This document shows, piece by piece, positions 1 through 64,000 of a DNA stretch of 64,000 bases. A model generated the notes under the pieces. It saw only the letters and a program-made list of their open reading frames with translations, did not search any database and was not told the origin of the DNA. The position numbers and the translations under genes were made by a program. Origin of the DNA: Microbulbifer bruguierae (lineage in GTDB: Bacteria; Pseudomonadota; Gammaproteobacteria; Pseudomonadales; Cellvibrionaceae). The number at the start of each line of letters is the position of its first letter. The stretch's first letter is position 1. The stretch spans positions 2,048,001 to 2,112,000 of the forward strand of contig NZ_CP118605.1 in NCBI RefSeq assembly GCF_029869925.1. Reading direction: 5' to 3'.

Positions 1-8
1 CTCCACTC

Positions 9-83
9 TGTAGGAGCTTGCTTGCAAGCGAACAGATCCAAGGTCAAAACTTCCTTCGATTCGCCTGCAGGCAGGCTCCTACC
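9..83. repeat. REP doublet (REPIN-like), family A copy 1
   Basis: Two inverted arms: TGTAGGAGCTTGCTTGCAAGCGAA-like at 9-32 and its near reverse complement ending in CAGGCTCCTAC at 60-83. Each arm holds its own palindrome (GCTTGCAAGC; GCCTGCAGGC). The same 24-bp arm recurs at 11491-11562 and 17828-17895. Size and layout match the REP doublets of Pseudomonas and relatives, which a chromosomal RAYT transposase can mobilise; none is in this window. It ends about 20 bp before the GH43 start codon. Confidence 0.8.
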
Positions 84-103
84 AAAACAGGTGCGAACAA
101 AAA

Positions 104-1834
104 ATGAAAACAAAAACAAAATTTGAACTGTTGCTGGGCGGATTGGTTTTTTCCTGTATCGCCACCGCCGAAAATATCAGCACCAGCACCGCCACCTTCG
201 ACTGGTTCGAATACCGCGGTGACGACCGCGTCTTCGAGCAACCTCTCGCCGCAAATGAATACCGCAACCCGATACTCGCCGGCTACTATCCCGACCCGAG
301 CGTGGAGCAGGTAGGCGGGGATTATTACCTGGTCAATTCCAGCTTCGCGCACTTCCCCGGCATCCCGGTTTTCCACAGCCGCGACCTGGTCAACTGGACC
401 CAGATTGGTAACGTCATCGATCGCCCGGATCAGGTGGACTTTTCCGGACTGGGAATTTCCCGGGGTATTTTTGCCCCCGCCATCAGTTACCACAACGGAA
501 CCTTTTATCTGGTGACGACCTGCGTGGACTGCGGGGGCAATTTCGTGGTGACCGCGGAAAACCCCGCGGGCCCCTGGTCCGATCCGGTGTGGCTGCCGGG
601 CATGGGCGGCATAGATCCTTCACTGTTTTTCGATGACAACGGCAGGGCCTATATCGTCAACAACGACGCACCGGCTGAGGAGCCGCGCTACGACGGCCAC
701 AGGGCCATCTGGGTACAGGAATTTGATCCGCAGAAACTCACCCTGATCGGCCCGCGCCAACAGATCGTCAATGGCGGGGTGGATATCGCGGAGAAGCCGG
801 TATGGATAGAGGGCCCGCACCTGCTGCGCAGAAATGGCCAGCTGTATCTGATCGCCGCCGAGGGTGGCACCAGCGTCAATCACTCTCAGGTGGTGTTCAA
901 AGCGGACACACCCTTCGGGCCCTTTACCCCGTGGAGCGGCAACCCCATCCTGACCCAACGCCACCTGAATCCGGCGCGGGTAAACCCCGTCACCTCCGTC
1001 GGCCACGCGGATTTTGTACAGGACGGCGAGGGCGCGTGGTGGGCGGTATTTCTCGGCACCCGCCCCTACCAGGGCGACTACTACAACACCGGCCGCGAAA
1101 CCTTCCTGATGCCGGTGACCTGGGATAACGGCTGGCCGCGAATCACCCGCGACGACCAGCCGGTGCCCTATGTGGCAAAACGGCCTGCCCTGCCCGCGCA
1201 AGCCGCAGCCGCAACCCCCACTACCGGCAACTTTTCCCTGCGGGAGGAATTCGACACGCCCCAATTGCCACTGCACTGGCTGCAACTGCGCAACCCGTCG
1301 TCCTCGTCCTGGTACAGCCTGCAGCAATCGCCGGGCAGCCTGACTCTCACCCCCACCTCCATTGCCCTCGGCGACACCGGCAACCCGGCATTCCTCGCCC
1401 GTCGCCAGCAACACCTGCAGGCGAGCGCCAGCACGCGCCTGCACTACCAGCCACAGCGGGCTGGCGATCGTGCGGGTATGGCGGTATTCCAGAACCGCGA
1501 GCATTTTTACTTTTTCGGCGTAACCGGCAGCGCAAACGGTAAGCCACAATTGCTCGTCAGCCGACGGGACGGCGACAACAAAGTGCAGGGAGAAACCATT
1601 GCCAGCCGGGCACTGGAGCTGCCTGTCGGCCAACCTGTGGATATCCAGCTGCGCATACAGGCCCGCGGGCCGGAATACGACTTCCACTACCGTCTCGGCA
1701 CCGGTACTGACAGTACTGAAATGACCTGGCAACCGCTGCTGCTGGCGGCAGACGGCCGCGTAGTGAGCACGCGCCGCGCCGGCGGCTTTGTGGGCGCTGT
1801 GATCGGCCTCTACGCGTTTACCGACGGGCATTGA
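104..1834 (+). CDS. Secreted GH43 glycoside hydrolase (arabinofuranosidase/xylosidase type)
   Basis: 576 aa with an N-terminal signal peptide (about residues 1-23, ending near TAEN). The five-bladed GH43 fold covers about residues 50-360 and a beta-sandwich C-terminal domain about 370-576. The catalytic acids expected for the family are present: base D64 (YPDPS), pKa-modulating D171 (GIDPS) and acid E236 (EGPHL). It probably removes alpha-L-arabinofuranosyl or beta-xylosyl units from hemicellulose in the periplasm; the exact substrate cannot be read from sequence. It is a clear paralogue of the GH43 at 30420-32174, sharing long near-identical blocks (ILAG, PGIPVFHSRDLVNWTQIGN). It lies next to a MalT-type regulator rather than in the main locus. 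A GC hairpin follows the stop. Confidence 0.93.
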   Translation: MKTKTKFELLLGGLVFSCIATAENISTSTATFDWFEYRGDDRVFEQPLAANEYRNPILAGYYPDPSVEQVGGDYYLVNSSFAHFPGIPVFHSRDLVNWTQIGNVIDRPDQVDFSGLGISRGIFAPAISYHNGTFYLVTTCVDCGGNFVVTAENPAGPWSDPVWLPGMGGIDPSLFFDDNGRAYIVNNDAPAEEPRYDGHRAIWVQEFDPQKLTLIGPRQQIVNGGVDIAEKPVWIEGPHLLRRNGQLYLIAAEGGTSVNHSQVVFKADTPFGPFTPWSGNPILTQRHLNPARVNPVTSVGHADFVQDGEGAWWAVFLGTRPYQGDYYNTGRETFLMPVTWDNGWPRITRDDQPVPYVAKRPALPAQAAAATPTTGNFSLREEFDTPQLPLHWLQLRNPSSSSWYSLQQSPGSLTLTPTSIALGDTGNPAFLARRQQHLQASASTRLHYQPQRAGDRAGMAVFQNREHFYFFGVTGSANGKPQLLVSRRDGDNKVQGETIASRALELPVGQPVDIQLRIQARGPEYDFHYRLGTGTDSTEMTWQPLLLAADGRVVSTRRAGGFVGAVIGLYAFTDGH

Positions 1835-1839
1835 GCAGC

Positions 1840-1859
1840 TCCTCCCCCGAGGGGGAGGA
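1840..1859. terminator. GC hairpin after GH43 (weak terminator)
   Basis: TCCTCCCCC-GA-GGGGGAGGA forms a 9-bp stem six bases after the GH43 stop. No T-run follows on either strand, so it may be a processing or stabilising hairpin rather than a true intrinsic terminator. A similar hairpin follows malT at 4744-4765. Confidence 0.4.
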
Positions 1860-1946
1860 CGCGAGCGAACTGCCGGGCTGACACACTAGAGTTGTACAAT
1901 TGCGCCTTAAATTTCAGTGCCTTGCTCAGCAGAACCGGTCACCGCC

Positions 1947-4673
1947 ATGCTACTAGCCTCGAAGTACAGCCTTCCCGACTGCCCGGAACATACGTTACAG
2001 CGGCCGCGGCTGCTGTCGTTGCTGACGCAGAGCCAGAGTGACCAGCTGTTACTTGTGACCGCGCCGGCGGGCTACGGCAAAACCACCCTGGTGGCTTCCT
2101 GGGCAGTAGAGCAGGACAACCCGGTGGCCTGGTTCTCCCTCGACAGCGGCGACAACGAACCCGGCCAGTTCTGTCGCTACCTGGTGGAAAGCGTGCACCG
2201 CGCCACCGGCAATGGGGTACCGGAAACCCGCAAAATTCTCGCGCCCCAGCAGGTGCCGGACCCGGCCCTGGTAATCAGCCAGATGCTCGCGGAGCTGCGT
2301 CACCTGCCGAGCGAACTGCGCATCGTGCTCGACGACTACCACCAGATCGACAATTCCGAAATCCACGACGCTACCCGCTTTCTGCTGCGCCATGCCCCCG
2401 CCGGTATCGGTGTGGTCATTACCAGCCGCAGCCAGCCGCCCCTGGGACTCGGTGCCTTGCGCCTGCAGGGCCGGTTGCTGGAGCTCGGCGCCGACGATCT
2501 CGCCCTCAGTCTCGAGGAAACCGCCGGGCTGCTCGCCCAGCGCCTGCCCTTCAACCTGGGCAGCGACCGCGTGGCCCAGCTGCACCAGCTCTCCGAGGGC
2601 TGGCCGCCGGCGGTGCAGATGTTTGCGCTTTCCGTGCGCAACCAGGAGGAGGTCGACCGCTATCTGGGGGAGCTGGAACAGGGCCACGGCCACATCCTCG
2701 ACTATCTGGCGGAGGAAGTACTGGAGCGCCTCGACCCGCCCCTGCGGCAATTACTCGCCCGCACCTCCATTCTCACCCGCGTCAACGGCCTGCTGGCGGA
2801 GCGTTTAAGCGGCCAGAGCGGCGGCCAGCAACAGCTGGAGCAGGCGGCCAGCCGCGGCCTGTTTCTGCAGGCGCTGGATTCAAGCCGCCAGTGGTTCCGC
2901 TTTCACCCGGTGTTCGCGCGCTTTCTGCAGCGCCAGCTCACCGAAGGGGACGAGGTCACCCGGCTGCACCAGATCGCCAGTGACAGCTGGCAGGAGCTGG
3001 GGCAACCGCTGGAAGCCCTGCGCCACGCCCTCGCCGCCGAAGACCGCACCCGGGTACACAGGCTGATCGCCGAGCAGGGCGAACAGTTTCTGCGCGAAGG
3101 CCAGTTCCGGGTGCTCAATGACAGCCTCAACTGGCTGGGTGAAGACGAGCTCAAGCGCCACGCGCCCTTCGCTCTGCTGGCGGCCAGGCTCGCCCGCGAC
3201 AGTTTCGACTACGAGCGCTGCAACAAGCTGCTGGCCGCCGCCGAAAGCGCACTGCAACGGCAGGACCCCAAGCAGTGGCAGGCTTTTGAGGGGGCCTTCG
3301 CGGCCATGCGCGCACAGGTGTCCGTCGCCCGCGGGCAGATCCTCAAGGCCAAGGAGTACGCCCAGGAAGCCCTCGAACTGCTGCCCCCGGAGCAGGACAG
3401 CGAGCGCATTGCCGCACAGCTGGTGATCGGCGAAACCAGTTTCTGCCTCGGCGAGCTGGACCAGGCCATGCACCATATGGAAGCGGTGGAAAAAGCCACC
3501 CTCGCCCGTCAGGACATCCCCAATGCCGCCTGGGCCCTGTGCCAGCAGACCGAAATCGCCTTCGCCAAAGGGCTGCTCAAGAAGGCCGCAGCGCTGCAGG
3601 CCCGCGCCCAGCGCCTGGTGGAGGAGCACCACCTGGTAGGCCTGCCCATTTCCGAATTCATTCACCGACTCAAGGGCCAACTGCAGTGGGAAGCCTGCGA
3701 CCTGGACGGCGCCGCCGAATCCGCCCGCCGCGGTATGCAGATCAACCGCAAGGTCGGCGAGCGCTGGTTGCTGCCGGAATACACTCTGCTGTTGAAAGTC
3801 GCGCTGGCGCGGGGCGACAAGGACGAGAGCCTGGAGTGGCTGGAGCGGGTGGAGCACCTGCTGGCGGGCGAGCAGTACCACCGCGACTGGGTGGCCAACG
3901 CCGACGCCGCGCGTATGCGGGTGTGGCAGGCACTGGAAAATACCGACGCTATTGCCAGCTGGCAGGAACAGGCGGAACCGGTGGCCGACCGCCCCAGCAA
4001 TCATTTCGAACAATGCTATGGCCGCAACCATGTGCGCGCGCTGATTTCCCTGCACCGCTGGTCCGACGCCAACCGTTTGCTCGGGCGCCTGCAGCAGGTT
4101 GCCGAGGAGTGCGGCCTGGTCACCGACCAGCTGCGCAACCGGGTACTCGCCGCCCACCTGGCGTGGCTGCGCGAGCGCCGCGACCAGGCCCTGGAGCATA
4201 TCCGCGGGGCGCTGACGATCATGCTGGAAAGCGACCTCACTGCCAGCGTCCTGCAAATCGGCAAGCCGCTGATCGTGATTCTGAAGGCGGCACTGGAAGA
4301 AGAAGGGGAAGCGGCACTGAGCGAGGCGCAGGCCGAAAAAGCCGAGCAACTGATCAAGCTCGCCCAGCAGCAGCCGGAACTGGGCGGCGGAATTCGTATC
4401 GAGCTGGATGAAACCATCGTGCGCGAAATCCTTGCCAGTGACGCCCTCCCCGACTTCCTGCGCCATTCGCCGCTGACCCCGCGGGAATGGCAGGTGCTGA
4501 ACGCCATTCACTCCGGCCTGTCCAACGAGCGCATCGCCCGGCACTTCAAGGTGGCACCCAGTACCATCAAGACCCACATCCGCAGCCTGTACCAAAAACT
4601 GGACGTGAAAGACCGCCAGCAGGCCATCGCCCTGGCGGAACAGCTGCTGCGCTCGGTGCAGGACAAACCCTAG
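1947..4673 (+). CDS. malT: MalT-type LuxR-family ATP-dependent transcriptional activator
   Basis: 908 aa from ATG 1947. A GTG at 1917 would add 10 residues, but the protein from 1947 begins MLLASKYSLP, aligning with the start of E. coli MalT (901 aa), and neither start has a clear ribosome site. Walker A motif APAGYGKTT lies near the N-terminus (K45), then a NACHT/STAND NTPase, a long TPR-like helical region and a C-terminal LuxR helix-turn-helix (SPLTPREWQVLNAI...VKDRQQAIALAE). MalT proteins bind ATP and maltotriose and activate maltodextrin genes. The next gene is a GH13 alpha-glucosidase, so the pair is probably a starch/maltodextrin unit. The assignment as MalT rather than another LAL regulator rests on overall architecture and this neighbour. 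Confidence 0.88.
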   Translation: MLLASKYSLPDCPEHTLQRPRLLSLLTQSQSDQLLLVTAPAGYGKTTLVASWAVEQDNPVAWFSLDSGDNEPGQFCRYLVESVHRATGNGVPETRKILAPQQVPDPALVISQMLAELRHLPSELRIVLDDYHQIDNSEIHDATRFLLRHAPAGIGVVITSRSQPPLGLGALRLQGRLLELGADDLALSLEETAGLLAQRLPFNLGSDRVAQLHQLSEGWPPAVQMFALSVRNQEEVDRYLGELEQGHGHILDYLAEEVLERLDPPLRQLLARTSILTRVNGLLAERLSGQSGGQQQLEQAASRGLFLQALDSSRQWFRFHPVFARFLQRQLTEGDEVTRLHQIASDSWQELGQPLEALRHALAAEDRTRVHRLIAEQGEQFLREGQFRVLNDSLNWLGEDELKRHAPFALLAARLARDSFDYERCNKLLAAAESALQRQDPKQWQAFEGAFAAMRAQVSVARGQILKAKEYAQEALELLPPEQDSERIAAQLVIGETSFCLGELDQAMHHMEAVEKATLARQDIPNAAWALCQQTEIAFAKGLLKKAAALQARAQRLVEEHHLVGLPISEFIHRLKGQLQWEACDLDGAAESARRGMQINRKVGERWLLPEYTLLLKVALARGDKDESLEWLERVEHLLAGEQYHRDWVANADAARMRVWQALENTDAIASWQEQAEPVADRPSNHFEQCYGRNHVRALISLHRWSDANRLLGRLQQVAEECGLVTDQLRNRVLAAHLAWLRERRDQALEHIRGALTIMLESDLTASVLQIGKPLIVILKAALEEEGEAALSEAQAEKAEQLIKLAQQQPELGGGIRIELDETIVREILASDALPDFLRHSPLTPREWQVLNAIHSGLSNERIARHFKVAPSTIKTHIRSLYQKLDVKDRQQAIALAEQLLRSVQDKP

Positions 4674-4743
4674 CTGGAATTCGCATGCAAACCGCCGCCA
4701 CAGGTGGCGTCTGTACGCCTCCCGGAACTTGCCCCAGACCACC

Positions 4744-4765
4744 CCTCCCCCCCTGTCGGGGGAGG
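4744..4765. terminator. GC hairpin between malT and GH13
   Basis: CCTCCCCC / GGGGGAGG 8-bp stem with a CCTGTC loop. There is no T-run, so termination is uncertain. It is similar in stem sequence to the hairpin at 1840-1859. Confidence 0.35.
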
Positions 4766-4831
4766 AGGTAAGGCGACACCGGCATCGCCATACTGACCCT
4801 AACCTAATAAGTATCCAGTTGGACTCAAGGC

Positions 4832-6484
4832 ATGAGCGGTAACCAAATCACGAATCAAAACGGCGAGTGGTGGCGCAATGGCGTCATTTACCAGATCTAT
4901 CCCCGCAGCTTCTGCGACGCCAATGGCGACGGGATCGGTGACCTGCCGGGCATCTGCCAGAAACTCGATTACGTGAAATCCCTCGGCGTGGACGCCATCT
5001 GGATCTCGCCTTTCTTCAAGTCGCCGATGGCTGACTTCGGCTACGACGTTTCCGACTACCGGGACGTGGACCCCATTTTCGGCAACCTGGAAGACTTCGA
5101 CCGGGTCATCGAAGGCGCCCACGAGCGCGGTATCCGCGTGATCATCGACCAGATCCTGAGCCACACCTCCGACCAGCACCCCTGGTTCGAGGAAAGCCGC
5201 CAGAACCGCGAGAATCCCAAGGCGGACTGGTATGTGTGGGCCGATGCCAAAGAAGATGGCAGCGCACCGAACAACTGGATGTCCAACTTCGGTGGCAGCG
5301 CCTGGCGCTGGTGCACCCGCCGCCGCCAGTACTACCTGACCAACTTCCTGAAAGAACAGCCGGACCTGAACCTGCACATCCCGGACGTTCAGGAGCAGCT
5401 GCTGGCCGACCTGCGTTTCTGGCTCGACCGCGGTGTCGACGGCTTCCGCCTGGATGCCATCAACCACGCGTTCCACAACCAGTCCCTGCAGGACAACCCC
5501 GCGCGCCCGGTGAAACTGGACAAAAACGGTCTGCCGCCGGTGAACAGCTACGAATACCAGTGGCACATTCACGACAAATCCCAGCCAGAAAACCTGGTGT
5601 TCCTGCAGCGGGTGCGCGCGCTGATGGAGGAATACCCGGGCACCATGACGGTGGGTGAAGTGGGCGATGACAATACCCACAAAATCATGGCCGAGTACAC
5701 CACCGACCAGCGCCTGCACATGGCCTACTCCTTCGACCTGCTGTCAGAAGACTGCAGCGCGCAGTTCCTGCGCGACACCCTGGAGAAAAACCGTCAGGTA
5801 ATCGAGAAAGGTTGGCCCTGCTGGTCCATTTCCAACCACGATGTGCCGCGTTCCTTCAGCCGCTGGAACAGGGGTTTCGAACGCGAAACCGCCATGGCCC
5901 GCGCACCGCTGTTCCTGCTGATGCAACTGATGCTGCGCGGGAGTGTGTGCCTGTATCAGGGCGAGGAACTGGGACTGCCGGAAGCGGACGTGGCGTTCGA
6001 GGATCTGCAGGACCCCTACGGCATCAATTTGTGGCCGGAATTCAAGGGTCGCGACGGCTGCCGCACCCCCATGCCCTGGTTTAACGGCGGAGAGATCAAT
6101 GCCGGTTTTTCCAAGGTCAAACCCTGGCTGCCGGTCGCGGACGAACACTACCACCTGGCGGTATCGGTGCAGGAAGACGACCAGCATTCGATGCTGAATC
6201 GCTTCCGCGATCTGCTGCAGTGGCACAGCAATCTCAACCCGGCCCTCGCCACCGCAGCGCAGACCATTATCGAAACCGGCAACGACCTGATGGTATTCGA
6301 GCGCACCAGCGACAAGGAAGGCTATTTCGTGGCGCTGAATCTGGGTAGCGATGCGGCGAGCTTTACTCTGCCGGCACAGTACCAGGGCAGCGAAGACATT
6401 ACCCCGGAAGGATTTGGCGGCAGTGTCAGCGGTAACACCGTGGAGCTGCCGGTTGCCGGCGCCAGGGTCTTCCGCAACAGCTGA
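4832..6484 (+). CDS. GH13 alpha-glucosidase (oligo-1,6/maltase type)
   Basis: 550 aa without a signal peptide, so cytoplasmic. It opens with the GH13 alpha-glucosidase signature WWRNGVIYQIYPRSF and carries the catalytic triad: nucleophile D208 (GFRLDAINH), acid/base E276 (VGEVGD) and transition-state stabiliser D337 (SNHDVPR). Length and motifs fit the GH13_23-like alpha-glucosidases of Gammaproteobacteria, which hydrolyse maltose and short malto-oligosaccharides from the non-reducing end. It follows the MalT-type regulator on the same strand, and a strong intrinsic terminator lies about 160 bp downstream. Preference for alpha-1,4 or alpha-1,6 bonds cannot be decided here. Confidence 0.94.
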   Translation: MSGNQITNQNGEWWRNGVIYQIYPRSFCDANGDGIGDLPGICQKLDYVKSLGVDAIWISPFFKSPMADFGYDVSDYRDVDPIFGNLEDFDRVIEGAHERGIRVIIDQILSHTSDQHPWFEESRQNRENPKADWYVWADAKEDGSAPNNWMSNFGGSAWRWCTRRRQYYLTNFLKEQPDLNLHIPDVQEQLLADLRFWLDRGVDGFRLDAINHAFHNQSLQDNPARPVKLDKNGLPPVNSYEYQWHIHDKSQPENLVFLQRVRALMEEYPGTMTVGEVGDDNTHKIMAEYTTDQRLHMAYSFDLLSEDCSAQFLRDTLEKNRQVIEKGWPCWSISNHDVPRSFSRWNRGFERETAMARAPLFLLMQLMLRGSVCLYQGEELGLPEADVAFEDLQDPYGINLWPEFKGRDGCRTPMPWFNGGEINAGFSKVKPWLPVADEHYHLAVSVQEDDQHSMLNRFRDLLQWHSNLNPALATAAQTIIETGNDLMVFERTSDKEGYFVALNLGSDAASFTLPAQYQGSEDITPEGFGGSVSGNTVELPVAGARVFRNS

Positions 6485-7068
6485 AGCCAGTAAAATTTCG
6501 ACGGTTATTGAGAAATTGGCACGCGTATTTTCGTTCGTGCCGAACCCCCAAAACGCAAAATACTCAAAGGGCTACCTCTCAATAAGATCGTCAAGCTTTG
6601 TTGCTCTCTCGTCAAAGCACAAATTCCAGGTCTCTGGAATCCTTCAAAGCCGGCTCACAAGCCGGCTTTTTTTTGCCCGCGGTTTGCCATCGGCCATCCC
6701 AACCCGCGTTTCCAGCACCTCTCTGTCCGGATCAACTTGTCGGCAATAACACTTCCGCCCGTCATTCCATTTCAATGTAAAAAGCGCCACAAGCCGACCC
6801 TAACATGCCTCTCACTTGCCGCCCGTAGCCATTTCCATGTCGCGGTGCAGCAAGCTCATCCCGCGGCCTAACCGGGGTACACCGGCGCGCCGCTTTGGGG
6901 AAATACACAGGTTCAATTGATGCACGGCCGCTGCAGGGGCTCGTTTGCCCTGCGGGTTTGTCCTGAAGGCTTCCGCAGCTCTGGAAACTGATCCGGAGAC
7001 TCTAGCGGTCACCACACCGCCGTGCAGCAATCACCTGCAATTCGCTCGCAAGAGCAGATGAGGTACAT
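6485..7068. other. Intergenic region between GH13 and the L,D-transpeptidase gene
   Basis: 584 bp. It holds the intrinsic terminator at 6646-6674 and then about 390 bp with no convincing gene. A 72-codon open frame on the minus strand (6812-7030) has no recognisable motif or ribosome site. Promoter elements for the transpeptidase must lie here but none stands out. Confidence 0.6.
6646..6674 (+). terminator. Intrinsic terminator downstream of GH13
   Basis: AAAGCCGGCT-CACA-AGCCGGCTTT makes a perfect 10-bp stem directly followed by a T-run: a textbook rho-independent terminator closing the malT/GH13 unit. Confidence 0.93.
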
Positions 7069-7662
7069 ATGCAACGTTGTTCTTCCTGGTTGAACAAAAT
7101 TCTTCTCGGCAGCAGTCTGCTGTTTGCCGCAGCGGCAACCATTGCACCTGTCGCCCAGGCCGGTGACTACCCCCACCCCTACCAGCAGCACAGATCGATG
7201 ACCGATGGCAGCGCCTGGTGGCGCCGGGATGTGTACGGCGGTGCGGCGCATATCATCATCGACCTGAGTGAGCAGCGCGCGTATTTTTACAAGGGTGATC
7301 AGCTCGCCGGTATTTCCCCAATCTCCACCGGCGTTGCCGGCAACCGCACTCCCACCGGCAGTTTCCGCGTTTCCGAAAAAGAGCTGTTTCACCGCTCAAA
7401 CCTCTACGGCCACTATGTGGATCGCGCCGGTTTCGTGCGTAAAAGCAGTGTGGATGTACGCGTACACAAACGCCCCGCCGGTACCGTTTTCCGCGGTGCG
7501 TCCATGGACTTTTTCATGCGTATTAACGGTGCTGTGAGTATGCACGCCGGCAAGGTCACCGGGCGCCCGGAATCCCACGGCTGCATCCGTCTGCCCTGGC
7601 ATATGGCCAAGATTTTTTACGAGAATGCGCCCATGGGCACCAAGGTCACGGTACGTCATTAA
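7069..7662 (+). CDS. Periplasmic L,D-transpeptidase (YkuD/ErfK family)
   Basis: 197 aa with a signal peptide (about residues 1-33, ending PVAQA-GD). The YkuD domain fills the mature protein and contains the catalytic signature SHGCIRLP with nucleophile C172 and an upstream histidine (MHAGK). L,D-transpeptidases form 3-3 peptidoglycan cross-links or attach proteins to murein; which applies here is not visible. A good ribosome site (GATGAGG) precedes the ATG. It stands alone and converges on the symporter gene, from which it is separated by a bidirectional terminator. It is a housekeeping envelope gene, not part of the carbohydrate locus. Confidence 0.92.
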   Translation: MQRCSSWLNKILLGSSLLFAAAATIAPVAQAGDYPHPYQQHRSMTDGSAWWRRDVYGGAAHIIIDLSEQRAYFYKGDQLAGISPISTGVAGNRTPTGSFRVSEKELFHRSNLYGHYVDRAGFVRKSSVDVRVHKRPAGTVFRGASMDFFMRINGAVSMHAGKVTGRPESHGCIRLPWHMAKIFYENAPMGTKVTVRH

Positions 7663-7691
7663 CGTACTAGCTGCATTCGACATCCCGTAAA

Positions 7692-7725
7692 ACCAGAAAG
7701 GGCAGCTTACGCTGCCCTTTCTGGT
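7692..7725. terminator. Bidirectional terminator between convergent genes
   Basis: ACCAGAAAGGGCAGC-TTAC-GCTGCCCTTTCTGGT is a perfect 15-bp inverted repeat centred between the transpeptidase (+) and the symporter (-). Confidence 0.9.
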
Positions 7726-7743
7726 GATTAAACCGATTTCAGG

Positions 7744-9123
7744 TCACGCGCCGGGCGTTCTCGTAAAGTAATCGCGCGCAGCCCGATTCACCCTGCCGGA
7801 CAGTAACAGCGTCGAAACCATGGTGGGAATCGCCATCAGCGCGTACATCCCGGTAATGACATTGTTAACAATGCTGAGGGATGCCACTGCACCAACCACG
7901 ATCAACACAATATAAATACCCGTGTACAGAGTCTGCCAGCGGGGACCGAACAGGAAGTTGAAACATTTAACCCCGTAATACCAGTAGGTCACCATGGTGC
8001 TGAACGCCAGCGGTATCACCATCACCAGCAACAATAGCGGCCCCCAGCCACCAAACACCTGGGAAAACGCATCCGCGGTCAGGGAAACCCCGGCGATTCC
8101 TTCACCGTGCTGCCACACCCCGGTCAGCAGAATCACCAGTGCGGTACAGGTGCAGACCACCAGGGTATCCACAATCGGCCCCACCATCGCCACTACACCT
8201 TCGCGCACCGGCTCGGTGGTTTTCGCAGCGCCGTGGGCGAGGGATTCCGAGCCGATCCCGGCCTCATTGGAAAAGGCCCCGCGGCTGATACCGGTGGCAA
8301 TCACCGTACCCAGTGCGCCCCCCACCGCCGCTTTGCCGGTGAAGGCATCGGTAAATATCAACGCGAACGCCGCCGGTACCTCGCGCCAGAAATAGCCGAT
8401 CACGATCAGCGTCAGCGCCATATAAAACACCACCATTGCCGGCACCACCCGCACCGCAAAACGACCGATGCGCTGAATACGCCCGGCGATGACCGCCATC
8501 ACCGCGATGGCGAGCACAACGCCCAGCGTGAGATCGAAAGCCAGCGCGTTTTCTGCACCCACCCAGCCCAGCGGCAGGGCAAAGGATTCGCGCAACAATT
8601 GCACCGTCTGGTTGGACTGGAATACTGGTAAAAGTCCGCACAGGCCGGCGAGAGCAAACAGGTAGGCAAGCGGCAGCCATTTTTTGCCGAGTCCCTCGCG
8701 AATCACATACATGGGCCCGCCCTGCAGCTCACCAGCAGCGTCGCGACCGCGGTACATCACCGCGAGGGTGGCGGTAAAAAACTTCGTCGCCACGCCTACC
8801 AGTGCGGTCACCCACATCCAGAAAATCGCCCCCGGCCCACCGGTACTGATGGCCAGTGCCACCCCGGCAATATTGCCGAGGCCGAGGGTGCCGGAAAGTG
8901 CAGTGGAAAGTGCCTGGCGGTGGGGAACCTGGCCCGGGTCATCGGGATTGTCGTACTTGCCCCGCAGCAAATCGATGCTGTGGCCAAGGTGGCGATAGGG
9001 GCGCGCGCGGGAGCTGATCAGCAGATACAGCCCGCCCCCTACCAGCAACACCAGTAGCGGCGTGCCCCAAGCATAGGCGACGAAGGTTTCGAGGGCGGAT
9101 TCAACGGAATCGAGAAAGGACAT
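7744..9123 (-). CDS. Sodium:alanine symporter, AGCS family
   Basis: 459 aa inner-membrane protein with about 10-11 hydrophobic segments. The AGCS family signatures are clear: the region LSGTLGLGNIAGVALAISTGGPGAIFWMW and GGPMYVIREGLGKKW. Family members import alanine, glycine or glutamine with Na+. ATG at 9123 is chosen over an in-frame GTG at 9141 because CCAGGA lies 9 bases upstream of the ATG. It converges on the L,D-transpeptidase gene. There is no evident link to polysaccharide use, so it probably belongs to the conserved chromosome flanking the locus. Confidence 0.92.
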   Translation of the reverse strand: MSFLDSVESALETFVAYAWGTPLLVLLVGGGLYLLISSRARPYRHLGHSIDLLRGKYDNPDDPGQVPHRQALSTALSGTLGLGNIAGVALAISTGGPGAIFWMWVTALVGVATKFFTATLAVMYRGRDAAGELQGGPMYVIREGLGKKWLPLAYLFALAGLCGLLPVFQSNQTVQLLRESFALPLGWVGAENALAFDLTLGVVLAIAVMAVIAGRIQRIGRFAVRVVPAMVVFYMALTLIVIGYFWREVPAAFALIFTDAFTGKAAVGGALGTVIATGISRGAFSNEAGIGSESLAHGAAKTTEPVREGVVAMVGPIVDTLVVCTCTALVILLTGVWQHGEGIAGVSLTADAFSQVFGGWGPLLLLVMVIPLAFSTMVTYWYYGVKCFNFLFGPRWQTLYTGIYIVLIVVGAVASLSIVNNVITGMYALMAIPTMVSTLLLSGRVNRAARDYFTRTPGA

Positions 9124-9261
9124 AAGCGATTTTCCTGGCACAACCAGTCTTGTACAACAAACCGGTTATGCTCGCGCACTGGAGACAAAATCTCAAATCC
9201 ACAGCAATGCGCGATCAGGAATCAGGGAGCGTTTGAAGCAGACAGACCTTGCCGTTTTGTC

Positions 9262-9996
9262 TTATCCCGCAGCTTCAACCTTGGCATGGCGAGAGACCAA
9301 CTCGCCTTCAATCAATGCCAGTGCCTCCGACTGCATCGCCGCGGAGGCACTGCTCGCAGCCGCCGCGTCGCCACTCTCGATAGCGTCATAAAGACGTTTG
9401 TGATTGACGTAGCTTGCCGTTGCCACACCCTTGAGACGGTTGGTGTAGCGAATACTGACCCTCAGTGCGGTTTCGATAAAACTGCTGAGCTGGATATAGA
9501 AGGGATTGTTGGTGGCGTTGAGGATATTGATATGGAAATCGATGTCCGCGCCCACCGAGTCTCCGAGTCCGTCTTCCGCCGCTTTCATACGCTGCAGCGC
9601 CTCGTCGATAGCGGCAATCGCCTCGCGGTCCTGCTCTGCCGCCGCCAGTGCCGCGGCTTCCTTTTCGATGGCCATACGCAGCTGCATAAATTCACGCAGC
9701 ATTTCCAGAGTCGGGCTGGCACGCAGGATCCAGCCAAGCACGTCGGGATCGAACAGATTCCAGCGGGCGCGCACCTGCACGCGAATGCCCTGGCGCGGGC
9801 GAGACGTGATCAGCCCCTTGGCCGTGAGCATCTTGATCGCCTCACGGGTCGCACTGCGGCTGATTCCGTACTCCTCGCACAGGCTGGCTTCTGAAGGCAG
9901 TCCATCCCCCGGGCTATAGCGGCCACCGGTAATGGCTTCGCCCAGCGTATGCACCAGTTGCTGGGTCAGATTACGTCCACTGTGCTCTCGATCCAC
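9262..9996 (-). CDS. GntR-family transcriptional regulator with FCD domain (FadR/DgoR-like)
   Basis: 244 aa: a winged helix-turn-helix at residues about 8-75 (LPSEASLCEEYGISRSATREAI) and a C-terminal helical FCD ligand domain at about 90-235. The segment WNLFDPDVLGWILRA resembles regulators of the DgoR type, which respond to sugar acids such as galactonate. The start is GTG, preceded by AGGTGGGG. It is divergent from the GH95-led xyloglucan operon, which also carries a 2-keto-3-deoxygalactonate kinase, so it is a good candidate sensor of a galactose-derived acid for that operon. That link is inference. Confidence 0.9.
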   Translation of the reverse strand: MDREHSGRNLTQQLVHTLGEAITGGRYSPGDGLPSEASLCEEYGISRSATREAIKMLTAKGLITSRPRQGIRVQVRARWNLFDPDVLGWILRASPTLEMLREFMQLRMAIEKEAAALAAAEQDREAIAAIDEALQRMKAAEDGLGDSVGADIDFHINILNATNNPFYIQLSSFIETALRVSIRYTNRLKGVATASYVNHKRLYDAIESGDAAAASSASAAMQSEALALIEGELVSRHAKVEAAG

Positions 9997-10197
9997 GGTT
10001 CCCCACCTGCTTCCAAATCAATGTTTGATAAATATGACAAATGTTACCACCCACGCCAAGCACATGTGTGAAAACAGTGCCCAAAACGCAATATGGCCGC
10101 ATACCGCGGCGCGTAAAAATGGACATTCAGCCCAACAAATAGTGGGCGCTCACACGCGAAAAACGTCTTTTAAATCAACTAGTTACCACTACAAATG

Positions 10198-10226
10198 GAT
10201 TAGCCGCCACGTATTTAGCATATAAT
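10198..10226 (+). promoter_or_regulatory. Putative promoter of the GH95-led operon
   Basis: A perfect TATAAT at 10221-10226, with only a weak -35 (GATTAG, 10198-10203) at 17-bp spacing. The poor -35 would fit an activated promoter. Confidence 0.5.
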
Positions 10227-10238
10227 TGCGATAAATAT

Positions 10239-10252
10239 TGTAAACGATTACA
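10239..10252. promoter_or_regulatory. LacI/GalR-type operator-like palindrome
   Basis: TGTAAACGATTACA, a near-perfect 14-bp palindrome starting 12 bp after the TATAAT box, so it should cover about +6 to +19 of the transcript, a typical repressor position. It is related to, but not identical with, the TGTAACCSGTTACA sites at 32170, 32337, 45754 and 47131. Confidence 0.6.
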
Positions 10253-10431
10253 TCTGGTGCTAACTTAATTTTGAAGTGGCGCCGAGACAGCGCAAATAGC
10301 CTCCACAAGACCACAAAGACTCGGGTAAAACCCTCTTTAATGACTCGAGTCGGCGCTGAGGCGCCAGACACAACAATAACAAGCAACAATAAATAGCAGT
10401 CACAACCAATAACAAAAGCCGTGACACAGCG

Positions 10432-12996
10432 ATGAAACGAGAAACCTTCCGCCCGCGGGTGGAAATACCGCGCGCCCTTTATGCCTTTCCTCTGGCCGGC
10501 CTGTGCCTGTTCGCCACCATGCATGTCGTGGCCGACGCGCGGTTGCCGGAAACCACATCGCTGACACTCTGGTTTGACCGCCCCGCCCAGGATTGGGAAA
10601 CCGAATCCCTTCCCATCGGCAATGGCGCCCTCGGCGCTGCCGTGCACGGAGGTATCGCCCGCGACATCCTGCAATTCAATGAAAAAACCCTGTGGACCGG
10701 CGGCCCCGATTCCAGGGAAAACCCCGCAAGCGGTTACGACTACGGCCTACCCCGCGAGCCCCGTAGCGCAGTGCTTGAGGAAATACGCAACCAGCTGCAC
10801 GCGAGCGACGGCCTGTCCCCGCAACAGGTTGCCGACCGGCTCGGCCACAAGATCACCGGTTACGGCAACTACCAGAGCTTCGCCGACCTGATATTGGAAT
10901 TCGCCCCCCAGGGGCAAGCCCGCGATTACCGACGCAGCCTGAACCTGCTGGATGGCACCGCCTCTGTCAGTTATCAGGCAAACGGCGTGCGCTACACCCG
11001 GGAATACCTCGCCAGCTACCCGGATGAAGTGATCGCCGTGCACCTGACCGCGGACCACCCTGGCAGTCTCTCCTTTAGCAGCCATCTTTCGATTCCCGAC
11101 AATCGCAGTGCCAATGTCGTTATCCGGGATCAGCGCATCACCGTCAGCGGCGATCTCCACGACAACGGCCTCGGCTACGAAGGCCAGCTACAGCTGATCA
11201 CCGAAGGCGGCAAAGTGACTGCCAACGAAAACGCACTTACCGTCACCGGCGCCGACAGCGCCACCCTGCTGATTGCAGCAGGCACCAATTACGCCCTGGA
11301 GTACCCGCAGTATCGCGGACAAAATCCTCACAGGATGGTGCAGGCACGCCTGGACCGGGCCAGTCGCAAAGTGCGCACTGGCGGCTACCCGGTCCTGCGC
11401 GCTGCCCACATCGCCGACTACCGCGCGCTCTTCACCCGCGTGAATTTTTCCTTAAAGCCCTCTCCTGCTCCCTCGTCTGCCCCCTCATCCTGTAGGAGCC
11501 TGCCTGCAGGCGAACCGTCAGAATCAGTGAACAATGAATTCGCCTGCAGGCAGGCTCCTACAAAACACACTCCCCCCATAGACCAGTGGCTGAAACAATA
11601 CGGCCGCGGCGATGCTCAGGCAGACCGCGCCCTGGAAGCCCTCTATTTTCAATACGGCCGCTACCTGCTGATCAGCAGCTCCCGCGCAGGTTCGCTACCC
11701 GCCAATCTTCAAGGTGTCTGGAATAATTCCGCCACCCCACCGTGGAATGCCGACTACCACGTCAATATCAACCTGCAGATGAATTACTGGCCGGCGGAAG
11801 TCACCAACCTGGCCGAAACCACCGGCCCGCTGTTCGACTTTGTGGATGGGCTGCAGAAACCCGGCGCCATCGCTGCAGAGAAACTCCTCGGTGCCCGCGG
11901 CTGGACGCTGTTCCTGAACACCAACATCTGGGGATTTACCGGCGTTATCGACTGGCCCACCGCCTTCTGGCAACCGGAAGCCGGGGCCTGGCTCGCGGAC
12001 CACTATTACGAACACTACCGTTTCAGTAACGACAAAGAATTCCTGCGCGAGCGCGCTTACCCGATCATGAAAGGCGCTGCGCAAACCTGGCTGGACGCGC
12101 TGGTGAAAGACCCTCGGGACGGCAAACTGGTAGTATCTCCCAGCTATTCCCCGGAACACGGCGACTTCACCATCGGCGCCGCCATGTCCCAGCAACTGGT
12201 GCACGAGCTTTTCAAAAATACCCGCGATACCGCCAGCCTGCTCGGCGATACCGAATTCGCAAACACGCTCAACGCCTCGCTGGAAAATCTCGATCCCGGT
12301 TTGCGCATCGGCAGCTGGGGGCAGCTGCAGGAATGGAAACAAGACCTCGATGATTCACACAATCAGCACCGCCATGTTTCCCAGCTCTACGCGCTGTTTC
12401 CCGGCGATGAAATCGGTCCGCACACGCCCGACCTGCTGGATGCTGCGCGCACCTCACTGGAAGCCCGCGGCGATGCCGGTACCGGCTGGAGCCGCGCCTG
12501 GAAAGCCGCACTCTGGGCACACCTGAACGACGGCGACCGCGCGCACAAAATTCTCGCCGCCCAATTGAAAGACAGCACCCACCCCAATTTGTGGAGCACC
12601 CATCCACCCTTCCAGATCGACGGCAACTTTGGCGCGACCGCGGCCATCGCCGAGATGCTGATCCAATCCGACGACCACAGCATCCAGTTGTTACCCGCCC
12701 TGCCCAGCACCTGGACAGATGGCAGCATCAGCGGCCTGCGCGCCCGCGGCGACGTCACCGTGGATTTGCAGTGGCGTGCAAACCGGTTGGACACCGCTCG
12801 ACTGACCAGTGGTATCGACAGGATCATTGAAATTCAACTGCCGGCAGAGGGTGACTACACCCTGCGCGAAACCGGCAGTGACAAAAGTCTCGCGCTCAAC
12901 GGAAAAGGCAAACGCCGTAGTTTCTCCGCCCGGGCCGGAAACGGCTACCTCCTGACCCGCAATGCAGTACCGCAATCCGGAATGGCAGGGAGATAG
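10432..12996 (+). CDS. GH95 alpha-L-fucosidase
   Basis: 854 aa. An N-terminal signal or anchor segment (about residues 14-36) precedes the GH95 beta-domain, starting WFDRPAQDWETESLPIGNGALGA. Residues matching the known catalytic apparatus of 1,2-alpha-L-fucosidases are present: N445/N447 (HVNINLQMNYW), acid E575 (SPSYSPE) and D730 (PFQIDGNFG). It should remove terminal fucose from xyloglucan side chains. It is the first gene of the large + strand locus. Oddity: residues about 354-377 are encoded by a REP doublet (11491-11562) inserted in frame in a surface loop between VNFSL and IDQWLKQY; the reading frame stays open. No strong ribosome site precedes the ATG, so an alternative start is possible. 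Confidence 0.92.
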   Translation: MKRETFRPRVEIPRALYAFPLAGLCLFATMHVVADARLPETTSLTLWFDRPAQDWETESLPIGNGALGAAVHGGIARDILQFNEKTLWTGGPDSRENPASGYDYGLPREPRSAVLEEIRNQLHASDGLSPQQVADRLGHKITGYGNYQSFADLILEFAPQGQARDYRRSLNLLDGTASVSYQANGVRYTREYLASYPDEVIAVHLTADHPGSLSFSSHLSIPDNRSANVVIRDQRITVSGDLHDNGLGYEGQLQLITEGGKVTANENALTVTGADSATLLIAAGTNYALEYPQYRGQNPHRMVQARLDRASRKVRTGGYPVLRAAHIADYRALFTRVNFSLKPSPAPSSAPSSCRSLPAGEPSESVNNEFACRQAPTKHTPPIDQWLKQYGRGDAQADRALEALYFQYGRYLLISSSRAGSLPANLQGVWNNSATPPWNADYHVNINLQMNYWPAEVTNLAETTGPLFDFVDGLQKPGAIAAEKLLGARGWTLFLNTNIWGFTGVIDWPTAFWQPEAGAWLADHYYEHYRFSNDKEFLRERAYPIMKGAAQTWLDALVKDPRDGKLVVSPSYSPEHGDFTIGAAMSQQLVHELFKNTRDTASLLGDTEFANTLNASLENLDPGLRIGSWGQLQEWKQDLDDSHNQHRHVSQLYALFPGDEIGPHTPDLLDAARTSLEARGDAGTGWSRAWKAALWAHLNDGDRAHKILAAQLKDSTHPNLWSTHPPFQIDGNFGATAAIAEMLIQSDDHSIQLLPALPSTWTDGSISGLRARGDVTVDLQWRANRLDTARLTSGIDRIIEIQLPAEGDYTLRETGSDKSLALNGKGKRRSFSARAGNGYLLTRNAVPQSGMAGR
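11491..11562. repeat. REP doublet family A copy 2, inside the GH95 coding sequence
   Basis: The 24-bp arm TGTAGGAGCCTGCCTGCAGG-CGAA at 11491-11514 and its perfect reverse complement at 11539-11562, separated by 24 bp. It is translated as part of a Ser/Pro-rich loop of GH95 without stop or frameshift. The arms are identical to those of copy 3 at 17828-17895, which lies between genes. Confidence 0.9.
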
Positions 12997-13066
12997 TTCT
13001 AGCAGCAGTAAAACGTCTTAAGTAGTGCACATAACAATTCACCATAAATGATGGGAGAAGAGAGAG

Positions 13067-16066
13067 ATGTATAACAATAAAAAAACATTTGTCAGAAGCC
13101 GCCTGTCCCACTACATCCGCGTCGCCTCCGGGGTTTCCCTGATGGCACTGGGATCTGTAGCCTGGGCTCAGGAAGAAGCCAAAGACGAGAGTAACGAAAC
13201 GGAAAGTATGGAGGAGGTCACGGTCACCGGACAGCGCGCCAGTATCCTGTCTGCACAGGACATCAAGCGCGATGCCAGCCAGATCGTAGACTCTATCGTC
13301 GCCTCGGATATCGGCAAACTTCCGGATCGCAGCATCACCGAAGCGCTACAACGGGTGCCCGGCGTAACGGTAACCCGCTACGACAATATGGGAGACCCGG
13401 AACACTTTGCCGGCGAAGGTGCCGGGGTCGCCGTGCGCGGCCTGAGTCAGGTGCGAAGCGAGCTCAACGGTCGCGATGTATTCGCGGCAAACGGCGGCCG
13501 CAGCCTGAGCTTTGACGATGTACCCGCAGAATTGATGGCCGGTGTCGATACCTACAAAAGCCCGACCGCCGATATGATTGAAGGCGGTCTCGGCGGTGTG
13601 GTCAATCTGCGCACCCGTATGCCATTCGACAGCGATGGCCAGTTGTTCAGCGCCACGGTAAAAGGCAACTACGGCGACCAGATCAAAGAAACCAATGGCG
13701 AATATTCAGCGCTATTCAGCGATCGCTGGGATACCGGCATTGGCGAATTCGGCGTGCTGGTGAATCTGTCCACCTCCGACCTTTCCAGCCGCGCAGACAA
13801 TATTTATACCCGTGCATTTTTCCCGCGCGACGACGTTCAGGAAGATTCCACCGTATGGGTGCCGCGGGGTGTCGACTGGCGCCGCAACGACTACCAGCGT
13901 GAACGGGACGGCCAATACCTCGCTCTGCAGTGGGCCCCTAATGACGCGATGGAAGTCTATGCCACCGCCTTTCGCTCCAAACACGAACAGCGCTGGGACG
14001 AAGCCGCTTTCTTTAACGATGCGCTGGACGTTTACTCCATCGCCTCACCCAACAACGACTGGGTGTTCGACGATAACGGGGCGCTGGTGTCGGGTACCCT
14101 CACCGGTAAAATCAACGAGTCCTGGGTAGACCTGGACGGCGACGGCGTAAACGAAACCAAAACCGGAGAGTGGTGGGGGATGCCGTTCGGCACCAGTACC
14201 CGTTACTCCCAAAATGTTTCAGAGACCACCGATTTCTCCCTCGGGATGAACTGGCAGGCCACCGAGCGCCTGAGCATCAAGGCCGACTTGCAGCGTGTCG
14301 AATCCGAGTCCGCTACCGAGGATTACACCCTCGGTCTGGTTGCGCTTCCCTCCTCGGTCAGCGTTGGCAACCTCAACGGCAAACCCAGTCTCGGCATCAG
14401 CAGTGCACAGGTCAGTGACGAGGTAATCGGCGTATTCGACCAGCACGAAACCGACCTGGCAAATCCCGCGGCCTACAGCTACGGCCAGATGATGTCGATG
14501 CCTTCAGACAACAAAGGCGACTCTACCAGCGCGCGGCTGGACCTGGAGTACGAATTCGAAAACAGCCTGATCCGTTCGGTACAGGCCGGCGCCCGCTACA
14601 GCGAGAAATCCGCGACCAATCGCAGTGCCAATCACTGGTCCGCGCGCTACCAGCCCTGGACCAACTGGTTGTACCCCTTCCCCGGTGCTGCGGAAAGCGA
14701 TCTGGTCGAATTCTCGTTCAATGATTTCCAGCGCGGCAATACCGATGTTCCGCTCACCGCCTATCTGCTGGACCCGGCATTACTGCGGGATTTCAGGGGC
14801 ACCACGGATCGCATCGTCGCGAACTCCGCCGGTTGCTGTGGACCGGACTGGAATGCCCTGGATCTCTCCAACCCGGCCAATTTGAACAGCCAGGAGGAAA
14901 CCACCCAGGCGGTCTATGCCAAGGTCAACTTTGCATTCGATGACCTCGCCATGCCTGTGGACGGCAACCTGGGTCTGCGCTACATACATACGGAAAATAC
15001 CGCGCAGGGCCGCTTCAATATGCAGCAGTCCACCATCACCGTGGGCTCTGAAGAAGAAGGCAATTCCCGAACCATCGTGGTGCTGCCGGCGCAAACCTAT
15101 GATTTCCCGGCGAAGAATGACTATGACCACCTGCTGCCAAGTCTGAACCTGCGGATGGCGGCATCGGAAGATGTTGTAGTGCGCTTTGCCGCGTCCAAAG
15201 CCATCTGGCGACCGGAGTTCTGGCGCATGAAGGCGTACCTGAATCTCTCTGCAGGACTCAAGGACGGCGTCACTCTCGATGGCAACCCGGATGACATCAC
15301 CCTGGAGTCTCTGCAGGACAAACTCCAGTTCAACCTCAGCTCCAATGACACCAATCCGTTCCTGGAGCCGATGCTGGCCAACCAATACGACCTGTCCACA
15401 GAGTGGTACTTTGATGAAAACGGCGGGATGGCGCACCTGAGTATCTTCCGCAAGGACATCTCAGACTACTTCACCACCGTGGTGGAAAACGCGGAGGTCG
15501 AAGGGTTCGATACCGTCAGTACCTGGGTCGGTAACGACGGTGAGGCTCGTATTCAGGGGGCCGAAATCGGGGTAACGAAATTCTTCGATTTCCTCCCGGA
15601 ACCCTGGAACGGCTTCGGCGTGCAGGCCAACTACACCTATATCGACAGCAGCCTGGAAGGGCCGCAAGGTACCAACACCGACGGTTCCGGCTACGGCGAC
15701 CTGCCCGCAGAAGGTATCTCCCAAAATGCCTACAACCTGGTGGGGATGTACGAGAAGCATGGTTTCTACACCCGCCTGGCCTGGAACTGGCGCAGCGAGT
15801 ACCTGGTGGCCGTGGGAGCCAACGGCTGGAATGGTTCCAACAATAACGTCAACTGGCGGTTGCCGGTGTACAACGACGACTACGGCCAACTGGACCTGTC
15901 CATGGGCTACAACATTACCGACAACATTTCCGTCAACTTCGAGGCCGCCAACCTCACCAGGGAGGAGACCGTTGGTCTGATGGACCAGGGTGAAATCGGC
16001 AAGCGTCACGCATACACCTACTCCCAGGATGTGCGCTACGCGGCCAGTGTTCGTATCACCTTCTGA
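13067..16066 (+). CDS. TonB-dependent receptor 1 (Caulobacter-type, TIGR01782-like)
   Basis: 999 aa outer-membrane receptor with a signal peptide ending SVAWAQ-EE (about residue 35) and a TonB-box-like MEEVTVTGQR segment. The plug domain is at about 60-190 (ITEALQRVPGVTVTRYD, VRGLSQVRSELNGRD, GGLGGVVNLRTRMPF), followed by a 22-strand barrel ending in the C-terminal aromatic signature VRITF. It should import xyloglucan oligosaccharides, inferred from the neighbouring exo-glycosidases. A strong ribosome site (GGGAGAAGAG) precedes ATG 13067, 70 bp after GH95. A GC hairpin directly after the stop may set its expression above that of the downstream genes. Confidence 0.94.
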   Translation: MYNNKKTFVRSRLSHYIRVASGVSLMALGSVAWAQEEAKDESNETESMEEVTVTGQRASILSAQDIKRDASQIVDSIVASDIGKLPDRSITEALQRVPGVTVTRYDNMGDPEHFAGEGAGVAVRGLSQVRSELNGRDVFAANGGRSLSFDDVPAELMAGVDTYKSPTADMIEGGLGGVVNLRTRMPFDSDGQLFSATVKGNYGDQIKETNGEYSALFSDRWDTGIGEFGVLVNLSTSDLSSRADNIYTRAFFPRDDVQEDSTVWVPRGVDWRRNDYQRERDGQYLALQWAPNDAMEVYATAFRSKHEQRWDEAAFFNDALDVYSIASPNNDWVFDDNGALVSGTLTGKINESWVDLDGDGVNETKTGEWWGMPFGTSTRYSQNVSETTDFSLGMNWQATERLSIKADLQRVESESATEDYTLGLVALPSSVSVGNLNGKPSLGISSAQVSDEVIGVFDQHETDLANPAAYSYGQMMSMPSDNKGDSTSARLDLEYEFENSLIRSVQAGARYSEKSATNRSANHWSARYQPWTNWLYPFPGAAESDLVEFSFNDFQRGNTDVPLTAYLLDPALLRDFRGTTDRIVANSAGCCGPDWNALDLSNPANLNSQEETTQAVYAKVNFAFDDLAMPVDGNLGLRYIHTENTAQGRFNMQQSTITVGSEEEGNSRTIVVLPAQTYDFPAKNDYDHLLPSLNLRMAASEDVVVRFAASKAIWRPEFWRMKAYLNLSAGLKDGVTLDGNPDDITLESLQDKLQFNLSSNDTNPFLEPMLANQYDLSTEWYFDENGGMAHLSIFRKDISDYFTTVVENAEVEGFDTVSTWVGNDGEARIQGAEIGVTKFFDFLPEPWNGFGVQANYTYIDSSLEGPQGTNTDGSGYGDLPAEGISQNAYNLVGMYEKHGFYTRLAWNWRSEYLVAVGANGWNGSNNNVNWRLPVYNDDYGQLDLSMGYNITDNISVNFEAANLTREETVGLMDQGEIGKRHAYTYSQDVRYAASVRITF

Positions 16067-16080
16067 TCCGCACTGTACCT

Positions 16081-16104
16081 GGCGGGGCTCCCAAGAGCCC
16101 CGCC
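16081..16104 (+). terminator. GC hairpin after TonB receptor 1 (attenuator/stabiliser)
   Basis: GGCGGGGCTC-CCAA-GAGCCCCGCC, a perfect 10-bp stem between the receptor stop and the GH35 start, without a T-run. It probably modulates transcript stability or read-through. Confidence 0.55.
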
Positions 16105-16131
16105 CCACTTTGCCAACTAGAAAAATCGACT

Positions 16132-17823
16132 ATGAAAAAGTTGTCACTCAGCGTCATTGTTCTTATTTTTCTGTCTTCCGTGAGCGGCATGGCGTCCGCC
16201 AAGGTCGATGACGATTTCCCACAGATCATTTCCAACAACGGCCGCTATGCACTGCTGGTAGACAGCAAACCCTACCTGCTGCTTGCCGCCCAGACCAACA
16301 ATTCCGCCAATTACCCCGCAGCCCTGCCCGACGTGTGGCCGGTGGTGGAGCAGATGCACGCGAATACCCTGGTCATTCCGGTGGCCTGGGAACAGGTAGA
16401 ACCCGATGAAGGAAAATTCGATTTTTCCTTTGTGGACACACTGATTGCACAGGCGCGGGAAAAACAGGTGCGTCTGGTGTTGCTGTGGTTTGCCACCTGG
16501 AAAAACAATGCACCGCACTATGCGCCCGCCTGGGTGAAGCTGGATAACCAGCGTTTCCCACGGGTAAAAACCCGCGACGGCAAAACCCTGAATTCCCTTT
16601 CACCCCATCACCGCAGCACCCTGGAGGCGGACAAGAAAGCCTTTGTGCAACTGATGCGTCACCTGAAAAAAGTCGACAGGCAGAAAACGGTGATCATGGT
16701 GCAGGTGCAGAATGAGGTGGGCACTTACGGCTCCGCCCGGGACTATTCCGCGCACGCAGAAGAAATTTTCCAGCAAGCGGTTCCGCAGAAACTGCTGGCG
16801 GACGTAGGTAAAAAATCCGGTAGCTGGAGTGAAGTCTTCGGCAAAGACGCCGATGAATTTTTCCATGCCTGGCACATCGGCCGCTTTGTGGATGAAATTA
16901 CCGAGGCGGGCAAACGGGAATATCCCCTGCCCATGTATGTGAACGTGGCCCTGCGCAACCCCTACCATCCCGGTGAACCGGGCCAGTACTCCAGCGGCGG
17001 CGCTACCGACAATGTAATTCATATCTGGAAATCCGCGGCACCCAATATCGACCTGATCGCGCCGGACATCTATTTCCGCGACCACAAGACCGCTACCCGG
17101 GTCATGGAACTGTACACCCGCAACGATAACCCGCTGTATATCGCCGAGATCGGCAATGACCAGCCCTACGTGCGCTATTTCTTCGATGCCATTGGCCACG
17201 GCGCTCTCGGCTTCGCGCCTTTTGGTATGGACAACACCAAGTACTCCAACTACCCGCTGGGTGCGGAAACCATGGATGAAAAGGTGATCAAGCCTTTCGC
17301 GGATTTGTACCGGGTGTTCGGGGCGATGGATTCCGAGTGGGCCGAAATCAGCCTGAACAACCGCACCTGGGGTTTTTCCGAGCCGGTGGATACCTATTCC
17401 CCGGACAAGGAACTGTGGAATGCCAAGGGCAGTGATCAGGAGGTGAAGGAGCAGAGGGGGCCGGAAGACTTTACCCAGCGCCAGGACCTCGGCGACTGGA
17501 CCGCAGAAATCACCTACGGCCGCCCGGCGTTCTGGATAGATCCCCCCAAGGGCAACAACCCGGCGTCCGGTGGCGCAGTCATCGCGGAATTGAGCAGGGA
17601 TGAATTTCTTGTTGTGGGCTATCACGCGCGAGTCAGCTTTTCACCCAGCAAGGAATTGCAAGACGAGCAGTTCACCTTCGAGCGGGTAGAGGAAGGACAT
17701 TTTGAAAATGGCGAGTGGGTATTTGAGCGGGTGTGGAATGGCGACCAGACGGACTGGGGACTAAATTTTATCTATCGCCCCCATGTGCTCAAGGTAAAAC
17801 TGGCCACCTACAAAACCAATTGA
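16132..17823 (+). CDS. GH35 beta-galactosidase (xyloglucan type)
   Basis: 563 aa with a signal peptide (about residues 1-23, ending GMASA-KV). The N-terminal GH35 (beta/alpha)8 barrel has acid/base E195 (VQVQNEVG) and nucleophile E339 (YIAEIGND), and a C-terminal beta domain of the DUF5597 type follows. Length and layout match the periplasmic GH35 of the Cellvibrio japonicus xyloglucan locus, which removes beta-1,2-galactose from xyloglucan oligosaccharides. It sits between TonB receptor 1 and the GH31 alpha-xylosidase, as expected for sequential side-chain removal. Two different REP-like elements lie between its stop and GH31. Confidence 0.92.
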   Translation: MKKLSLSVIVLIFLSSVSGMASAKVDDDFPQIISNNGRYALLVDSKPYLLLAAQTNNSANYPAALPDVWPVVEQMHANTLVIPVAWEQVEPDEGKFDFSFVDTLIAQAREKQVRLVLLWFATWKNNAPHYAPAWVKLDNQRFPRVKTRDGKTLNSLSPHHRSTLEADKKAFVQLMRHLKKVDRQKTVIMVQVQNEVGTYGSARDYSAHAEEIFQQAVPQKLLADVGKKSGSWSEVFGKDADEFFHAWHIGRFVDEITEAGKREYPLPMYVNVALRNPYHPGEPGQYSSGGATDNVIHIWKSAAPNIDLIAPDIYFRDHKTATRVMELYTRNDNPLYIAEIGNDQPYVRYFFDAIGHGALGFAPFGMDNTKYSNYPLGAETMDEKVIKPFADLYRVFGAMDSEWAEISLNNRTWGFSEPVDTYSPDKELWNAKGSDQEVKEQRGPEDFTQRQDLGDWTAEITYGRPAFWIDPPKGNNPASGGAVIAELSRDEFLVVGYHARVSFSPSKELQDEQFTFERVEEGHFENGEWVFERVWNGDQTDWGLNFIYRPHVLKVKLATYKTN

Positions 17824-17827
17824 CCCC

Positions 17828-17895
17828 TGTAGGAGCCTGCCTGCAGGCGAACATTACTGCACTTCGGGCCATTCGCCTGCAGGCAGGCTCCTACA
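17828..17895. repeat. REP doublet family A copy 3
   Basis: Perfect inverted 24-bp arms at 17828-17851 and 17872-17895 with a 20-bp spacer, between GH35 and GH31. The arms are identical to the copy inside GH95. Confidence 0.9.
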
Positions 17896-17909
17896 GGTAC
17901 GGTAGCACG

Positions 17910-17983
17910 GTAGGTTGGGCAAAGCGCAGCGTGCCCAACAAACCTCCGTTGGGCACGGCACTACGCGCCTTTGCCCAACCTAC
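17910..17983. repeat. REP-like element family B copy 1
   Basis: Starts GTAGGTTGGGCAAAGCGCAG and ends in the inverse TTTGCCCAACCTAC, forming a long imperfect hairpin. A related copy lies at 49603-49684. This repeat type is widespread in proteobacterial intergenic regions. It stands 14 bp from family A copy 3. Confidence 0.8.
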
Positions 17984-18033
17984 AAAAATAAGAATCACGA
18001 TCGGCATAACACACAATAAATACGGACAAGACC

Positions 18034-20931
18034 ATGAAAAACTTCAAGCCCCAAAGCACGCTCCTGGCACTTGCCCTCTTTCCGACACTCTACGCCTGCG
18101 ATGGACAGCAGAATACCCAGACTACGAGCTGGCAAAAAACAGCCCACGGTGCGGTTGTCTCCCTGCAGAACAGCGATTTCAAGAAAGTCCGCGTGCAGGT
18201 AATCGATGAAGATATTATCCGTGTCACCGCCACGCCGCAGGAGGATTTCAGCAATCTTCCGGATACCCTGATGGTCACCGCGCAACCACAGGACGTCGCT
18301 TTTTCCATCACCGAAGAGAACGGCGAACTGATCGTCAAAACCGCGGAAATATCTGCAGAAATTTCTCTAGCCAGTGGCGTGGTGGAATTCAAAAACGCGG
18401 CGGGCCAGGTTTTGCTCAGCGAGGCGGACCGCAGCATGGCGCGCGTGATGGATGAACCGGGTCCCATCGATGCGGACTCCCACTCGTTCCGCCAGCGCTT
18501 TCAGCCGCAATCCGATGAAGCGTTTTATGGCCTCGGCCAGCAACAGGACGGGCGGGTCAACTACCGCGGTGAAAATATCGAGCTCACCACCTACAACATG
18601 GAAATCACCATTCCCTACCTGGTTTCCAGCCACAACTACGGCCTGTTGTGGAACAACGCCGGGGTCAGCCGCCTCGGCGACCCGCTGCCGCCGCAGCCGC
18701 TGCCGGAAGGCTTCAAACTGTACGATGCCAACGGGGAACCCGGCGGCCTCACCGCGCGCTATTACGACGGCGATGAACTGAAACTGGAGCGCTCCGAAGC
18801 AGACCTGAATTACCAGTTCCTGTCCCACGCCAGCGTGCGTGAAATCCCGCTGCCGGAAGAAGTCGCGAATGCCCAGGACCTGCGCATCCAGTGGATCGGC
18901 AGCATCGAACCCACAGTTTCCGGTGAACACGAATTCAAAATGTATTCCAGCGGCTATGCCAGCCTCTCCCTTGACGGCGAAGAGCTGCTGAACCGCTGGC
19001 GCATGAACTGGAACCCCTGGTACCACAATGCGGAAGTGGATCTGAAAGCCGGTGAAAAATACGCGCTGAGCCTCGACTGGCAACCCCAGGGCGGTTATAT
19101 GCGACTGTTGCAACACGGTCCGCTACCGGCGATTGAGCAACAGCAACTGTCCTTTACCGCGGACACCGGCAAGGCGGTGGATTACTACTTCGTCGCCGGC
19201 GACAACCAGGACGACGTGGTCGCCGGTTACCGCGAACTCACCGGCAAGGCCACCATGCTGCCCAAGTGGGCCTTCGGTTTCTGGCAGAGCCGCGAGCGCT
19301 ACAAGTCCCAGGACGAACTGCTGGGCGCGCTTGAGGAGTATCGCGAGCGCAAAATTCCCATCGACAATATCGTGCTGGACTGGTCCTACTGGCCGCAAGA
19401 CGCCTGGGGCAGCCACGACTTTGACAAAGCCCACTTCCCCGATGCCAAAGCCATGGTGGAGCGGGTACACGAACTGGATGCCAACATCATGATTTCGGTG
19501 TGGCCGAAGTTTTATCCCACCACCGACAACTACGCCGAGCTCAATGCCAAGGGCTGTATGTTCAACAAGAACATCGAAGAGAAGAATCTGGACTGGATCG
19601 GCGCCGGTTACCTGAATGCCTTCTACGATGCCTATAACCCCGAGTGCCGGGAAATTTACTGGAGCCAGATCCGCGACAAGCTCAACACCGTCGGCTTTGA
19701 TGCCTGGTGGCTGGACGCGGTGGAACCGGACATCCACTCCAACCTGAGTTTCAAACACCGCAAGGATCTGATTACTCCGAACGCCATGGGAACCGGTGCG
19801 GAAGTGTTCAACGCCTATGCCCTGCCCCACGCGGAAACCGTGTACCAGGGCGAGCGCAAAACCGATGGTGACAAGCGCGCATTTATCCTCACCCGTTCCG
19901 GTTTCGGTGGCATCCAGCGCACCGCGTCGGCGATCTGGAGTGGCGATGTGGTGTCCCGCTGGTCCAACCTGGAAGAGCAGATTGCCGCGGGTATTGGCGT
20001 GGGTATGGCGGGCATGCCTTACTGGACCTTCGATATCGGCGGTTTTACTCCCGAGGACCGCTACCGCTACAACGGCGATGTGGTGGTGGGTAACTACAAG
20101 GAAATGGCCCAAAGCGAACAGCAGGAGTGGCAGGAACTGAACCTGCGCTGGTTCCAGTTCGGCGCCTTCACGCCACTGTTCCGCGCCCACGGCCAGAACC
20201 CCTACCGCGAGATTTACAATCTGGCGGACGAGGGCAGCGACACCTACAACAGCATGGTGGACTACACCAAGCTGCGTTACCGATTAATGCCCTATATCTA
20301 CACTCTGGCCGGAGACGCCCACCACAAGGATGGCACCATGATGCGCGGCCTGGCGATGGATTTTGGCGCGGACCCGAAAGTACGCGATATCAATACCCAG
20401 TACATGTTCGGCCCCTCGCTCCTAGTGAATCCGATCACCGAGTTCGGCGCACGTTCAAGAGATGTCTACCTGCCCGCAGGTACCGACTGGTACGACTTTA
20501 ACAGCGGCGAGAAATACAGCGGCGGACAGACCATCGACGCAGCGGCACCCTATACGCAGATGCCATTGTTCGTAAAAGCCGGCAGCATCCTGCCCACCGG
20601 CCCGGAAATCCAGAGCACCGCGGAAAGCATCAACACCCCGCTGACCCTGAACGTATTTACCGGCGCCGACGGCCGTTTCGAAATCTACGAGGACGATGGC
20701 AAAAGCTACGGCTATGAAAAAGGCCAGTGGTCGCGAATTCCGGTCAGCTACAACGAAGCCAGCGGCGAACTCACCATCGGTGAACGCACTGGTAGTTTCG
20801 ATGGCATGGCCAAACAGCGGGCAATCAGTGTGCGCTGGATTGACCAGGGCGACAAACCTGCGGACCTGAACGGCACCGCGGATCTATCCCTGCAATACAG
20901 TGGTACCCCGATCACCCTGAAACGCGGCTGA
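18034..20931 (+). CDS. GH31 alpha-xylosidase with PA14 insert, lipoprotein
   Basis: 965 aa. The signal sequence ends in a lipobox (LYAC, lipidated Cys about residue 22), so it is probably a membrane-anchored lipoprotein. An N-terminal beta-sandwich is interrupted by a PA14 domain at about residues 234-365, then comes the GH31 barrel with nucleophile D561 (WWLDAVEPD) and acid/base D638 (SGDVVSRW), then C-terminal beta domains. The PA14 insert is diagnostic of the Cellvibrio xyloglucan alpha-xylosidase type, which removes the non-reducing-end xylose of xyloglucan oligosaccharides. It follows GH35 after about 210 bp filled with repeats. A GC hairpin lies between it and GH97. Confidence 0.94.
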   Translation: MKNFKPQSTLLALALFPTLYACDGQQNTQTTSWQKTAHGAVVSLQNSDFKKVRVQVIDEDIIRVTATPQEDFSNLPDTLMVTAQPQDVAFSITEENGELIVKTAEISAEISLASGVVEFKNAAGQVLLSEADRSMARVMDEPGPIDADSHSFRQRFQPQSDEAFYGLGQQQDGRVNYRGENIELTTYNMEITIPYLVSSHNYGLLWNNAGVSRLGDPLPPQPLPEGFKLYDANGEPGGLTARYYDGDELKLERSEADLNYQFLSHASVREIPLPEEVANAQDLRIQWIGSIEPTVSGEHEFKMYSSGYASLSLDGEELLNRWRMNWNPWYHNAEVDLKAGEKYALSLDWQPQGGYMRLLQHGPLPAIEQQQLSFTADTGKAVDYYFVAGDNQDDVVAGYRELTGKATMLPKWAFGFWQSRERYKSQDELLGALEEYRERKIPIDNIVLDWSYWPQDAWGSHDFDKAHFPDAKAMVERVHELDANIMISVWPKFYPTTDNYAELNAKGCMFNKNIEEKNLDWIGAGYLNAFYDAYNPECREIYWSQIRDKLNTVGFDAWWLDAVEPDIHSNLSFKHRKDLITPNAMGTGAEVFNAYALPHAETVYQGERKTDGDKRAFILTRSGFGGIQRTASAIWSGDVVSRWSNLEEQIAAGIGVGMAGMPYWTFDIGGFTPEDRYRYNGDVVVGNYKEMAQSEQQEWQELNLRWFQFGAFTPLFRAHGQNPYREIYNLADEGSDTYNSMVDYTKLRYRLMPYIYTLAGDAHHKDGTMMRGLAMDFGADPKVRDINTQYMFGPSLLVNPITEFGARSRDVYLPAGTDWYDFNSGEKYSGGQTIDAAAPYTQMPLFVKAGSILPTGPEIQSTAESINTPLTLNVFTGADGRFEIYEDDGKSYGYEKGQWSRIPVSYNEASGELTIGERTGSFDGMAKQRAISVRWIDQGDKPADLNGTADLSLQYSGTPITLKRG

Positions 20932-20950
20932 CGCCGGTACCCGCGGGAAC

Positions 20951-20968
20951 GCCGAGCCCCAGCTCGGC
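20951..20968. other. Short GC hairpin between GH31 and GH97
   Basis: GCCGAGC-CCCA-GCTCGGC, a 7-bp stem 19 bp after the GH31 stop, with no T-run directly after it. Possible mRNA processing or stability element within the operon. Confidence 0.4.
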
Positions 20969-21030
20969 GACGCCCGCCTTGCCGGTGCCCATAAAATAAT
21001 AAATAAAAATACAAAATAAAAAGGCCAACC

Positions 21031-22995
21031 ATGAAACGCCCCATAGCCACAGCCCTGCTACTGTTCATTGCCAGCCCGGCCCTTGCCAACTGGTCAGTAA
21101 TGTCGCCCGACGCTACCCGCGAAATTCAGGTACGCCAGAACAGCACCAAAGGCCTCGAATACCGCATTCTTCTACATGGCAAAAACCAACGGGAAATTCT
21201 CGGCTGGTCACACCTTGGCCCGGTAATCCAGGGCTTCCAGCTAAGCCAGAATCCGCTCGAAGCGGAAATCAGCGATTTTTCCACTACGGTAAAATTTCTC
21301 GGCGAAAAAAACGCACAGGGTAAAGACGAGTACACCCTGACAACCGGCAAACGCAAACATAACATCGCTGCGTATCGCGCATTGACCCTGTCCTTCAGTG
21401 ATATGGAAACTGCAATGCATCTTGATCTGGAACTGCGCGCCTACAACGATGGTCTCGCCTTCCGTTATGTTTTGCCGGAAACAAGCGATCGCCACTACCA
21501 GATGGTTTCCGAAACAACCGCGTTCAATGTGGGACAGGGCGCGACCTTCTGGGGACAACCCTACGACTTCACCACCGCCTTCCACCCCTCTTACGAAACC
21601 GCCTGGCTGCAACTTCCAAGCGGCAGCGCGGCACCGCAAAATCTCGGTGTCGGCTGGGGATTCCCCTCTCTGATCGAAAAAGATGGCGCCTGGGCGCTGC
21701 TGCATGAGGCAGGCCTGGATGAAAGTTTTCACGGCTCGCACCTGCAGCCCGAGGCAGAAGGCGGCAACTACCGGATAGCGCCACCCTCTGCCGGCACCGC
21801 ACTCGGTCACGGGATGAACATCGCCGCTTCCACGCTGCCCTGGCAGATGCCCTGGCGATTTGTGATTACCGGTGAGGCGCTGGCCGAGGTGGTTGAAAGC
21901 AACCTCACCACCCACCTCGCACCACCCGCCCGCATCGAAAACACCGACTGGATTGAGCCTGGCATTTCGTCGTGGAGCTGGTTGTCGGATCACGACAGCA
22001 GCCGCAACCTCGACACCCTGAAGAAGTTTATCGACACCGCCGCGGCAATGGGCTGGCGCTATTCCCTGATCGACGCCAACTGGAACACCATTGCCGACGA
22101 CGCCATGGAGCAGCTGCTGGCCCACGCCGAAAAGAAAAATGTGCGGCTGCTGTTCTGGTACAACTCTGGCGGTCGCCACAACTTTATCACCGAGCAACCG
22201 CGCAACCGCATTACCGAGCGCGAGAAACGTCGCGCGGAGTTCGCCCGCCTGCACAGGCTCGGCGTCGCCGGTATCAAGGTGGATTTCTTTCAGAGCGACA
22301 AACAGGACATTATTCGCCTGTACCAGGAAATTCTCGCGGACGCCGCGGACTTCCAGCTGCTGGTCAACTTTCACGGCAGTACCATTCCCCGCGGCTGGCG
22401 CCGCACCTGGCCAAACCTGATTTCCATGGAAGCAGTGCGCGGAGGCGAGTTCTACACCTTCCAGGCGGAGACCGACTACGACGATCAGGCGCCGCGGCAA
22501 AACAGCATCCTGCCCTTCGCCCGCAATGTCATCGGCCCGATGGATTACACCCCCGGATATTTCTCCCAGCCTCTGGCGGGACGCAAGACCACCAGCGCCC
22601 ATGAAGCGGCGCTGCTAGTGCTGTTTGAAACTGGTATCCAGCATATCGGCGACAGTACCGAAAGCCTGTTGAATCTGCCCGATGACTACCGCGACTACCT
22701 GCGCCACCTGCCCAGCACCTGGGATGAAACCCACCTGCTCGCAGGTTATCCCGGCGAGCACGCGGTCATTGCCCGGCGTAGTGGCAGGCGCTGGTATATC
22801 GCCGGTATCAATGGTGAGGCGGAAGCAAAAACCCTGCAGCTGAATATCAGCCAACTCGGCGGCCTCGCCGACAGTGCGCTAATGCTGCACGACGACAGCC
22901 ACGAACCATTTGCTGCGCGCAAGCTGAAACTGGAATCCAGCGAGTCGCTCACTATTACCATGGCCGCCAACGGCGGCGTGGTACTGAGGTTTTAA
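21031..22995 (+). CDS. GH97 glycoside hydrolase (alpha-galactosidase-like subtype)
   Basis: 654 aa with a signal peptide (about residues 1-19, PALA-NW). It has the three-part GH97 layout: N-terminal super-sandwich, central barrel (GISSWSWLSDHDSSRN, YSLIDANWN) and C-terminal beta domain. GH97 includes inverting alpha-glucosidases and retaining alpha-galactosidases. The D418 seen in GIKVDFFQSDKQD corresponds to the nucleophile position of the retaining type, so I favour an alpha-galactosidase-like or alpha-L-arabinopyranosidase-like activity. That subtype call is inference. Alpha-galactose is not a usual xyloglucan unit, so the target may be galactomannan or another co-occurring glycan. It ends 3 bp before the halogenase gene, so the two are co-transcribed. 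Confidence 0.88.
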   Translation: MKRPIATALLLFIASPALANWSVMSPDATREIQVRQNSTKGLEYRILLHGKNQREILGWSHLGPVIQGFQLSQNPLEAEISDFSTTVKFLGEKNAQGKDEYTLTTGKRKHNIAAYRALTLSFSDMETAMHLDLELRAYNDGLAFRYVLPETSDRHYQMVSETTAFNVGQGATFWGQPYDFTTAFHPSYETAWLQLPSGSAAPQNLGVGWGFPSLIEKDGAWALLHEAGLDESFHGSHLQPEAEGGNYRIAPPSAGTALGHGMNIAASTLPWQMPWRFVITGEALAEVVESNLTTHLAPPARIENTDWIEPGISSWSWLSDHDSSRNLDTLKKFIDTAAAMGWRYSLIDANWNTIADDAMEQLLAHAEKKNVRLLFWYNSGGRHNFITEQPRNRITEREKRRAEFARLHRLGVAGIKVDFFQSDKQDIIRLYQEILADAADFQLLVNFHGSTIPRGWRRTWPNLISMEAVRGGEFYTFQAETDYDDQAPRQNSILPFARNVIGPMDYTPGYFSQPLAGRKTTSAHEAALLVLFETGIQHIGDSTESLLNLPDDYRDYLRHLPSTWDETHLLAGYPGEHAVIARRSGRRWYIAGINGEAEAKTLQLNISQLGGLADSALMLHDDSHEPFAARKLKLESSESLTITMAANGGVVLRF

Positions 22996-22998
22996 CCC

Positions 22999-24546
22999 AT
23001 GCAGCAAGGAGCTAAAGACCCTAAAAGCCCGATCAAAGTCATCAATATTGTCGGCGGCGGTACTGCGGGCTGGATGGCGGCGGCCACACTGGCCCGCCAC
23101 TTTCGCGGTCACGACCTGTCGATCCGGCTGGTGGAATCCGAGCAGATCGGCACCATCGGTGTGGGCGAAGCCACGGTACCGAGCATTCTCAACCTGAACC
23201 GCTACCTCGGCATCCGTGAACGGGACTTTATCGCCGCTACCGGTGCCACCTTTAAACTCGGCATTGAATTTTCCGACTGGTACACCGCCGGGGAGAGCTT
23301 CTTCCATCCATTTGCAGACTTTGGCGCCCCCCTGGGCGGGATACCTTTTTATCCCTGTTGGCTGAAGCAGTACAAACTCGGTAACGCCGCGCCGCTTTCG
23401 GAGTACAGCCTCGCTACCGCACTTGCGAAAGGTGGACGCTTCGCACAGCCGGACCCGGATACCCAAAATCCTCTCGCACTCTACAACTACGCCTATCACT
23501 TCGACGCCAGCCGCTATGCCGCCTTGTTGCGACGCATAGCAGAGTCACACGGCGTGCGGCGCATCGAGGGGAAAATCGTTGAGGTCAGACTCGATAGCAG
23601 TAACGGCGATATCCGCAGCCTGCACCTGCAAAGCGGTGAGATCCTGCACGGAGATCTGTATATCGACTGTTCCGGTTTCCGCGGCCTGTTGATCGAGCAG
23701 GCGCTGGCTACCGGCTATGAAGATTGGCGTCACTGGTTACCGGTAGATACCGCTGTAGCAGTACAGAGCGAACGCGCTGGCCCTGCGCCGCCCTATACCC
23801 GCGCGACGGCGACCGCTGCCGGATGGCGCTGGCGCATTCCCCTGCAGCACCGCAATGGCAATGGCCATGTTTTTTCCAGTGCGCATATGACCACCGAACA
23901 GGCGAGTACTGAGCTTCTGAAAAATCTCGAAGGCAGTGCACTGGGCGAACAGAGGGTCATCCGGTTTGCCGCTGGCATGCGCAAAAAATTCTGGAACAGG
24001 AACTGCGTGGCCCTGGGGCTCGCATCCGGTTTTATCGAGCCACTGGAAAGTACCAGTATTTCCCTGATCCAGACAGGTGTCGAAAAAATTCTGAAATTTT
24101 TACCGGACCTGATACCAGAACAAAAAAATATCGACGAGGCGAACCGTCTGAACCGCCAGGAATACGAACGGGTGCGCGACTTCATCATCCTGCACTACAA
24201 ACTCAACGGCCGCGATGACACACAGTTCTGGCGCGATATGCGCGACATGGCAGTACCGGACACCTTGCAGCAGAAGATGGATGCGTTTACCGAGGATGGT
24301 CGCCTGCTCAGTTTCGAGCAGGAGTCCTTTCAGGAGGCGAGCTGGCTGGCCATTTACGACGGTTTTCAATTCCGTCCACGGAATTACCTGGCGGAGGTCG
24401 ACAAGCTGGACAACAAACAAGTAATTCGGGCGATGGAAAATATGCGCCATGCCATTGCCACAGCGGCAACCCACGCGCCGCCGCATCACACCTTCCTGCG
24501 ACAAGCATTTTTGCAACCGCAGGAAGCCTGCGCGGAAACGGAGTGA
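22999..24546 (+). CDS. FAD-dependent tryptophan-halogenase-family protein 1
   Basis: 515 aa, no signal peptide. The FAD fold begins IVGGGTAGWMAAA. All three hallmarks of flavin halogenases are present: catalytic Lys K86 (ATFKLGIEF), the WxWxIP motif at W276-W278 (GWRWRIPLQHR) and the active-site Glu E347 (GFIEPLEST). Such genes are common beside TonB receptors in polysaccharide loci of Xanthomonas, Caulobacter and Cellvibrio relatives, but their natural substrate is unknown; known members need a flavin reductase, and none is encoded nearby. It starts 3 bp after GH97. It is related to the products at 36252 and 37808. Confidence 0.9.
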   Translation: MQQGAKDPKSPIKVINIVGGGTAGWMAAATLARHFRGHDLSIRLVESEQIGTIGVGEATVPSILNLNRYLGIRERDFIAATGATFKLGIEFSDWYTAGESFFHPFADFGAPLGGIPFYPCWLKQYKLGNAAPLSEYSLATALAKGGRFAQPDPDTQNPLALYNYAYHFDASRYAALLRRIAESHGVRRIEGKIVEVRLDSSNGDIRSLHLQSGEILHGDLYIDCSGFRGLLIEQALATGYEDWRHWLPVDTAVAVQSERAGPAPPYTRATATAAGWRWRIPLQHRNGNGHVFSSAHMTTEQASTELLKNLEGSALGEQRVIRFAAGMRKKFWNRNCVALGLASGFIEPLESTSISLIQTGVEKILKFLPDLIPEQKNIDEANRLNRQEYERVRDFIILHYKLNGRDDTQFWRDMRDMAVPDTLQQKMDAFTEDGRLLSFEQESFQEASWLAIYDGFQFRPRNYLAEVDKLDNKQVIRAMENMRHAIATAATHAPPHHTFLRQAFLQPQEACAETE

Positions 24547-24558
24547 AGCGGAAAACCT

Positions 24559-24684
24559 ATGAGAGCCAAAAACGTGAATACCGCGAGTTTCCTATACCTG
24601 CACCACAACGAGTTCATTAACGTTGCCGATAATGAGCCTACCGGTCTCGCCAGGGCGCAGTTGATTGGCAGGGAGCGTCGTTGA
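24559..24684 (+). CDS. Possible 41-aa small ORF overlapping dgoK start
   Basis: 41 codons from ATG 24559 (MRAKNVNTASFLYLHHNEFI start) to a TGA overlapping the dgoK ATG as TGATG. A weak GGA lies 7 bases upstream. It fills nearly the whole gap between the halogenase and dgoK, and the overlap would couple translation. No family recognised. It could be chance: 41 codons is short and there is no independent evidence. Confidence 0.3.
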   Translation: MRAKNVNTASFLYLHHNEFINVADNEPTGLARAQLIGRERR

Positions 24685-25640
24685 TGCAGCGGATCGTAGT
24701 GGACTGGGGCACAACCAATATCCGCGCCCACCTCGTTGATAGCGATGGCGGCATCGCCGGAAGCCGCAACGCACCGCGCGGGGTACACAACTGCGATGGC
24801 AACTTCAGTGACGTACTGCGGGAATACTGCGGCGATTGGCAAATCCGCTGGCCGGGCATTCCGGTATATCTCTGCGGCATGATTGGCAGCCGTACCGGGT
24901 GGGTTGAAGCGCCCTATGTAGGCAGCCCCGCGCGCCCCGAAGCGCTGTATCGCGGGTTGGTACCGGTGCCCGGAGAAAACAACGTATTCGTAGTTCCCGG
25001 CGTTCGCTGCATCACGCCGGCGGGAAGTCCCGACGTCATGCGCGGGGAGGAATCTCAGGTACTGGGTGTGATCGCCCAGGGCAATATCCAAAATGCGCTG
25101 GTCATTCTCCCCGGAACCCACAGTAAATGGGTGCGGGTGAGAGACGGCAGGATCTACGACTTCGCCACATTCTTTACCGGTGAGATGTACGCGTTATTGC
25201 ACAGCCACAGCTCGATTGGTGCGGTACTAAAACAGGAAGGTCACAACCGGGCAAGCTTTCAGCGGGGCCTTACGGAGAGCATCGGTCTCGGTGGTTTGCT
25301 GAATCAGGTATTTACCGCACGCTCCCGCACCCTGTGCGAAGACGTCACTGGCCAGTCCATGTCAGCGTACCTGTCCGGCATCCTGATCGGCAGTGAGTTT
25401 ATCCACGGCCAGCAGCTGTTTGCCGCAGAGGGGGAAATCCTGCTAGTGGGCGACAAGCAGCTTGTAACGCTGTATCAACAGGCCGCCGCACATTTCGGCC
25501 TGGAACAGCGCGCCCTGGACGCAGCGTATGCGGTCGTACACGGTGTGGCAAAAATCTGTGCGAGTGCCGATGAGAAGGAATCCCGGGATTTCACCTGTAG
25601 CGATCGTCCCATGTCACCGATACCACAACCCAGTTCTTAG
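24684..25640 (+). CDS. dgoK: 2-dehydro-3-deoxygalactonokinase
   Basis: 318 aa. The N-terminal ASKHA phosphate-binding motif VDWGTTNIRAHLVD and family blocks CGMIGSRTGW, MRGEESQVLG, LPGTHSKWV and FFTGEMYALL identify DgoK, which phosphorylates 2-keto-3-deoxygalactonate in the De Ley-Doudoroff route. ATG 24684 is preferred to TTG 24681, with GGGAG 8-9 bases upstream. No aldolase (DgoA), dehydratase or galactose dehydrogenase gene is in the window. Its place between xyloglucan enzymes and a galactose-type symporter suggests that galactose released by GH35 is fed through galactonate. The C-terminal tail is a little longer than usual. Confidence 0.92.
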   Translation: MQRIVVDWGTTNIRAHLVDSDGGIAGSRNAPRGVHNCDGNFSDVLREYCGDWQIRWPGIPVYLCGMIGSRTGWVEAPYVGSPARPEALYRGLVPVPGENNVFVVPGVRCITPAGSPDVMRGEESQVLGVIAQGNIQNALVILPGTHSKWVRVRDGRIYDFATFFTGEMYALLHSHSSIGAVLKQEGHNRASFQRGLTESIGLGGLLNQVFTARSRTLCEDVTGQSMSAYLSGILIGSEFIHGQQLFAAEGEILLVGDKQLVTLYQQAAAHFGLEQRALDAAYAVVHGVAKICASADEKESRDFTCSDRPMSPIPQPSS

Positions 25641-25777
25641 ATTTTCGACAGCCGAGGAAAATACACAAAACGCTGGATCAAATAAACAGCCAATTACCAA
25701 TACGACAACGACAATCAAAACTGACCTAAAGACCAACCTTAAGACCAATAAAAAACAGCAGATGAGAGGCAAACACC

Positions 25778-27358
25778 ATGCAACTGGCAGCGACCGACCT
25801 GGCAATCTTCATTGCTTATGTAGCCATGCTGATCACCATTGGATACCTGGTATCACGGGAAAAAGCAGGGCATGAAAAGAATACCAGCGATTATTTTCTC
25901 GCCGGCAAGGGACTGCCCTGGTGGGCGGTGGGCGCATCGCTGATCGCGGCGAATATCTCCGCAGAACAGATCATCGGCATGTCCGGTTCCGGTTACGCCA
26001 TCGGCCTCGCAATCGCCTCCTATGAATGGATGGCGGCCATCACGCTCATTTTGGTCGGCAAATATTTTCTGCCGGTATTCGTACGCAAGGGCATCTACAC
26101 CATGCCGCAGTTTCTTGAGCAGCGTTACGACAGCCGGGTGAAAATCGTGCTCGCCATTTTCTGGCTGGGGGTTTATGTATTTGTAAACCTGACGTCGGTG
26201 CTGTGGCTGGGTGCTCTCGCCATCAACGCGATTGCCGGGGTAGAGCTGCTGTTCGGCCTCCTGTTCCTGGGTATTTTCTCGGCGGCTTACTCCCTGTATG
26301 GAGGCCTCAAGGCGGTGGCGCTGACAGATATCATTCAGGTCGTTTTGCTGGTCATTGGCGGCCTGATGCTGTCGTATCTGGCGCTAGACCTGATCGGTAA
26401 ACAGAATGGCGGCGGCGTGCTGGCCGGTTTCAGCGAGCTGACCCGGGTCGCACCGGAAAAATTCGACATGATCCTTTCGAAGGACAACCCCCACTATATG
26501 AGCCTGCCGGGACTTTCCGTATTGCTTGGCGGCATGTGGGTGGTGAATTTCGCCTACTGGGGCTTCAACCAGTACATCATCCAGCGCGCTCTGGGGGCCA
26601 AGAGTATCGAGGAAGGCCAGAAGGGCATCGCCTTCGCCGCCTACCTCAAGCTGCTGATGCCAGTGATTGTGGTTCTGCCGGGCATCGCCGCGGTGGTATT
26701 ACTGCCCCAGCTGGAACGCCCGGACCAAGCCTATCCGCAACTCATGAACCTGATGCCGGTCGGCTTCAAGGGACTGATTTTCGCAGCACTGGTAGCCGCC
26801 ATCGTGTCTTCGCTGGCATCGATGACCAACAGTATTTCCACCATCTTCACCATGGACATCTACTCCCGCTACCAGCCCGGACGCAGTGAAAAACACTATG
26901 TGCGGGTGGGTCGTGTTGTGGCGCTGGTCTCGCTGGTGCTGGGTATGGTCTGCGCACAACCGCTACTAGGCCAGTTTGATCAGGCGTTCCAGTACATTCA
27001 GGAATTTACCGGCTTCTTCACTCCCGGTATTACTGTTCTGTTCCTGCTCGGTGTATTCTGGCCACTGGCCACCGCCAATTCCGCACTGGTCGCGGCGATC
27101 GGTTCTGCGGTGCTGTCACTGGTTTTAAAACTCTGGTGGCCGGAGTTGCCGTTTATGGATCGCGTCGGCATTGTATTCCTGGTCTGCCTGAGTGTTGCGG
27201 TGATCATTTCCCTGTGGGAACAGCGCAATCGGGAAGCCCTGCCCGGTGGTGAGGTGGTCTCGCTCGGTGAAATTAATTTCGCCACCGGGAGTTCTTTCAA
27301 CCTCGCAGCGGTCGGTGTCACCCTCATTCTGATCGCGCTCTACGCCACCTGGTGGTAA
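25778..27358 (+). CDS. Sodium/sugar symporter, SSS family (vSGLT-like)
   Basis: 526 aa with about 14 membrane segments. It is strikingly similar to the Vibrio sodium/galactose transporter vSGLT: ISAEQIIGMSGSGYAIGLAIASYEWM, NFAYWGFNQYIIQR and FQYIQEFTGFFTPGI. Residues known to bind galactose in vSGLT (Gln in SAEQ, Glu in SYEW, Asn/Tyr/Trp in NxxYWGFNQ, Lys in YLKL) are all present, so galactose, or glucose, is the likely cargo with Na+. The ribosome site GATGAGAGG precedes the ATG. DUF4380 follows 4 bp after its stop. Confidence 0.93.
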   Translation: MQLAATDLAIFIAYVAMLITIGYLVSREKAGHEKNTSDYFLAGKGLPWWAVGASLIAANISAEQIIGMSGSGYAIGLAIASYEWMAAITLILVGKYFLPVFVRKGIYTMPQFLEQRYDSRVKIVLAIFWLGVYVFVNLTSVLWLGALAINAIAGVELLFGLLFLGIFSAAYSLYGGLKAVALTDIIQVVLLVIGGLMLSYLALDLIGKQNGGGVLAGFSELTRVAPEKFDMILSKDNPHYMSLPGLSVLLGGMWVVNFAYWGFNQYIIQRALGAKSIEEGQKGIAFAAYLKLLMPVIVVLPGIAAVVLLPQLERPDQAYPQLMNLMPVGFKGLIFAALVAAIVSSLASMTNSISTIFTMDIYSRYQPGRSEKHYVRVGRVVALVSLVLGMVCAQPLLGQFDQAFQYIQEFTGFFTPGITVLFLLGVFWPLATANSALVAAIGSAVLSLVLKLWWPELPFMDRVGIVFLVCLSVAVIISLWEQRNREALPGGEVVSLGEINFATGSSFNLAAVGVTLILIALYATWW

Positions 27359-27362
27359 TCCC

Positions 27363-28373
27363 GTGCGCGATTACCGTGCCTTGATGGCGGCGCTGTTGTT
27401 ATGCAGCAGTGCATACAGTACCAACTGTGCTGCCGCCGACCTGCCCGCGCGCCAGCGGCTCGCCAATGATTATCTGCGCTACGAATTTACCGCGGATATC
27501 GGCGGCCGCGGCCTCGCGTTCTCGATACCCGGGTATCCCAACCTGCTGAAAGTGGATGAACAGCTTTTGGCACAGCCCATTCCGCCGGTTACTGCAGAGG
27601 GTGAGAATTTTGGCTACCTCGGTCATATCGTCTGGATAGGCCCGCAACAAAACTGGTGGCGTTTTCAATCGGTAAATACATCGCGCCGCGACAGCCGCGC
27701 GGACTGGCCACCGGATCCCTACACCGTGCTGGGTGAAAATACGCTGCACTGGGAGTCGCCCTCCCATGCGGTTTTGTCATCCACCCCCAGCCCGGTTACC
27801 GGGCTGCAGCTGACCCGGCATGCAAAGCTCGATGGTGACAGGCTTGTGCATACCGTCACCGCCAGCAATACCCGCGACAACTCCGTAGCCTGGGATATCT
27901 GGTTCAACTCCCGGGTCGCCTCGAATACACAGGTTCTGGTTCCGGTAAAAGACTTCAGCGGCGATGTGCGAATCGCACAGTTCGACGGCAACCCCGCGCC
28001 TGATCAGCAGGTCCAGAAAATGGGCTTTTTCGATTTTAAGCGCACCGGTAAAAGCAAGGCCAAGGCTTTTATTCAACCGGCGGCGGGCTGGCTCGCGGCG
28101 TTTGCTGCGGACCAGGTTTTCATCATCGAATTTCCCCTGCAGCCGCGCAGCGCCATCCACCCGGCGCAGGGACAGGTAGAACTGTATCTGGATTACGACC
28201 CAGAAAATCCCGCCGCCGGCCTGTTGGAGCTGGAGGTGCACGGCCCTTACGTACAACTCGCACCGGGCGAGACGATGTCCGCGAGTGAGCAATGGCGGGC
28301 TATCGCCTATAGCGGTGAAAACAACCTGCAGGCGAAAGTCGCGTTCCTGCAGCGCCTGGGATACGGGCGATAA
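27363..28373 (+). CDS. DUF4380-family secreted protein
   Basis: 336 aa. The start is GTG, 4 bp after the symporter stop. A signal peptide covers about residues 1-25 (SAYSTNCAAA-DLP). The remainder reads as an all-beta protein resembling the DUF4380 group, which has an aldose-epimerase-like beta-sandwich (LANDYLRYEFTADIGGRG, SRVASNTQVLVPV). Function is not established. A role as a sugar mutarotase or binding protein for released monosaccharides is possible because it is embedded between a galactose-type symporter and GH9, but the characteristic epimerase catalytic residues could not be confirmed by eye. Confidence 0.7.
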   Translation: MRDYRALMAALLLCSSAYSTNCAAADLPARQRLANDYLRYEFTADIGGRGLAFSIPGYPNLLKVDEQLLAQPIPPVTAEGENFGYLGHIVWIGPQQNWWRFQSVNTSRRDSRADWPPDPYTVLGENTLHWESPSHAVLSSTPSPVTGLQLTRHAKLDGDRLVHTVTASNTRDNSVAWDIWFNSRVASNTQVLVPVKDFSGDVRIAQFDGNPAPDQQVQKMGFFDFKRTGKSKAKAFIQPAAGWLAAFAADQVFIIEFPLQPRSAIHPAQGQVELYLDYDPENPAAGLLELEVHGPYVQLAPGETMSASEQWRAIAYSGENNLQAKVAFLQRLGYGR

Positions 28374-28433
28374 AAGCACAAACACATCTCGCGGGTTTGC
28401 GGGGAAAACAAGAAAGACAAATGGAGTTTTGCA

Positions 28434-30407
28434 ATGTTTGCCGGTTTCTTTCGCACAGCCATGTGCCTGTTGATTCTTACCGGACTAGTGTCCTGCGGGG
28501 GCGGTGGAGGCAGCTCAAATACCGCTCCGACACCAATACCACAACCGCAACCCGAGCCCGAACCAGAACCACCGGTAACCGTCGTCGGTGAGGGGCCATT
28601 TATTGTGGTGGATCAGTTCGGCTACCTGCCGGATGCAAAAAAAATCGCGGTGTTGCGCGATCCGGTTACCGGCTTCGACAGCGAAGATACCTACACCCCG
28701 GGCGCCAGTCTGCAGGTGGTGAACACGCTGGATAATTCCGTGGTGTTTTCCGGTTCCGCAACGCCGTGGCTGGATGGCGAAATCGCGGCCACCTCCGGCG
28801 ATCGCATCTGGCTGTTTGACTTCAGCAGCGTAACCGCCACCGGCAACTATCAGATCGTCGACACCGAACAGGACCTTCGCTCCCCCGCCTTTGCGATTAA
28901 CGACAACGTCTACCGTGAAGTACTGGTACAGGCGGTGCGCACGTTTTTTTACCAGCGCGCCGGCCACACCAAGACGGAACAATTTGCCGGTGCCAGCTGG
29001 GCCGATGATGCAAGTCATATGGGACCACTGCAGGATGCCAACGCGCGGCGCTACAATAGCCCCGACGACGAAGGCAGTGAACGGGATTTGCACGGTGGCT
29101 GGTACGACGCCGGCGACTACAACAAATACACCAACTGGACCGCGAGTTATATCGTCGACCTGTTACATGCGTACCGTGAAAATACGCATGTGTGGACCGA
29201 TGACTTCAATATTCCGGAGTCCGGCAACGGCGTACCGGACCTGCTGGACGAAGTGAAATGGGGACTGGATTCCCTGATACGGATGCAAAACGCCGATGGC
29301 TCAGTGCTGTCCATCGTCGGCCTCGCTTCCGCCAGCCCGCCGTCCAGCGCCACCGGAGCGAGTCTCTACGGCGATGCCAGCACTTCTGCCACGCTCTCCA
29401 GTGCCGCAGCGTTTGCCTATGGTGCAAAGGTTTTTGCTGCCCTGAGTACACCCGAATTCAACAGCTATGCCGCTGACCTCAGGACGCGCGCGCTGCGGGC
29501 CTGGAACTGGGCCAACGCCAACCCGGCGGTGATTTTCCGCAACAACGACGAAGCGGCGGGCACCGCCGGACTGGGGGCAGGCCAGCAGGAAGTGGACGAC
29601 ACCGAGCGCGGTTTCAAGCGCTTGGTTGCCGCGATCTATCTCTACGATCTCACTGGTGACATCAGCTATCGCGATTACGTCGATGCCAATTACCAGACTG
29701 CACCAATGTTTGCCAATTGGTGGCTGTCGCCGTTCCGCGCCAGTATTCAACGCCCGCTGCTGTATTACACCGCGCTGGACGATGCCACTGCCGCCACCGC
29801 CGACGCTATTCGCAATCGCTATGTGGAATTGTGGGAAGGCGACGATGGCTGGGGTGCAGCCACCAACCGCCGCGATCCCTACGGAGCCTTTATCAGCGAT
29901 TACACCTGGGGCAGCAACGCGGTGACGTCTCTCGCCGGCGGTATGTTCGCAGACCAGCAAACCTACAACCTGGGGCAGCGCGATACGGCACAAATCCGCA
30001 ACGCCGCTGCCGGCTACCTGCATTACCTGCATGGGGTCAATCCGCTCGGCAAAGTGTACCTGTCGAATATGGGAGACTTCGGTGCGGAAAACTCCGTGGA
30101 CCAGTTCTACCACACCTGGTTTGCCCACGGCAGCGCGCTCTGGGACAGTGTCAGTAACTCAGCCTACGGCCCGCCTCCGGGATTTCTCGTCGGCGGGCCC
30201 AACCCATCCTACGACTGGGATGAGCGCTGCCCCGGTGTATCCAGTCTGTGCGGCAGCGCGCAACCGCAGCCGCCTTACGGCCAGCCGGCACAGAAATCCT
30301 ATACGGATTTCAATAACAGCTGGCCGCTCAACTCCTGGTCGGTAACCGAGAATTCCAACGGCTACCAGACCGCGTACATTCGCTTGCTCGCGCGCTACGT
30401 CAAATAA
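28434..30407 (+). CDS. GH9 endoglucanase lipoprotein with N-terminal Ig-like domain
   Basis: 657 aa. Lipobox LVSC with lipidated Cys 21, then a Gly/Ser and Pro/Glu-rich linker (22-48), so a surface or periplasm-anchored lipoprotein. A CelD-type Ig-like domain (about 54-150) precedes the GH9 (alpha/alpha)6 barrel, with catalytic base region D225/D228 (GGWYDAGDYNKY) and general acid E639 (ENSNGYQ). GH9 enzymes with this layout cleave beta-1,4-glucan, and some cleave xyloglucan. Position 60 bp after DUF4380 and 12 bp before GH43 supports co-transcription. Endo-attack on the xyloglucan backbone or on mixed-linkage glucan is plausible. Confidence 0.92.
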   Translation: MFAGFFRTAMCLLILTGLVSCGGGGGSSNTAPTPIPQPQPEPEPEPPVTVVGEGPFIVVDQFGYLPDAKKIAVLRDPVTGFDSEDTYTPGASLQVVNTLDNSVVFSGSATPWLDGEIAATSGDRIWLFDFSSVTATGNYQIVDTEQDLRSPAFAINDNVYREVLVQAVRTFFYQRAGHTKTEQFAGASWADDASHMGPLQDANARRYNSPDDEGSERDLHGGWYDAGDYNKYTNWTASYIVDLLHAYRENTHVWTDDFNIPESGNGVPDLLDEVKWGLDSLIRMQNADGSVLSIVGLASASPPSSATGASLYGDASTSATLSSAAAFAYGAKVFAALSTPEFNSYAADLRTRALRAWNWANANPAVIFRNNDEAAGTAGLGAGQQEVDDTERGFKRLVAAIYLYDLTGDISYRDYVDANYQTAPMFANWWLSPFRASIQRPLLYYTALDDATAATADAIRNRYVELWEGDDGWGAATNRRDPYGAFISDYTWGSNAVTSLAGGMFADQQTYNLGQRDTAQIRNAAAGYLHYLHGVNPLGKVYLSNMGDFGAENSVDQFYHTWFAHGSALWDSVSNSAYGPPPGFLVGGPNPSYDWDERCPGVSSLCGSAQPQPPYGQPAQKSYTDFNNSWPLNSWSVTENSNGYQTAYIRLLARYVK

Positions 30408-30419
30408 AACAGAGGCGAT

Positions 30420-32174
30420 ATGCATTCGGTGAAAATCAAACAACAGATAAGTGCTCTGGGGATTGCCTTGGTGACCGCGATTTCACCCGCTGACGCCTCA
30501 GAAAAAATTGCCCGCTTTTCCTGGTTCGAATACAACGGCAATGACGAAGTATTCAACCTGCCGCTGAAAGAAAACGAGTATCGCAATCCGATCCTCGCCG
30601 GGTTTCATCCGGATCCGAGTATCGTGCGCGTCGACAAGGACTATTATCTGGTCAACTCCACCTTCGGTTTCTTTCCCGGCATTCCCGTTTTCCACAGCCG
30701 CGATCTGGTGAACTGGACCCAGATCGGCAATGCCCTGCACAGGCCCGGCCAGGTGAACTTCAACGGCCTGCCACTGACCAATGCCGGCGTCTATGCGCCG
30801 GCCATCGAATATCGCGATGGCACTTTTTATGTGATCAATACCTGCATCGGCTGCGGCGGCAACTTTGTGGTCACGGCGAAAAATCCCGCGGGGCCCTGGT
30901 CTGATCCCATCTGGCTGCCCGAACTCGACGGTATAGATCCGTCGATTTTTTTCGACGACAACGGCAAAACCTACATCGTGCACCACGCCGAACCGGATAA
31001 AAAACGCTACCCGGCACACACCGCTATCCGCGTGATGGAAGTGGATCCGGAAACGTTTCAAGCAAAATCAGACGATGTACTGCTGGTGGACGGCGGTGCA
31101 GTGCCCCAGTGGAATACCGACTATCTGGAAGGCCCGCACCTCTACAACGTCGACGGTACCTACTACCTCTCCGCCCCCGGTGGCGGTACCGGCTATTTTC
31201 ACCAGCAGCTGCTGTTCAGGGCGGACAACGTATTCGGCCCCTATACCGCCAACCCGAACAATCCGGTACTGACCCAATTCGGGCTGCCGGACGACCGCCC
31301 CAACCCGGTTACCGCCACCGGCCATGCGGATCTGTTTGAAGACAGCAACGGCGACTGGTGGGCGGTGTTTCTCGGTACCCGGGTTTACGATCTGGCCACC
31401 GCCCCGCAGGACCCCGGCAATTTTCACACTGGCCGCGAGACCTTCATGCTCCCGGTACAGTGGAAAGACGGTTGGCCAATCATTCTGGAAGCGGGCCGCG
31501 CTTTGCCTTACGCGGTGAACCGGCCACGCCTTCCAGAGGACCAGCCCGCGCCGCGGCACACTACCGGTAACTTTTCCGAGCGCGAAGTATTTGTCTCCGA
31601 TAAGCTCGCCCCCCACTGGCTGTTTATCCGTACCCCGGACAGTCCCTGGTGGGCAACCGGCGACGAAGGACTGTCTTTACAGGCCCGCCCGGTTGCCATC
31701 GGCGACCGCGACGGCCAGCCATCCTTTGTCGGCCGCCGCCTCGCCCATATGCGTGCGGAAATGACTACCGCGCTGAAATTCACACCACAAGCAACAGACG
31801 ACGAGGCCGGATTACTGGCACTGCAGAGCGATGACTTTTTCTACGCCTTGGGCCTCGGGCGTAACAGCGCCGGTAAGGCGGTACTGCGGGTACGCCGGAA
31901 AGCGGGGAACGGTGGCGAAATTCAGGGTCAGGTGATTGCCGAGACGCCGATACCACTGCTACAGGGGCAACCGGTTTACCTGCGTATGAAGATCGACAAA
32001 TCCGAACTGGATTTCTCCTACAGCCTGGATGCCGAACACTACACCCCCCTGGTGGAAAATAACGATGCCCGGGTGCTGACCACAGCGGCGGCCGGTGGCT
32101 TTGTTGGAGCAGTTGTCGGGATGTATGCCGAGTCCGGAGAAAAAATCCGGATACAGGAACGACAGCAAATGTAA
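30420..32174 (+). CDS. GH43 glycoside hydrolase, paralogue of the 104-1834 gene
   Basis: 584 aa with a signal peptide (about residues 1-27). GH43 catalytic acids D65 (HPDPS), D173 (GIDPS) and E237 (EGPHL) are in place, with a C-terminal beta-sandwich from about 370. It shares motif blocks and domain order with the protein at 104-1834. Within a xyloglucan locus the best guess is alpha-L-arabinofuranosidase acting on arabinosylated side chains, as for GH43 enzymes of Bacteroides xyloglucan loci; beta-xylosidase is the alternative. It starts 12 bp after GH9 with ribosome site CAGAGG. Its stop codon lies inside a LacI-type operator (32170-32183), marking the end of this transcription unit. Confidence 0.92.
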   Translation: MHSVKIKQQISALGIALVTAISPADASEKIARFSWFEYNGNDEVFNLPLKENEYRNPILAGFHPDPSIVRVDKDYYLVNSTFGFFPGIPVFHSRDLVNWTQIGNALHRPGQVNFNGLPLTNAGVYAPAIEYRDGTFYVINTCIGCGGNFVVTAKNPAGPWSDPIWLPELDGIDPSIFFDDNGKTYIVHHAEPDKKRYPAHTAIRVMEVDPETFQAKSDDVLLVDGGAVPQWNTDYLEGPHLYNVDGTYYLSAPGGGTGYFHQQLLFRADNVFGPYTANPNNPVLTQFGLPDDRPNPVTATGHADLFEDSNGDWWAVFLGTRVYDLATAPQDPGNFHTGRETFMLPVQWKDGWPIILEAGRALPYAVNRPRLPEDQPAPRHTTGNFSEREVFVSDKLAPHWLFIRTPDSPWWATGDEGLSLQARPVAIGDRDGQPSFVGRRLAHMRAEMTTALKFTPQATDDEAGLLALQSDDFFYALGLGRNSAGKAVLRVRRKAGNGGEIQGQVIAETPIPLLQGQPVYLRMKIDKSELDFSYSLDAEHYTPLVENNDARVLTTAAAGGFVGAVVGMYAESGEKIRIQERQQM

Positions 32175-32183
32175 CGGGTTACA
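32170..32183. promoter_or_regulatory. LacI-type operator O1 upstream of TonB receptor 2
   Basis: TGTAACGGGTTACA, with perfect half-sites TGTAAC/GTTACA; the exact reverse complement of the site at 47131-47144. It overlaps the GH43 stop codon and lies 167 bp upstream of O2, a distance compatible with looping. Confidence 0.75.
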
Positions 32184-32322
32184 GCGAGCTGAAAAAAATC
32201 ACTTGTGAGCGCGCCCTTACCGGCAATGGCCTCAAATCCGCTCACATGCGGACTTTACTGCAAATACAGAAAAAACTGCCCTGAACGCCCGATTATATTG
32301 ATGCCAAAACTTCTTCGGGGCC

Positions 32323-32351
32323 TTGTCAATTAAAATTGAAACCGGTTACAT
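32323..32351 (+). promoter_or_regulatory. Putative promoter of TonB receptor 2 operon
   Basis: TTGTCA (32323-32328), 17-bp spacer, TTACAT (32346-32351). The -10 box lies within the right half of operator O2, the same arrangement as at 47117-47145. Confidence 0.6.
32337..32350. promoter_or_regulatory. LacI-type operator O2 upstream of TonB receptor 2
   Basis: TGAAACCGGTTACA, a 14-bp near-palindrome with central CCGG; the exact reverse complement of the site at 45754-45767. It covers the spacer and -10 of the putative promoter. Confidence 0.78.
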
Positions 32352-32444
32352 TTGCAAAAACAACATAACAAGTGCTCGCTGGGCCCTCCGGCTCCGTAAA
32401 GAAAATCCCGGTTCAGGGTAAGGCGAAGCCAGCGACGAGATAAA

Positions 32445-32492
32445 AACGTGTTGTAGTAACAATCGTTCTAACGCTTGCTACTACAACACGTT
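32445..32492. repeat. 14-bp perfect inverted repeat in the receptor 2 leader
   Basis: AACGTGTTGTAGTA (32445-32458) and its exact reverse complement TACTACAACACGTT (32479-32492), 20-bp loop. No T-run follows, so it is not a simple terminator. It could be an mRNA leader stem-loop or a protein-binding site. Confidence 0.75.
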
Positions 32493-32802
32493 GATGAACA
32501 ACACCAATAACAATAACGAGCCGTTTAGCGATGAATGCCACCCAGCCAGCAGCCGTGCATCCTGCGCGCAGCCGCGTGTGCACCGACGTGCCCCACAACC
32601 GCTTCGGTGCGGCCGCACCCATATCATCCCTGCATTCTTTCCCGCGCCTTTTCCTGTGTCTTTTCCCGATATCCGTTAATTACGCGAATCCGCGCTCGTT
32701 CAAATTTCGTTGCGGTCAGCAACAACGACTTCCACACGGTTGTTTCGCAACCCGGGTGGGAAAACCGGGTAGTACCAACAATAAGATGAGAGGATCAATA
32801 AC

Positions 32803-35800
32803 ATGAAACGTATCCGTTTGCCCGGCACAAGGGCCGGACTTATTTCATTCGCCTCCCCACTACTGGTGTTGAGTAGCGTAATGGCGAGTGCACAGGAAAG
32901 TCAGTCGACAGAAAAACCGGAAGAGGAAAACGCAGCCATTGAGGAAGTGGTGGTTCAGGGCATGCGCATGTCCCTGGAAAACGCCCAGGACATCAAGCGC
33001 CACGCCCCGACGGTGGTGGACTCTATCACCGCCAAGGACCTGGGCTCCTTCCCGGATAAATCCGTGGCGGAAGCGCTGCAGCGGGTGGCCGGTATTACCG
33101 TGAACCGATTTGCCGCCTCTTCGGATACCGCACACTTCTCCGCGGAACCTTCTGGCGTGGTGGTGCGCGGACTGAACCAGGTGCGCAACGAATTGAACGG
33201 GCGCGACTCTTTCAGCGCCAACTCCTCGCGCGGTCTCAGTTGGGGCGATGTATCACCGGAACTGATGGGCGGCGTGGACACCTATAAAAACCAGATGGCG
33301 GAACTGGTCGAAGGTGGTATTGCCGGCACCGTGAATTTGCGCACCCGGGTCCCCTTCGACCAGGACGACGACCTGGTTGCGTTTACCGTAAGCAGCAACT
33401 ACGGCGACCTCTCCGGCGATGTGACTCCCGAGGCCTCGGGCCTGTACAGCACCCGCTGGCAGACCGGAGTTGGGGAATTTGGTGTTCTCGCCAATGTTGC
33501 CTATTCTGACGTCCACACCAATACCGAGGGCAACCAGCTGTTCCGCATGAACCGCTTCCGCGATGTCTACGAAGAGGACAGCCTCTACTACATCCCTGCC
33601 GGTATCAACATGCGGGAAACCAGTTACGACCGCGAACGTCAAGGCGGCGCACTGGCATTCCAGTTCCAGAATCTCGATGAGACCGTGGTGGTCACCACCC
33701 AGTACAACCGCTCCGAGTATGAAAATGCCATGGAGGAATATATCGTCCAGGCTTCACCGGCGGATTTGTCCTATTCCCAGAGTGTGCTGTTCGAAGTCGA
33801 CGCCGGCAATAGCGGTATACCGCGGCCTGCGCCGGGTACCGAAGCATTCACCTTCGATTCAAATGGTCTGTTCCAGCAGGGCACCATGGTTACCGGCCTC
33901 GGCTGGTGGGGCGGCAATGATGCCGAGGCCATGGGTTATGCCACCAACGCAGCCGGGCAACCATTGGTGAACCCCTGCTACGACTGGGCCGGCTGTACGC
34001 CCGCCGACCAGCGGGGCATCAACATGAATACCGGCACGCGCTACAGCATTAACAAGAACATGACCCAGGACTTTGCCACCAACGTCAAATGGGCCATCAC
34101 CGACCGCGTGCGCTCGCAATTCGACATACAGTACGTGGACTCCAAGGTAGAAAACTACGATATCGAAACCGGCTTTGCGTCTTACGCGGATCTCGCCCTG
34201 GACCTGACCGGCAAACGCCCGGCGATACAGCTGCTCGATCCCACCAACGTCAATCTTTCCGAGGGCAACTGGGCCAATCCCAACAACTACCGTATCCACT
34301 CCATCATGGACCATGTGGAAGACAGCGAGGGCGACCAGCTCGCGCTGCGCGGTGACTTTGAGTTTGATATCGACAACGGCTGGATGGAATCCATCAAAAC
34401 CGGCGTGCGCTGGGCGGAGCGCGACCAGCAGGTGCGCTGGAGTGGGTATAACTGGCAGAACGTTGCCAACGACTGGACCAACAACCAGTCGGCCTATTAC
34501 AACCTCGACCGGCACGAACCCGCCAATGGTGCCGGCGGTCAACCTGGTTTCACCGGCTATCCGCTGGACTTCTACGGCGTACGCTCTCTGGGCACGTCGA
34601 ATTATCACGATATCAATTTCAACCAGTTCGTTTTTGCCAATATGGATCTGATCTCCAATCGACAGGCCATGGCCAATGCGCTCGGTGCCGGCGCGCTCGG
34701 TCTGACCGGCGGCGTCGGCTGGGACCCGATCTGTTCCAATACCGGCGATCGCAGCGGCGAAGTCGAGGGAACCTGCTTTACCCCCTCGGAAATTGCTGAC
34801 GTCAACGAGGAAACCCAGGCCGCCTATATCCAGTTCAACTTTGGTGGCTCAGACGCCGAGCTGTTTGGCGTACCGGTCTCCGGTAACTTTGGTCTGCGCT
34901 ACGTGAAAACCATCAATAGTGCAGACGGTGGTACCGACTATGCGCGCCTGGGTGATGAATACTTTTTCACCCTCGATCCAGAAACCGGCGAGCGCATTTC
35001 CGACCCGACTCGCCAGAACCTGGGCTGCGCCCCGGTAACCGCACCTGAGGGACAGCCACAACCGCCAATTCCCTTCACGTTGGGTTGTTACCTGTCCATG
35101 GACGATGTCGCCTTCATGAATGGCGCCAGCCAGACCGGTAGCAGCAAGAAAACCCACCACAATCTGCTGCCGAGCTTCAATATCAAGTTCGACCTGACGG
35201 AAGAAGTCCTGCTGCGCTTCGCCGCCTCCAAAGCCATGGCGCGGCCGGATATCGGCAACCTGCGCTACTACACCGGCATCGGTGAAACCCTGCCGGATAC
35301 CGATAATCCCGGTGACCCTCTGTGGGTGAAAAATGCCGAAGGAGAAATTGTCGGTGCCAATGTGCGCTACACCAGCGGCGCGCAGAATCCGTATCTTTCC
35401 CCCATCGAGGCGACCCAGTTTGACCTGGCGCTGGAGTACTACTTTGCCGACGTGGGTTCCATGACCCTTACCCTGTTCCACAAACAGTTCGACAACTACA
35501 TCCAGATCGGCAATCAGAATGTCGAATTCACCAACAACGGGGTAACCCGCACGGTAGAAGTCAACCGACCACTGAACGGCGATGGCGCTGAGATCAAAGG
35601 CTTCGAATTTGCCTTCCAGCGTTTCTTCGACTTCCTGCCGGAACCGTTTAATGGTCTCGGCGTACAGGCCAACTATACCTTTATCGACAACCAGGGTATC
35701 ACCAATACCGGTGTGCAGGCGCAGGGTGCGGAAAGCACCACGGTTACCGCCCAGGCTCCGGATACCATCAGCGTCAACCGCCTGGAAGGGCTCAGTGACA

Positions 35801-36126
35801 ATGCGTACAACCTGGTGGGCATGTACGAATATGGCGACTGGCAGGCGCGTTTGGCTTACAGCTGGCGCGACGAGTATATGGTCACTGCCATCGATTGCTG
35901 TGTGGCCTACCCGGTATGGACGGAAGCCTTCGGATCACTGGACGGTTCCGTCGCGTACAGCCTTACCGACAACCTGGATATTGCCTTCCAGGCCAGCAAC
36001 CTCCTGAACGAGGAAACCGTGATGACCCAGCAGGTTTCCAATGTGGAGGATGGCGGTACCCGGATGCCGAACTCCTGGTTCATCAACGACCGCCGCTATA
36101 CGCTGGGACTGCGCTTCCAGTTCTGA
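32803..36126 (+). CDS. TonB-dependent receptor 2 (Caulobacter-type, TIGR01782-like)
   Basis: 1107 aa with a signal peptide (about residues 1-30, MASA-QES) and a TonB-box-like IEEVVVQGMRMS segment. The plug contains VAEALQRVAGITVNRF, VVRGLNQVRNELNGRD and GGIAGTVNLRTRVPF, and the barrel ends in LGLRFQF. It is homologous to receptor 1 but longer, with extra loop sequence rich in Gly/Asn around residues 350-420 and 590-640. Probable import of a related but distinct oligosaccharide. It has its own promoter region with two LacI-type operators. A terminator-like hairpin follows its stop, before the halogenase pair. Confidence 0.94.
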   Translation: MKRIRLPGTRAGLISFASPLLVLSSVMASAQESQSTEKPEEENAAIEEVVVQGMRMSLENAQDIKRHAPTVVDSITAKDLGSFPDKSVAEALQRVAGITVNRFAASSDTAHFSAEPSGVVVRGLNQVRNELNGRDSFSANSSRGLSWGDVSPELMGGVDTYKNQMAELVEGGIAGTVNLRTRVPFDQDDDLVAFTVSSNYGDLSGDVTPEASGLYSTRWQTGVGEFGVLANVAYSDVHTNTEGNQLFRMNRFRDVYEEDSLYYIPAGINMRETSYDRERQGGALAFQFQNLDETVVVTTQYNRSEYENAMEEYIVQASPADLSYSQSVLFEVDAGNSGIPRPAPGTEAFTFDSNGLFQQGTMVTGLGWWGGNDAEAMGYATNAAGQPLVNPCYDWAGCTPADQRGINMNTGTRYSINKNMTQDFATNVKWAITDRVRSQFDIQYVDSKVENYDIETGFASYADLALDLTGKRPAIQLLDPTNVNLSEGNWANPNNYRIHSIMDHVEDSEGDQLALRGDFEFDIDNGWMESIKTGVRWAERDQQVRWSGYNWQNVANDWTNNQSAYYNLDRHEPANGAGGQPGFTGYPLDFYGVRSLGTSNYHDINFNQFVFANMDLISNRQAMANALGAGALGLTGGVGWDPICSNTGDRSGEVEGTCFTPSEIADVNEETQAAYIQFNFGGSDAELFGVPVSGNFGLRYVKTINSADGGTDYARLGDEYFFTLDPETGERISDPTRQNLGCAPVTAPEGQPQPPIPFTLGCYLSMDDVAFMNGASQTGSSKKTHHNLLPSFNIKFDLTEEVLLRFAASKAMARPDIGNLRYYTGIGETLPDTDNPGDPLWVKNAEGEIVGANVRYTSGAQNPYLSPIEATQFDLALEYYFADVGSMTLTLFHKQFDNYIQIGNQNVEFTNNGVTRTVEVNRPLNGDGAEIKGFEFAFQRFFDFLPEPFNGLGVQANYTFIDNQGITNTGVQAQGAESTTVTAQAPDTISVNRLEGLSDNAYNLVGMYEYGDWQARLAYSWRDEYMVTAIDCCVAYPVWTEAFGSLDGSVAYSLTDNLDIAFQASNLLNEETVMTQQVSNVEDGGTRMPNSWFINDRRYTLGLRFQF

Positions 36127-36171
36127 TCACCGGCACCGCAGGCAGGCCGTTCCGCTGCCGCGCCCGGACAT

Positions 36172-36213
36172 AAAAATGCTGAGCTGTGGCGTTTTCGCGG
36201 CTCAGTATTTTTT
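36172..36213 (+). terminator. Terminator/attenuator between TonB receptor 2 and halogenase 2
   Basis: AAAAATGCTGAGC pairs with GCTCAGTATTTTT (13 bp, one G-U), loop about 15 nt, with the T-run at the base of the stem. It should make expression of the downstream halogenase/esterase genes partial. Confidence 0.7.
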
Positions 36214-36251
36214 GTGATAAAAACGCAGTAAATAAAACACGAAACGAAAAA

Positions 36252-37811
36252 ATGGCAGACAAAATAAAAATAGCCATTGTCGGCGGCGGTACCGCCGGCT
36301 GGATGACCGCCGCTGCACTGGCGGGCATCGCCACAGATAAAATCTGTGAACTGATCCTTGTGGAATCGGAAGCCATCGGTACCGTGGGTGTCGGTGAAGC
36401 CACGATTCCGGCCATCAAGGAATTCAACGATCGGCTCGGCATCCCGGAAACGGAAATGCTGCAACAGACCCGGGCGACCTTCAAACTCGGTATCGAGTTT
36501 CAGGGCTGGGGCAAACCAGGTACCTCCTACATTCATCCGTTCGGCACCTTCGGTCAGCCCATCGCCGGCACGGACTTCCATCAGCAGTGGCTGCGATTTT
36601 TTTCCGATTCTGCGTTGCGGGAAAATGCGGGGTTGTCGCAGCAATTACCCCCGCTGGAAGCGTACTCCCTGGCGGTGCAGATGTGCCGCGCGGGAAAATT
36701 TGACTATCCAAAGGCCAGTGCCGGATCTGCGCTTGATCCCATCGAATCCAGTTACGCCTACGCCTATCATTTCGACGCCGGGCTCTATGCGCGCTATCTG
36801 CGCGACTATGCCGAGCAGCGTGGCGTACGGCGTATCGAGGGGCGTATTCACAACGTCAGTCAAGATCCGCACAGCGGTGATATACAGACGCTGCACCTCG
36901 AGTCCGGCCAGCAGATCAGCGCCGATTATTTTATCGACTGCTCCGGCTTCCGCTCCCTGCTGCTTGGACAGACACTCGGCGTCGCCTATCAGAGCTGGAA
37001 GCACTGGCTGCCCTGCGACAGCGCCGTCGCCATGCCCAGCGCACGCGACGCAGACCTGCCGCCGGTGACCCGCTCCACCGCGCAGCCCGCGGGCTGGCAG
37101 TGGCGTATTCCGCTGCAACACCGCTGCGGCAACGGCTTTGTGTACCAGAGCAGCCTGATTGGCGACGACGAGGCGGCGGACTCCCTGGCTTCCAGCCTAA
37201 AGACACCGGCCATTGGCGACCCGCGCATTATCCGTTTCGAGGCGGGCAAGCGCGCCTGTTCCTGGCATAAAAACTGTATCGCCGTCGGGCTTGCTGCGGG
37301 TTTTCTGGAACCACTGGAATCCACCAGTATTTATTTAATTCAGGCAGCGATCGTGAATTTCCTGAAACTTTTGCCAGGAAAATCGCTACAGCCGCAACTG
37401 GCGCGTGAATTCAACCGCTTGCTGAATCTGGAATACGAGCGCGCGCGGGATTTTATTATTCTCCATTATCATTTAAACCCGCGTACAGACTCGGAACTGT
37501 GGCGCCATTGCCAGTCGATGTCGATACCCGATGAGCTGCGCCTGCGCATCGAAGCCTTCCGCAAGCGCGGCTTTATCGAACAGTACCGGCACGGTCTGTT
37601 TGCGCCACCGAGCTGGCTGAGTGTATTCATGGGCCAGGGCCTTAAACCCCGGCAGGTCGAACCACTCGCCAACCAGGTCGATCCGCACAAAGCCGCGCAG
37701 ACCCTGAGCTCGCTGGAGCAGACCATTCGCCGACAGATCGCGGCCATGCCATCAAGCGCAGAATTTGTGCAGCAATTGAATTCGATGCCGGCGGAGGAGA
37801 TGCACGCATGA
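36252..37811 (+). CDS. FAD-dependent tryptophan-halogenase-family protein 2
   Basis: 519 aa from ATG 36252 (MADKIKIAIVGGGTAGW); an upstream in-frame GTG at 36186 lies inside the terminator hairpin and is rejected. Intact hallmarks: GGGTAG FAD motif, catalytic K78 (ATFKLGIEF), W282/W284 (GWQWRIPLQHR) and E353 (GFLEPLEST). It closely resembles halogenase 1 at 22999-24546. Its last four bases overlap the start of the degenerate paralogue (ATGA), so translation is coupled. Substrate unknown; the constant pairing with TonB receptors suggests a role on something that enters with, or competes with, the glycan. Confidence 0.9.
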   Translation: MADKIKIAIVGGGTAGWMTAAALAGIATDKICELILVESEAIGTVGVGEATIPAIKEFNDRLGIPETEMLQQTRATFKLGIEFQGWGKPGTSYIHPFGTFGQPIAGTDFHQQWLRFFSDSALRENAGLSQQLPPLEAYSLAVQMCRAGKFDYPKASAGSALDPIESSYAYAYHFDAGLYARYLRDYAEQRGVRRIEGRIHNVSQDPHSGDIQTLHLESGQQISADYFIDCSGFRSLLLGQTLGVAYQSWKHWLPCDSAVAMPSARDADLPPVTRSTAQPAGWQWRIPLQHRCGNGFVYQSSLIGDDEAADSLASSLKTPAIGDPRIIRFEAGKRACSWHKNCIAVGLAAGFLEPLESTSIYLIQAAIVNFLKLLPGKSLQPQLAREFNRLLNLEYERARDFIILHYHLNPRTDSELWRHCQSMSIPDELRLRIEAFRKRGFIEQYRHGLFAPPSWLSVFMGQGLKPRQVEPLANQVDPHKAAQTLSSLEQTIRRQIAAMPSSAEFVQQLNSMPAEEMHA

Positions 37812-39352
37812 GCCAGTCCTCCCCTATCCGATCCGTTGCCATCATCGGCCGCGACAGCGATGCCTGGCTAACTGCGCTGCTATTGCGAAAAGCGCTGGGA
37901 AAACAGTACCTGGAAAACGGCGAGCAACCACTGACGATAACACTGGTGGAACTGCCCTCCCATACCCTGCCCCAGGACGTCATCACTACCCTGCCCACGC
38001 AACGATTGCTGCATCAATTACTGGGTTTGTCAGAAAGCAATGTTGTTGAAAGTAGCGGCGGAACCCCCTCTCTGGGCTACTTCTATGCCGGCTGGAGAGA
38101 TCACAATTCCGGCCGTTTCCAGCTGTACGACAATACCGGTGCCAGTATCGATCGCCTGCCCTTTTTTCACTACTGGAATCGCGCGCGCCAGCGCGGGCTC
38201 AATACCGATCTGGACGAGTTTTCGCTCGCCGCTGCCGCTGCGCGAAGGGGCAAGATGCTGCGACTGAACAACGATATCCACCACTTTGCCGGTGGCGCGT
38301 TCAGTGGCACCACTTACGCCTACAACCTGTCAGCACCGGCCTACGTAAAAGGAATCGCGCGGCTCGCACTGGATGCCGGCGTGACGCACCGGATCTCTGA
38401 GGTGAAGACCGCCAGTATCGGCGATGGCGGCATTCAATCCGTGCTACTCGACAACGGGGAATCGATACACGCCGACCTGTTTATCGATGCCAGCGGAACT
38501 GGCGAGCTGATCGACAGATTGAGCAAGGGCAGCCTGGACCAGGACAATTTCGAATCCTGGAATAACTGGTTTCCCTGTGACCGCGCACTGGTCGCCTCCA
38601 TGCCGCGCCTGCGCCCCCAACCGGCGCTCAACCAGATTGTCGCGCTTTCCTGTGGCTGGATGGGACTCTATCCGCTCGCTGCGCGCACCGGAGTACTGGT
38701 GCCATTCGACTCACAATCCGCGAGTTCCGAGCAGATATTGCAGACCGTTCAACGCATGACCGCCAGAAAATTAATCCAACCGCAGATACGCACACTCAAC
38801 ATCGGTGTGCGATCAAAGCCGTGGCGTGGCAATTGTGTCGCGGTGGGCACATCGGCAGCGAGTCTGGACCCGCTACAGGGATTGCAGATGCAGGTGCTGC
38901 ACACTTCGCTTTCCTATCTGCTCTCCCTGTTCCCGGCCCATGGCAATCAGGATTATGAAATCGAACGCGAACTCTACAACTCCCGGCTCTACAGCCATGT
39001 GGAGCGACTGCGGGATTTCCAGCTGGCGGGCTATCTGCTGAACCAGCGCCCCGAACCCTTCTGGCGCCACTGCGCCGGGGCACCAATTCCGCAACCCCTC
39101 GCCGACAAGATCGATCTGTTCAAAACCCGTGGAAATATTCCGCTGGAGGAACACGAACCTTTCGACGAACCCGCCTGGCAGGCACTGTTTGCCGGCTGTG
39201 GATTGATGCCCGAGAGCTACCATCCACTGGCCGACCTGGTGCCGGATACACAGCAGATCGAATTCTTCCAGGATATTTTGCGCTTCGTTGCCGCACAGGC
39301 GGAGCGGATGCCGGATCTGGAACGCACACAGAATGGCGCCGCTCAGGTGTGA
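37808..39352 (+). CDS. Degenerate halogenase-family protein (probable non-catalytic partner)
   Basis: 514 aa. It aligns end to end with the two intact halogenases (DLFIDASGTGELIDR, NWFPCDRALV, SLDPLQGLQMQVLHTS, DYEIERELYNSRLYSHVERLRDF), yet every hallmark is changed. The FAD glycine motif reads IIGRDSDAW, the catalytic Lys position is S88 (TPSLGYFY), WxWxIP is WMGLYP (W284, G286) and the Glu position is D354 (SLDPLQG). The reading frame is intact and overlaps the functional paralogue by 4 bp, arguing for a maintained structural or regulatory partner rather than a pseudogene. It could instead be a halogenase-fold protein of different activity. The esterase gene overlaps its 3' end. Confidence 0.82.
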   Translation: MSQSSPIRSVAIIGRDSDAWLTALLLRKALGKQYLENGEQPLTITLVELPSHTLPQDVITTLPTQRLLHQLLGLSESNVVESSGGTPSLGYFYAGWRDHNSGRFQLYDNTGASIDRLPFFHYWNRARQRGLNTDLDEFSLAAAAARRGKMLRLNNDIHHFAGGAFSGTTYAYNLSAPAYVKGIARLALDAGVTHRISEVKTASIGDGGIQSVLLDNGESIHADLFIDASGTGELIDRLSKGSLDQDNFESWNNWFPCDRALVASMPRLRPQPALNQIVALSCGWMGLYPLAARTGVLVPFDSQSASSEQILQTVQRMTARKLIQPQIRTLNIGVRSKPWRGNCVAVGTSAASLDPLQGLQMQVLHTSLSYLLSLFPAHGNQDYEIERELYNSRLYSHVERLRDFQLAGYLLNQRPEPFWRHCAGAPIPQPLADKIDLFKTRGNIPLEEHEPFDEPAWQALFAGCGLMPESYHPLADLVPDTQQIEFFQDILRFVAAQAERMPDLERTQNGAAQV

Positions 39353-41289
39353 TAACTCAAACTCACCGGAAAAAACCAACCGTGACAACAGCCCGCCCCT
39401 CCATCGCCGTTTCCGCATTGACAGCTTTTGTGCTGCTGATCCTCAGCTTCGGTGCAATCGCCGAGATCCAGCCGGCCAAAATTTTCTCCGACCACATGGT
39501 ACTGCAACGGAATCAGCCGGTTGCCATCTGGGGAACCGCCTATGCGGATACCGATATTCATCTGGCGCTGAACGACCACCGCTATACCGTACGCAGCGAC
39601 AGCGATGGCCAGTGGCGGATAACCATTCCCGCGCAAAAGGCCGGCGGCCCCTATACGCTCTCCCTGAGTGGCGACGGCGAGGCGGCGATTCGCGATGTCT
39701 ACTTCGGCGATGTGTGGCTCGCCGGCGGCCAGTCCAATATGGAGTGGAAACTGAGCTGGAAGATCAATGATTCCGACAAGATCATTGCTTCCGCCGATTA
39801 TCCTCTAATCCGGTTCTTCGATGTGCCCAGTGAAATCGCCGCGACACCGCAAGCGACGTTGAATGGCGGCGAATGGAAAAAAGCCACCCCGGAAAACGCC
39901 GCGGAATTTTCCGCGGTCGCCTACCTGTTCGCACAGAAAAATCATCTGGAGAAAGACGTTGCGGTCGGTATCATTGACAACAACTGGGGCGGCACACCGG
40001 CGGAAGCCTGGATGAGCAAAGAGGCACTGTTGCAGTTGCCCGCCTATCGCGAACGCACCGAGGCACTGTTTCAGCCGGGTACCGACTGGCCCGCGCGTTT
40101 TAACCGCAACCAGCGCAACGCCGAAGAAAAATACCAGCGGCTCACCAGCAAACAAGATGCGCTGAAGGCGGGCGCCTACCGTTTCGACTACTCCACCGCC
40201 AGCTGGAGCGAACAGACACTGCCTGCGGAATTCGAGCATCTGGCCTGGTTGCGCCATGAATTCGATCTCAATGAAATACCCAGCAAGGCCGTACTGGAGC
40301 TCGGCGACCTGCAGCAGGAGGCGTTCGTCTGGATCAATGAACATTTACTGGCGGAGGAAGATTCCCAGGCCCAGGGCGCCCGCTATGAAATTCCGGCTGA
40401 CCTGCTGAAAAAAGGCCGCAACCTGATCGCGCTGCGCGTCGGCAACAGCTGGCACAACAAACCCTATGTGGGCCGTCCGGATCAACTCTGGCTACAACTC
40501 GGCGACACCAGACTGGACCTGAGCAGCGGCTGGCAGTACAGCAACCAGGTGGAAGCGCCAATACCGGAACATATCCGCTACGAACACAAACCCACCTTCC
40601 TGTACAACAGCATGATCCACCCGATCCAGGGCTACGGTATTCGCGGAGCCATCTGGTACCAGGGTGAAAGCAATGTGGGCGAAGCCGCGCAGTACCACGA
40701 CCTGTTCAGTGCCCTGATTCAGGACTGGCGCAACCAGTGGCAACAGGAGTTGCCCTTCCTGTTCGTACAACTGGCCGCGTTTCTGCAACCGAAAAACCCG
40801 CAACCGGACAGCAACTGGGCACTGCTACGGGAGATGCAGAGCCGTACCCTGACGTTGCCCAAAACCGGCATGGCCACCGCCATCGATATCGGCGATATCT
40901 ACGACATTCACCCGCGCAACAAGCAGGATGTGGCGGCGCGTCTGTGGGGCGAGGCAAAACGCGTGAGCTACGGTGAAGACATTCTCAGCCGTGGCCCTAC
41001 CTACCAGTCACACCAGTTGAAAAACAACCGTGTAATTATCCGGTTTGCACATACCGGTGAGGGACTGCGACTCAAAGATGGTGAATCGGTAAAAGGATTT
41101 ATTCTTGCGGACAGCCAGGGCAACTACCGGCTCGCAAACGCGAAAATTGAGGGCAGCACCGTCGTGGTATGGCACGACGATATAGCAAAGCCCAGCGCAA
41201 TCAAATATGCCTGGGCGGATTATCCGGAAGTCAACCTGTACAACTCGGCCAACCTGCCGGCATTACCCTTTTCTCTGGAAAAATTATAA
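39349..41289 (+). CDS. Secreted SGNH acetylesterase (sialate O-acetylesterase-like, CE20-like)
   Basis: 646 aa. A signal sequence is at about residues 12-37; GTG 39349 overlaps the previous stop, and GTG 39382 is an equally plausible start giving a tighter signal peptide. SGNH hydrolase blocks: GGQSNMEW with nucleophile S129, WYQGESNVG, and the Asp-His pair D519/H521 (DIHPRNKQD). A jelly-roll-like insertion around residues 290-395 (PSKAVLELGDLQQEAFVWIN) splits the catalytic domain, as in sialate-esterase-like proteins and in CE20, the family founded on a Xanthomonas xyloglucan acetylesterase. Removal of O-acetyl groups from xyloglucan galactose is therefore the preferred role, by inference from the locus. 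Confidence 0.87.
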   Translation: MITQTHRKKPTVTTARPSIAVSALTAFVLLILSFGAIAEIQPAKIFSDHMVLQRNQPVAIWGTAYADTDIHLALNDHRYTVRSDSDGQWRITIPAQKAGGPYTLSLSGDGEAAIRDVYFGDVWLAGGQSNMEWKLSWKINDSDKIIASADYPLIRFFDVPSEIAATPQATLNGGEWKKATPENAAEFSAVAYLFAQKNHLEKDVAVGIIDNNWGGTPAEAWMSKEALLQLPAYRERTEALFQPGTDWPARFNRNQRNAEEKYQRLTSKQDALKAGAYRFDYSTASWSEQTLPAEFEHLAWLRHEFDLNEIPSKAVLELGDLQQEAFVWINEHLLAEEDSQAQGARYEIPADLLKKGRNLIALRVGNSWHNKPYVGRPDQLWLQLGDTRLDLSSGWQYSNQVEAPIPEHIRYEHKPTFLYNSMIHPIQGYGIRGAIWYQGESNVGEAAQYHDLFSALIQDWRNQWQQELPFLFVQLAAFLQPKNPQPDSNWALLREMQSRTLTLPKTGMATAIDIGDIYDIHPRNKQDVAARLWGEAKRVSYGEDILSRGPTYQSHQLKNNRVIIRFAHTGEGLRLKDGESVKGFILADSQGNYRLANAKIEGSTVVVWHDDIAKPSAIKYAWADYPEVNLYNSANLPALPFSLEKL

Positions 41290-41303
41290 AACGGATAAAA
41301 ACC

Positions 41304-41984
41304 ATGACGAGCCAACTCTACAACACCTCTGAACGTCACCCACGCAGCAAGCAGCTTATGCTGATCGCAGCCCTACTGCTTACTCCCGCTCTCACGCTAG
41401 CCGCGGAAACGCCCAACCCCAACTACGTCTATTTCAGCGCGGGCGACACACCGGAAAAATGGGCCTGGGTATTGAGCGACCCGGACAACTGGTGGCAGCC
41501 CCTGGCCGGCAATGACGGCCAGTCTGCACAGAAAAAGATCCGCATAGTACCCACCAGCTTCCAGAGCGAAAACGACGCGGTAAATATCCAGTGGAGTAAA
41601 AATTCTTCCTGGGGCAGCGCAGCCATCAGCGGACGCGAGATAGACCTGTCCGGATATGAAAATGCCGCGGAGCTGTCCGTGGCACTGAAAGTCAAAAAGC
41701 GCAGCAAAAGTGAAGTCAAGCTCGCCATGAACTGTGGCGAGAATTGCGGCGGCGAGGTTCAGATAGGCCACATCCTCAACAAGGCCCCACTCGACCAGTG
41801 GTTCCTGTTGCCGGTGCCGCTGAACTGCCTGAGCCAGAGCGGCGCAGATCTTTCAAAAATAATCTCGCCGTTCTCCATCGGCACTACAGGCAGTCTGGAG
41901 CTGGAAATCGCCGAAATCCAGGTCATGCCGCTGGCGGATGGGGACAAGGGTTGCGCTCAAGATGGCCAACCCAGCGCTCCCTGA
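41304..41984 (+). CDS. Secreted ExoP_C-like galactose-binding-fold protein
   Basis: 226 aa from ATG 41304, 14 bp after the esterase. The signal peptide (about residues 16-33, LTLAAETP) is followed by a single beta-rich domain with SAAISGREIDLSGYENAAEL, LAMNCGENCGG and ISPFSIGTTGSLELEIAEIQV. This pattern resembles the C-terminal ExoP_C domain of GH3 exo-glucanases and the middle domain of the GH3 fusion at 60359-63547 (LDLSNYVEQGVL, LELQCGHECERR). No catalytic motif is visible. Likely a free-standing carbohydrate-binding or scaffold module, last gene of the + strand locus. Function unproven. Confidence 0.72.
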   Translation: MTSQLYNTSERHPRSKQLMLIAALLLTPALTLAAETPNPNYVYFSAGDTPEKWAWVLSDPDNWWQPLAGNDGQSAQKKIRIVPTSFQSENDAVNIQWSKNSSWGSAAISGREIDLSGYENAAELSVALKVKKRSKSEVKLAMNCGENCGGEVQIGHILNKAPLDQWFLLPVPLNCLSQSGADLSKIISPFSIGTTGSLELEIAEIQVMPLADGDKGCAQDGQPSAP

Positions 41985-42012
41985 CCCACTGGCTTTAGCG
42001 CAACAGAATCAC

Positions 42013-42159
42013 TCAGGTAGGCTCACACTTACCCTGCTTCAGCGCCTCTATTTCCAGCTGTTTCATGGCTCTTTTGTGGCCCAGATAGATCACAAACATA
42101 GCAAACACCGTTGACACCACCACGCATATCGTCAAAAAAGTCCACATATTCACATTCAT
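42013..42159 (-). CDS. 48-aa single-pass membrane protein
   Basis: MNVNMWTFLTICVVVSTVFA begins a 48-residue protein with one transmembrane helix (about residues 5-25) and a basic/acidic cytoplasmic tail (HKRAMKQLEIEAL). The ribosome site GAGGGA lies 7 bases before the ATG. It starts 47 bp after the GMC oxidoreductase stop on the same strand, so it may be co-transcribed. No family recognised; the size and single helix recall small stress or assembly factors, but nothing specific can be claimed. Confidence 0.6.
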   Translation of the reverse strand: MNVNMWTFLTICVVVSTVFAMFVIYLGHKRAMKQLEIEALKQGKCEPT

Positions 42160-42206
42160 AGAAAGTCCCTCACTAAAAATTTTGTATTCCTTTGAAACAG
42201 AAAACG

Positions 42207-43907
42207 TCAGCTCAACTGTGACAATGCATGGTCCACTGCCCGTGCCGCGAACACCATATAGGTCAATGACGGATTCTGGGTACCCGTGGAGGTCATGCAG
42301 GCGCCGTCAGTGACGTAGACGTTTTTACAGGCGTGGAGCTGGTTGTGTTTATTGAGCAGGGAGGTTTTCGGGTCGTGCCCCATGCGTACGCCGCCCATTT
42401 CGTGAATATCGAGGCCGGGTGCGCGGTGGTCATCGTCTACCTGGATATTGGTAAAGCCGGCAGCGTCGAACATTTCCGCGACCTGCTGTTGATAGTCACG
42501 AATCATTTTTTCATCGTTATCGTCGTAGCCCACATTTACCCGAAGAATTGGCATGCCCCATTCGTCCTTCTGTTGAGAATCTAGGGTGACCTGGTTGTGC
42601 TCGCGGGGAATGCATTCGCCCATCATATGGGAGTTGATGTGCCACGGCCCGTAGGACGGGTTCATCATATTGGCAACGAGCTGTTCGCCCACGCCATCGT
42701 AATTGACATCTACCGGCCGGGTGCTGTCGACACCGGCAGCGTAGCCGCGCAGGAAATCGGTTTCCTGTTTGTGCAGGTTGCGAAAGCGTGGGATATAGCC
42801 ACTGGTGGGGCGGCGACCGTGGGTTTTGAATGCCTTGAGGCCATCGTATTCTGCGGTCATCCGGCCGCGGTAGTTGTGGAAGCTTACATATTTCCCGAGC
42901 AGGCCGTTGTCGTTGCCGAGGCCATCGGGAAAACGGGATGAAGTGGAGTTGAGAAGGATCAGGTTGGTATTCAGCGCGCTGGCGTTGACGAAGATCAGCG
43001 GCGCGTAGTATTCGCTCATCTCCTTACTGCGGGCGTCGATGACGCGCACACCGGTGGCTTTCTGTTTTTTCTCATCGTAAATAATCGAGTGGACCACGGA
43101 ATCATTTCGGAGGGTGAGATTGCCGGTGCGCGCGGCCCAGGGCAGCGTTGCCGAGTTCGCGCTGAAATAGCCTCCGAACGGGCAACCCCGCTGGCACATA
43201 ACCCGCTGCTGGCAGATGGTACGGCCCTGCTTTGCGTAATATTCCCTATTGCCGGTGATGTGCGCGCAGCGCCCGCTGATCACATAACGGTTTTCGTATT
43301 TGCCTTCTACCACGGATTTGAAATGCTTTTCCGCTGCGGTCAGCTCGATGCCCGGCAGGAATTCACCGTCCGGCAGGTGGGGAATACCATCGCGAAAACC
43401 GGCCACACCGACAAACTGTTCCACCTTGCTGTACCAGGGGGCCAGATCCTTGTAGCGGATGGGCCAGTCCACCGCAAAGCCGTCCCGCGCCGGGCCCTCG
43501 AAATCGAGATCGCTCCAGCGCTGTACCTGCCGCGCCCACATCAGGGATTTGCCTCCGGTCTGGTAGCCACGAATCCAGTCGAAGGGTTTTTCCTGAATAT
43601 ACGGGTGCTCATTATCCTTCACGAAAAAGTGCGCAGCGTCTTCCTTGAACGCGTAACAGCGACTGGCAATGGGATTTTCCCGTTGAATATCTTCGGGTAT
43701 TTCGCCGCGATGCTTGAACTCCCACGGCATCATGGTCGTAGTGGGGTAATCCCGGTTGTGGACAACGCTGCGCCCCCGCTCCAGTACCAGCGTTTTTACC
43801 CCTTTTTCACACAGGTCTTTTGCCGCATAACCGCCACTCATTCCCGAGCCAATCACGATGGCGCCGTAGCTGTTGCTATGTACGCTTTTGATATTCAGGT
43901 CAGCCAT
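42207..43907 (-). CDS. GMC-family FAD oxidoreductase
   Basis: 566 aa. An N-terminal dinucleotide motif AIVIGSGMSGGYAAKDL (Gly-rich loop about residues 20-25), GMC blocks GGKSLMWARQVQRW and TDGACMTSTGTQNPSLT, and the usual C-terminal His/Asn pair (H in DIHEMGG, N545). It has no own signal peptide. The partner gene overlaps by 8 bp and encodes a Tat-signal small subunit, so export by hitchhiking is likely. Dehydrogenases of this pairing oxidise gluconate, or C3 of glucosides, passing electrons to the respiratory chain. The 3-hydroxyl of a glycoside is my preferred target because of the neighbouring TIM-barrel and Gfo/Idh/MocA genes. Confidence 0.9.
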   Translation of the reverse strand: MADLNIKSVHSNSYGAIVIGSGMSGGYAAKDLCEKGVKTLVLERGRSVVHNRDYPTTTMMPWEFKHRGEIPEDIQRENPIASRCYAFKEDAAHFFVKDNEHPYIQEKPFDWIRGYQTGGKSLMWARQVQRWSDLDFEGPARDGFAVDWPIRYKDLAPWYSKVEQFVGVAGFRDGIPHLPDGEFLPGIELTAAEKHFKSVVEGKYENRYVISGRCAHITGNREYYAKQGRTICQQRVMCQRGCPFGGYFSANSATLPWAARTGNLTLRNDSVVHSIIYDEKKQKATGVRVIDARSKEMSEYYAPLIFVNASALNTNLILLNSTSSRFPDGLGNDNGLLGKYVSFHNYRGRMTAEYDGLKAFKTHGRRPTSGYIPRFRNLHKQETDFLRGYAAGVDSTRPVDVNYDGVGEQLVANMMNPSYGPWHINSHMMGECIPREHNQVTLDSQQKDEWGMPILRVNVGYDDNDEKMIRDYQQQVAEMFDAAGFTNIQVDDDHRAPGLDIHEMGGVRMGHDPKTSLLNKHNQLHACKNVYVTDGACMTSTGTQNPSLTYMVFAARAVDHALSQLS

Positions 43908-44496
43908 GGATATTCACCTTCGCGTCCGGATCAATTTTTTTATCGCCATCGAACACCGGCCCCGGGACCAGCTGGTAGGGCATCAGTTCAGTCATGACGT
44001 ATTCGGAGTTGAGGTATCCCTGTATCGTGTACCACTTGCTGGTGTTGAGAAAATACTGCACCACCTGCACTGCCTGATTTTCTGGGTCGCTGTGACCCCA
44101 GATATCTGCCAGTGCACGCTCGCTGTTGGCGCGGTCCAGCTCGCTGAAGCGCGGCCGCCCTGCTCCAGTGCGGCCAACGCCAGAGGGAAAGTCATCGAAC
44201 AATCGCATTCCGGCGATAAACTTAATCTGATCGACACGGCTCAGGCAGTCGTTAGCCATCACCAGCACGAAATCCTGCACATCCAGCTCGGCTGCGCCCT
44301 TGAGCCATTCGCCGTTCAGCTCTGTGGATGGAATCAGGGTATCCACGAGTTTTTTTAGCAACATCTGCTGGCTGGCAGTCACCTGTAATTCGTCGTAGGC
44401 CGCGAGCACACGCGCCTGGGCGAATTCGCCAACCGGTAACAGAGCGAGACCGCCGGTGGCCAGTGCCAGTTGTTTGAGTAGGGTTCTTCTGTTCAT
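43900..44496 (-). CDS. Gluconate 2-dehydrogenase subunit 3-family protein (Tat-exported)
   Basis: 198 aa. Twin-arginine signal MNRRTLLKQLALATGGLALL, mature part matching the gluconate 2-dehydrogenase subunit 3 family (LLKKLVDTLIPSTELNGEW, QVVQYFLNTSKWYTIQGYL). Such subunits escort a leaderless GMC dehydrogenase through the Tat system and stabilise it in the periplasm. It is translationally coupled to the GMC gene by an 8-bp overlap. No cytochrome c subunit gene is present in the module, so the electron acceptor is not apparent. Confidence 0.9.
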   Translation of the reverse strand: MNRRTLLKQLALATGGLALLPVGEFAQARVLAAYDELQVTASQQMLLKKLVDTLIPSTELNGEWLKGAAELDVQDFVLVMANDCLSRVDQIKFIAGMRLFDDFPSGVGRTGAGRPRFSELDRANSERALADIWGHSDPENQAVQVVQYFLNTSKWYTIQGYLNSEYVMTELMPYQLVPGPVFDGDKKIDPDAKVNIHG

Positions 44497-44562
44497 CGCA
44501 TTGCCCGTTTTTATTATTTATTTGGCTAAATGATGCCCCTTAGGTTGCGGGTATTCGGGGCA

Positions 44563-45402
44563 TCACCCCCTGTTCCAACTCCGCGCTGTAGTGAAACTTG
44601 CGGTGACGGAGGCCAGTGGATCCTTGGGTTGATCATGTTCCACAAAACCAAACCGATAGCCGGATTGATCTGCTGCGGCAAGGAACTGCTTGAAATCAAT
44701 GATTCCCGCACCGACATCCACCATATTTCCGGCAACGTCCATATCTTTGACGTGCCAGAGCGGGAAACGGCCCGGATGTTTACGGAAATAATCCAGTGGA
44801 TCCCGCTGCGCCTTGCGCAGCCAGAACAGATCCATCTCAAAACTCACCAGCGCCGGGTCGGTGTTATCCAGCAGCCACTGATACGGCTCGAAATCATTGC
44901 TGGTGACAAATTCGAAATCGTGATTGTGATAAGCCATACGCAGACCCGCGCTGCGGCACAGTTCGCCCCAGCGGTTGAGATCGTCCGCCAGGCGCTTGTA
45001 ACCATCTTCGCTACGCTCACTTTCTCCGATCCACGGTAATACCAGGAACTGATGCCCCACTTCTGCCGCCGCATCCAAATGCTGCTGGAGCCCTTCCCGT
45101 AACTGCGACAGTTGCAGGTGTGCAGCCGGAGAAATCAGCCCTTCTCCCAGGAGAATTTTGCGCAGTTCCGCGGGCTTTTCTTCAAAGTAACCGGCAAACT
45201 CCACCTGCTGATAACCGATTCCCGCCAGCGCCTTTAATGTGGCCGAAACACTTTTCTCCATCAGGGCGCGTACGGTGTACAGCTGCACTCCTCGCACCTG
45301 GGCCTGCATCGGCGAGCCTGCTTGGGTAAGGCCAGCTGCGGTGGCGGCGAGGGCGGCACAGGTCATGGCGAGAAACTCCCGGCGATTGATGGATCTGTTC
45401 AT
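44563..45402 (-). CDS. Tat-exported sugar isomerase/epimerase-like TIM-barrel protein
   Basis: 279 aa. ATG 45402 follows a perfect AGGAG; longer in-frame starts would mask the twin-arginine signal (SINRREFLAMTCAALAATAA). The mature protein is an AP-endonuclease-2-type TIM barrel with probable metal ligands in AYHNHDFEF, FEMDLFW, LWHVKDMD and FVEHDQP. Exported members of this family occur next to GMC or Gfo/Idh/MocA dehydrogenases and include enzymes that act on 3-keto-glycosides by epimerisation or elimination. First gene of a - strand operon with the subunit 3 and GMC genes, led by the LacI-type operator at 45754-45767. Confidence 0.87.
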   Translation of the reverse strand: MNRSINRREFLAMTCAALAATAAGLTQAGSPMQAQVRGVQLYTVRALMEKSVSATLKALAGIGYQQVEFAGYFEEKPAELRKILLGEGLISPAAHLQLSQLREGLQQHLDAAAEVGHQFLVLPWIGESERSEDGYKRLADDLNRWGELCRSAGLRMAYHNHDFEFVTSNDFEPYQWLLDNTDPALVSFEMDLFWLRKAQRDPLDYFRKHPGRFPLWHVKDMDVAGNMVDVGAGIIDFKQFLAAADQSGYRFGFVEHDQPKDPLASVTASFTTARSWNRG

Positions 45403-45753
45403 GGTTTTGCTCCTGGGAAGATCGGGTGCAGGCAAACGCCCGCACACAATCCGGCACACGTGTTACCGCCAGCCGGAAATAGGTTGGAATTTGCGGGCAG
45501 CACAGAATTGCCCAGGCAAAAGTGAAGATCGGAAAAATCGGCGCGGCACAGACGGGCACCGCAGGCACGGTTTGTGCTCTTTGTGCTCATGGCGGTCATC
45601 GCTATTTATTTTTATTTTCGACCCGGACTGAGGCGATTTATTAACACCGGTTATTGGCGACGGTCTTACGTCGAATCCGGTGTAGGCCCCGATTGCGCCC
45701 GGGAAATTATTATTGTGCCGGGGAAATATCCACGGCGGGCAACTCGAAAAAAA

Positions 45754-45767
45754 TGTAACCGGTTTCA
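45754..45767. promoter_or_regulatory. LacI-type operator upstream of the exported oxidation operon
   Basis: TGTAACCGGTTTCA; read on the minus strand it is TGAAACCGGTTACA, identical to the site at 32337-32350. On the minus strand the following TTACAT can serve as a -10 with TTGCGG about 16 bp upstream, so the operator overlaps the promoter of the TIM-barrel/subunit 3/GMC operon. Confidence 0.75.
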
Positions 45768-45851
45768 GGGATCCCCGCAAGCCCTGCCTTGAGGCATACA
45801 GCGCCAGTGTGACGCCTGCGCGAAAAGCCGGGGAAACTCAGGGCCGCTAAT

Positions 45852-45907
45852 CCCCGGCAGACTGTCCCCGGCAGACTGTCCCCGGAAAACTGTCACAGGG
45901 AAAACTG
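45852..45907. repeat. 14-bp tandem repeat next to the LacI stop codon
   Basis: CCCCGGCAGACTGT at 45852-45865 and 45866-45879, then CCCCGGAAAACTGT at 45880-45893 and a degenerate fourth unit. Array ends about 10 bp from the LacI stop. Confidence 0.8.
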
Positions 45908-45917
45908 CCCCCAAGGC

Positions 45918-46973
45918 TCAGGGCGCCGGCCCGGTGCTGTCGCGTACCTTGAGATCGTAAGGCAGCACCACCTGGGCGGGCTCACCACTGCTGGCAGTTT
46001 CCAGTTGATCAATCAACAGCTGCGCCGCGGTCGCTCCGAACTCCTCCGCCGGCTGGGCGATTGTGGTCAGGGCCGGGTCGCTATAAGACGCATAGGCAAT
46101 ATCGTCGAACCCGGCCACAGAGATGTCTTGCGGCACCCGCAGCCCCGCCTGTTTGATCCGCTGCATTGCGCCCAGCGCCATTTCGTCGTTCTCGCAAAAA
46201 ATGGCGGTGGGCGGGTTGTCGCGGGTGATCAGGGTACCGGCGGCGCGGTGGCCGGACTGCAGGGTGAAGTCACCCGGACACAGCAGGGAGTCATCAAAAG
46301 CGATACCGGCCGCCTCCAGCGCCTCGCGGTAACCGGCAACCCGCTCGAGGGTCAGCGGGCTGCGCTGGGGGCCCTTGATCAGTCCGATACGCCGGTGACC
46401 GAGGCGCACCAGATGATCGGTGATGGCGCGGGCGGCCGCGCGGTTATTCAGTTGTACCGACGGATAACCGCAATCACGCATCACTTCACAGGCATTAACC
46501 ATGGGCGGCAACTGGTCCCCGGCTTTACCCCTCACCTTGCCCTTCCCTTTTACTTTCCCCTCTCCTTTTTCGGCCTCATCCAGCCCGGAAAAGGGATCGA
46601 ATGCGCGCAACTGAATCACTCCATCCGCCTGGAAATTCTGCACCATACGCGCGTAATCGCGCTCGATTTCCTCACGCCCCAGGGTGTTGCACAGCAGCAC
46701 CTGATAGCCAGCCTCCCGCGCGCGCTCCTGAATTCCGGTAATCACCCGCGAAAAGAACGGGTTGGCAATGGTGGGCACCAGTACCACCAGATTGTGAGTG
46801 CGGCGGGAGCGGAACTGCACCGCCATCAGGTTGGGTTTGTAGCCCGCCTCGTCCACGGCGGCGAGGACCTTCTTGCGGGTGCGCGGAGATACCAGATCCG
46901 GTTTCGCCAGGGTACGGGAAACCGTGGCCACAGAAACTCCCGCCAACCTGGCCACGGTACGGATATTCGACAT
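45918..46973 (-). CDS. LacI-family transcriptional regulator
   Basis: 351 aa: a helix-turn-helix at residues 4-50 (TVARLAGVSVATVSRTLAKP) and a periplasmic-binding-protein-like ligand domain from about 60 (LVPTIANPFFSRVITGIQ, FDDIAYASYSDPALTTIAQP). Residues about 131-155 are an unusual Lys/Gly/Glu-rich insertion (EKGEGKVKGKGKVRGKAG) not seen in typical family members. It is divergent from the Gfo/Idh/MocA operon, with the palindrome TGTAACCCGTTACA in the promoter region between them. The same operator occurs before TonB receptor 2 and the exported oxidation operon, so this protein is the best candidate local repressor. The inducer is unknown. Confidence 0.92.
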   Translation of the reverse strand: MSNIRTVARLAGVSVATVSRTLAKPDLVSPRTRKKVLAAVDEAGYKPNLMAVQFRSRRTHNLVVLVPTIANPFFSRVITGIQERAREAGYQVLLCNTLGREEIERDYARMVQNFQADGVIQLRAFDPFSGLDEAEKGEGKVKGKGKVRGKAGDQLPPMVNACEVMRDCGYPSVQLNNRAAARAITDHLVRLGHRRIGLIKGPQRSPLTLERVAGYREALEAAGIAFDDSLLCPGDFTLQSGHRAAGTLITRDNPPTAIFCENDEMALGAMQRIKQAGLRVPQDISVAGFDDIAYASYSDPALTTIAQPAEEFGATAAQLLIDQLETASSGEPAQVVLPYDLKVRDSTGPAP

Positions 46974-47329
46974 AGACGCTCAGCTCTCTTTTCAACTATT
47001 CCCAAGGGGCACTTCCGCCCGCTAGCCAGACAGGGTTTTACCGCTGCGCTGGTCGCTTTCTTCGATGGATTCATCAATCTATGGCAAATCCCACGCCGGA
47101 AGTATCCGTGGGCATCTTGACAGGAAAAAATGTAACCCGTTACATTGCACTTTACAAGAGCGCACAATTACCAGCGCCATCGTCATTTACCGCGCGATCG
47201 GCAACCCCGAGGTGGGCAACACGCTGGCACAGTCCGCGATGAGTAATCGCGGGACAATACGAAAAAAATAAATAACGCGATAAGCGACGCATAAAAAACA
47301 GCTCTGCACGCGACGATAAGGAGAATAAA
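46974..47329. other. Divergent promoter region LacI / Gfo-Idh-MocA
   Basis: 356 bp with no gene. It contains a -35/-10 pair and a LacI-type operator at 47117-47145. The LacI promoter itself could not be recognised. Confidence 0.6.
47117..47145 (+). promoter_or_regulatory. Promoter with overlapping LacI-type operator
   Basis: Consensus -35 TTGACA (47117-47122), 17-bp spacer, TTACAT (47140-47145). The operator TGTAACCCGTTACA (47131-47144) covers the spacer end and the -10. It faces the Gfo/Idh/MocA operon and probably also controls the divergent LacI gene. Confidence 0.78.
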
Positions 47330-48505
47330 GTGAGGCAGCCCGACAACAAGCTGCGCCTGGGAATGGTTGGCGGCGGTGAGGGCGCGTTTATCGGCGCGGT
47401 ACACCGGGCCGCGGCCAATCTCGACGGACGCATCCGGCTGGTGTGTGGCAACTTCAGCCGCGAGCCCGACAACAACCAGCGCACCGGCGCCAGCCTGGGC
47501 CTCACCGCCAACCGCGTGTATCCGGATTGGCCGAGCATGATCCGCGCCGAAGCCGCCCTGCCTGAAAGCGAGCGTATGCAGGCGCTCAGTATCGTCACCC
47601 CCAATCAATTGCATGTCCCCATTACCGAAGCCGCACTGGATGCTGGCTTCCACGTATTCTGTGAAAAACCCGCCGGCATCACCCTCGCGGAAGTCACCAG
47701 ACTGCAGCGCCGGCTCGCCGCCAGTGACCGCCACTACGGTCTGGCCCATACCTACCTTGGCTACCCACTGGTCCATCAGGCGCGGCACATGGTGCGCAAT
47801 GGCAAACTGGGTCAGATACGCAAAATTTATGCGGACTACCGCCAGGGCTGGCTCGCCGGCGGACTGGAATACAGCGGCAACAAACAGGCGGGCTGGCGCA
47901 CTGATCCTTCCCAGGCCGGGGCCAGTGGCTGCATGGCGGATATCGGCACCCACACCTTCGGGCTCGCCGAATTTGTCAGCGGCCACAAAATCACCCGACT
48001 GTGCGCAGAACTGCACTCCCATATCGATGGCCGCCAGCTGGACGACGATGGCTCCGCGCTGTTTCGCACCGATGGCGGCGCCAGCGGCGTACTGACCGCC
48101 AGCCAGGTGTGTGCCGGCGAGGAAAACGACCTGACCCTGCGCATCTACGGCGAACACGGCGGCCTCGAGTGGCACCAGATGCAGCCAGACACCCTGGTTC
48201 ACCGCAGAGCCAATGGCGATATCCACCTGCTGCGCGCCGGCACCGATCGTGAATACCTGCTGCCGACCACCCGCCACAGCCTGCGCCTGCCCGCCGGGCA
48301 CCCGGAAGGCTATCTCGAAGCCATGGCCAACCTTTACCGGGATTTCGCCAGCGCCATTCTTGACGGAACCCCCTGCGCGATACCCGGTATCGACAACGGT
48401 CTGCGCGGCATGGCATTTATCGACGCCATGCTCCGCAGTGGCGGCCACTGGACCGAACTGGAAATACCCTCCACTGAACCGCACACCACAGGGGTAAAGG
48501 CATGA
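47330..48505 (+). CDS. Gfo/Idh/MocA-family NAD(P)-dependent oxidoreductase
   Basis: 391 aa, cytosolic. GTG start 8 bases after AAGGAG. The Rossmann motif GMVGGGEGAFIG, the family signature CEKPAG (catalytic Lys) and DIGTHTF (active-site His) are present. Members oxidise a sugar hydroxyl, often C3 of a glucoside or C2 of an inositol, with NAD(P). It overlaps the next gene by 4 bp (ATGA), so the dehydrogenase and TIM-barrel protein are made together. With the LacI gene and an MFS permease this forms a small catabolic operon for an imported sugar or its 3-keto derivative; the substrate is not identified. Confidence 0.92.
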   Translation: MRQPDNKLRLGMVGGGEGAFIGAVHRAAANLDGRIRLVCGNFSREPDNNQRTGASLGLTANRVYPDWPSMIRAEAALPESERMQALSIVTPNQLHVPITEAALDAGFHVFCEKPAGITLAEVTRLQRRLAASDRHYGLAHTYLGYPLVHQARHMVRNGKLGQIRKIYADYRQGWLAGGLEYSGNKQAGWRTDPSQAGASGCMADIGTHTFGLAEFVSGHKITRLCAELHSHIDGRQLDDDGSALFRTDGGASGVLTASQVCAGEENDLTLRIYGEHGGLEWHQMQPDTLVHRRANGDIHLLRAGTDREYLLPTTRHSLRLPAGHPEGYLEAMANLYRDFASAILDGTPCAIPGIDNGLRGMAFIDAMLRSGGHWTELEIPSTEPHTTGVKA

Positions 48506-49599
48506 ACGAAACCGGAAAACCAACTGCGCAGAAAGCCCAGATAGCTCAGATAAAAGGACCCGCGCTGTTTCTTGCGCAGTTCATGGGTGAACAACCGCCC
48601 TTCGACAATCTTGCCGATATCTGCCGCTGGGCCGCCTCTCTCGGCTACCGTGGTGTGCAGATTCCGAGCAACGACGCCCGCTGTATGAACCTGAGACTGG
48701 CCGCGGAAAGCCAGGACTATTGCGATGAACTGCGCGGGACCTGTGCCCAGGCGGGAGTAGAAATCACGGAACTGTCCACCCACCTGCAGGGACAACTGGT
48801 GGCCGTGCACCCGGCCTATGACGAGCTGTTCGACAACTTCGCCCCGGCGGAACTACGCGGCAATCCCCGCGCGCGCACCGACTGGGCGGTGGAACAACTG
48901 CTGCTCGCGGCCAGGGCCAGTCAGCGCCTCGGCCTCAGCGCCCACGCGACATTTTCCGGCGCCTTGCTGTGGCACCTGGTGTACCCCTGGCCGCAGAGAC
49001 CCGCAGGACTGGTAGAGCAGGGTTTTGCGGAACTGGCGCGGCGCTGGCGGCCGATTCTCGACGCCTTCGACGAGGCCGGCGTGGACGTCTGCTATGAAAT
49101 CCACCCCGGTGAAGACCTCCACGACGGCGCCTCCTTCGAACAGTTCCTGCGCGCAGTGGATCAGCACCCAAGGGCAAAAATTCTCTACGATCCAAGCCAC
49201 TTTGTGCTGCAGCAACTGGACTATCTGGACTTCATCGATCGCTACCATGCGCGCATCGGCATGTTTCATGTGAAGGATGCGGAGTTCCGTCCCGATGGCC
49301 GTGCCGGTGTCTACGGCGGCTATCAGGGCTGGACCGAGCGCCCCGGGCGTTTCCGCTCCCTGGGTGACGGCCAGGTAGATTTCAGAGGTATTTTCAGCAA
49401 GCTCACCCAGTACGGATTTGACGGCTGGGCGGTGGTGGAGTGGGAGTGCTGCCTCAAGCACCCGGAAGATGGCGCGCGGGAGGGCGCGCAGTTTGTACGC
49501 GAGCACCTGATCCGCCGCGCGGACAAAGCCTTCGACGATTTTGCCGGCGGCGCCAGTGATAGTGCGCGCAATGCGCGGATTCTTGGTATTGGCGACTAA
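48502..49599 (+). CDS. Cytosolic sugar phosphate isomerase/epimerase-like TIM-barrel protein
   Basis: 365 aa, no signal peptide. AP-endonuclease-2-type barrel with metal ligands in YEIHPGED, YDPSHFVL, MFHVKDAEF and AVVEWECC. Translation is coupled to the Gfo/Idh/MocA gene by ATGA. Pairs of this type act consecutively: dehydrogenase makes a keto-sugar, barrel enzyme epimerises, isomerises or cleaves it. Compared with the Tat-exported barrel at 44563-45402 it is longer and only distantly similar, so the two likely serve different compartments. A family B REP-like element follows its stop. Confidence 0.9.
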   Translation: MNETGKPTAQKAQIAQIKGPALFLAQFMGEQPPFDNLADICRWAASLGYRGVQIPSNDARCMNLRLAAESQDYCDELRGTCAQAGVEITELSTHLQGQLVAVHPAYDELFDNFAPAELRGNPRARTDWAVEQLLLAARASQRLGLSAHATFSGALLWHLVYPWPQRPAGLVEQGFAELARRWRPILDAFDEAGVDVCYEIHPGEDLHDGASFEQFLRAVDQHPRAKILYDPSHFVLQQLDYLDFIDRYHARIGMFHVKDAEFRPDGRAGVYGGYQGWTERPGRFRSLGDGQVDFRGIFSKLTQYGFDGWAVVEWECCLKHPEDGAREGAQFVREHLIRRADKAFDDFAGGASDSARNARILGIGD

Positions 49600-49602
49600 C
49601 TC

Positions 49603-49684
49603 GTAGGATGGGCAAAGCACAGTGTGCCCATCAAAGACCTTGGTACCGAATAACGTTGGGCACGCTGCGCTTTACCCAACCTAC
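49603..49684. repeat. REP-like element family B copy 2
   Basis: GTAGGATGGGCAAAGCACAG-like left arm and CTGCGCTTTACCCAACCTAC right arm; imperfect inverted repeat, related to 17910-17983. It lies between the TIM-barrel gene and the MFS gene. Confidence 0.78.
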
Positions 49685-49726
49685 CGGTCTCGAACAACAA
49701 AAATGATCGCGATGGGAGAAAATAAA

Positions 49727-51049
49727 ATGAATAAGTCCGACCCAAAGCAGTACCCCACACAATACCGCAACAGCCGCCTCTTTCTGATCGGGGTACTCGC
49801 CCTGGTTGCCGCCGCCATGAGCGCTTCCCTGCGCGCCACTGTGGCCGGGGATATCAAGGGCGAGCTGTTCGACACCATCGACCTCGCACACTCTGCCACA
49901 CTGATTGCGGAATCTCTCGGGGTGGCATTTCTCGGCTTCGCCTTCACCCTGTTTATCGTCAGCCCGCTACTGGACCTGCTCGGCATGCGCCGGGTAGTGA
50001 TGGCCTCGGGGCTGTGTCTGGGCGGCGGCACCCTGCTCACCATCTGCGCACCACTTGTGGACGGCATGGATGCCTACTGGCTGGTGTGGAGCGGCATGCT
50101 GCTGTGCGGCATCGGCTGGGGCTGCGCCGAAGGCTCTGTGAATCCCATGACCACCGCGCTGTATCCGGAAGATAAAACCCACCGCCTGAACGTGGTCCAC
50201 GCCTGGTGGCCGGCAGGCATGATTTTCGGTGGCGTAGCCGGAGTCGCCATGGGCGCGTTTGATGTGCCCTGGCAGTTCGCCCTCGCGCTGGTGTTGCTGC
50301 CGGCACTGGCGGTGGTGGTCCTGTCCATCGGCATCGAATTCCCGCCCACCGAGCGCGCCGCCAGCGGCATCAGCATGAAGGAAATGTTTCTGGAAATTCT
50401 GCGCCGCCCGAGTTTTCTACTGTGGTTCGCGGCAATGTTTCTCACCGCCGCCTCCGAGCTGGCTCCCGGCCAGTGGGTGGACCTGGCACTGACCCAGAAA
50501 GTGGGCTTCCGCGGTATTCTGTTACTGGTATATGTGAGCGGCCTGATGTTTGTGATGCGCCACTTTGCCGGACCACTCGCGCACCGCCTGTCCAATGCCG
50601 GGCTGCTGTGGATATCCAGCCTGCTGGCGGCCATCGGCCTGTTCCTGCTGTCCCGCGCAGACGGTGCGGTAACCGCGCTGGTTGCGGCAACCGTATGGGG
50701 TATCGGCGTGTGCTTTATGTGGCCGACCATGCTCGCCAGCGTATCCGAACGCTATCCCCGCGGCGGCTCACTGATGATCGGTCTGGTAGGCTCCGCCGGT
50801 GCGGCGTCCATCTACTTTGTACTGCCCATGCTGGGCGCCTTCTACGATCAGGTAAAGCAGGAACTGGCCGGCGGCAGCGACGGGCTTGCGCAACTGTCGA
50901 CAACAGCACTGGCGGACATTGAGGGGCTGGCGGCGGCGGAGTCTTTCGCTCTGGTGGCGCTGTTGCCGCTGGCGCTGCTGCTGATCTTCGGCGCGGTGTG
51001 GCTCTACGACCGCCGCGCCAAATCCACACAGCGGGTGGCCACCGCCTGA
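49727..51049 (+). CDS. MFS transporter (FucP-like sugar permease)
   Basis: 440 aa with 12 hydrophobic segments. ATG 49727 is preceded by GGGAGAA at good spacing; longer in-frame starts run through the REP-like element and are rejected. Segments ASGLCLGGGTLLTICAPLVDG, IGWGCAEGSVNPMTTALYPE and VVHAWWPAGMIFGGVAG resemble MFS sugar permeases of the fucose/glucose-galactose permease group. It should import the substrate handled by the two preceding genes, probably a mono- or disaccharide by proton symport. Last gene of the LacI-flanked operon; a strong terminator follows. Confidence 0.9.
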   Translation: MNKSDPKQYPTQYRNSRLFLIGVLALVAAAMSASLRATVAGDIKGELFDTIDLAHSATLIAESLGVAFLGFAFTLFIVSPLLDLLGMRRVVMASGLCLGGGTLLTICAPLVDGMDAYWLVWSGMLLCGIGWGCAEGSVNPMTTALYPEDKTHRLNVVHAWWPAGMIFGGVAGVAMGAFDVPWQFALALVLLPALAVVVLSIGIEFPPTERAASGISMKEMFLEILRRPSFLLWFAAMFLTAASELAPGQWVDLALTQKVGFRGILLLVYVSGLMFVMRHFAGPLAHRLSNAGLLWISSLLAAIGLFLLSRADGAVTALVAATVWGIGVCFMWPTMLASVSERYPRGGSLMIGLVGSAGAASIYFVLPMLGAFYDQVKQELAGGSDGLAQLSTTALADIEGLAAAESFALVALLPLALLLIFGAVWLYDRRAKSTQRVATA

Positions 51050-51113
51050 AATGGTCACTGCGACGGGTAAACGTCTCTTCTCCACAGGGCGTTGACGTCG
51101 TCACTGTGTCTCT

Positions 51114-51138
51114 GGCCCGTTTGCACGGGCCTTTTTTT
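51114..51138 (+). terminator. Intrinsic terminator after the MFS gene
   Basis: GGCCCGT-TTGC-ACGGGCC followed by seven T; closes the Gfo/Idh/MocA-TIM barrel-MFS operon before the convergent S9 peptidase gene. Confidence 0.92.
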
Positions 51139-51199
51139 AAACACCGTACTTTTACCCCCCCCGGTTACTGATCCGTTGTCGCGGGTGTGATTTTTCCGG

Positions 51200-53191
51200 T
51201 TACTGGGTATCGGCAGGCTGTAGATATTTATCCACAAACGCCACCATCGCCTCCACGGCTTCCAGGCGGGTCTCGCTCTGCATCAGGTTATGTGTCTCCC
51301 CTTTCAGCTCGATCAGTTTCACGTCCTTTTCTGCCCGTCGCAGCTGCTTGTACATAGTATTCGACTGCTTGAAGGGCACATTGAGATCATCTTCACCGTG
51401 AATCAACAATACGGGAGCCACGAAATTTTTGGCAAAGTTCGCCGGTGATATGGCCTTAAGATCTTTATCCGATGCTTCTCCATTGCCGATATTCTTCTGC
51501 CAGTAGGCTACGATCCAGTGGTCGTCGCCATGCTCTCGCTCTTCATATTCGATCATGTCTTCCAGGTCGGCAACGCCATTGATGGAAACCACGCAGCGAT
51601 AAAGTTCCGGAGTAAATGCGCCACCAGCGAGCGCTGCATAGCCGCCGTAACTCGCGCCGACGATACAGATCCGTTGCGGATCGACAATGCCTTTTTTCAC
51701 CAGCACGCCCACGGCATCGGTGAGATCATCCTGCATCTTTCCACCCCACTCACCGCGACCAGCCTTTTCATGCTCGATACCAAAGCCGCTTGAGCCGCGG
51801 AACTGGGGTTGCACCACCAGATAGCCGCGACTGGCCAGGGATTGGGCCAGCCAGTCAAAACGCATCTGGTCATAGGATGCGGGGCCGCCATGAGGCAGTA
51901 TCACCGCCGGCAGGTTTTTCATATTCGCCACACGTTCCCGCGGGATGGTAAGCAGGTTGGGAATAATCAGGCCATCGCGGGCACGAAAGTTCATACGGCC
52001 GATGGGATGAATATTTTCCGACTTGATTTTCGGGCGCGCGGCGGCCAGCGCCGTGGGTGGCTCGTCCGCACTGAACTTGTAAAAGGTTCCCGAATCACCG
52101 GCCCCCTCTACATACACAAGCAGGTCGCGCCAGTCGCTGCTCCAGTCCCGCAGTTGCACAAAGTGCTCAGGAAACATCGCGCGAATATCCTGAACCCGCT
52201 TGTCGAGTTCTTCGTCGAAGAAACGATATTCCGGGGTGAATCCAGAGTAGCGCACCCCCCAGACAATCCGGTCGAGGCCTTTGTAGGTATATTCGATATC
52301 CGCATCGTCACGGCCAAACCCCATATTGGTGAATTCACCGGTTTCCAGGGACAGGGTGTAGTAATCGTCGCGACCGATATCACTGTTGGTACCCACCACT
52401 ACCAGAGCATCTCGAGCGGGAGTCATCCCTACCACATTGATACTGCGGATATCGGTATCTTCACGGTACAGTTCGCGCCAGTCATCGCCGTCGCGAACCA
52501 GCAATTTGTGACGGTTATAGCGGTTGTCGAAAATTTCATGCACCAGGACTTCACCCTCGGCATCGACAAAAAAATCGAGCGAGTCTTCCTTGCCCTTGAA
52601 ATGCACCCGGGGACGGCGCGGAGAATCCAGATCCACCCGCATCAGCGACATGCGCGGTGAATGGTCCATTCTGTCATCGGCCACATAGGCCGGCATGTAC
52701 ACGTATTTGCGGTCCGGAGACAGTCCGGCTATCCGGCCAAGCCCCTCCTGTCCCTTGTAAATGACATCTCCGGGAGTCAACAACTGGCGGATGTTGTTGT
52801 CCTCGACGTTGTAGGCGTAAGCGGTGCTGAGATCAAGATCCCCCCGGTACCCCAACACGCGCCGCACTTCGCCGCCAATAATGATGAGTTCGTCATCGGT
52901 CGCGAAATACAGACCGTGCATATTGATGTCCGAATCCGCGAGATTGAGCCCCGCCTTGTGCTTCCCCCTGGCCAGGTCGTACACCACGATCATATCGCGC
53001 TCGCCCTCGGCAATGCGGTAGGCAATTTTGTCGCCGTCCGGAGACAGCGCCATCATGCTGACCTTGGGCAGCACACCGTAATCACGGACGCTGACGGCCG
53101 AAGAGGTGGCGGCATGAACCGAAGAAAAAGGAATAAATAGCGCAGCGATAAAAAGCCACGCCGAGAAGGTGTTGCGGGTTCTCGTCATCAT
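51200..53191 (-). CDS. Secreted S9-family prolyl oligopeptidase-like peptidase
   Basis: 663 aa with a signal peptide (about residues 1-27, SSVHAATS). An N-terminal beta-propeller-like region with repeated LSPDGDKIAYR-type segments is followed by an alpha/beta-hydrolase domain carrying nucleophile Ser in VGASYGGYAALAGG (S514), Asp in IHGEDDLNVP and His in KGETHNLM. Family members are serine dipeptidyl- or acylaminoacyl-peptidases. It is monocistronic, converges on the MFS gene and has no visible link to the glycan genes around it, so it may be an insertion into, or a bystander within, the locus. Confidence 0.92.
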   Translation of the reverse strand: MMTRTRNTFSAWLFIAALFIPFSSVHAATSSAVSVRDYGVLPKVSMMALSPDGDKIAYRIAEGERDMIVVYDLARGKHKAGLNLADSDINMHGLYFATDDELIIIGGEVRRVLGYRGDLDLSTAYAYNVEDNNIRQLLTPGDVIYKGQEGLGRIAGLSPDRKYVYMPAYVADDRMDHSPRMSLMRVDLDSPRRPRVHFKGKEDSLDFFVDAEGEVLVHEIFDNRYNRHKLLVRDGDDWRELYREDTDIRSINVVGMTPARDALVVVGTNSDIGRDDYYTLSLETGEFTNMGFGRDDADIEYTYKGLDRIVWGVRYSGFTPEYRFFDEELDKRVQDIRAMFPEHFVQLRDWSSDWRDLLVYVEGAGDSGTFYKFSADEPPTALAAARPKIKSENIHPIGRMNFRARDGLIIPNLLTIPRERVANMKNLPAVILPHGGPASYDQMRFDWLAQSLASRGYLVVQPQFRGSSGFGIEHEKAGRGEWGGKMQDDLTDAVGVLVKKGIVDPQRICIVGASYGGYAALAGGAFTPELYRCVVSINGVADLEDMIEYEEREHGDDHWIVAYWQKNIGNGEASDKDLKAISPANFAKNFVAPVLLIHGEDDLNVPFKQSNTMYKQLRRAEKDVKLIELKGETHNLMQSETRLEAVEAMVAFVDKYLQPADTQ

Positions 53192-53320
53192 GGGAATTCA
53201 ATTTCCTGTTTATTCTTGCTTGAAATCAACGATCGTCCGATGAAATCGCCGATGCACAAGAATACCGGAATGACCACGTCATGTCCGGCAACAGAATTCC
53301 CGACAAAGAGCCGGAGAAAG

Positions 53321-53348
53321 AAAAAAGCCCGGCAGAGTTCTGCCGGGC
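53321..53348 (-). terminator. Intrinsic terminator of the GH74 gene
   Basis: On the minus strand GCCCGGCAGA pairs with TCTGCCGGGC, followed by six T. A second short hairpin (TGATCAC/GTGATCA) sits beside it at about 53355-53371. Confidence 0.88.
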
Positions 53349-53424
53349 CAAGAATGATCACCTTCGTGATCAGTTTTGCGGAGGAATATCCTCCAGGGGG
53401 GAGCTTTCCGTTACAGCAATTTTT

Positions 53425-56400
53425 TTACTCACACACATCGCCACTGATTGCGGGAATTTCCAGCGGTTCACTATTGAGCTTCTCACCCTGATAACCGAAT
53501 TCTGCATAGGCGCCAGGCTGAATCACGCTGTTCCAGCCAAGGCCGGAGGCGGTGTAGGGGTTACTGCCGGACAGATTGGCATTCCACAGGTTGGTGATGC
53601 GGCTGCTGCCACTGTAGGAGAAGGTGAGCTGCCAGCCATCGATGGGTGTATCGCCGTTATTGGTGATACGGATACTGCCGACAAAGCCGGCCCCCCAGTG
53701 GCTGCCCTCGATATAGTCACAGCTGGCAGTGCCGGCCCCGCCTTCATTGCCACCGCCCTCGTTACCACCACCATCGTCCGGCTCGGTCACTTCGATGGCG
53801 ATGGTATCGCTGTCACTGGCACTGCCATCGCTGGCGGTCAGGGTCGCGGTGTAATTACCGGCGCTGGCGTAGGTATGACTGACACTGGCACCACTAGCGG
53901 TGCTGCCATCGCCAAAATCCCAGCTGAAACTGAGCGTATCGCCATCGGCATCACTGGAACCCGAGGCATCGAAGGTCACCGACACCGGTGCTTCACCAGA
54001 GGTAGAGCTTGCGGAAACCATTGCAACCGGCGGGGTGTTTTCCGGTTCCACCCCATTTGCGGTAATCGACACGCTGGTGCTGTCACCACCGCCCTGGCCA
54101 TCGTTAACGGTCAGTGTCGCGGTGTAGGTACCGGCCATCTGGTAGGTATGGCTGGCGGTGACACCGGTAGCGGAACTGCCGTCGCCGAAGCTCCAGCTGT
54201 AGCTCAGCGCATCGCCATCGGCATCGCTGGAATTACTGCCGTCGAAATTGACCAGCAGCGGGGCATCACCGCTCACCGGGGTCGCGCTGACCGCTGCCAC
54301 CGGGTCGGTATTTTCAATCACGCCACCGGTAGGATCCGCGTACAACAAGCCGCGACCATTGGTACCGAGATATACACGGCCAAAAATACGCGGGTCGCCG
54401 GTAATCGCTTCTCCCATATTGCCGTACTGGTGCGCGTCATCGTTGATCCGCACCCAGGCTGCGCCCTCATTGGTGGAGCGGAATACACCGGTCACGCCAT
54501 CCACCGTACCCACCAGATACAGGGTGTGATAATCACCAGCGGGCGCCGCCGCGCCGAGGCCGATATTCACCCCCTCTTCCACGCTGGCGATTTTGCTAAA
54601 ACTGGCACCGCCATCGGTTGAGCGCCACAGGCCGGTAACGGTTTCCGCACTGGCATTGACGGCGCTGCCGGCAAGCCAGATATGACCTTCATTACCCGGC
54701 GCCGCCAGGAACTTGCCCGATTCCGGCAAACCGCTGGCGGCCGTCGTGGTGAAGCTGACACCGCCATCCTGGGATACGTAGAAAGTGCCCCCACTAAAGG
54801 CGTAGAACGTCTGCGGATTCACCCGGTCGCTCTCCACCCGCGCACCGGCTGGCACACCGCTGGAAGCGGTCCAGGAGCTGCCATAGGTTGTGGATACGTG
54901 CACGCCTGCCCCCTGTGGACTCCACACAATGGCACCGCCATTTGCACTCATTGCTACATGGCCGCCACCGGTTACCCCGGATGGCTCCTGCCCCTGCCAC
55001 CAGCTATCTCCGGCAGATGTGGAGACACCGATATGCACCGTATCCGCATTGCCGACCCGCACCATGATGCTGGGATCCAGCGCCGCAAAATCGATTCCGG
55101 TGGTACTGGTCAGATACGGCGTCTGGTACATCAGATCCGGCACCGTATCCACATCGGTGTGTTTGAAACCACCGATATCCCCGAGCGCAGAGAAGATATT
55201 CGCGTTACCGCTGGGCGGGCTGGCGAGATCCAGCACCGCGGTTTCCTCCAGCCCCTTGATCATCGGCTCGATAGTGACAATACCGTCGCTGTCCCAGTTG
55301 GTGAGATTGTTGGCGCCGTAAATGGTGGCGCCTGTGCCGTACATAAAGCGGTCGGAATTGTGCGGATCGATTTCCACCGATTCGTTCATCCAGCCCAGCT
55401 TGAGAGCTTCTTCCGGCGGCTGTGGGTTGGCGCCGAGGTGCAGCCAGGGCACCGAGCTGATATCCATCTCATAGCGCTTGCTACGCGACGGGTAACCCGC
55501 CCAATCCCAGATGCGCGTCCAGCTGGCGCCGGCGTCGGTGGTGCGGAACAGGATCATGTCCGGCCACCAGGAATTGAGTGACGCCACCATCAGCGTCTCG
55601 GGGTTCTGGCGGTCGATGGTCAGCCCGGAATAACCAAAATACAGTTCGCCGCTGGCCGCGGTCATGGGGCTGATTTCACTCCAGGTTTCCGTGGCGACGT
55701 CGAACCTCCATACCGCGCCGGTACTGCCATCGTAGGGGCCGCCGGTATCGCTCATGGCCACATACAGCGCACCGTTGACCTCGTCGAACACGCCCTTGTG
55801 GGGAATGAACCCCGAGGGCGCACCAGGGATCACTTCCCAGCTGGCGCCACCATCGGTAGAGCGGTAAAGGGAATAAGTGGTATCCGCGACCCCCACATAA
55901 ATCACATCGGAACCTTCACCACTGGTGCCGGAAGTGGGGTCGAAGGTTACCCACACCACACCCTGCAGTTTATCCCCGTATCCCCATTCGTCATCGGGAT
56001 CGGCAGCGTAGGTGCCGGGATTGGGAAAGCTCTGTACTTCATACCAGGTCACCCCGTAGTCGGTACTGCGCCACAGGCCCTCGCCCAGTTCCGCCCCGTA
56101 ATAAATTATGCTGTTGTCATTGGGGTCGATACGCAGGCGCTCACCCATACCGCGCCCGGGCATATTGCCGCCCACCTTGAACGGCAGTTCTGTGACCTGC
56201 CAGGTTTCACCGCGATCCGTGGAGCGGGCGATGGCACCATTGTTCGGATCCCAATCGTTGGTGTACATGCCAAGCGCCGCGTAAACCCGGTTGGTATCCA
56301 CCGGGTCTGTAGCCATACTCATGACGCCGTTCCAGCCCCACTTGTCCCAGCCGACCCAGTCCAGCAGAGGTTTCCATTCCTGATTCGCGTCATTCCAGCG

Positions 56401-56640
56401 ATAGGCGCCGCCAATATCCGTGCGTGCATAAATCAGGTTAGGCTCACTGCGGTTAAAAATGATCGCCGGCACAAAACCACCACCGTCGATGCGCACATTC
56501 TGCCAGCTGTACTCTTCCTGAGGCGCGGCCTCCACCACCGGCGCGACCGACAGTGCCAGCGCGACACCGGTACTAACAGCCGCGCGCTGAATGGTTAGCG
56601 AAAGCTTGCGCATTAAAAAGGTTTTATTTGAATTCATCAT
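53425..56640 (-). CDS. GH74 endo-xyloglucanase with two PKD domains and CBM2
   Basis: 1071 aa. A signal peptide (about residues 1-38) precedes tandem seven-bladed GH74 propellers with the two catalytic Asp positions D75 (ARTDIGGAYRW) and D488 (LGDIGGFKHTD) and repeated STDGGASW-type Asp-box motifs. PKD 1 is at about 779-862 and PKD 2 at about 869-952, then a Gly/Asn linker and a C-terminal CBM2 (about 971-1071, SHWGAGFVGSIRITNNGD). GH74 enzymes cut the xyloglucan backbone, so this is the probable extracellular depolymerase feeding the whole locus. Two adjacent Met codons at the start; AAAGG lies upstream. Its own promoter must lie in the 96 bp behind the GH5 terminator. Confidence 0.95.
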   Translation of the reverse strand: MMNSNKTFLMRKLSLTIQRAAVSTGVALALSVAPVVEAAPQEEYSWQNVRIDGGGFVPAIIFNRSEPNLIYARTDIGGAYRWNDANQEWKPLLDWVGWDKWGWNGVMSMATDPVDTNRVYAALGMYTNDWDPNNGAIARSTDRGETWQVTELPFKVGGNMPGRGMGERLRIDPNDNSIIYYGAELGEGLWRSTDYGVTWYEVQSFPNPGTYAADPDDEWGYGDKLQGVVWVTFDPTSGTSGEGSDVIYVGVADTTYSLYRSTDGGASWEVIPGAPSGFIPHKGVFDEVNGALYVAMSDTGGPYDGSTGAVWRFDVATETWSEISPMTAASGELYFGYSGLTIDRQNPETLMVASLNSWWPDMILFRTTDAGASWTRIWDWAGYPSRSKRYEMDISSVPWLHLGANPQPPEEALKLGWMNESVEIDPHNSDRFMYGTGATIYGANNLTNWDSDGIVTIEPMIKGLEETAVLDLASPPSGNANIFSALGDIGGFKHTDVDTVPDLMYQTPYLTSTTGIDFAALDPSIMVRVGNADTVHIGVSTSAGDSWWQGQEPSGVTGGGHVAMSANGGAIVWSPQGAGVHVSTTYGSSWTASSGVPAGARVESDRVNPQTFYAFSGGTFYVSQDGGVSFTTTAASGLPESGKFLAAPGNEGHIWLAGSAVNASAETVTGLWRSTDGGASFSKIASVEEGVNIGLGAAAPAGDYHTLYLVGTVDGVTGVFRSTNEGAAWVRINDDAHQYGNMGEAITGDPRIFGRVYLGTNGRGLLYADPTGGVIENTDPVAAVSATPVSGDAPLLVNFDGSNSSDADGDALSYSWSFGDGSSATGVTASHTYQMAGTYTATLTVNDGQGGGDSTSVSITANGVEPENTPPVAMVSASSTSGEAPVSVTFDASGSSDADGDTLSFSWDFGDGSTASGASVSHTYASAGNYTATLTASDGSASDSDTIAIEVTEPDDGGGNEGGGNEGGAGTASCDYIEGSHWGAGFVGSIRITNNGDTPIDGWQLTFSYSGSSRITNLWNANLSGSNPYTASGLGWNSVIQPGAYAEFGYQGEKLNSEPLEIPAISGDVCE

Positions 56641-56698
56641 CGCTGTTGCCTTTGTTTAATGGTATTTCTTGTTAGAGAGGTACAACAAAAGAGATACG

Positions 56699-56731
56699 AA
56701 AAAAAACGGCAGCCCCGAAAAAAGCTGCCGT
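56699..56731 (-). terminator. Intrinsic terminator of the GH5_8 gene
   Basis: On the minus strand ACGGCAGC pairs with GCTGCCGT, followed by a run of eight T, directly after the GH5 stop. GH5_8 and GH74 are therefore separate transcripts. Confidence 0.9.
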
Positions 56732-56736
56732 GAACA

Positions 56737-58212
56737 TCACTGCACCGAACACTCGGGCAGCGTGATATTTCCCGGCGCACCCTGCATGCCAAAGGTGGCA
56801 CTCTGCCCCGGTTGAAGACTGCGGTTGTAACTCACCGAATCACCTTCGATGACACTGCCACTTGCAGTAGTAAGCTGCACGCTCCAGGCATTGCTGATGG
56901 ACACCGACTGCGCGAACGCCAGCGCAACCGACCAATCACTCACCGCTTCACTGCCAGTGTTGGTGACCGTCACCGTACCCAGCACAAAACCCGAACCCCA
57001 GTCACTCAGGCCTCCCGCGCTGCAGCTGAGACTACTGCCTCCACCAGAGGACGAACCAGAAGAAGACCCGGAAGCAGACCCGGAAGAAGAACCGCCCGAG
57101 GAGGACGAACTGGAGGAAGAGCTGGACGAGCTTCCTCCCGAAGAAGAACTGCTGGATGAACTACTCGACGAACTACTCGACGAACTGCTGGAAGAGCCAC
57201 CGGAGGAAGATCCCCCACAGCCTGCAAATACCGTCGCGCACTCCGCAGTCTCGGCAATACCGTTGCTGCCGTTAAACAGCCGTTCCCCCCAGGCAGAGAG
57301 ATTGTTGGGATCCCAGTTGAGCGCCATATCCAGATAAGGCTCGGTATTACCGGACCAGGACCAACCGAGATAACCGAGCCCGCGCGCTTCGGCTTCCGCG
57401 AGAATGGAATCCTCATCCACCGGTTGCCCCTGGTGCTCGTGGCCGAATTCACCGACCAGCAGCGGCAACCCCATATCCTGAAAATCCTGCATATACGTGG
57501 CAACGCTGTTGTAATCGCCGTAGATCTGATACATGTGCACGGAAAAAAGCACATTGGCGAGAGGGTCTGAAGCAAAGATCTGCGGTGCATTCCCGCGCAT
57601 GTGATTTTCCCAGTCCTGCCCCCAGCTGGAAGCATCCACCACAATGGTATGGGTCAGGCCCGCATTGCGCAGGCGCTGGATAGCGGCGGTAGTGCCCTCC
57701 ACATAATTGGTTTCGGAGACGAAATTTCCGAAAGGTTCATTGGCAATATTGATCAGGACATAGTCTTCCTGTCCGCGAATGGCCGCGACAATGTCCGCAC
57801 TTACCCAGTACTCGGCCGCTTCAGAAATATGAATGGCTGCACTGTCTTCACCCCAACCGGTAGCGTCATGCACTTCCAAAACACAGATCAGTGCATTCGC
57901 CTTGCATTGATCGATCACCCGAGCCACGTCGGCACCGTCATTGCGATTCCAGCGCCCGCCCGATGCCAGCACCACCCTCACCGCATTTGCGCCAGCAGCG
58001 GCAATATCTGCGAGAGCCTGCTCGGTGCGGCCCGTGTACCATGTGTGCGCGTGATTGACGCCGCGCATAACAAACGGGTTACCGTTGCCATCCAGCAGCT
58101 CACCGTTGTCAATGGAAAAACCCGCCCAGGAATGTCCCGCAAAAAACAACAGGCCTGCCGCGGCAAATCTTTGCCACAGCCTTCCGCCAACTTGATAATT
58201 TTTATTCTCCAT
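56737..58212 (-). CDS. GH5_8 endo-beta-1,4-mannanase with polyserine linker and CBM2
   Basis: 491 aa from ATG 58212 (AAGGTGG upstream; a GTG at 58221 lies in the ribosome site). The signal peptide ends HSWA-GF at about residue 30. The catalytic domain (31-330) matches GH5 subfamily 8 mannanases: NPFVMRGVNHAHTWY, CVLEVHDATGWGED, acid/base E159 (INIANEPFG) and nucleophile E255 (VGEFGHEHQG). A Ser/Gly linker of about 60 residues, typical of Cellvibrionales, joins a C-terminal CBM2 (about 395-491) that should target cellulose. Substrate is beta-mannan or glucomannan rather than xyloglucan, so the cluster serves more than one hemicellulose. Confidence 0.92.
   Translation of the reverse strand: MENKNYQVGGRLWQRFAAAGLLFFAGHSWAGFSIDNGELLDGNGNPFVMRGVNHAHTWYTGRTEQALADIAAAGANAVRVVLASGGRWNRNDGADVARVIDQCKANALICVLEVHDATGWGEDSAAIHISEAAEYWVSADIVAAIRGQEDYVLINIANEPFGNFVSETNYVEGTTAAIQRLRNAGLTHTIVVDASSWGQDWENHMRGNAPQIFASDPLANVLFSVHMYQIYGDYNSVATYMQDFQDMGLPLLVGEFGHEHQGQPVDEDSILAEAEARGLGYLGWSWSGNTEPYLDMALNWDPNNLSAWGERLFNGSNGIAETAECATVFAGCGGSSSGGSSSSSSSSSSSSSSSSSSSGGSSSSSSSSSSSSGGSSSGSASGSSSGSSSGGGSSLSCSAGGLSDWGSGFVLGTVTVTNTGSEAVSDWSVALAFAQSVSISNAWSVQLTTASGSVIEGDSVSYNRSLQPGQSATFGMQGAPGNITLPECSVQ
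57030..57215 (-). repeat. Low-complexity polyserine linker DNA
   Basis: Runs of serine codons with glycine spacers, coding for the flexible linker of the GH5_8 enzyme. Mixed AGC/AGT/TCC-type codon use. Prone to slippage and recombination with similar linkers elsewhere in the genome. Confidence 0.85.
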
Positions 58213-58658
58213 TCTTCCCACCTTTTATTGAACAACACGTATTGAATAACACGCATTAAATGTCGCGAGCACAGACGTACATCGCCGTACCCACAATGGA
58301 TAAGCACTTCAATAAAACGGGAACACATTGGCAAAAATGACTCGTCATCTATCACAGCTGACAAATGACACTACCGCTTCGTCAATGCTTCCGGCGGTGT
58401 GAAAAAAAGAAATACATTTATTATTCTTATCGAAACCTATCCGGGTAATACAGACGCACGCTTCGGTGAAAAAAATAGGCGGGGATCTCTCGCCCGCCCA
58501 AGCTCACACCAAATCGACGATTACCTCGGAGACATTTACGTCACTCATAGGACGTTTTAAAAACCAGAACTTATCCACGCAAACAAAAATCAGGCGACAG
58601 TATTTGATGCAAACTTCACACATTGATGAAGTGCAAGAAAAAATCGCCGTAGGGTTCG
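58213..58658. other. Intergenic region between GH43 and GH5_8
   Basis: 446 bp. It holds the terminator of the GH3-GH43 operon (58469-58498) and, near the GH5_8 start, two tandem 14-mers ATTGAACAACACGT / ATTGAATAACACGC (58227-58254). The GH5_8 promoter lies here but no consensus pair stands out, and no LacI-type operator is present. Confidence 0.6.
58469..58498 (-). terminator. Intrinsic terminator of the GH3-GH43 operon
   Basis: On the minus strand GGCGGG pairs with CCCGCC around a 9-nt loop, followed by TATTTTTTT. About 160 bp beyond the GH43 stop. Confidence 0.8.
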
Positions 58659-60326
58659 CTAAACCGCCCGATAACGGAAACGTCGGAAACGCACATCACC
58701 GTCGCCAGCGCTGTACAACCCGACCCTGAGACTGAGAAATCCGCCAAACACATTGTGATGCAGGCCAGAGACTTCCATGCGATGCCCGTGCAAATGCCAG
58801 GTTTCACCACCGTCCCGGGAATAGTGGTAGGTCACCACATTATTGTGATTAAGCAGTTTTATTCGCAGGCTGGAAGTCTGCGCGGGCTGGCGGAACCAGC
58901 TCTGTTCCTCGGCGTATTGATAGGTCTTGATGAATTCCCGGGTAAAACCGAGTCCGACAAAGGCCCTGTGGTTGTAAAACAGCAGCAGTCCACCTTCGGC
59001 ATCTCCGTCCAGCTCCATCGCCACTTCCACTTCATAGGCGCGGTCGCCGACAATACAGGTGAGCGGCGCACTATCCGCCGGCGAGGCGCCACGTGCCGCA
59101 ATACGCAGACCGTCCTTTTCATAATGAACCCGCCGCATTTCATCCGCGGAAGGATTGTGGAAGGCCCACTGGATACCGAAACGGTCATCCCGAAAATCGT
59201 CGGAAAGTGCACTGCCCGCTGTTCCCCGCGATTTGCCGCCGGGAATGGGCAGAGGACGCGAAAGATCGCCGCCGATCGCGCGAAACCAGCCATCGTCGGT
59301 CCACTCAATGGGTTCCAGCAAGGTCTGGCGACCCAGGGTACGAAAGCCGTTTTCATAGCCGTGATACACCATCCACCAGTCGCCGTCCCCACCCTTCCCG
59401 CTATTCGGTCCCTCCACCAGGGTTGCGTGGCCGCGGGACCACCAGGGTTCCTTTTCATTCACCGTGCGCACCAGCGGATTGTGCGGGCAGTGCTCCCAGG
59501 GGCCGTGAATGGATTTGGAACGCGCGGCAATCACCATATGCCCGGTGGCCGGACCTGCAGTGCCGCCCACTGCAGTGACCAGATAAAACCAGTCGCCGCG
59601 GCGCAGCAGCTTCGGGCCTTCCGGTGCGAAGTTTTCCACCACCCAGTCTTCCGGATAGCGCCAGGGATCGTAGGCGGATTCCAATTCGCCGGCGGCAGAT
59701 AGACCGTCGGCACTCAGCCTGATTTTGCGGATGCCGTTGACGAACAGGTACCGGTGCCCGTCTTCACCCACAATATGCCCGGGATCGATACACCCCTGAA
59801 TACGCATATCGATGGGATCGCTCCAGGGCCCGCGAATATCGTCCGCCCAGATCACAAAAATGGACCAGCCCTTATCATCCGGGTTGGCCGGAATATAGAT
59901 GTAGTAGCGGTCTTCGTGCTTGCACAGGTCCACCGCCCAGATGGCACCCAGCGGCTTGAACAGCGAAGGTCCAACCGGCGACCAGTTCACCAGATCCCGG
60001 GAGTGCCAGATAATCAGCCCGGGATAGGAATAGAACGACGAAAAGGTCATGTAATAGTCGTCGCCGTCCTTGAGGATGGTCGGGTCCGGATGGTCACCGG
60101 GAACGACGGGATTGATAAAAGTGCCGTTACCCAGATCCGCCTTTCTCTGCCCCTCGATTCCCCGGGCCCAATTCACAGGCGCTTTACCATCAGCGCTTGC
60201 CGCGCACTTTTCGCTGTCTGTTTTTGTGTTCGCGGTAACGGTGCTGGCAACCGCGCCGGCAAAAGGCGCTGCTGCGGCCCCGGCGATCAGACGTTTGCAC
60301 AGGTTGCGGCGGGAATTATCAACCAT
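58659..60326 (-). CDS. Tat-exported GH43 glycoside hydrolase
   Basis: 555 aa. Twin-arginine signal (MVDNSRRNLCKRLIAGAAAAP). The GH43 propeller at about 65-370 has candidate catalytic acids in GDHPDPTIL, GCIDPGHI and FAPEGPKLLRR, then a C-terminal beta-sandwich (about 385-555) with a DUF1349-like look (VEVAMELDGDAEGGLLLFYN). Only distantly similar to the two other GH43 proteins in the window, so a different subfamily; xylosidase or arabinofuranosidase activity cannot be separated. ATG is preceded by GGAG, 32 bp after the GH3 fusion gene, forming a two-gene operon. Confidence 0.9.
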   Translation of the reverse strand: MVDNSRRNLCKRLIAGAAAAPFAGAVASTVTANTKTDSEKCAASADGKAPVNWARGIEGQRKADLGNGTFINPVVPGDHPDPTILKDGDDYYMTFSSFYSYPGLIIWHSRDLVNWSPVGPSLFKPLGAIWAVDLCKHEDRYYIYIPANPDDKGWSIFVIWADDIRGPWSDPIDMRIQGCIDPGHIVGEDGHRYLFVNGIRKIRLSADGLSAAGELESAYDPWRYPEDWVVENFAPEGPKLLRRGDWFYLVTAVGGTAGPATGHMVIAARSKSIHGPWEHCPHNPLVRTVNEKEPWWSRGHATLVEGPNSGKGGDGDWWMVYHGYENGFRTLGRQTLLEPIEWTDDGWFRAIGGDLSRPLPIPGGKSRGTAGSALSDDFRDDRFGIQWAFHNPSADEMRRVHYEKDGLRIAARGASPADSAPLTCIVGDRAYEVEVAMELDGDAEGGLLLFYNHRAFVGLGFTREFIKTYQYAEEQSWFRQPAQTSSLRIKLLNHNNVVTYHYSRDGGETWHLHGHRMEVSGLHHNVFGGFLSLRVGLYSAGDGDVRFRRFRYRAV

Positions 60327-60358
60327 GGATTCGCTCCGTATTTGCAGCAGGTTTTCGA

Positions 60359-63300
60359 TTAATCCAGCAGTCTGGAGAGCGTCGGCTCCATGGCCTCGGC
60401 CCAGATCTGGTAACCGCTTTCACTCAGATGCAGATAGTCGGGCATGATCTCGGTGCTCAACTCGCCATCGTCCTGCAGAAACTCGCGATAAATTTCCTGA
60501 TAGAAAATATGTTCGCCATCGGCGAACTCTTCAATGATGTCGTTGATACCCTGGTTGACCCGGCGCATGGGCGTGCCGGGTTTGGGATCGCGGGGGAAAA
60601 TACTGAGCAGCAAAATTTTCATTTGCGGCTGGCGAGCGCGCAGCTCCTCCAGCACCGCGCGGATACCGGCGGCAGTGAGTGCCGGATCTTCCAGGCGGTG
60701 TCCGGTGTTATTGGTACCGATCAGCACCACACCGGCTTTCGGCTGGATACCATCGAGTTCACCATTCTGCAGACGCCACAGCAGGTTTTCCGTGCGGTCG
60801 CCGCCGTATCCCAGATTTACTGCGTTGCGATCGGCATAGAAATTTTCCCAAACGGATTTGCCTTCTTTCTCCCAGCCTTCGGTAATGGAATCTCCGAGCA
60901 TCAGTAAATCCACATTGCCTTCGGCGAGGCGTTGCTGGTTGCGTTGGAAGCGCTCATCCCACCAGCCTTTGGACCAGTATTCATGGCGAGTATCGGGCGT
61001 GGTGGCGAGGGTACGGTAATCCGGGCAGCTGTCACTGGCGCGGGCGCTTTTTTCCAGGCGCACATTCGCCACCGCCACCTGTCCCTTGCCGCCAGCGCGC
61101 AGGGAGAAAGGCACACGGATTTGGGAGAAGTCATCGCCCTCGCGCACAAAACAGCTGAGCTTGTAGCTTTCGCGCTGCCAGCCCTTACCGATGTTTTCCC
61201 GCGCCTGCAGGGTCAGATCCACACGGCGCTCGCACTCGTGGCCGCACTGCAACTCCAGCGCGAGGTCCGCGCCTTCCAGGTCATCCACTTTCAGGTCGAA
61301 TGTCAGCACGCCCTGCTCCACATAATTGGAAAGGTCCAGCGGCCCACCGTGCTGCAGACTCAGGCGCGCCAGCCAAGTGTCCTGCCATTTGAACGTCAGC
61401 GCATCTTCCTGCACGTCCTTGTCGCTGGTCACTACAGTAACGCGGCCGCTGGGTAATTTCGCGAAGGCGCCGCTCAACATCTGGTTCTGTTCGAAGTCGT
61501 CGATCTGCACTCCCCAGGGTTGCAGCGGGCGGCCCTGATACAGCGCGTAACTTTTCGGTTCACCCTTCAGCAAACCGGGGACATTTTCCGTAAGCCGTGC
61601 CGGCCCTTCATATTCCGCATACAGACTCAGGCCGTAACCCAGTGCAAACTGAGGTGCATAGTCATCGTGGTGGGGGTTCAGTTTTGCCTGCAGCGGCAGT
61701 CCCGGCCAGGAAAAGGACAGTCGGCCGGTGAAATCGTAGCGGGCCTTGCCCTGCTCATCCGCAATGAGCATATCCGCCACGCCGTCACCTTCGGTCCCCG
61801 GCAGCCAGGCGGCGACAAATGCGTTGGATCCGTTGATTTCAGGGTTCACCCACATAGGGCGGCCAGAGAGAAATACCGAGACCACCGGAATTCCTTCCGC
61901 GTTAAATTTTTTCAGCAGCGCCAGGCTTTCTTTGTTGCCCGGCTCAAATTCCAGTGTGTTGCGATCACCTTGCCCTTCTGCATAGGGAGACTCGCCGAAC
62001 ACCACGATGGCCACATCCGGCTTTTTACTGAATTCACCGTCGACCGCAAGCAGGGCGTTACCGCCGGCAGCCTCTACTGCCTGCTTGATGCCGCGGTAGA
62101 TGGAGGTGGCTCCGGGGAATTTATCATTGGGAATTCCGGCGCCCTGCCAGCTTACACTCCAGCCACCGGACTGCATGGCAATGCTGTCGGCACCGGGGCC
62201 GGCGACGAGGATATTCTGTTGCGGATTCAACGGCAGAAGGCCATCGCGATTTTTCAGCAATACCATACTTTCACGCACTGCGCGGCGCGCCAGTGCGCGG
62301 TGCTCCGCACTGCCGACGATGGCTTCGTCACCGGCAAACGTGCGCTCAGATGGCTTTTTATCGAATAGGCCTGCGCGCAGTTTTACCCGCAGGATACGCC
62401 GCACCGCGTCATCCAGGCGCGCCATGGAAATCTCACCACTGTTCACCTGCGTCAGGGTGTTGGCGATCATGTTTTTCCAGTCGTATGTCACCATCAGCAG
62501 ATCGATGCCGGCGTTGATGGCCTGGGGGCAGTTGTCGTTGGTGCAGCCCACAACCTGACCGTGGCCATTCCAGTCGCCGACCACAAGACCGTCGAAACCC
62601 ATGCGCTTTTTCAATACATCGGTCAGCAGATACTGGTTGCCGTGGTGCTTTTCCCCGTTCCAGGAAGAGAAGCTGGCCATCACACTCTGCACCCCGCTCT
62701 CGATGACCGCGGGGTAACCGGCGTTGTGAATATCCACCAGTTCCTGTTCGCTGATACGGGCATCACCCTGGTCGTCGCCCTCAAAGGTGCCACCGTCGGC
62801 AAGAAAATGCTTGGCAGTGGCGAGCACGCGGGTTTCCGACAAAAAATCATCAGCACCAACAGTGCCCTGCAACCCTTCCACCATGGCGGAGGCAAAGGTT
62901 TTGACTACCTGTGGATCTTCGCTGTAACTCTCGTAAGTGCGTCCCCAGAGATCGTTCTGGGCGACAGCGAGGGTGGGGGCAAAGACCCACTCGACACCGG
63001 TGGTGCGCACCTCCGCCGCGGTGGCCGCGCCGATGGCCCGCACCAGATCGGGGTTACCGGTGGCACCGAGTCCAATGTTGTGCGGGAACAGGGTGGCGCC
63101 GGTGAGATTGCCGTTGCCATGTACCGCATCGGTGCCCCAGATAATCGGAATCGCCACCCCGCCATCGCTGCTATCCATCGATGCTTCCCAGAGGGCATCC
63201 GCCAGTGCCAACCAGTCATCCGGGCCGGCGTTTTCCTTGCGCCCGGGAATGGAACCACCGCCATTCAATACTGACCCGATATGGTATTTCTTCACCTCTT

Positions 63301-63547
63301 CCGGTGTGATCGACTGGATTTCCGGCTGCATGATCTGACCGACTTTTTGTTCCAGCGTCATTTTTTTCAGTAATGCTTCTACCTGCGTTTCCACTTCCGG
63401 GGCCATCACCGGACTCTGGGTTTTCGGCCACAAATCCAGCCGCTGGGAAGTGTCGTCAGCGGCAGAAAGCCCGGGCAACGCAGCGAGAAAAATACCCGCG
63501 ACCAAAAGTGAGCGCAGCGGTTTTACCGGTATGTCAGCGGATTTCAT
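60359..63547 (-). CDS. GH3 beta-glucosidase / ExoP_C / SGNH-esterase fusion
   Basis: 1062 aa from ATG 63547 (AAGGA upstream, signal peptide ending GLSAADD near residue 30); an in-frame ATG at 63628 would hide the signal. GH3 domains at about 40-670 carry the nucleophile D325 (GLVVGDWNGHG) and the substrate-binding KHFLADGG motif. An ExoP_C-type domain lies at about 680-850 (LDLSNYVEQGVLTFDLK). A complete SGNH domain at about 865-1062 has S887 (LMLGDSITEGW), GTNNTG and the Asp-His pair in MPDYLHLSESGY. It should release glucose from xylogluco- or cello-oligosaccharides and, by the extra domain, probably acetyl groups. Operon with GH43. Confidence 0.92.
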   Translation of the reverse strand: MKSADIPVKPLRSLLVAGIFLAALPGLSAADDTSQRLDLWPKTQSPVMAPEVETQVEALLKKMTLEQKVGQIMQPEIQSITPEEVKKYHIGSVLNGGGSIPGRKENAGPDDWLALADALWEASMDSSDGGVAIPIIWGTDAVHGNGNLTGATLFPHNIGLGATGNPDLVRAIGAATAAEVRTTGVEWVFAPTLAVAQNDLWGRTYESYSEDPQVVKTFASAMVEGLQGTVGADDFLSETRVLATAKHFLADGGTFEGDDQGDARISEQELVDIHNAGYPAVIESGVQSVMASFSSWNGEKHHGNQYLLTDVLKKRMGFDGLVVGDWNGHGQVVGCTNDNCPQAINAGIDLLMVTYDWKNMIANTLTQVNSGEISMARLDDAVRRILRVKLRAGLFDKKPSERTFAGDEAIVGSAEHRALARRAVRESMVLLKNRDGLLPLNPQQNILVAGPGADSIAMQSGGWSVSWQGAGIPNDKFPGATSIYRGIKQAVEAAGGNALLAVDGEFSKKPDVAIVVFGESPYAEGQGDRNTLEFEPGNKESLALLKKFNAEGIPVVSVFLSGRPMWVNPEINGSNAFVAAWLPGTEGDGVADMLIADEQGKARYDFTGRLSFSWPGLPLQAKLNPHHDDYAPQFALGYGLSLYAEYEGPARLTENVPGLLKGEPKSYALYQGRPLQPWGVQIDDFEQNQMLSGAFAKLPSGRVTVVTSDKDVQEDALTFKWQDTWLARLSLQHGGPLDLSNYVEQGVLTFDLKVDDLEGADLALELQCGHECERRVDLTLQARENIGKGWQRESYKLSCFVREGDDFSQIRVPFSLRAGGKGQVAVANVRLEKSARASDSCPDYRTLATTPDTRHEYWSKGWWDERFQRNQQRLAEGNVDLLMLGDSITEGWEKEGKSVWENFYADRNAVNLGYGGDRTENLLWRLQNGELDGIQPKAGVVLIGTNNTGHRLEDPALTAAGIRAVLEELRARQPQMKILLLSIFPRDPKPGTPMRRVNQGINDIIEEFADGEHIFYQEIYREFLQDDGELSTEIMPDYLHLSESGYQIWAEAMEPTLSRLLD

Positions 63548-63797
63548 GGTGTGCCATTCCTTGTTTTTATTCCGGGCAATCGGTTTCAGTTTTTTATCCA
63601 TGGCCGATAATTTCATCGGGTAAATCATATAAATGGCATCGAGCGCAAAAAATTCCCGGGGCTTACCCTCAAGACTTCAGCAGGGGCTGGTGAACTCTTC
63701 AGGGCAGGGGCCGCGCGGGTTCAAGGGTGCATTTGCCCAAGGGGAGTCGATGCCGGCGGCCGCCATCCGCTTACCGGTTGCAGCCGCCATTGGGAAA

Positions 63798-64000
63798 TCA
63801 GCCCTGCATCTGCTCCAGCTCCCGTCCCTTGGTTTCGTGTACGTATTTGCTCACGAAGAAGATGGAGATAAAGGCGCACAGCGCGTAAATGCCGTAGCTG
63901 CCGGAAAGCTGGATACTGACCAGCAGAACCGGGAACGACAGGGTGATACCAAAATTCGCCAGCCACTGGGCCAATCCGGACACTGCAAGGCCGGAACCGC
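63798..64000 (-). CDS. Sugar-porter MFS transporter, 3' end only (cut by window edge)
   Basis: About 67 C-terminal residues, open to the window edge. QWLANFGITLSFPVLL and the C-terminal FVSKYVHETKGRELEQMQG are typical of the last two helices and tail (PETKG-like signature) of the sugar-porter family, which includes XylE and GalP. Probably a proton symporter for xylose, glucose or galactose released by the upstream enzymes. It is upstream of GH3 on the same strand, with a gap of about 250 bp that shows no terminator. Confidence 0.85.
   Translation of the reverse strand, partial: GSGLAVSGLAQWLANFGITLSFPVLLVSIQLSGSYGIYALCAFISIFFVSKYVHETKGRELEQMQG

Follow-up and report, generated by a model that had tools for sequence, protein, structure and literature searches.

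Many bacteria, closely related and distant alike, carry a gene for an intact flavin-dependent halogenase followed by one for a catalytically dead halogenase-fold protein. The recurrence of this pair suggests that the halogenase has a non-catalytic partner of its own. The best explanation, and one that we consider rather probable, is that the dead protein is a pseudoenzyme of ancient origin that serves as one subunit of a receptor-linked, heteromeric halogenase. The pair was studied in 64,000 nucleotides of Microbulbifer bruguierae DNA (the window), where the intact gene is HAL and the dead gene DEG. Across loci the intact upstream gene is called A, the dead gene D, and a further intact halogenase gene that often follows D is called B.

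An intact halogenase gene overlaps a catalytically dead one

All features described lie on the forward strand. Upstream of HAL (36252..37811) stands a TonB-dependent receptor gene of the TIGR01782 (TonB-Xanth-Caul) family (32803..36126), which scores 615.9 bits against a cut-off of 310. HAL encodes a 519-residue halogenase of the BrvH/Xcc4156 type in a frame open from the ATG at 36252 to the stop at 37811, and DEG (37808..39352; 514 residues) is open from the ATG at 37808 to the stop at 39352. The HAL stop and the DEG start share the ATGA at 37808..37811. This 4-bp overlap and the intact 514-codon DEG frame had been claimed in an earlier reading of the DNA made from its letters (the sequence-only reading), and an ORF check confirmed both. 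The DEG stop is in turn overlapped by 4 bp by the GTG start of a SASA-type carbohydrate esterase gene (39349..41289).

HAL matches PF04820 over nearly the full length of the profile (567.8 bits, positions 1-457 of 458). In the alignment it has the GxGxxG motif as GGGTAGW (residues 11-17; 36282..36302), the catalytic Lys78 (36483..36485), the WxWxIP motif in GWQWRIP (281-287), and the Glu-Ser-Thr site in EPLEST, so that K78, W282/W284 and GGGTAG are as first described. For the catalytic Glu the earlier reading was right about its loss from DEG but not about the positions E353 and D354. Glu346 of PrnA, the Glu immediately before Ser-Thr, aligns with E356 of HAL (37317..37319) and with Q357 of DEG (38876..38878); E353/D354 is an adjacent position three residues earlier. 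The catalytic Lys and Glu are kept in 140/140 A and B genes. The K83A variant of BrvH, at the position of HAL Lys78, is reported to be inactive (PMC5945002). Judged by its residues, HAL is probably a live halogenase.

DEG aligns with HAL from end to end at 27% identity and matches PF04820 with 278.3 bits (profile positions 2-457). K78 is replaced by S88 (38069..38071), GWQWRIP by GWMGLYP (283-289), and GGGTAGW by GRDSDAW (14-20; 37847..37867). The GVGEAT FAD loop is lost, and EPLEST has become DPLQGL, with Gln357-Gly-Leu in place of the catalytic Glu and the Ser-Thr halide site. The length-wise alignment, S88, WMGLYP and the broken FAD loop had all been noted correctly. An AlphaFold monomer of DEG has a pLDDT of 92.1 and TM-scores of 0.89/0.93 to BrvH, and D is thus predicted to keep the full halogenase fold.

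These changes are not due to chance, for they reappear among the close relatives, 16 with the window counted (Lys absent in 16/16, GWxGx[YF]P in 16/16, GRDxDxW in 15/16). GxGxxG and WxWxIP are lost in 48/48 window-type D proteins, 98% of which keep D16; outside the window type the D motifs vary widely. For a survey of 79 dead genes, a gene was called intact if it kept Lys78 and Glu356 and had Ser or Thr at 358, and otherwise dead. Lys is absent from 76 of the 79 (two of them have an alignment gap at that position) and Glu is lost in 67; 12 have lost Lys, three Glu and 64 both, and none keeps both residues. At 38 positions a residue kept in at least 95% of A and B is lost in more than 80% of D, and 26 of these positions fall in the FAD motif (12-18), the FAD loop (39-49), Lys78/Ile81, WxWxIP to Gly295, and 347-360.

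The gene pair is conserved beside a TonB-dependent receptor gene

Receptor, A and D stand in the same order in 16/16 close loci. The 79 dead genes come from non-duplicate Alpha- and Gammaproteobacteria loci fetched by similarity to DEG; the duplicate loci L040, L044, L045, L047, L051, L053 and L054 and the D-less loci L055-L057 were left out of the counts. Within this set an intact A lies directly upstream of 77/79 D genes, an intact B directly downstream of 63/79, and in 72/79 cases a TonB-dependent receptor gene precedes the first gene by at most 600 bp. In locus L065 a sulfotransferase gene, not A, precedes D, and B follows. Gene overlaps in the survey were taken from the longest ORF start, and those above 4 bp are therefore upper bounds. 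The sequence-only reading had held that a second gene rarely conserved, or found far from any intact halogenase, would speak against a partnership; the gene proved to be conserved, and no D gene among the 79 lacks an adjoining intact halogenase.

The wider fetch (best 80 of 231 by D similarity) has D in an open frame in 68/79 loci and lacks it in 11, nine of which hold ordinary halogenases only. The other two, L121 and L126, account for the two A-clade rows seemingly without D: in L121 D is cut by the contig end, and in L126 it is split in frame. None of the 79 loci is named as Xanthomonadales. An order-wide search with a strict cut-off and three candidates scored per genome found a match in at least 2 of 390, a lower bound, and a further search with four candidates scored each found matches in 11/369 genomes, with scores mostly in the range of ordinary halogenases. 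A first scan of genome contigs with a single protein as query gave no match.

A census of 12 genomes used PF04820 rather than D as the query and is unbiased by D similarity. It found 19 dead genes, with A directly upstream in 19/19 and B also present in 15/19. About 205 PF04820 matches reached at least 365 bits; 85 intact-type genes, three of them below 365 bits, were read residue by residue after a non-random choice by cluster and class, and the remainder were mostly classed by score alone. L165:4811-6415 and L189:2030-3547, which keep Lys and Glu and have Gln or Pro at 358, were counted as intact. True A genes score at least 35 bits higher with the A than with the B profile (median +168); L118:4411 and L106:8431 have slight A-side scores (+32 and +34) and no D.

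The tie to the esterase, part of the original claim, was not upheld. An esterase follows DEG or its counterpart in 2/16 close loci (the window and L042), and it was rejected as a core partner and regarded as a local neighbour. A third, intact halogenase gene (B) occupies the slot in 12/16 close loci, and the native unit thus looks like receptor-A-D-B, of which the window has a reduced version.

Ten neighbour representatives, scanned one each, comprised GH3, GH31, GH97, GH9, LacI, a GMC oxidoreductase, a histidine kinase, DUF6445, a sulfotransferase and one without a match; the neighbour cluster counts are rough and include antisense ORFs.

D forms a single clade and diverges together with A

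In a tree of 64 hand-chosen rows, rooted with intact VGEG-class halogenases as the outgroup, D is one clade with support of 100/99, and the A clade has 94/96, just under the star mark used in that tree. A quick tree of 153 rows places D on one side of a branch with support of 97; long D branches are a risk for this tree, partly met by the 64-row tree. Many independent deaths of D were rejected on the basis of the single clade. The lower-scoring VGEG-motif class was considered as a source of additional dead genes and also rejected, since 26/26 read keep Lys and Glu.

The dN/dS of D is 0.07-0.33 in 24 pairs (25 of 39 pairs listed); some sequences occur in more than one pair, and the pairs are not independent. 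In the pairs tested, D shows purifying selection and evolves faster than A in 24/24. The window's DEG, whose nearest relative is 53% identical, lies outside these pairs.

The distances of D and A correlate in the window-type set (r=0.86, n=42), where the partial correlation of D with A given B is 0.72 versus 0.36 for D with B given A (n=32). For all triads r is 0.82 (n=69), with partial correlations of 0.64 (D-A) versus 0.42 (D-B) (n=57). The B-A (0.76) and B-D (0.78) distances are likewise correlated, and co-inherited genes can show correlated distances even without contact between their products. The partnership that the sequence-only reading proposed is strongly supported on its genetic side, by gene order, co-occurrence, the single dead clade, selection and co-divergence.

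A putative pseudoenzyme subunit and alternative roles for D

Beyond the gene order, residue losses, origin, selection and predicted fold, we infer that A and D bind and that D activates A or holds its substrate. On this reading D has a single origin in an intact BrvH-like halogenase; it shed its flavin motifs, catalytic Lys and halide site, kept the fold and was then retained beside A. The overlapping genes would allow A and D to be made together, presumably by translational coupling, and D would replace one protomer of a halogenase dimer to give an A-D heteromer in the cytoplasm. Trp halogenases share one form of homodimer in their crystals, which would provide a ready interface (PMC7336383). 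B, where present, may join A-D or act as a second catalytic unit. A would make hypohalous acid, and D, freed from catalysis, would hold or position a bulky substrate, possibly from the sugar-uptake pathway of the receptor, or switch A on in the manner of a prozyme. Besides L065, the two slightly A-side halogenases that lack D, and the B-A and B-D correlations, there are further counterpoints: Xcc4156 and Thal seem to be monomers in solution, at least in part (PMC7336383), and BrvH shows weak activity with no D present (PMC5945002). The pace of D relative to A and its motif variation also exceed the needs of a strict interface role.

The likeliest alternative is that D is a separate enzyme which has come to catalyse some step other than halogenation in the pathway that A serves, adjacent to A through a need for both steps and not through binding. 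We regard this as improbable. Ten residues are D's own and differ from A and B (D16, D57, H69, F138, A228, E386, Q405, L411, N412 and L491), and only D16 and D57 lie in former flavin motifs. The others may mark a new site, and this alternative gains weight because most of them lie outside the former flavin and halide motifs; purifying selection on D fits it as well. However, in the D proteins of other lineages A228 (94%) and E386 (58%) recur but few of the remaining residues do, so that no one new active site common to all is evident, and a Pfam and NCBIfam scan of DEG gave nothing beyond halogenase and flavin-monooxygenase matches. Still less probable is that D serves the receptor precursor, or some other secreted protein, as a chaperone or targeting factor, with a peptide held in the halogenase substrate groove of D and modified by A and B. 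The receptor gene adjoining in 72/79 cases would suit such a role, as would weak family matches to QhpG, LodB and GoxB and a match of the D profile to 7ctq, 'Peptidyl tryptophan dihydroxylase' (E=1.5e-4). These enzymes act on polypeptides. The site of BrvH is open and exposed to solvent and its activity on indole is low, so its natural substrate may be larger (PMC5945002). Yet in the window-type set D distances track A far more than the receptor (partial r of 0.83 for D-A given the receptor versus 0.16 for D-receptor given A), with a smaller gap for all triads (0.66 versus 0.37). The Trp residues conserved in linked receptors are not specific to them: at W551, W558 and W1021, 15 of the 29 other receptors have Trp as well. 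A related arrangement, which we rate just as unlikely, is a three-part A-D-B heteromer that modifies a polypeptide before export, likeliest the co-encoded receptor or its partner, with D holding the peptide; if true, this would be a system that modifies nutrient receptors by halogen- or oxygen-based chemistry.

A role for D as an inhibitor, or as the sensor that the sequence-only reading had considered, which would bind flavin, halide or an aromatic ligand to raise or lower the activity of A, is very unlikely. Dead paralogues can regulate live ones, as in prozyme examples, but D has lost, among other parts, its motifs for flavin and halide, and the idea found no support. Hardly any credence attaches to a decaying duplicate without function. 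Its catalytic residues are gone and it evolves faster than A, but from Microbulbifer to Sphingomonas the D frames are open, most of them about 485-520 codons long; dN/dS is well below 1, one clade has been kept in place, and 16 residues are invariant across 42 D sequences. Pseudogene status was rejected on this selection and conservation.

Comparison with known systems

If A enzymes need the dead partner proposed here, assays of one protein by itself would overlook what they really do; the present data give a candidate partner, its residue signature and a wide range of organisms. Literature searches with partial coverage and mostly without full texts, among them searches on halogenases together with TonB-dependent proteins, found no such pair described, nor any non-catalytic subunit dedicated to a halogenase.

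The closest solved relatives of HAL are BrvH from Brevundimonas BAL3 (460.3 bits), Xcc4156 from Xanthomonas campestris (427.8 bits) and 9luq from Pseudoalteromonas L11 (468.5 bits), which are also the closest folds to D. According to the reports on them, BrvH and Xcc4156 have halogenase motifs and an open active site (PMC5945002, PMC7336383). BrvH is the best-studied near relative; its indole activity when tested alone is weak, and its gene adjoins a second halogenase gene of 42.7% identity (PMC5945002). The A/B profile scores are 621.6/591.1 bits for BrvH, 606.5/636.8 for Xcc4156 and 635.7/660.3 for 9luq; set against the median gap of true A genes, these near-equal values mean that none is a clear A or B member. 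The portions of the literature examined mention no dead partner for any of the three.

PltD of pyoluteorin biosynthesis is halogenase-like, lacks the FAD motif and is encoded with active halogenases; it belongs to another halogenase branch and an antibiotic cluster. In a review table it is entered as 'Not clear if FHal' (PMC6864650). QhpG, LodB and GoxB are distant flavin-enzyme relatives that match HAL weakly, well short of the curated cut-offs; QhpG, also a weak DEG match, scores 29.4 and 28 against a curated cut-off of 240 bits, and D is without flavin motifs. In the prozymes of trypanosome AdoMetDC and deoxyhypusine synthase, a dead paralogue and a live one form a heteromer (PMC5201418, PMC3663545). 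Those enzymes are unrelated to halogenases. The likeness lies in what D appears to be: a dead paralogue, co-inherited with an enzyme that its residues indicate to be live.

The halogenase pair and its neighbours

The genome is a single contig of 4.48 Mb, with the window at positions 2,048,001-2,112,000. HAL, the intact flavin-dependent halogenase (36252-37811, 519 aa), and DEG, the second halogenase-fold gene (37808-39352, 514 aa), share the overlap sequence ATGA. A TonB-dependent receptor (TIGR01782, 32803-36126) lies 5' of HAL, and DEG shares its last 4 bp with an SASA esterase gene (39349-41289). Surrounding sugar-utilisation genes include a GH43 (30420-32174) and a GH31 (18034-20931). The protein encoded at 41304-41984 consists almost wholly of an ExoP C-terminal galactose-binding domain (PF18559); in locus L116 this domain forms the tail of a GH3 enzyme. 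Another intact halogenase, without an adjoining dead partner, is found at 22999-24546.

Catalytic residues are lost in DEG

In the alignment, HAL has all of GGGTAGW, K78, WQWRIP and EPLEST, the counterparts in DEG being GRDSDAW, S88, WMGLYP and DPLQGL; the GVGEAT loop is absent from DEG. Frames and alignment thus bear out the sequence-only reading as to K78 and GGGTAG in HAL, S88 and WMGLYP in DEG, and the 4-bp overlap. Its claim that DEG has lost the catalytic glutamate also holds, but not at E353/D354, which is another position: because the catalytic Glu346 of PrnA aligns with the glutamate preceding Ser-Thr, the true site is E356 in HAL and Q357 in DEG. According to PMC5945002, the K83A exchange in BrvH abolished activity.

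The dead gene travels with an intact halogenase

With DEG as query in 144 genomes, scoring at most 10 candidates per genome, 16 members were found in 15 genomes (at least 302.8 bits, 36-100% identity); below them came ordinary halogenases, from 255.8 bits downward and at most 34% identical. All 16 loci keep the order receptor, HAL orthologue, DEG orthologue, with HAL orthologues 48-68% identical, the window itself excepted, and in 12 a third, intact halogenase follows. The lysine is absent and GWxGx[YF]P present in every DEG orthologue, and GRDxDxW in 15 of the 16.

A profile search of named genomes gave, from the best 80 of 231 matches, 79 loci in Alpha- and Gammaproteobacteria, 68 of them with an open-frame dead gene. 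Hosts among these best matches include Caulobacter, Brevundimonas, Asticcacaulis, Phenylobacterium, Sphingomonas, Sphingobium, Aquisalinus, Parvularcula, Maricaulis, Niveispirillum, Azospirillum, Cellvibrio, Gilvimarinus, Paraglaciecola, Steroidobacter and Arenicella, among others. Together with ten earlier loci and the window, and with duplicates removed, 79 dead genes (D) were compared, 48 of the window type and 31 of other types. In 77 an intact halogenase (A) lies immediately 5' of D, and 21 of these A-D pairs have an overlap of exactly 4 bp. D lies immediately 5' of a second intact halogenase (B) in 63; none of the 79 lacks both neighbours. The two without A are L065 and the second D copy in L050; the latter stands where the compared sequence ends, and the fuller stretch (L159) does contain its A. 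In 72 of 79, the module's first gene has a receptor no more than 600 bp upstream of it, on the same strand in 52 and divergent in 20.

In L065 (1-1116, a Phenylobacterium MAG), a sulfotransferase occupies the expected A slot upstream of D, with B following. The D between A and B in Sphingomonas rhizophila (L126, 11350-12800) is broken into two frames, by either strain decay or sequencing error. Four halogenase-family genes in a row, with an extra intact one after B, stand near a receptor in L099, L105, L109, L114, L115, L123, L124, L125, L132 and L136. The DUF6445 protein of L108 (4409-5164) belongs to a sequence cluster found near halogenase modules in roughly 15 loci.

A census of 12 whole genomes with PF04820 as query is free of the bias of choosing loci by similarity to D. 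About 205 matches reached at least 365 bits, and reading of residues identified 19 dead genes; A lies directly upstream on the same strand in 19 of 19, and B is present in 15. The 19 take in L160/L161, where A and D adjoin across the two ends of a contig taken as circular, and L157, where A itself is split in frame. Loss of Lys78 or Glu356 was seen in none of the 85 intact-type genes that were read directly. The split A of L157 (532-2084, a Cellvibrio-group genome) belongs to that genome's third A-D-B set, in which D and B are open. In L171, L176, L180, L181, L183, L192 and other loci, a halogenase of a second class, with a VGEG motif (EAT or EAS), forms a tandem pair with an ordinary halogenase, and each of the two has Lys and Glu.

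Origin, selection and predicted structure

A tree for which intact VGEG-class halogenases served as the outgroup puts D in a single clade (bootstrap 100, SH-aLRT 99) and A in a separate one (94/96). The deepest D of this tree, L114 from Steroidobacter, retains the lysine and has lost the glutamate, as stepwise loss would give. Of 25 printed pairs, none of which includes the window's own D, 24 yielded a dN/dS, which was 0.07-0.33 for D and 0.05-0.30 for A, lower for A in each of these pairs. D and A distances correlate at 0.86 for the window type (n=42), with partial correlations of 0.72 for D-A given B and 0.36 for D-B given A (n=32); the corresponding values over all sets are 0.82 (n=69), 0.64 and 0.42 (n=57).

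DEG and HAL were predicted with pLDDT 92.1 and 91.7 and pTM 0.92 and 0.90, respectively, and the best structural match of predicted DEG is BrvH (TM 0.89 by query and 0.93 by target, 2.1 A). Since 26 of the 38 positions conserved in A and B and lost in D lie at the flavin motifs, the lysine, WxWxIP and halide sites, and the predicted fold is kept, the models indicate that the loss in D is mainly of catalysis rather than fold. D-specific residues elsewhere (E386, Q405, L411, N412, L491) would leave room for a new role.

A putative pseudoenzyme subunit

The best reading is that D is a pseudoenzyme subunit partnering A, although we infer the pairing, its effect and the substrate. Read by eye, neither HAL nor DEG has an evident N-terminal signal peptide, so their action is probably cytoplasmic. 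Profile scores revealed no clear D, A or B member among solved structures. No receptor-linked halogenase pair appeared in the available text of literature, largely from outside subscription journals, that matches tryptophan or flavin-dependent halogenase and TonB-dependent terms; the wider halogenase literature was considered in the available parts of PMC5945002, PMC7336383, PMC8269204 and PMC6864650. D may bind A through the halogenase dimer surface and would then either hold a large substrate or activate A. Crystals of tryptophan halogenases display the same homodimer, according to PMC7336383.
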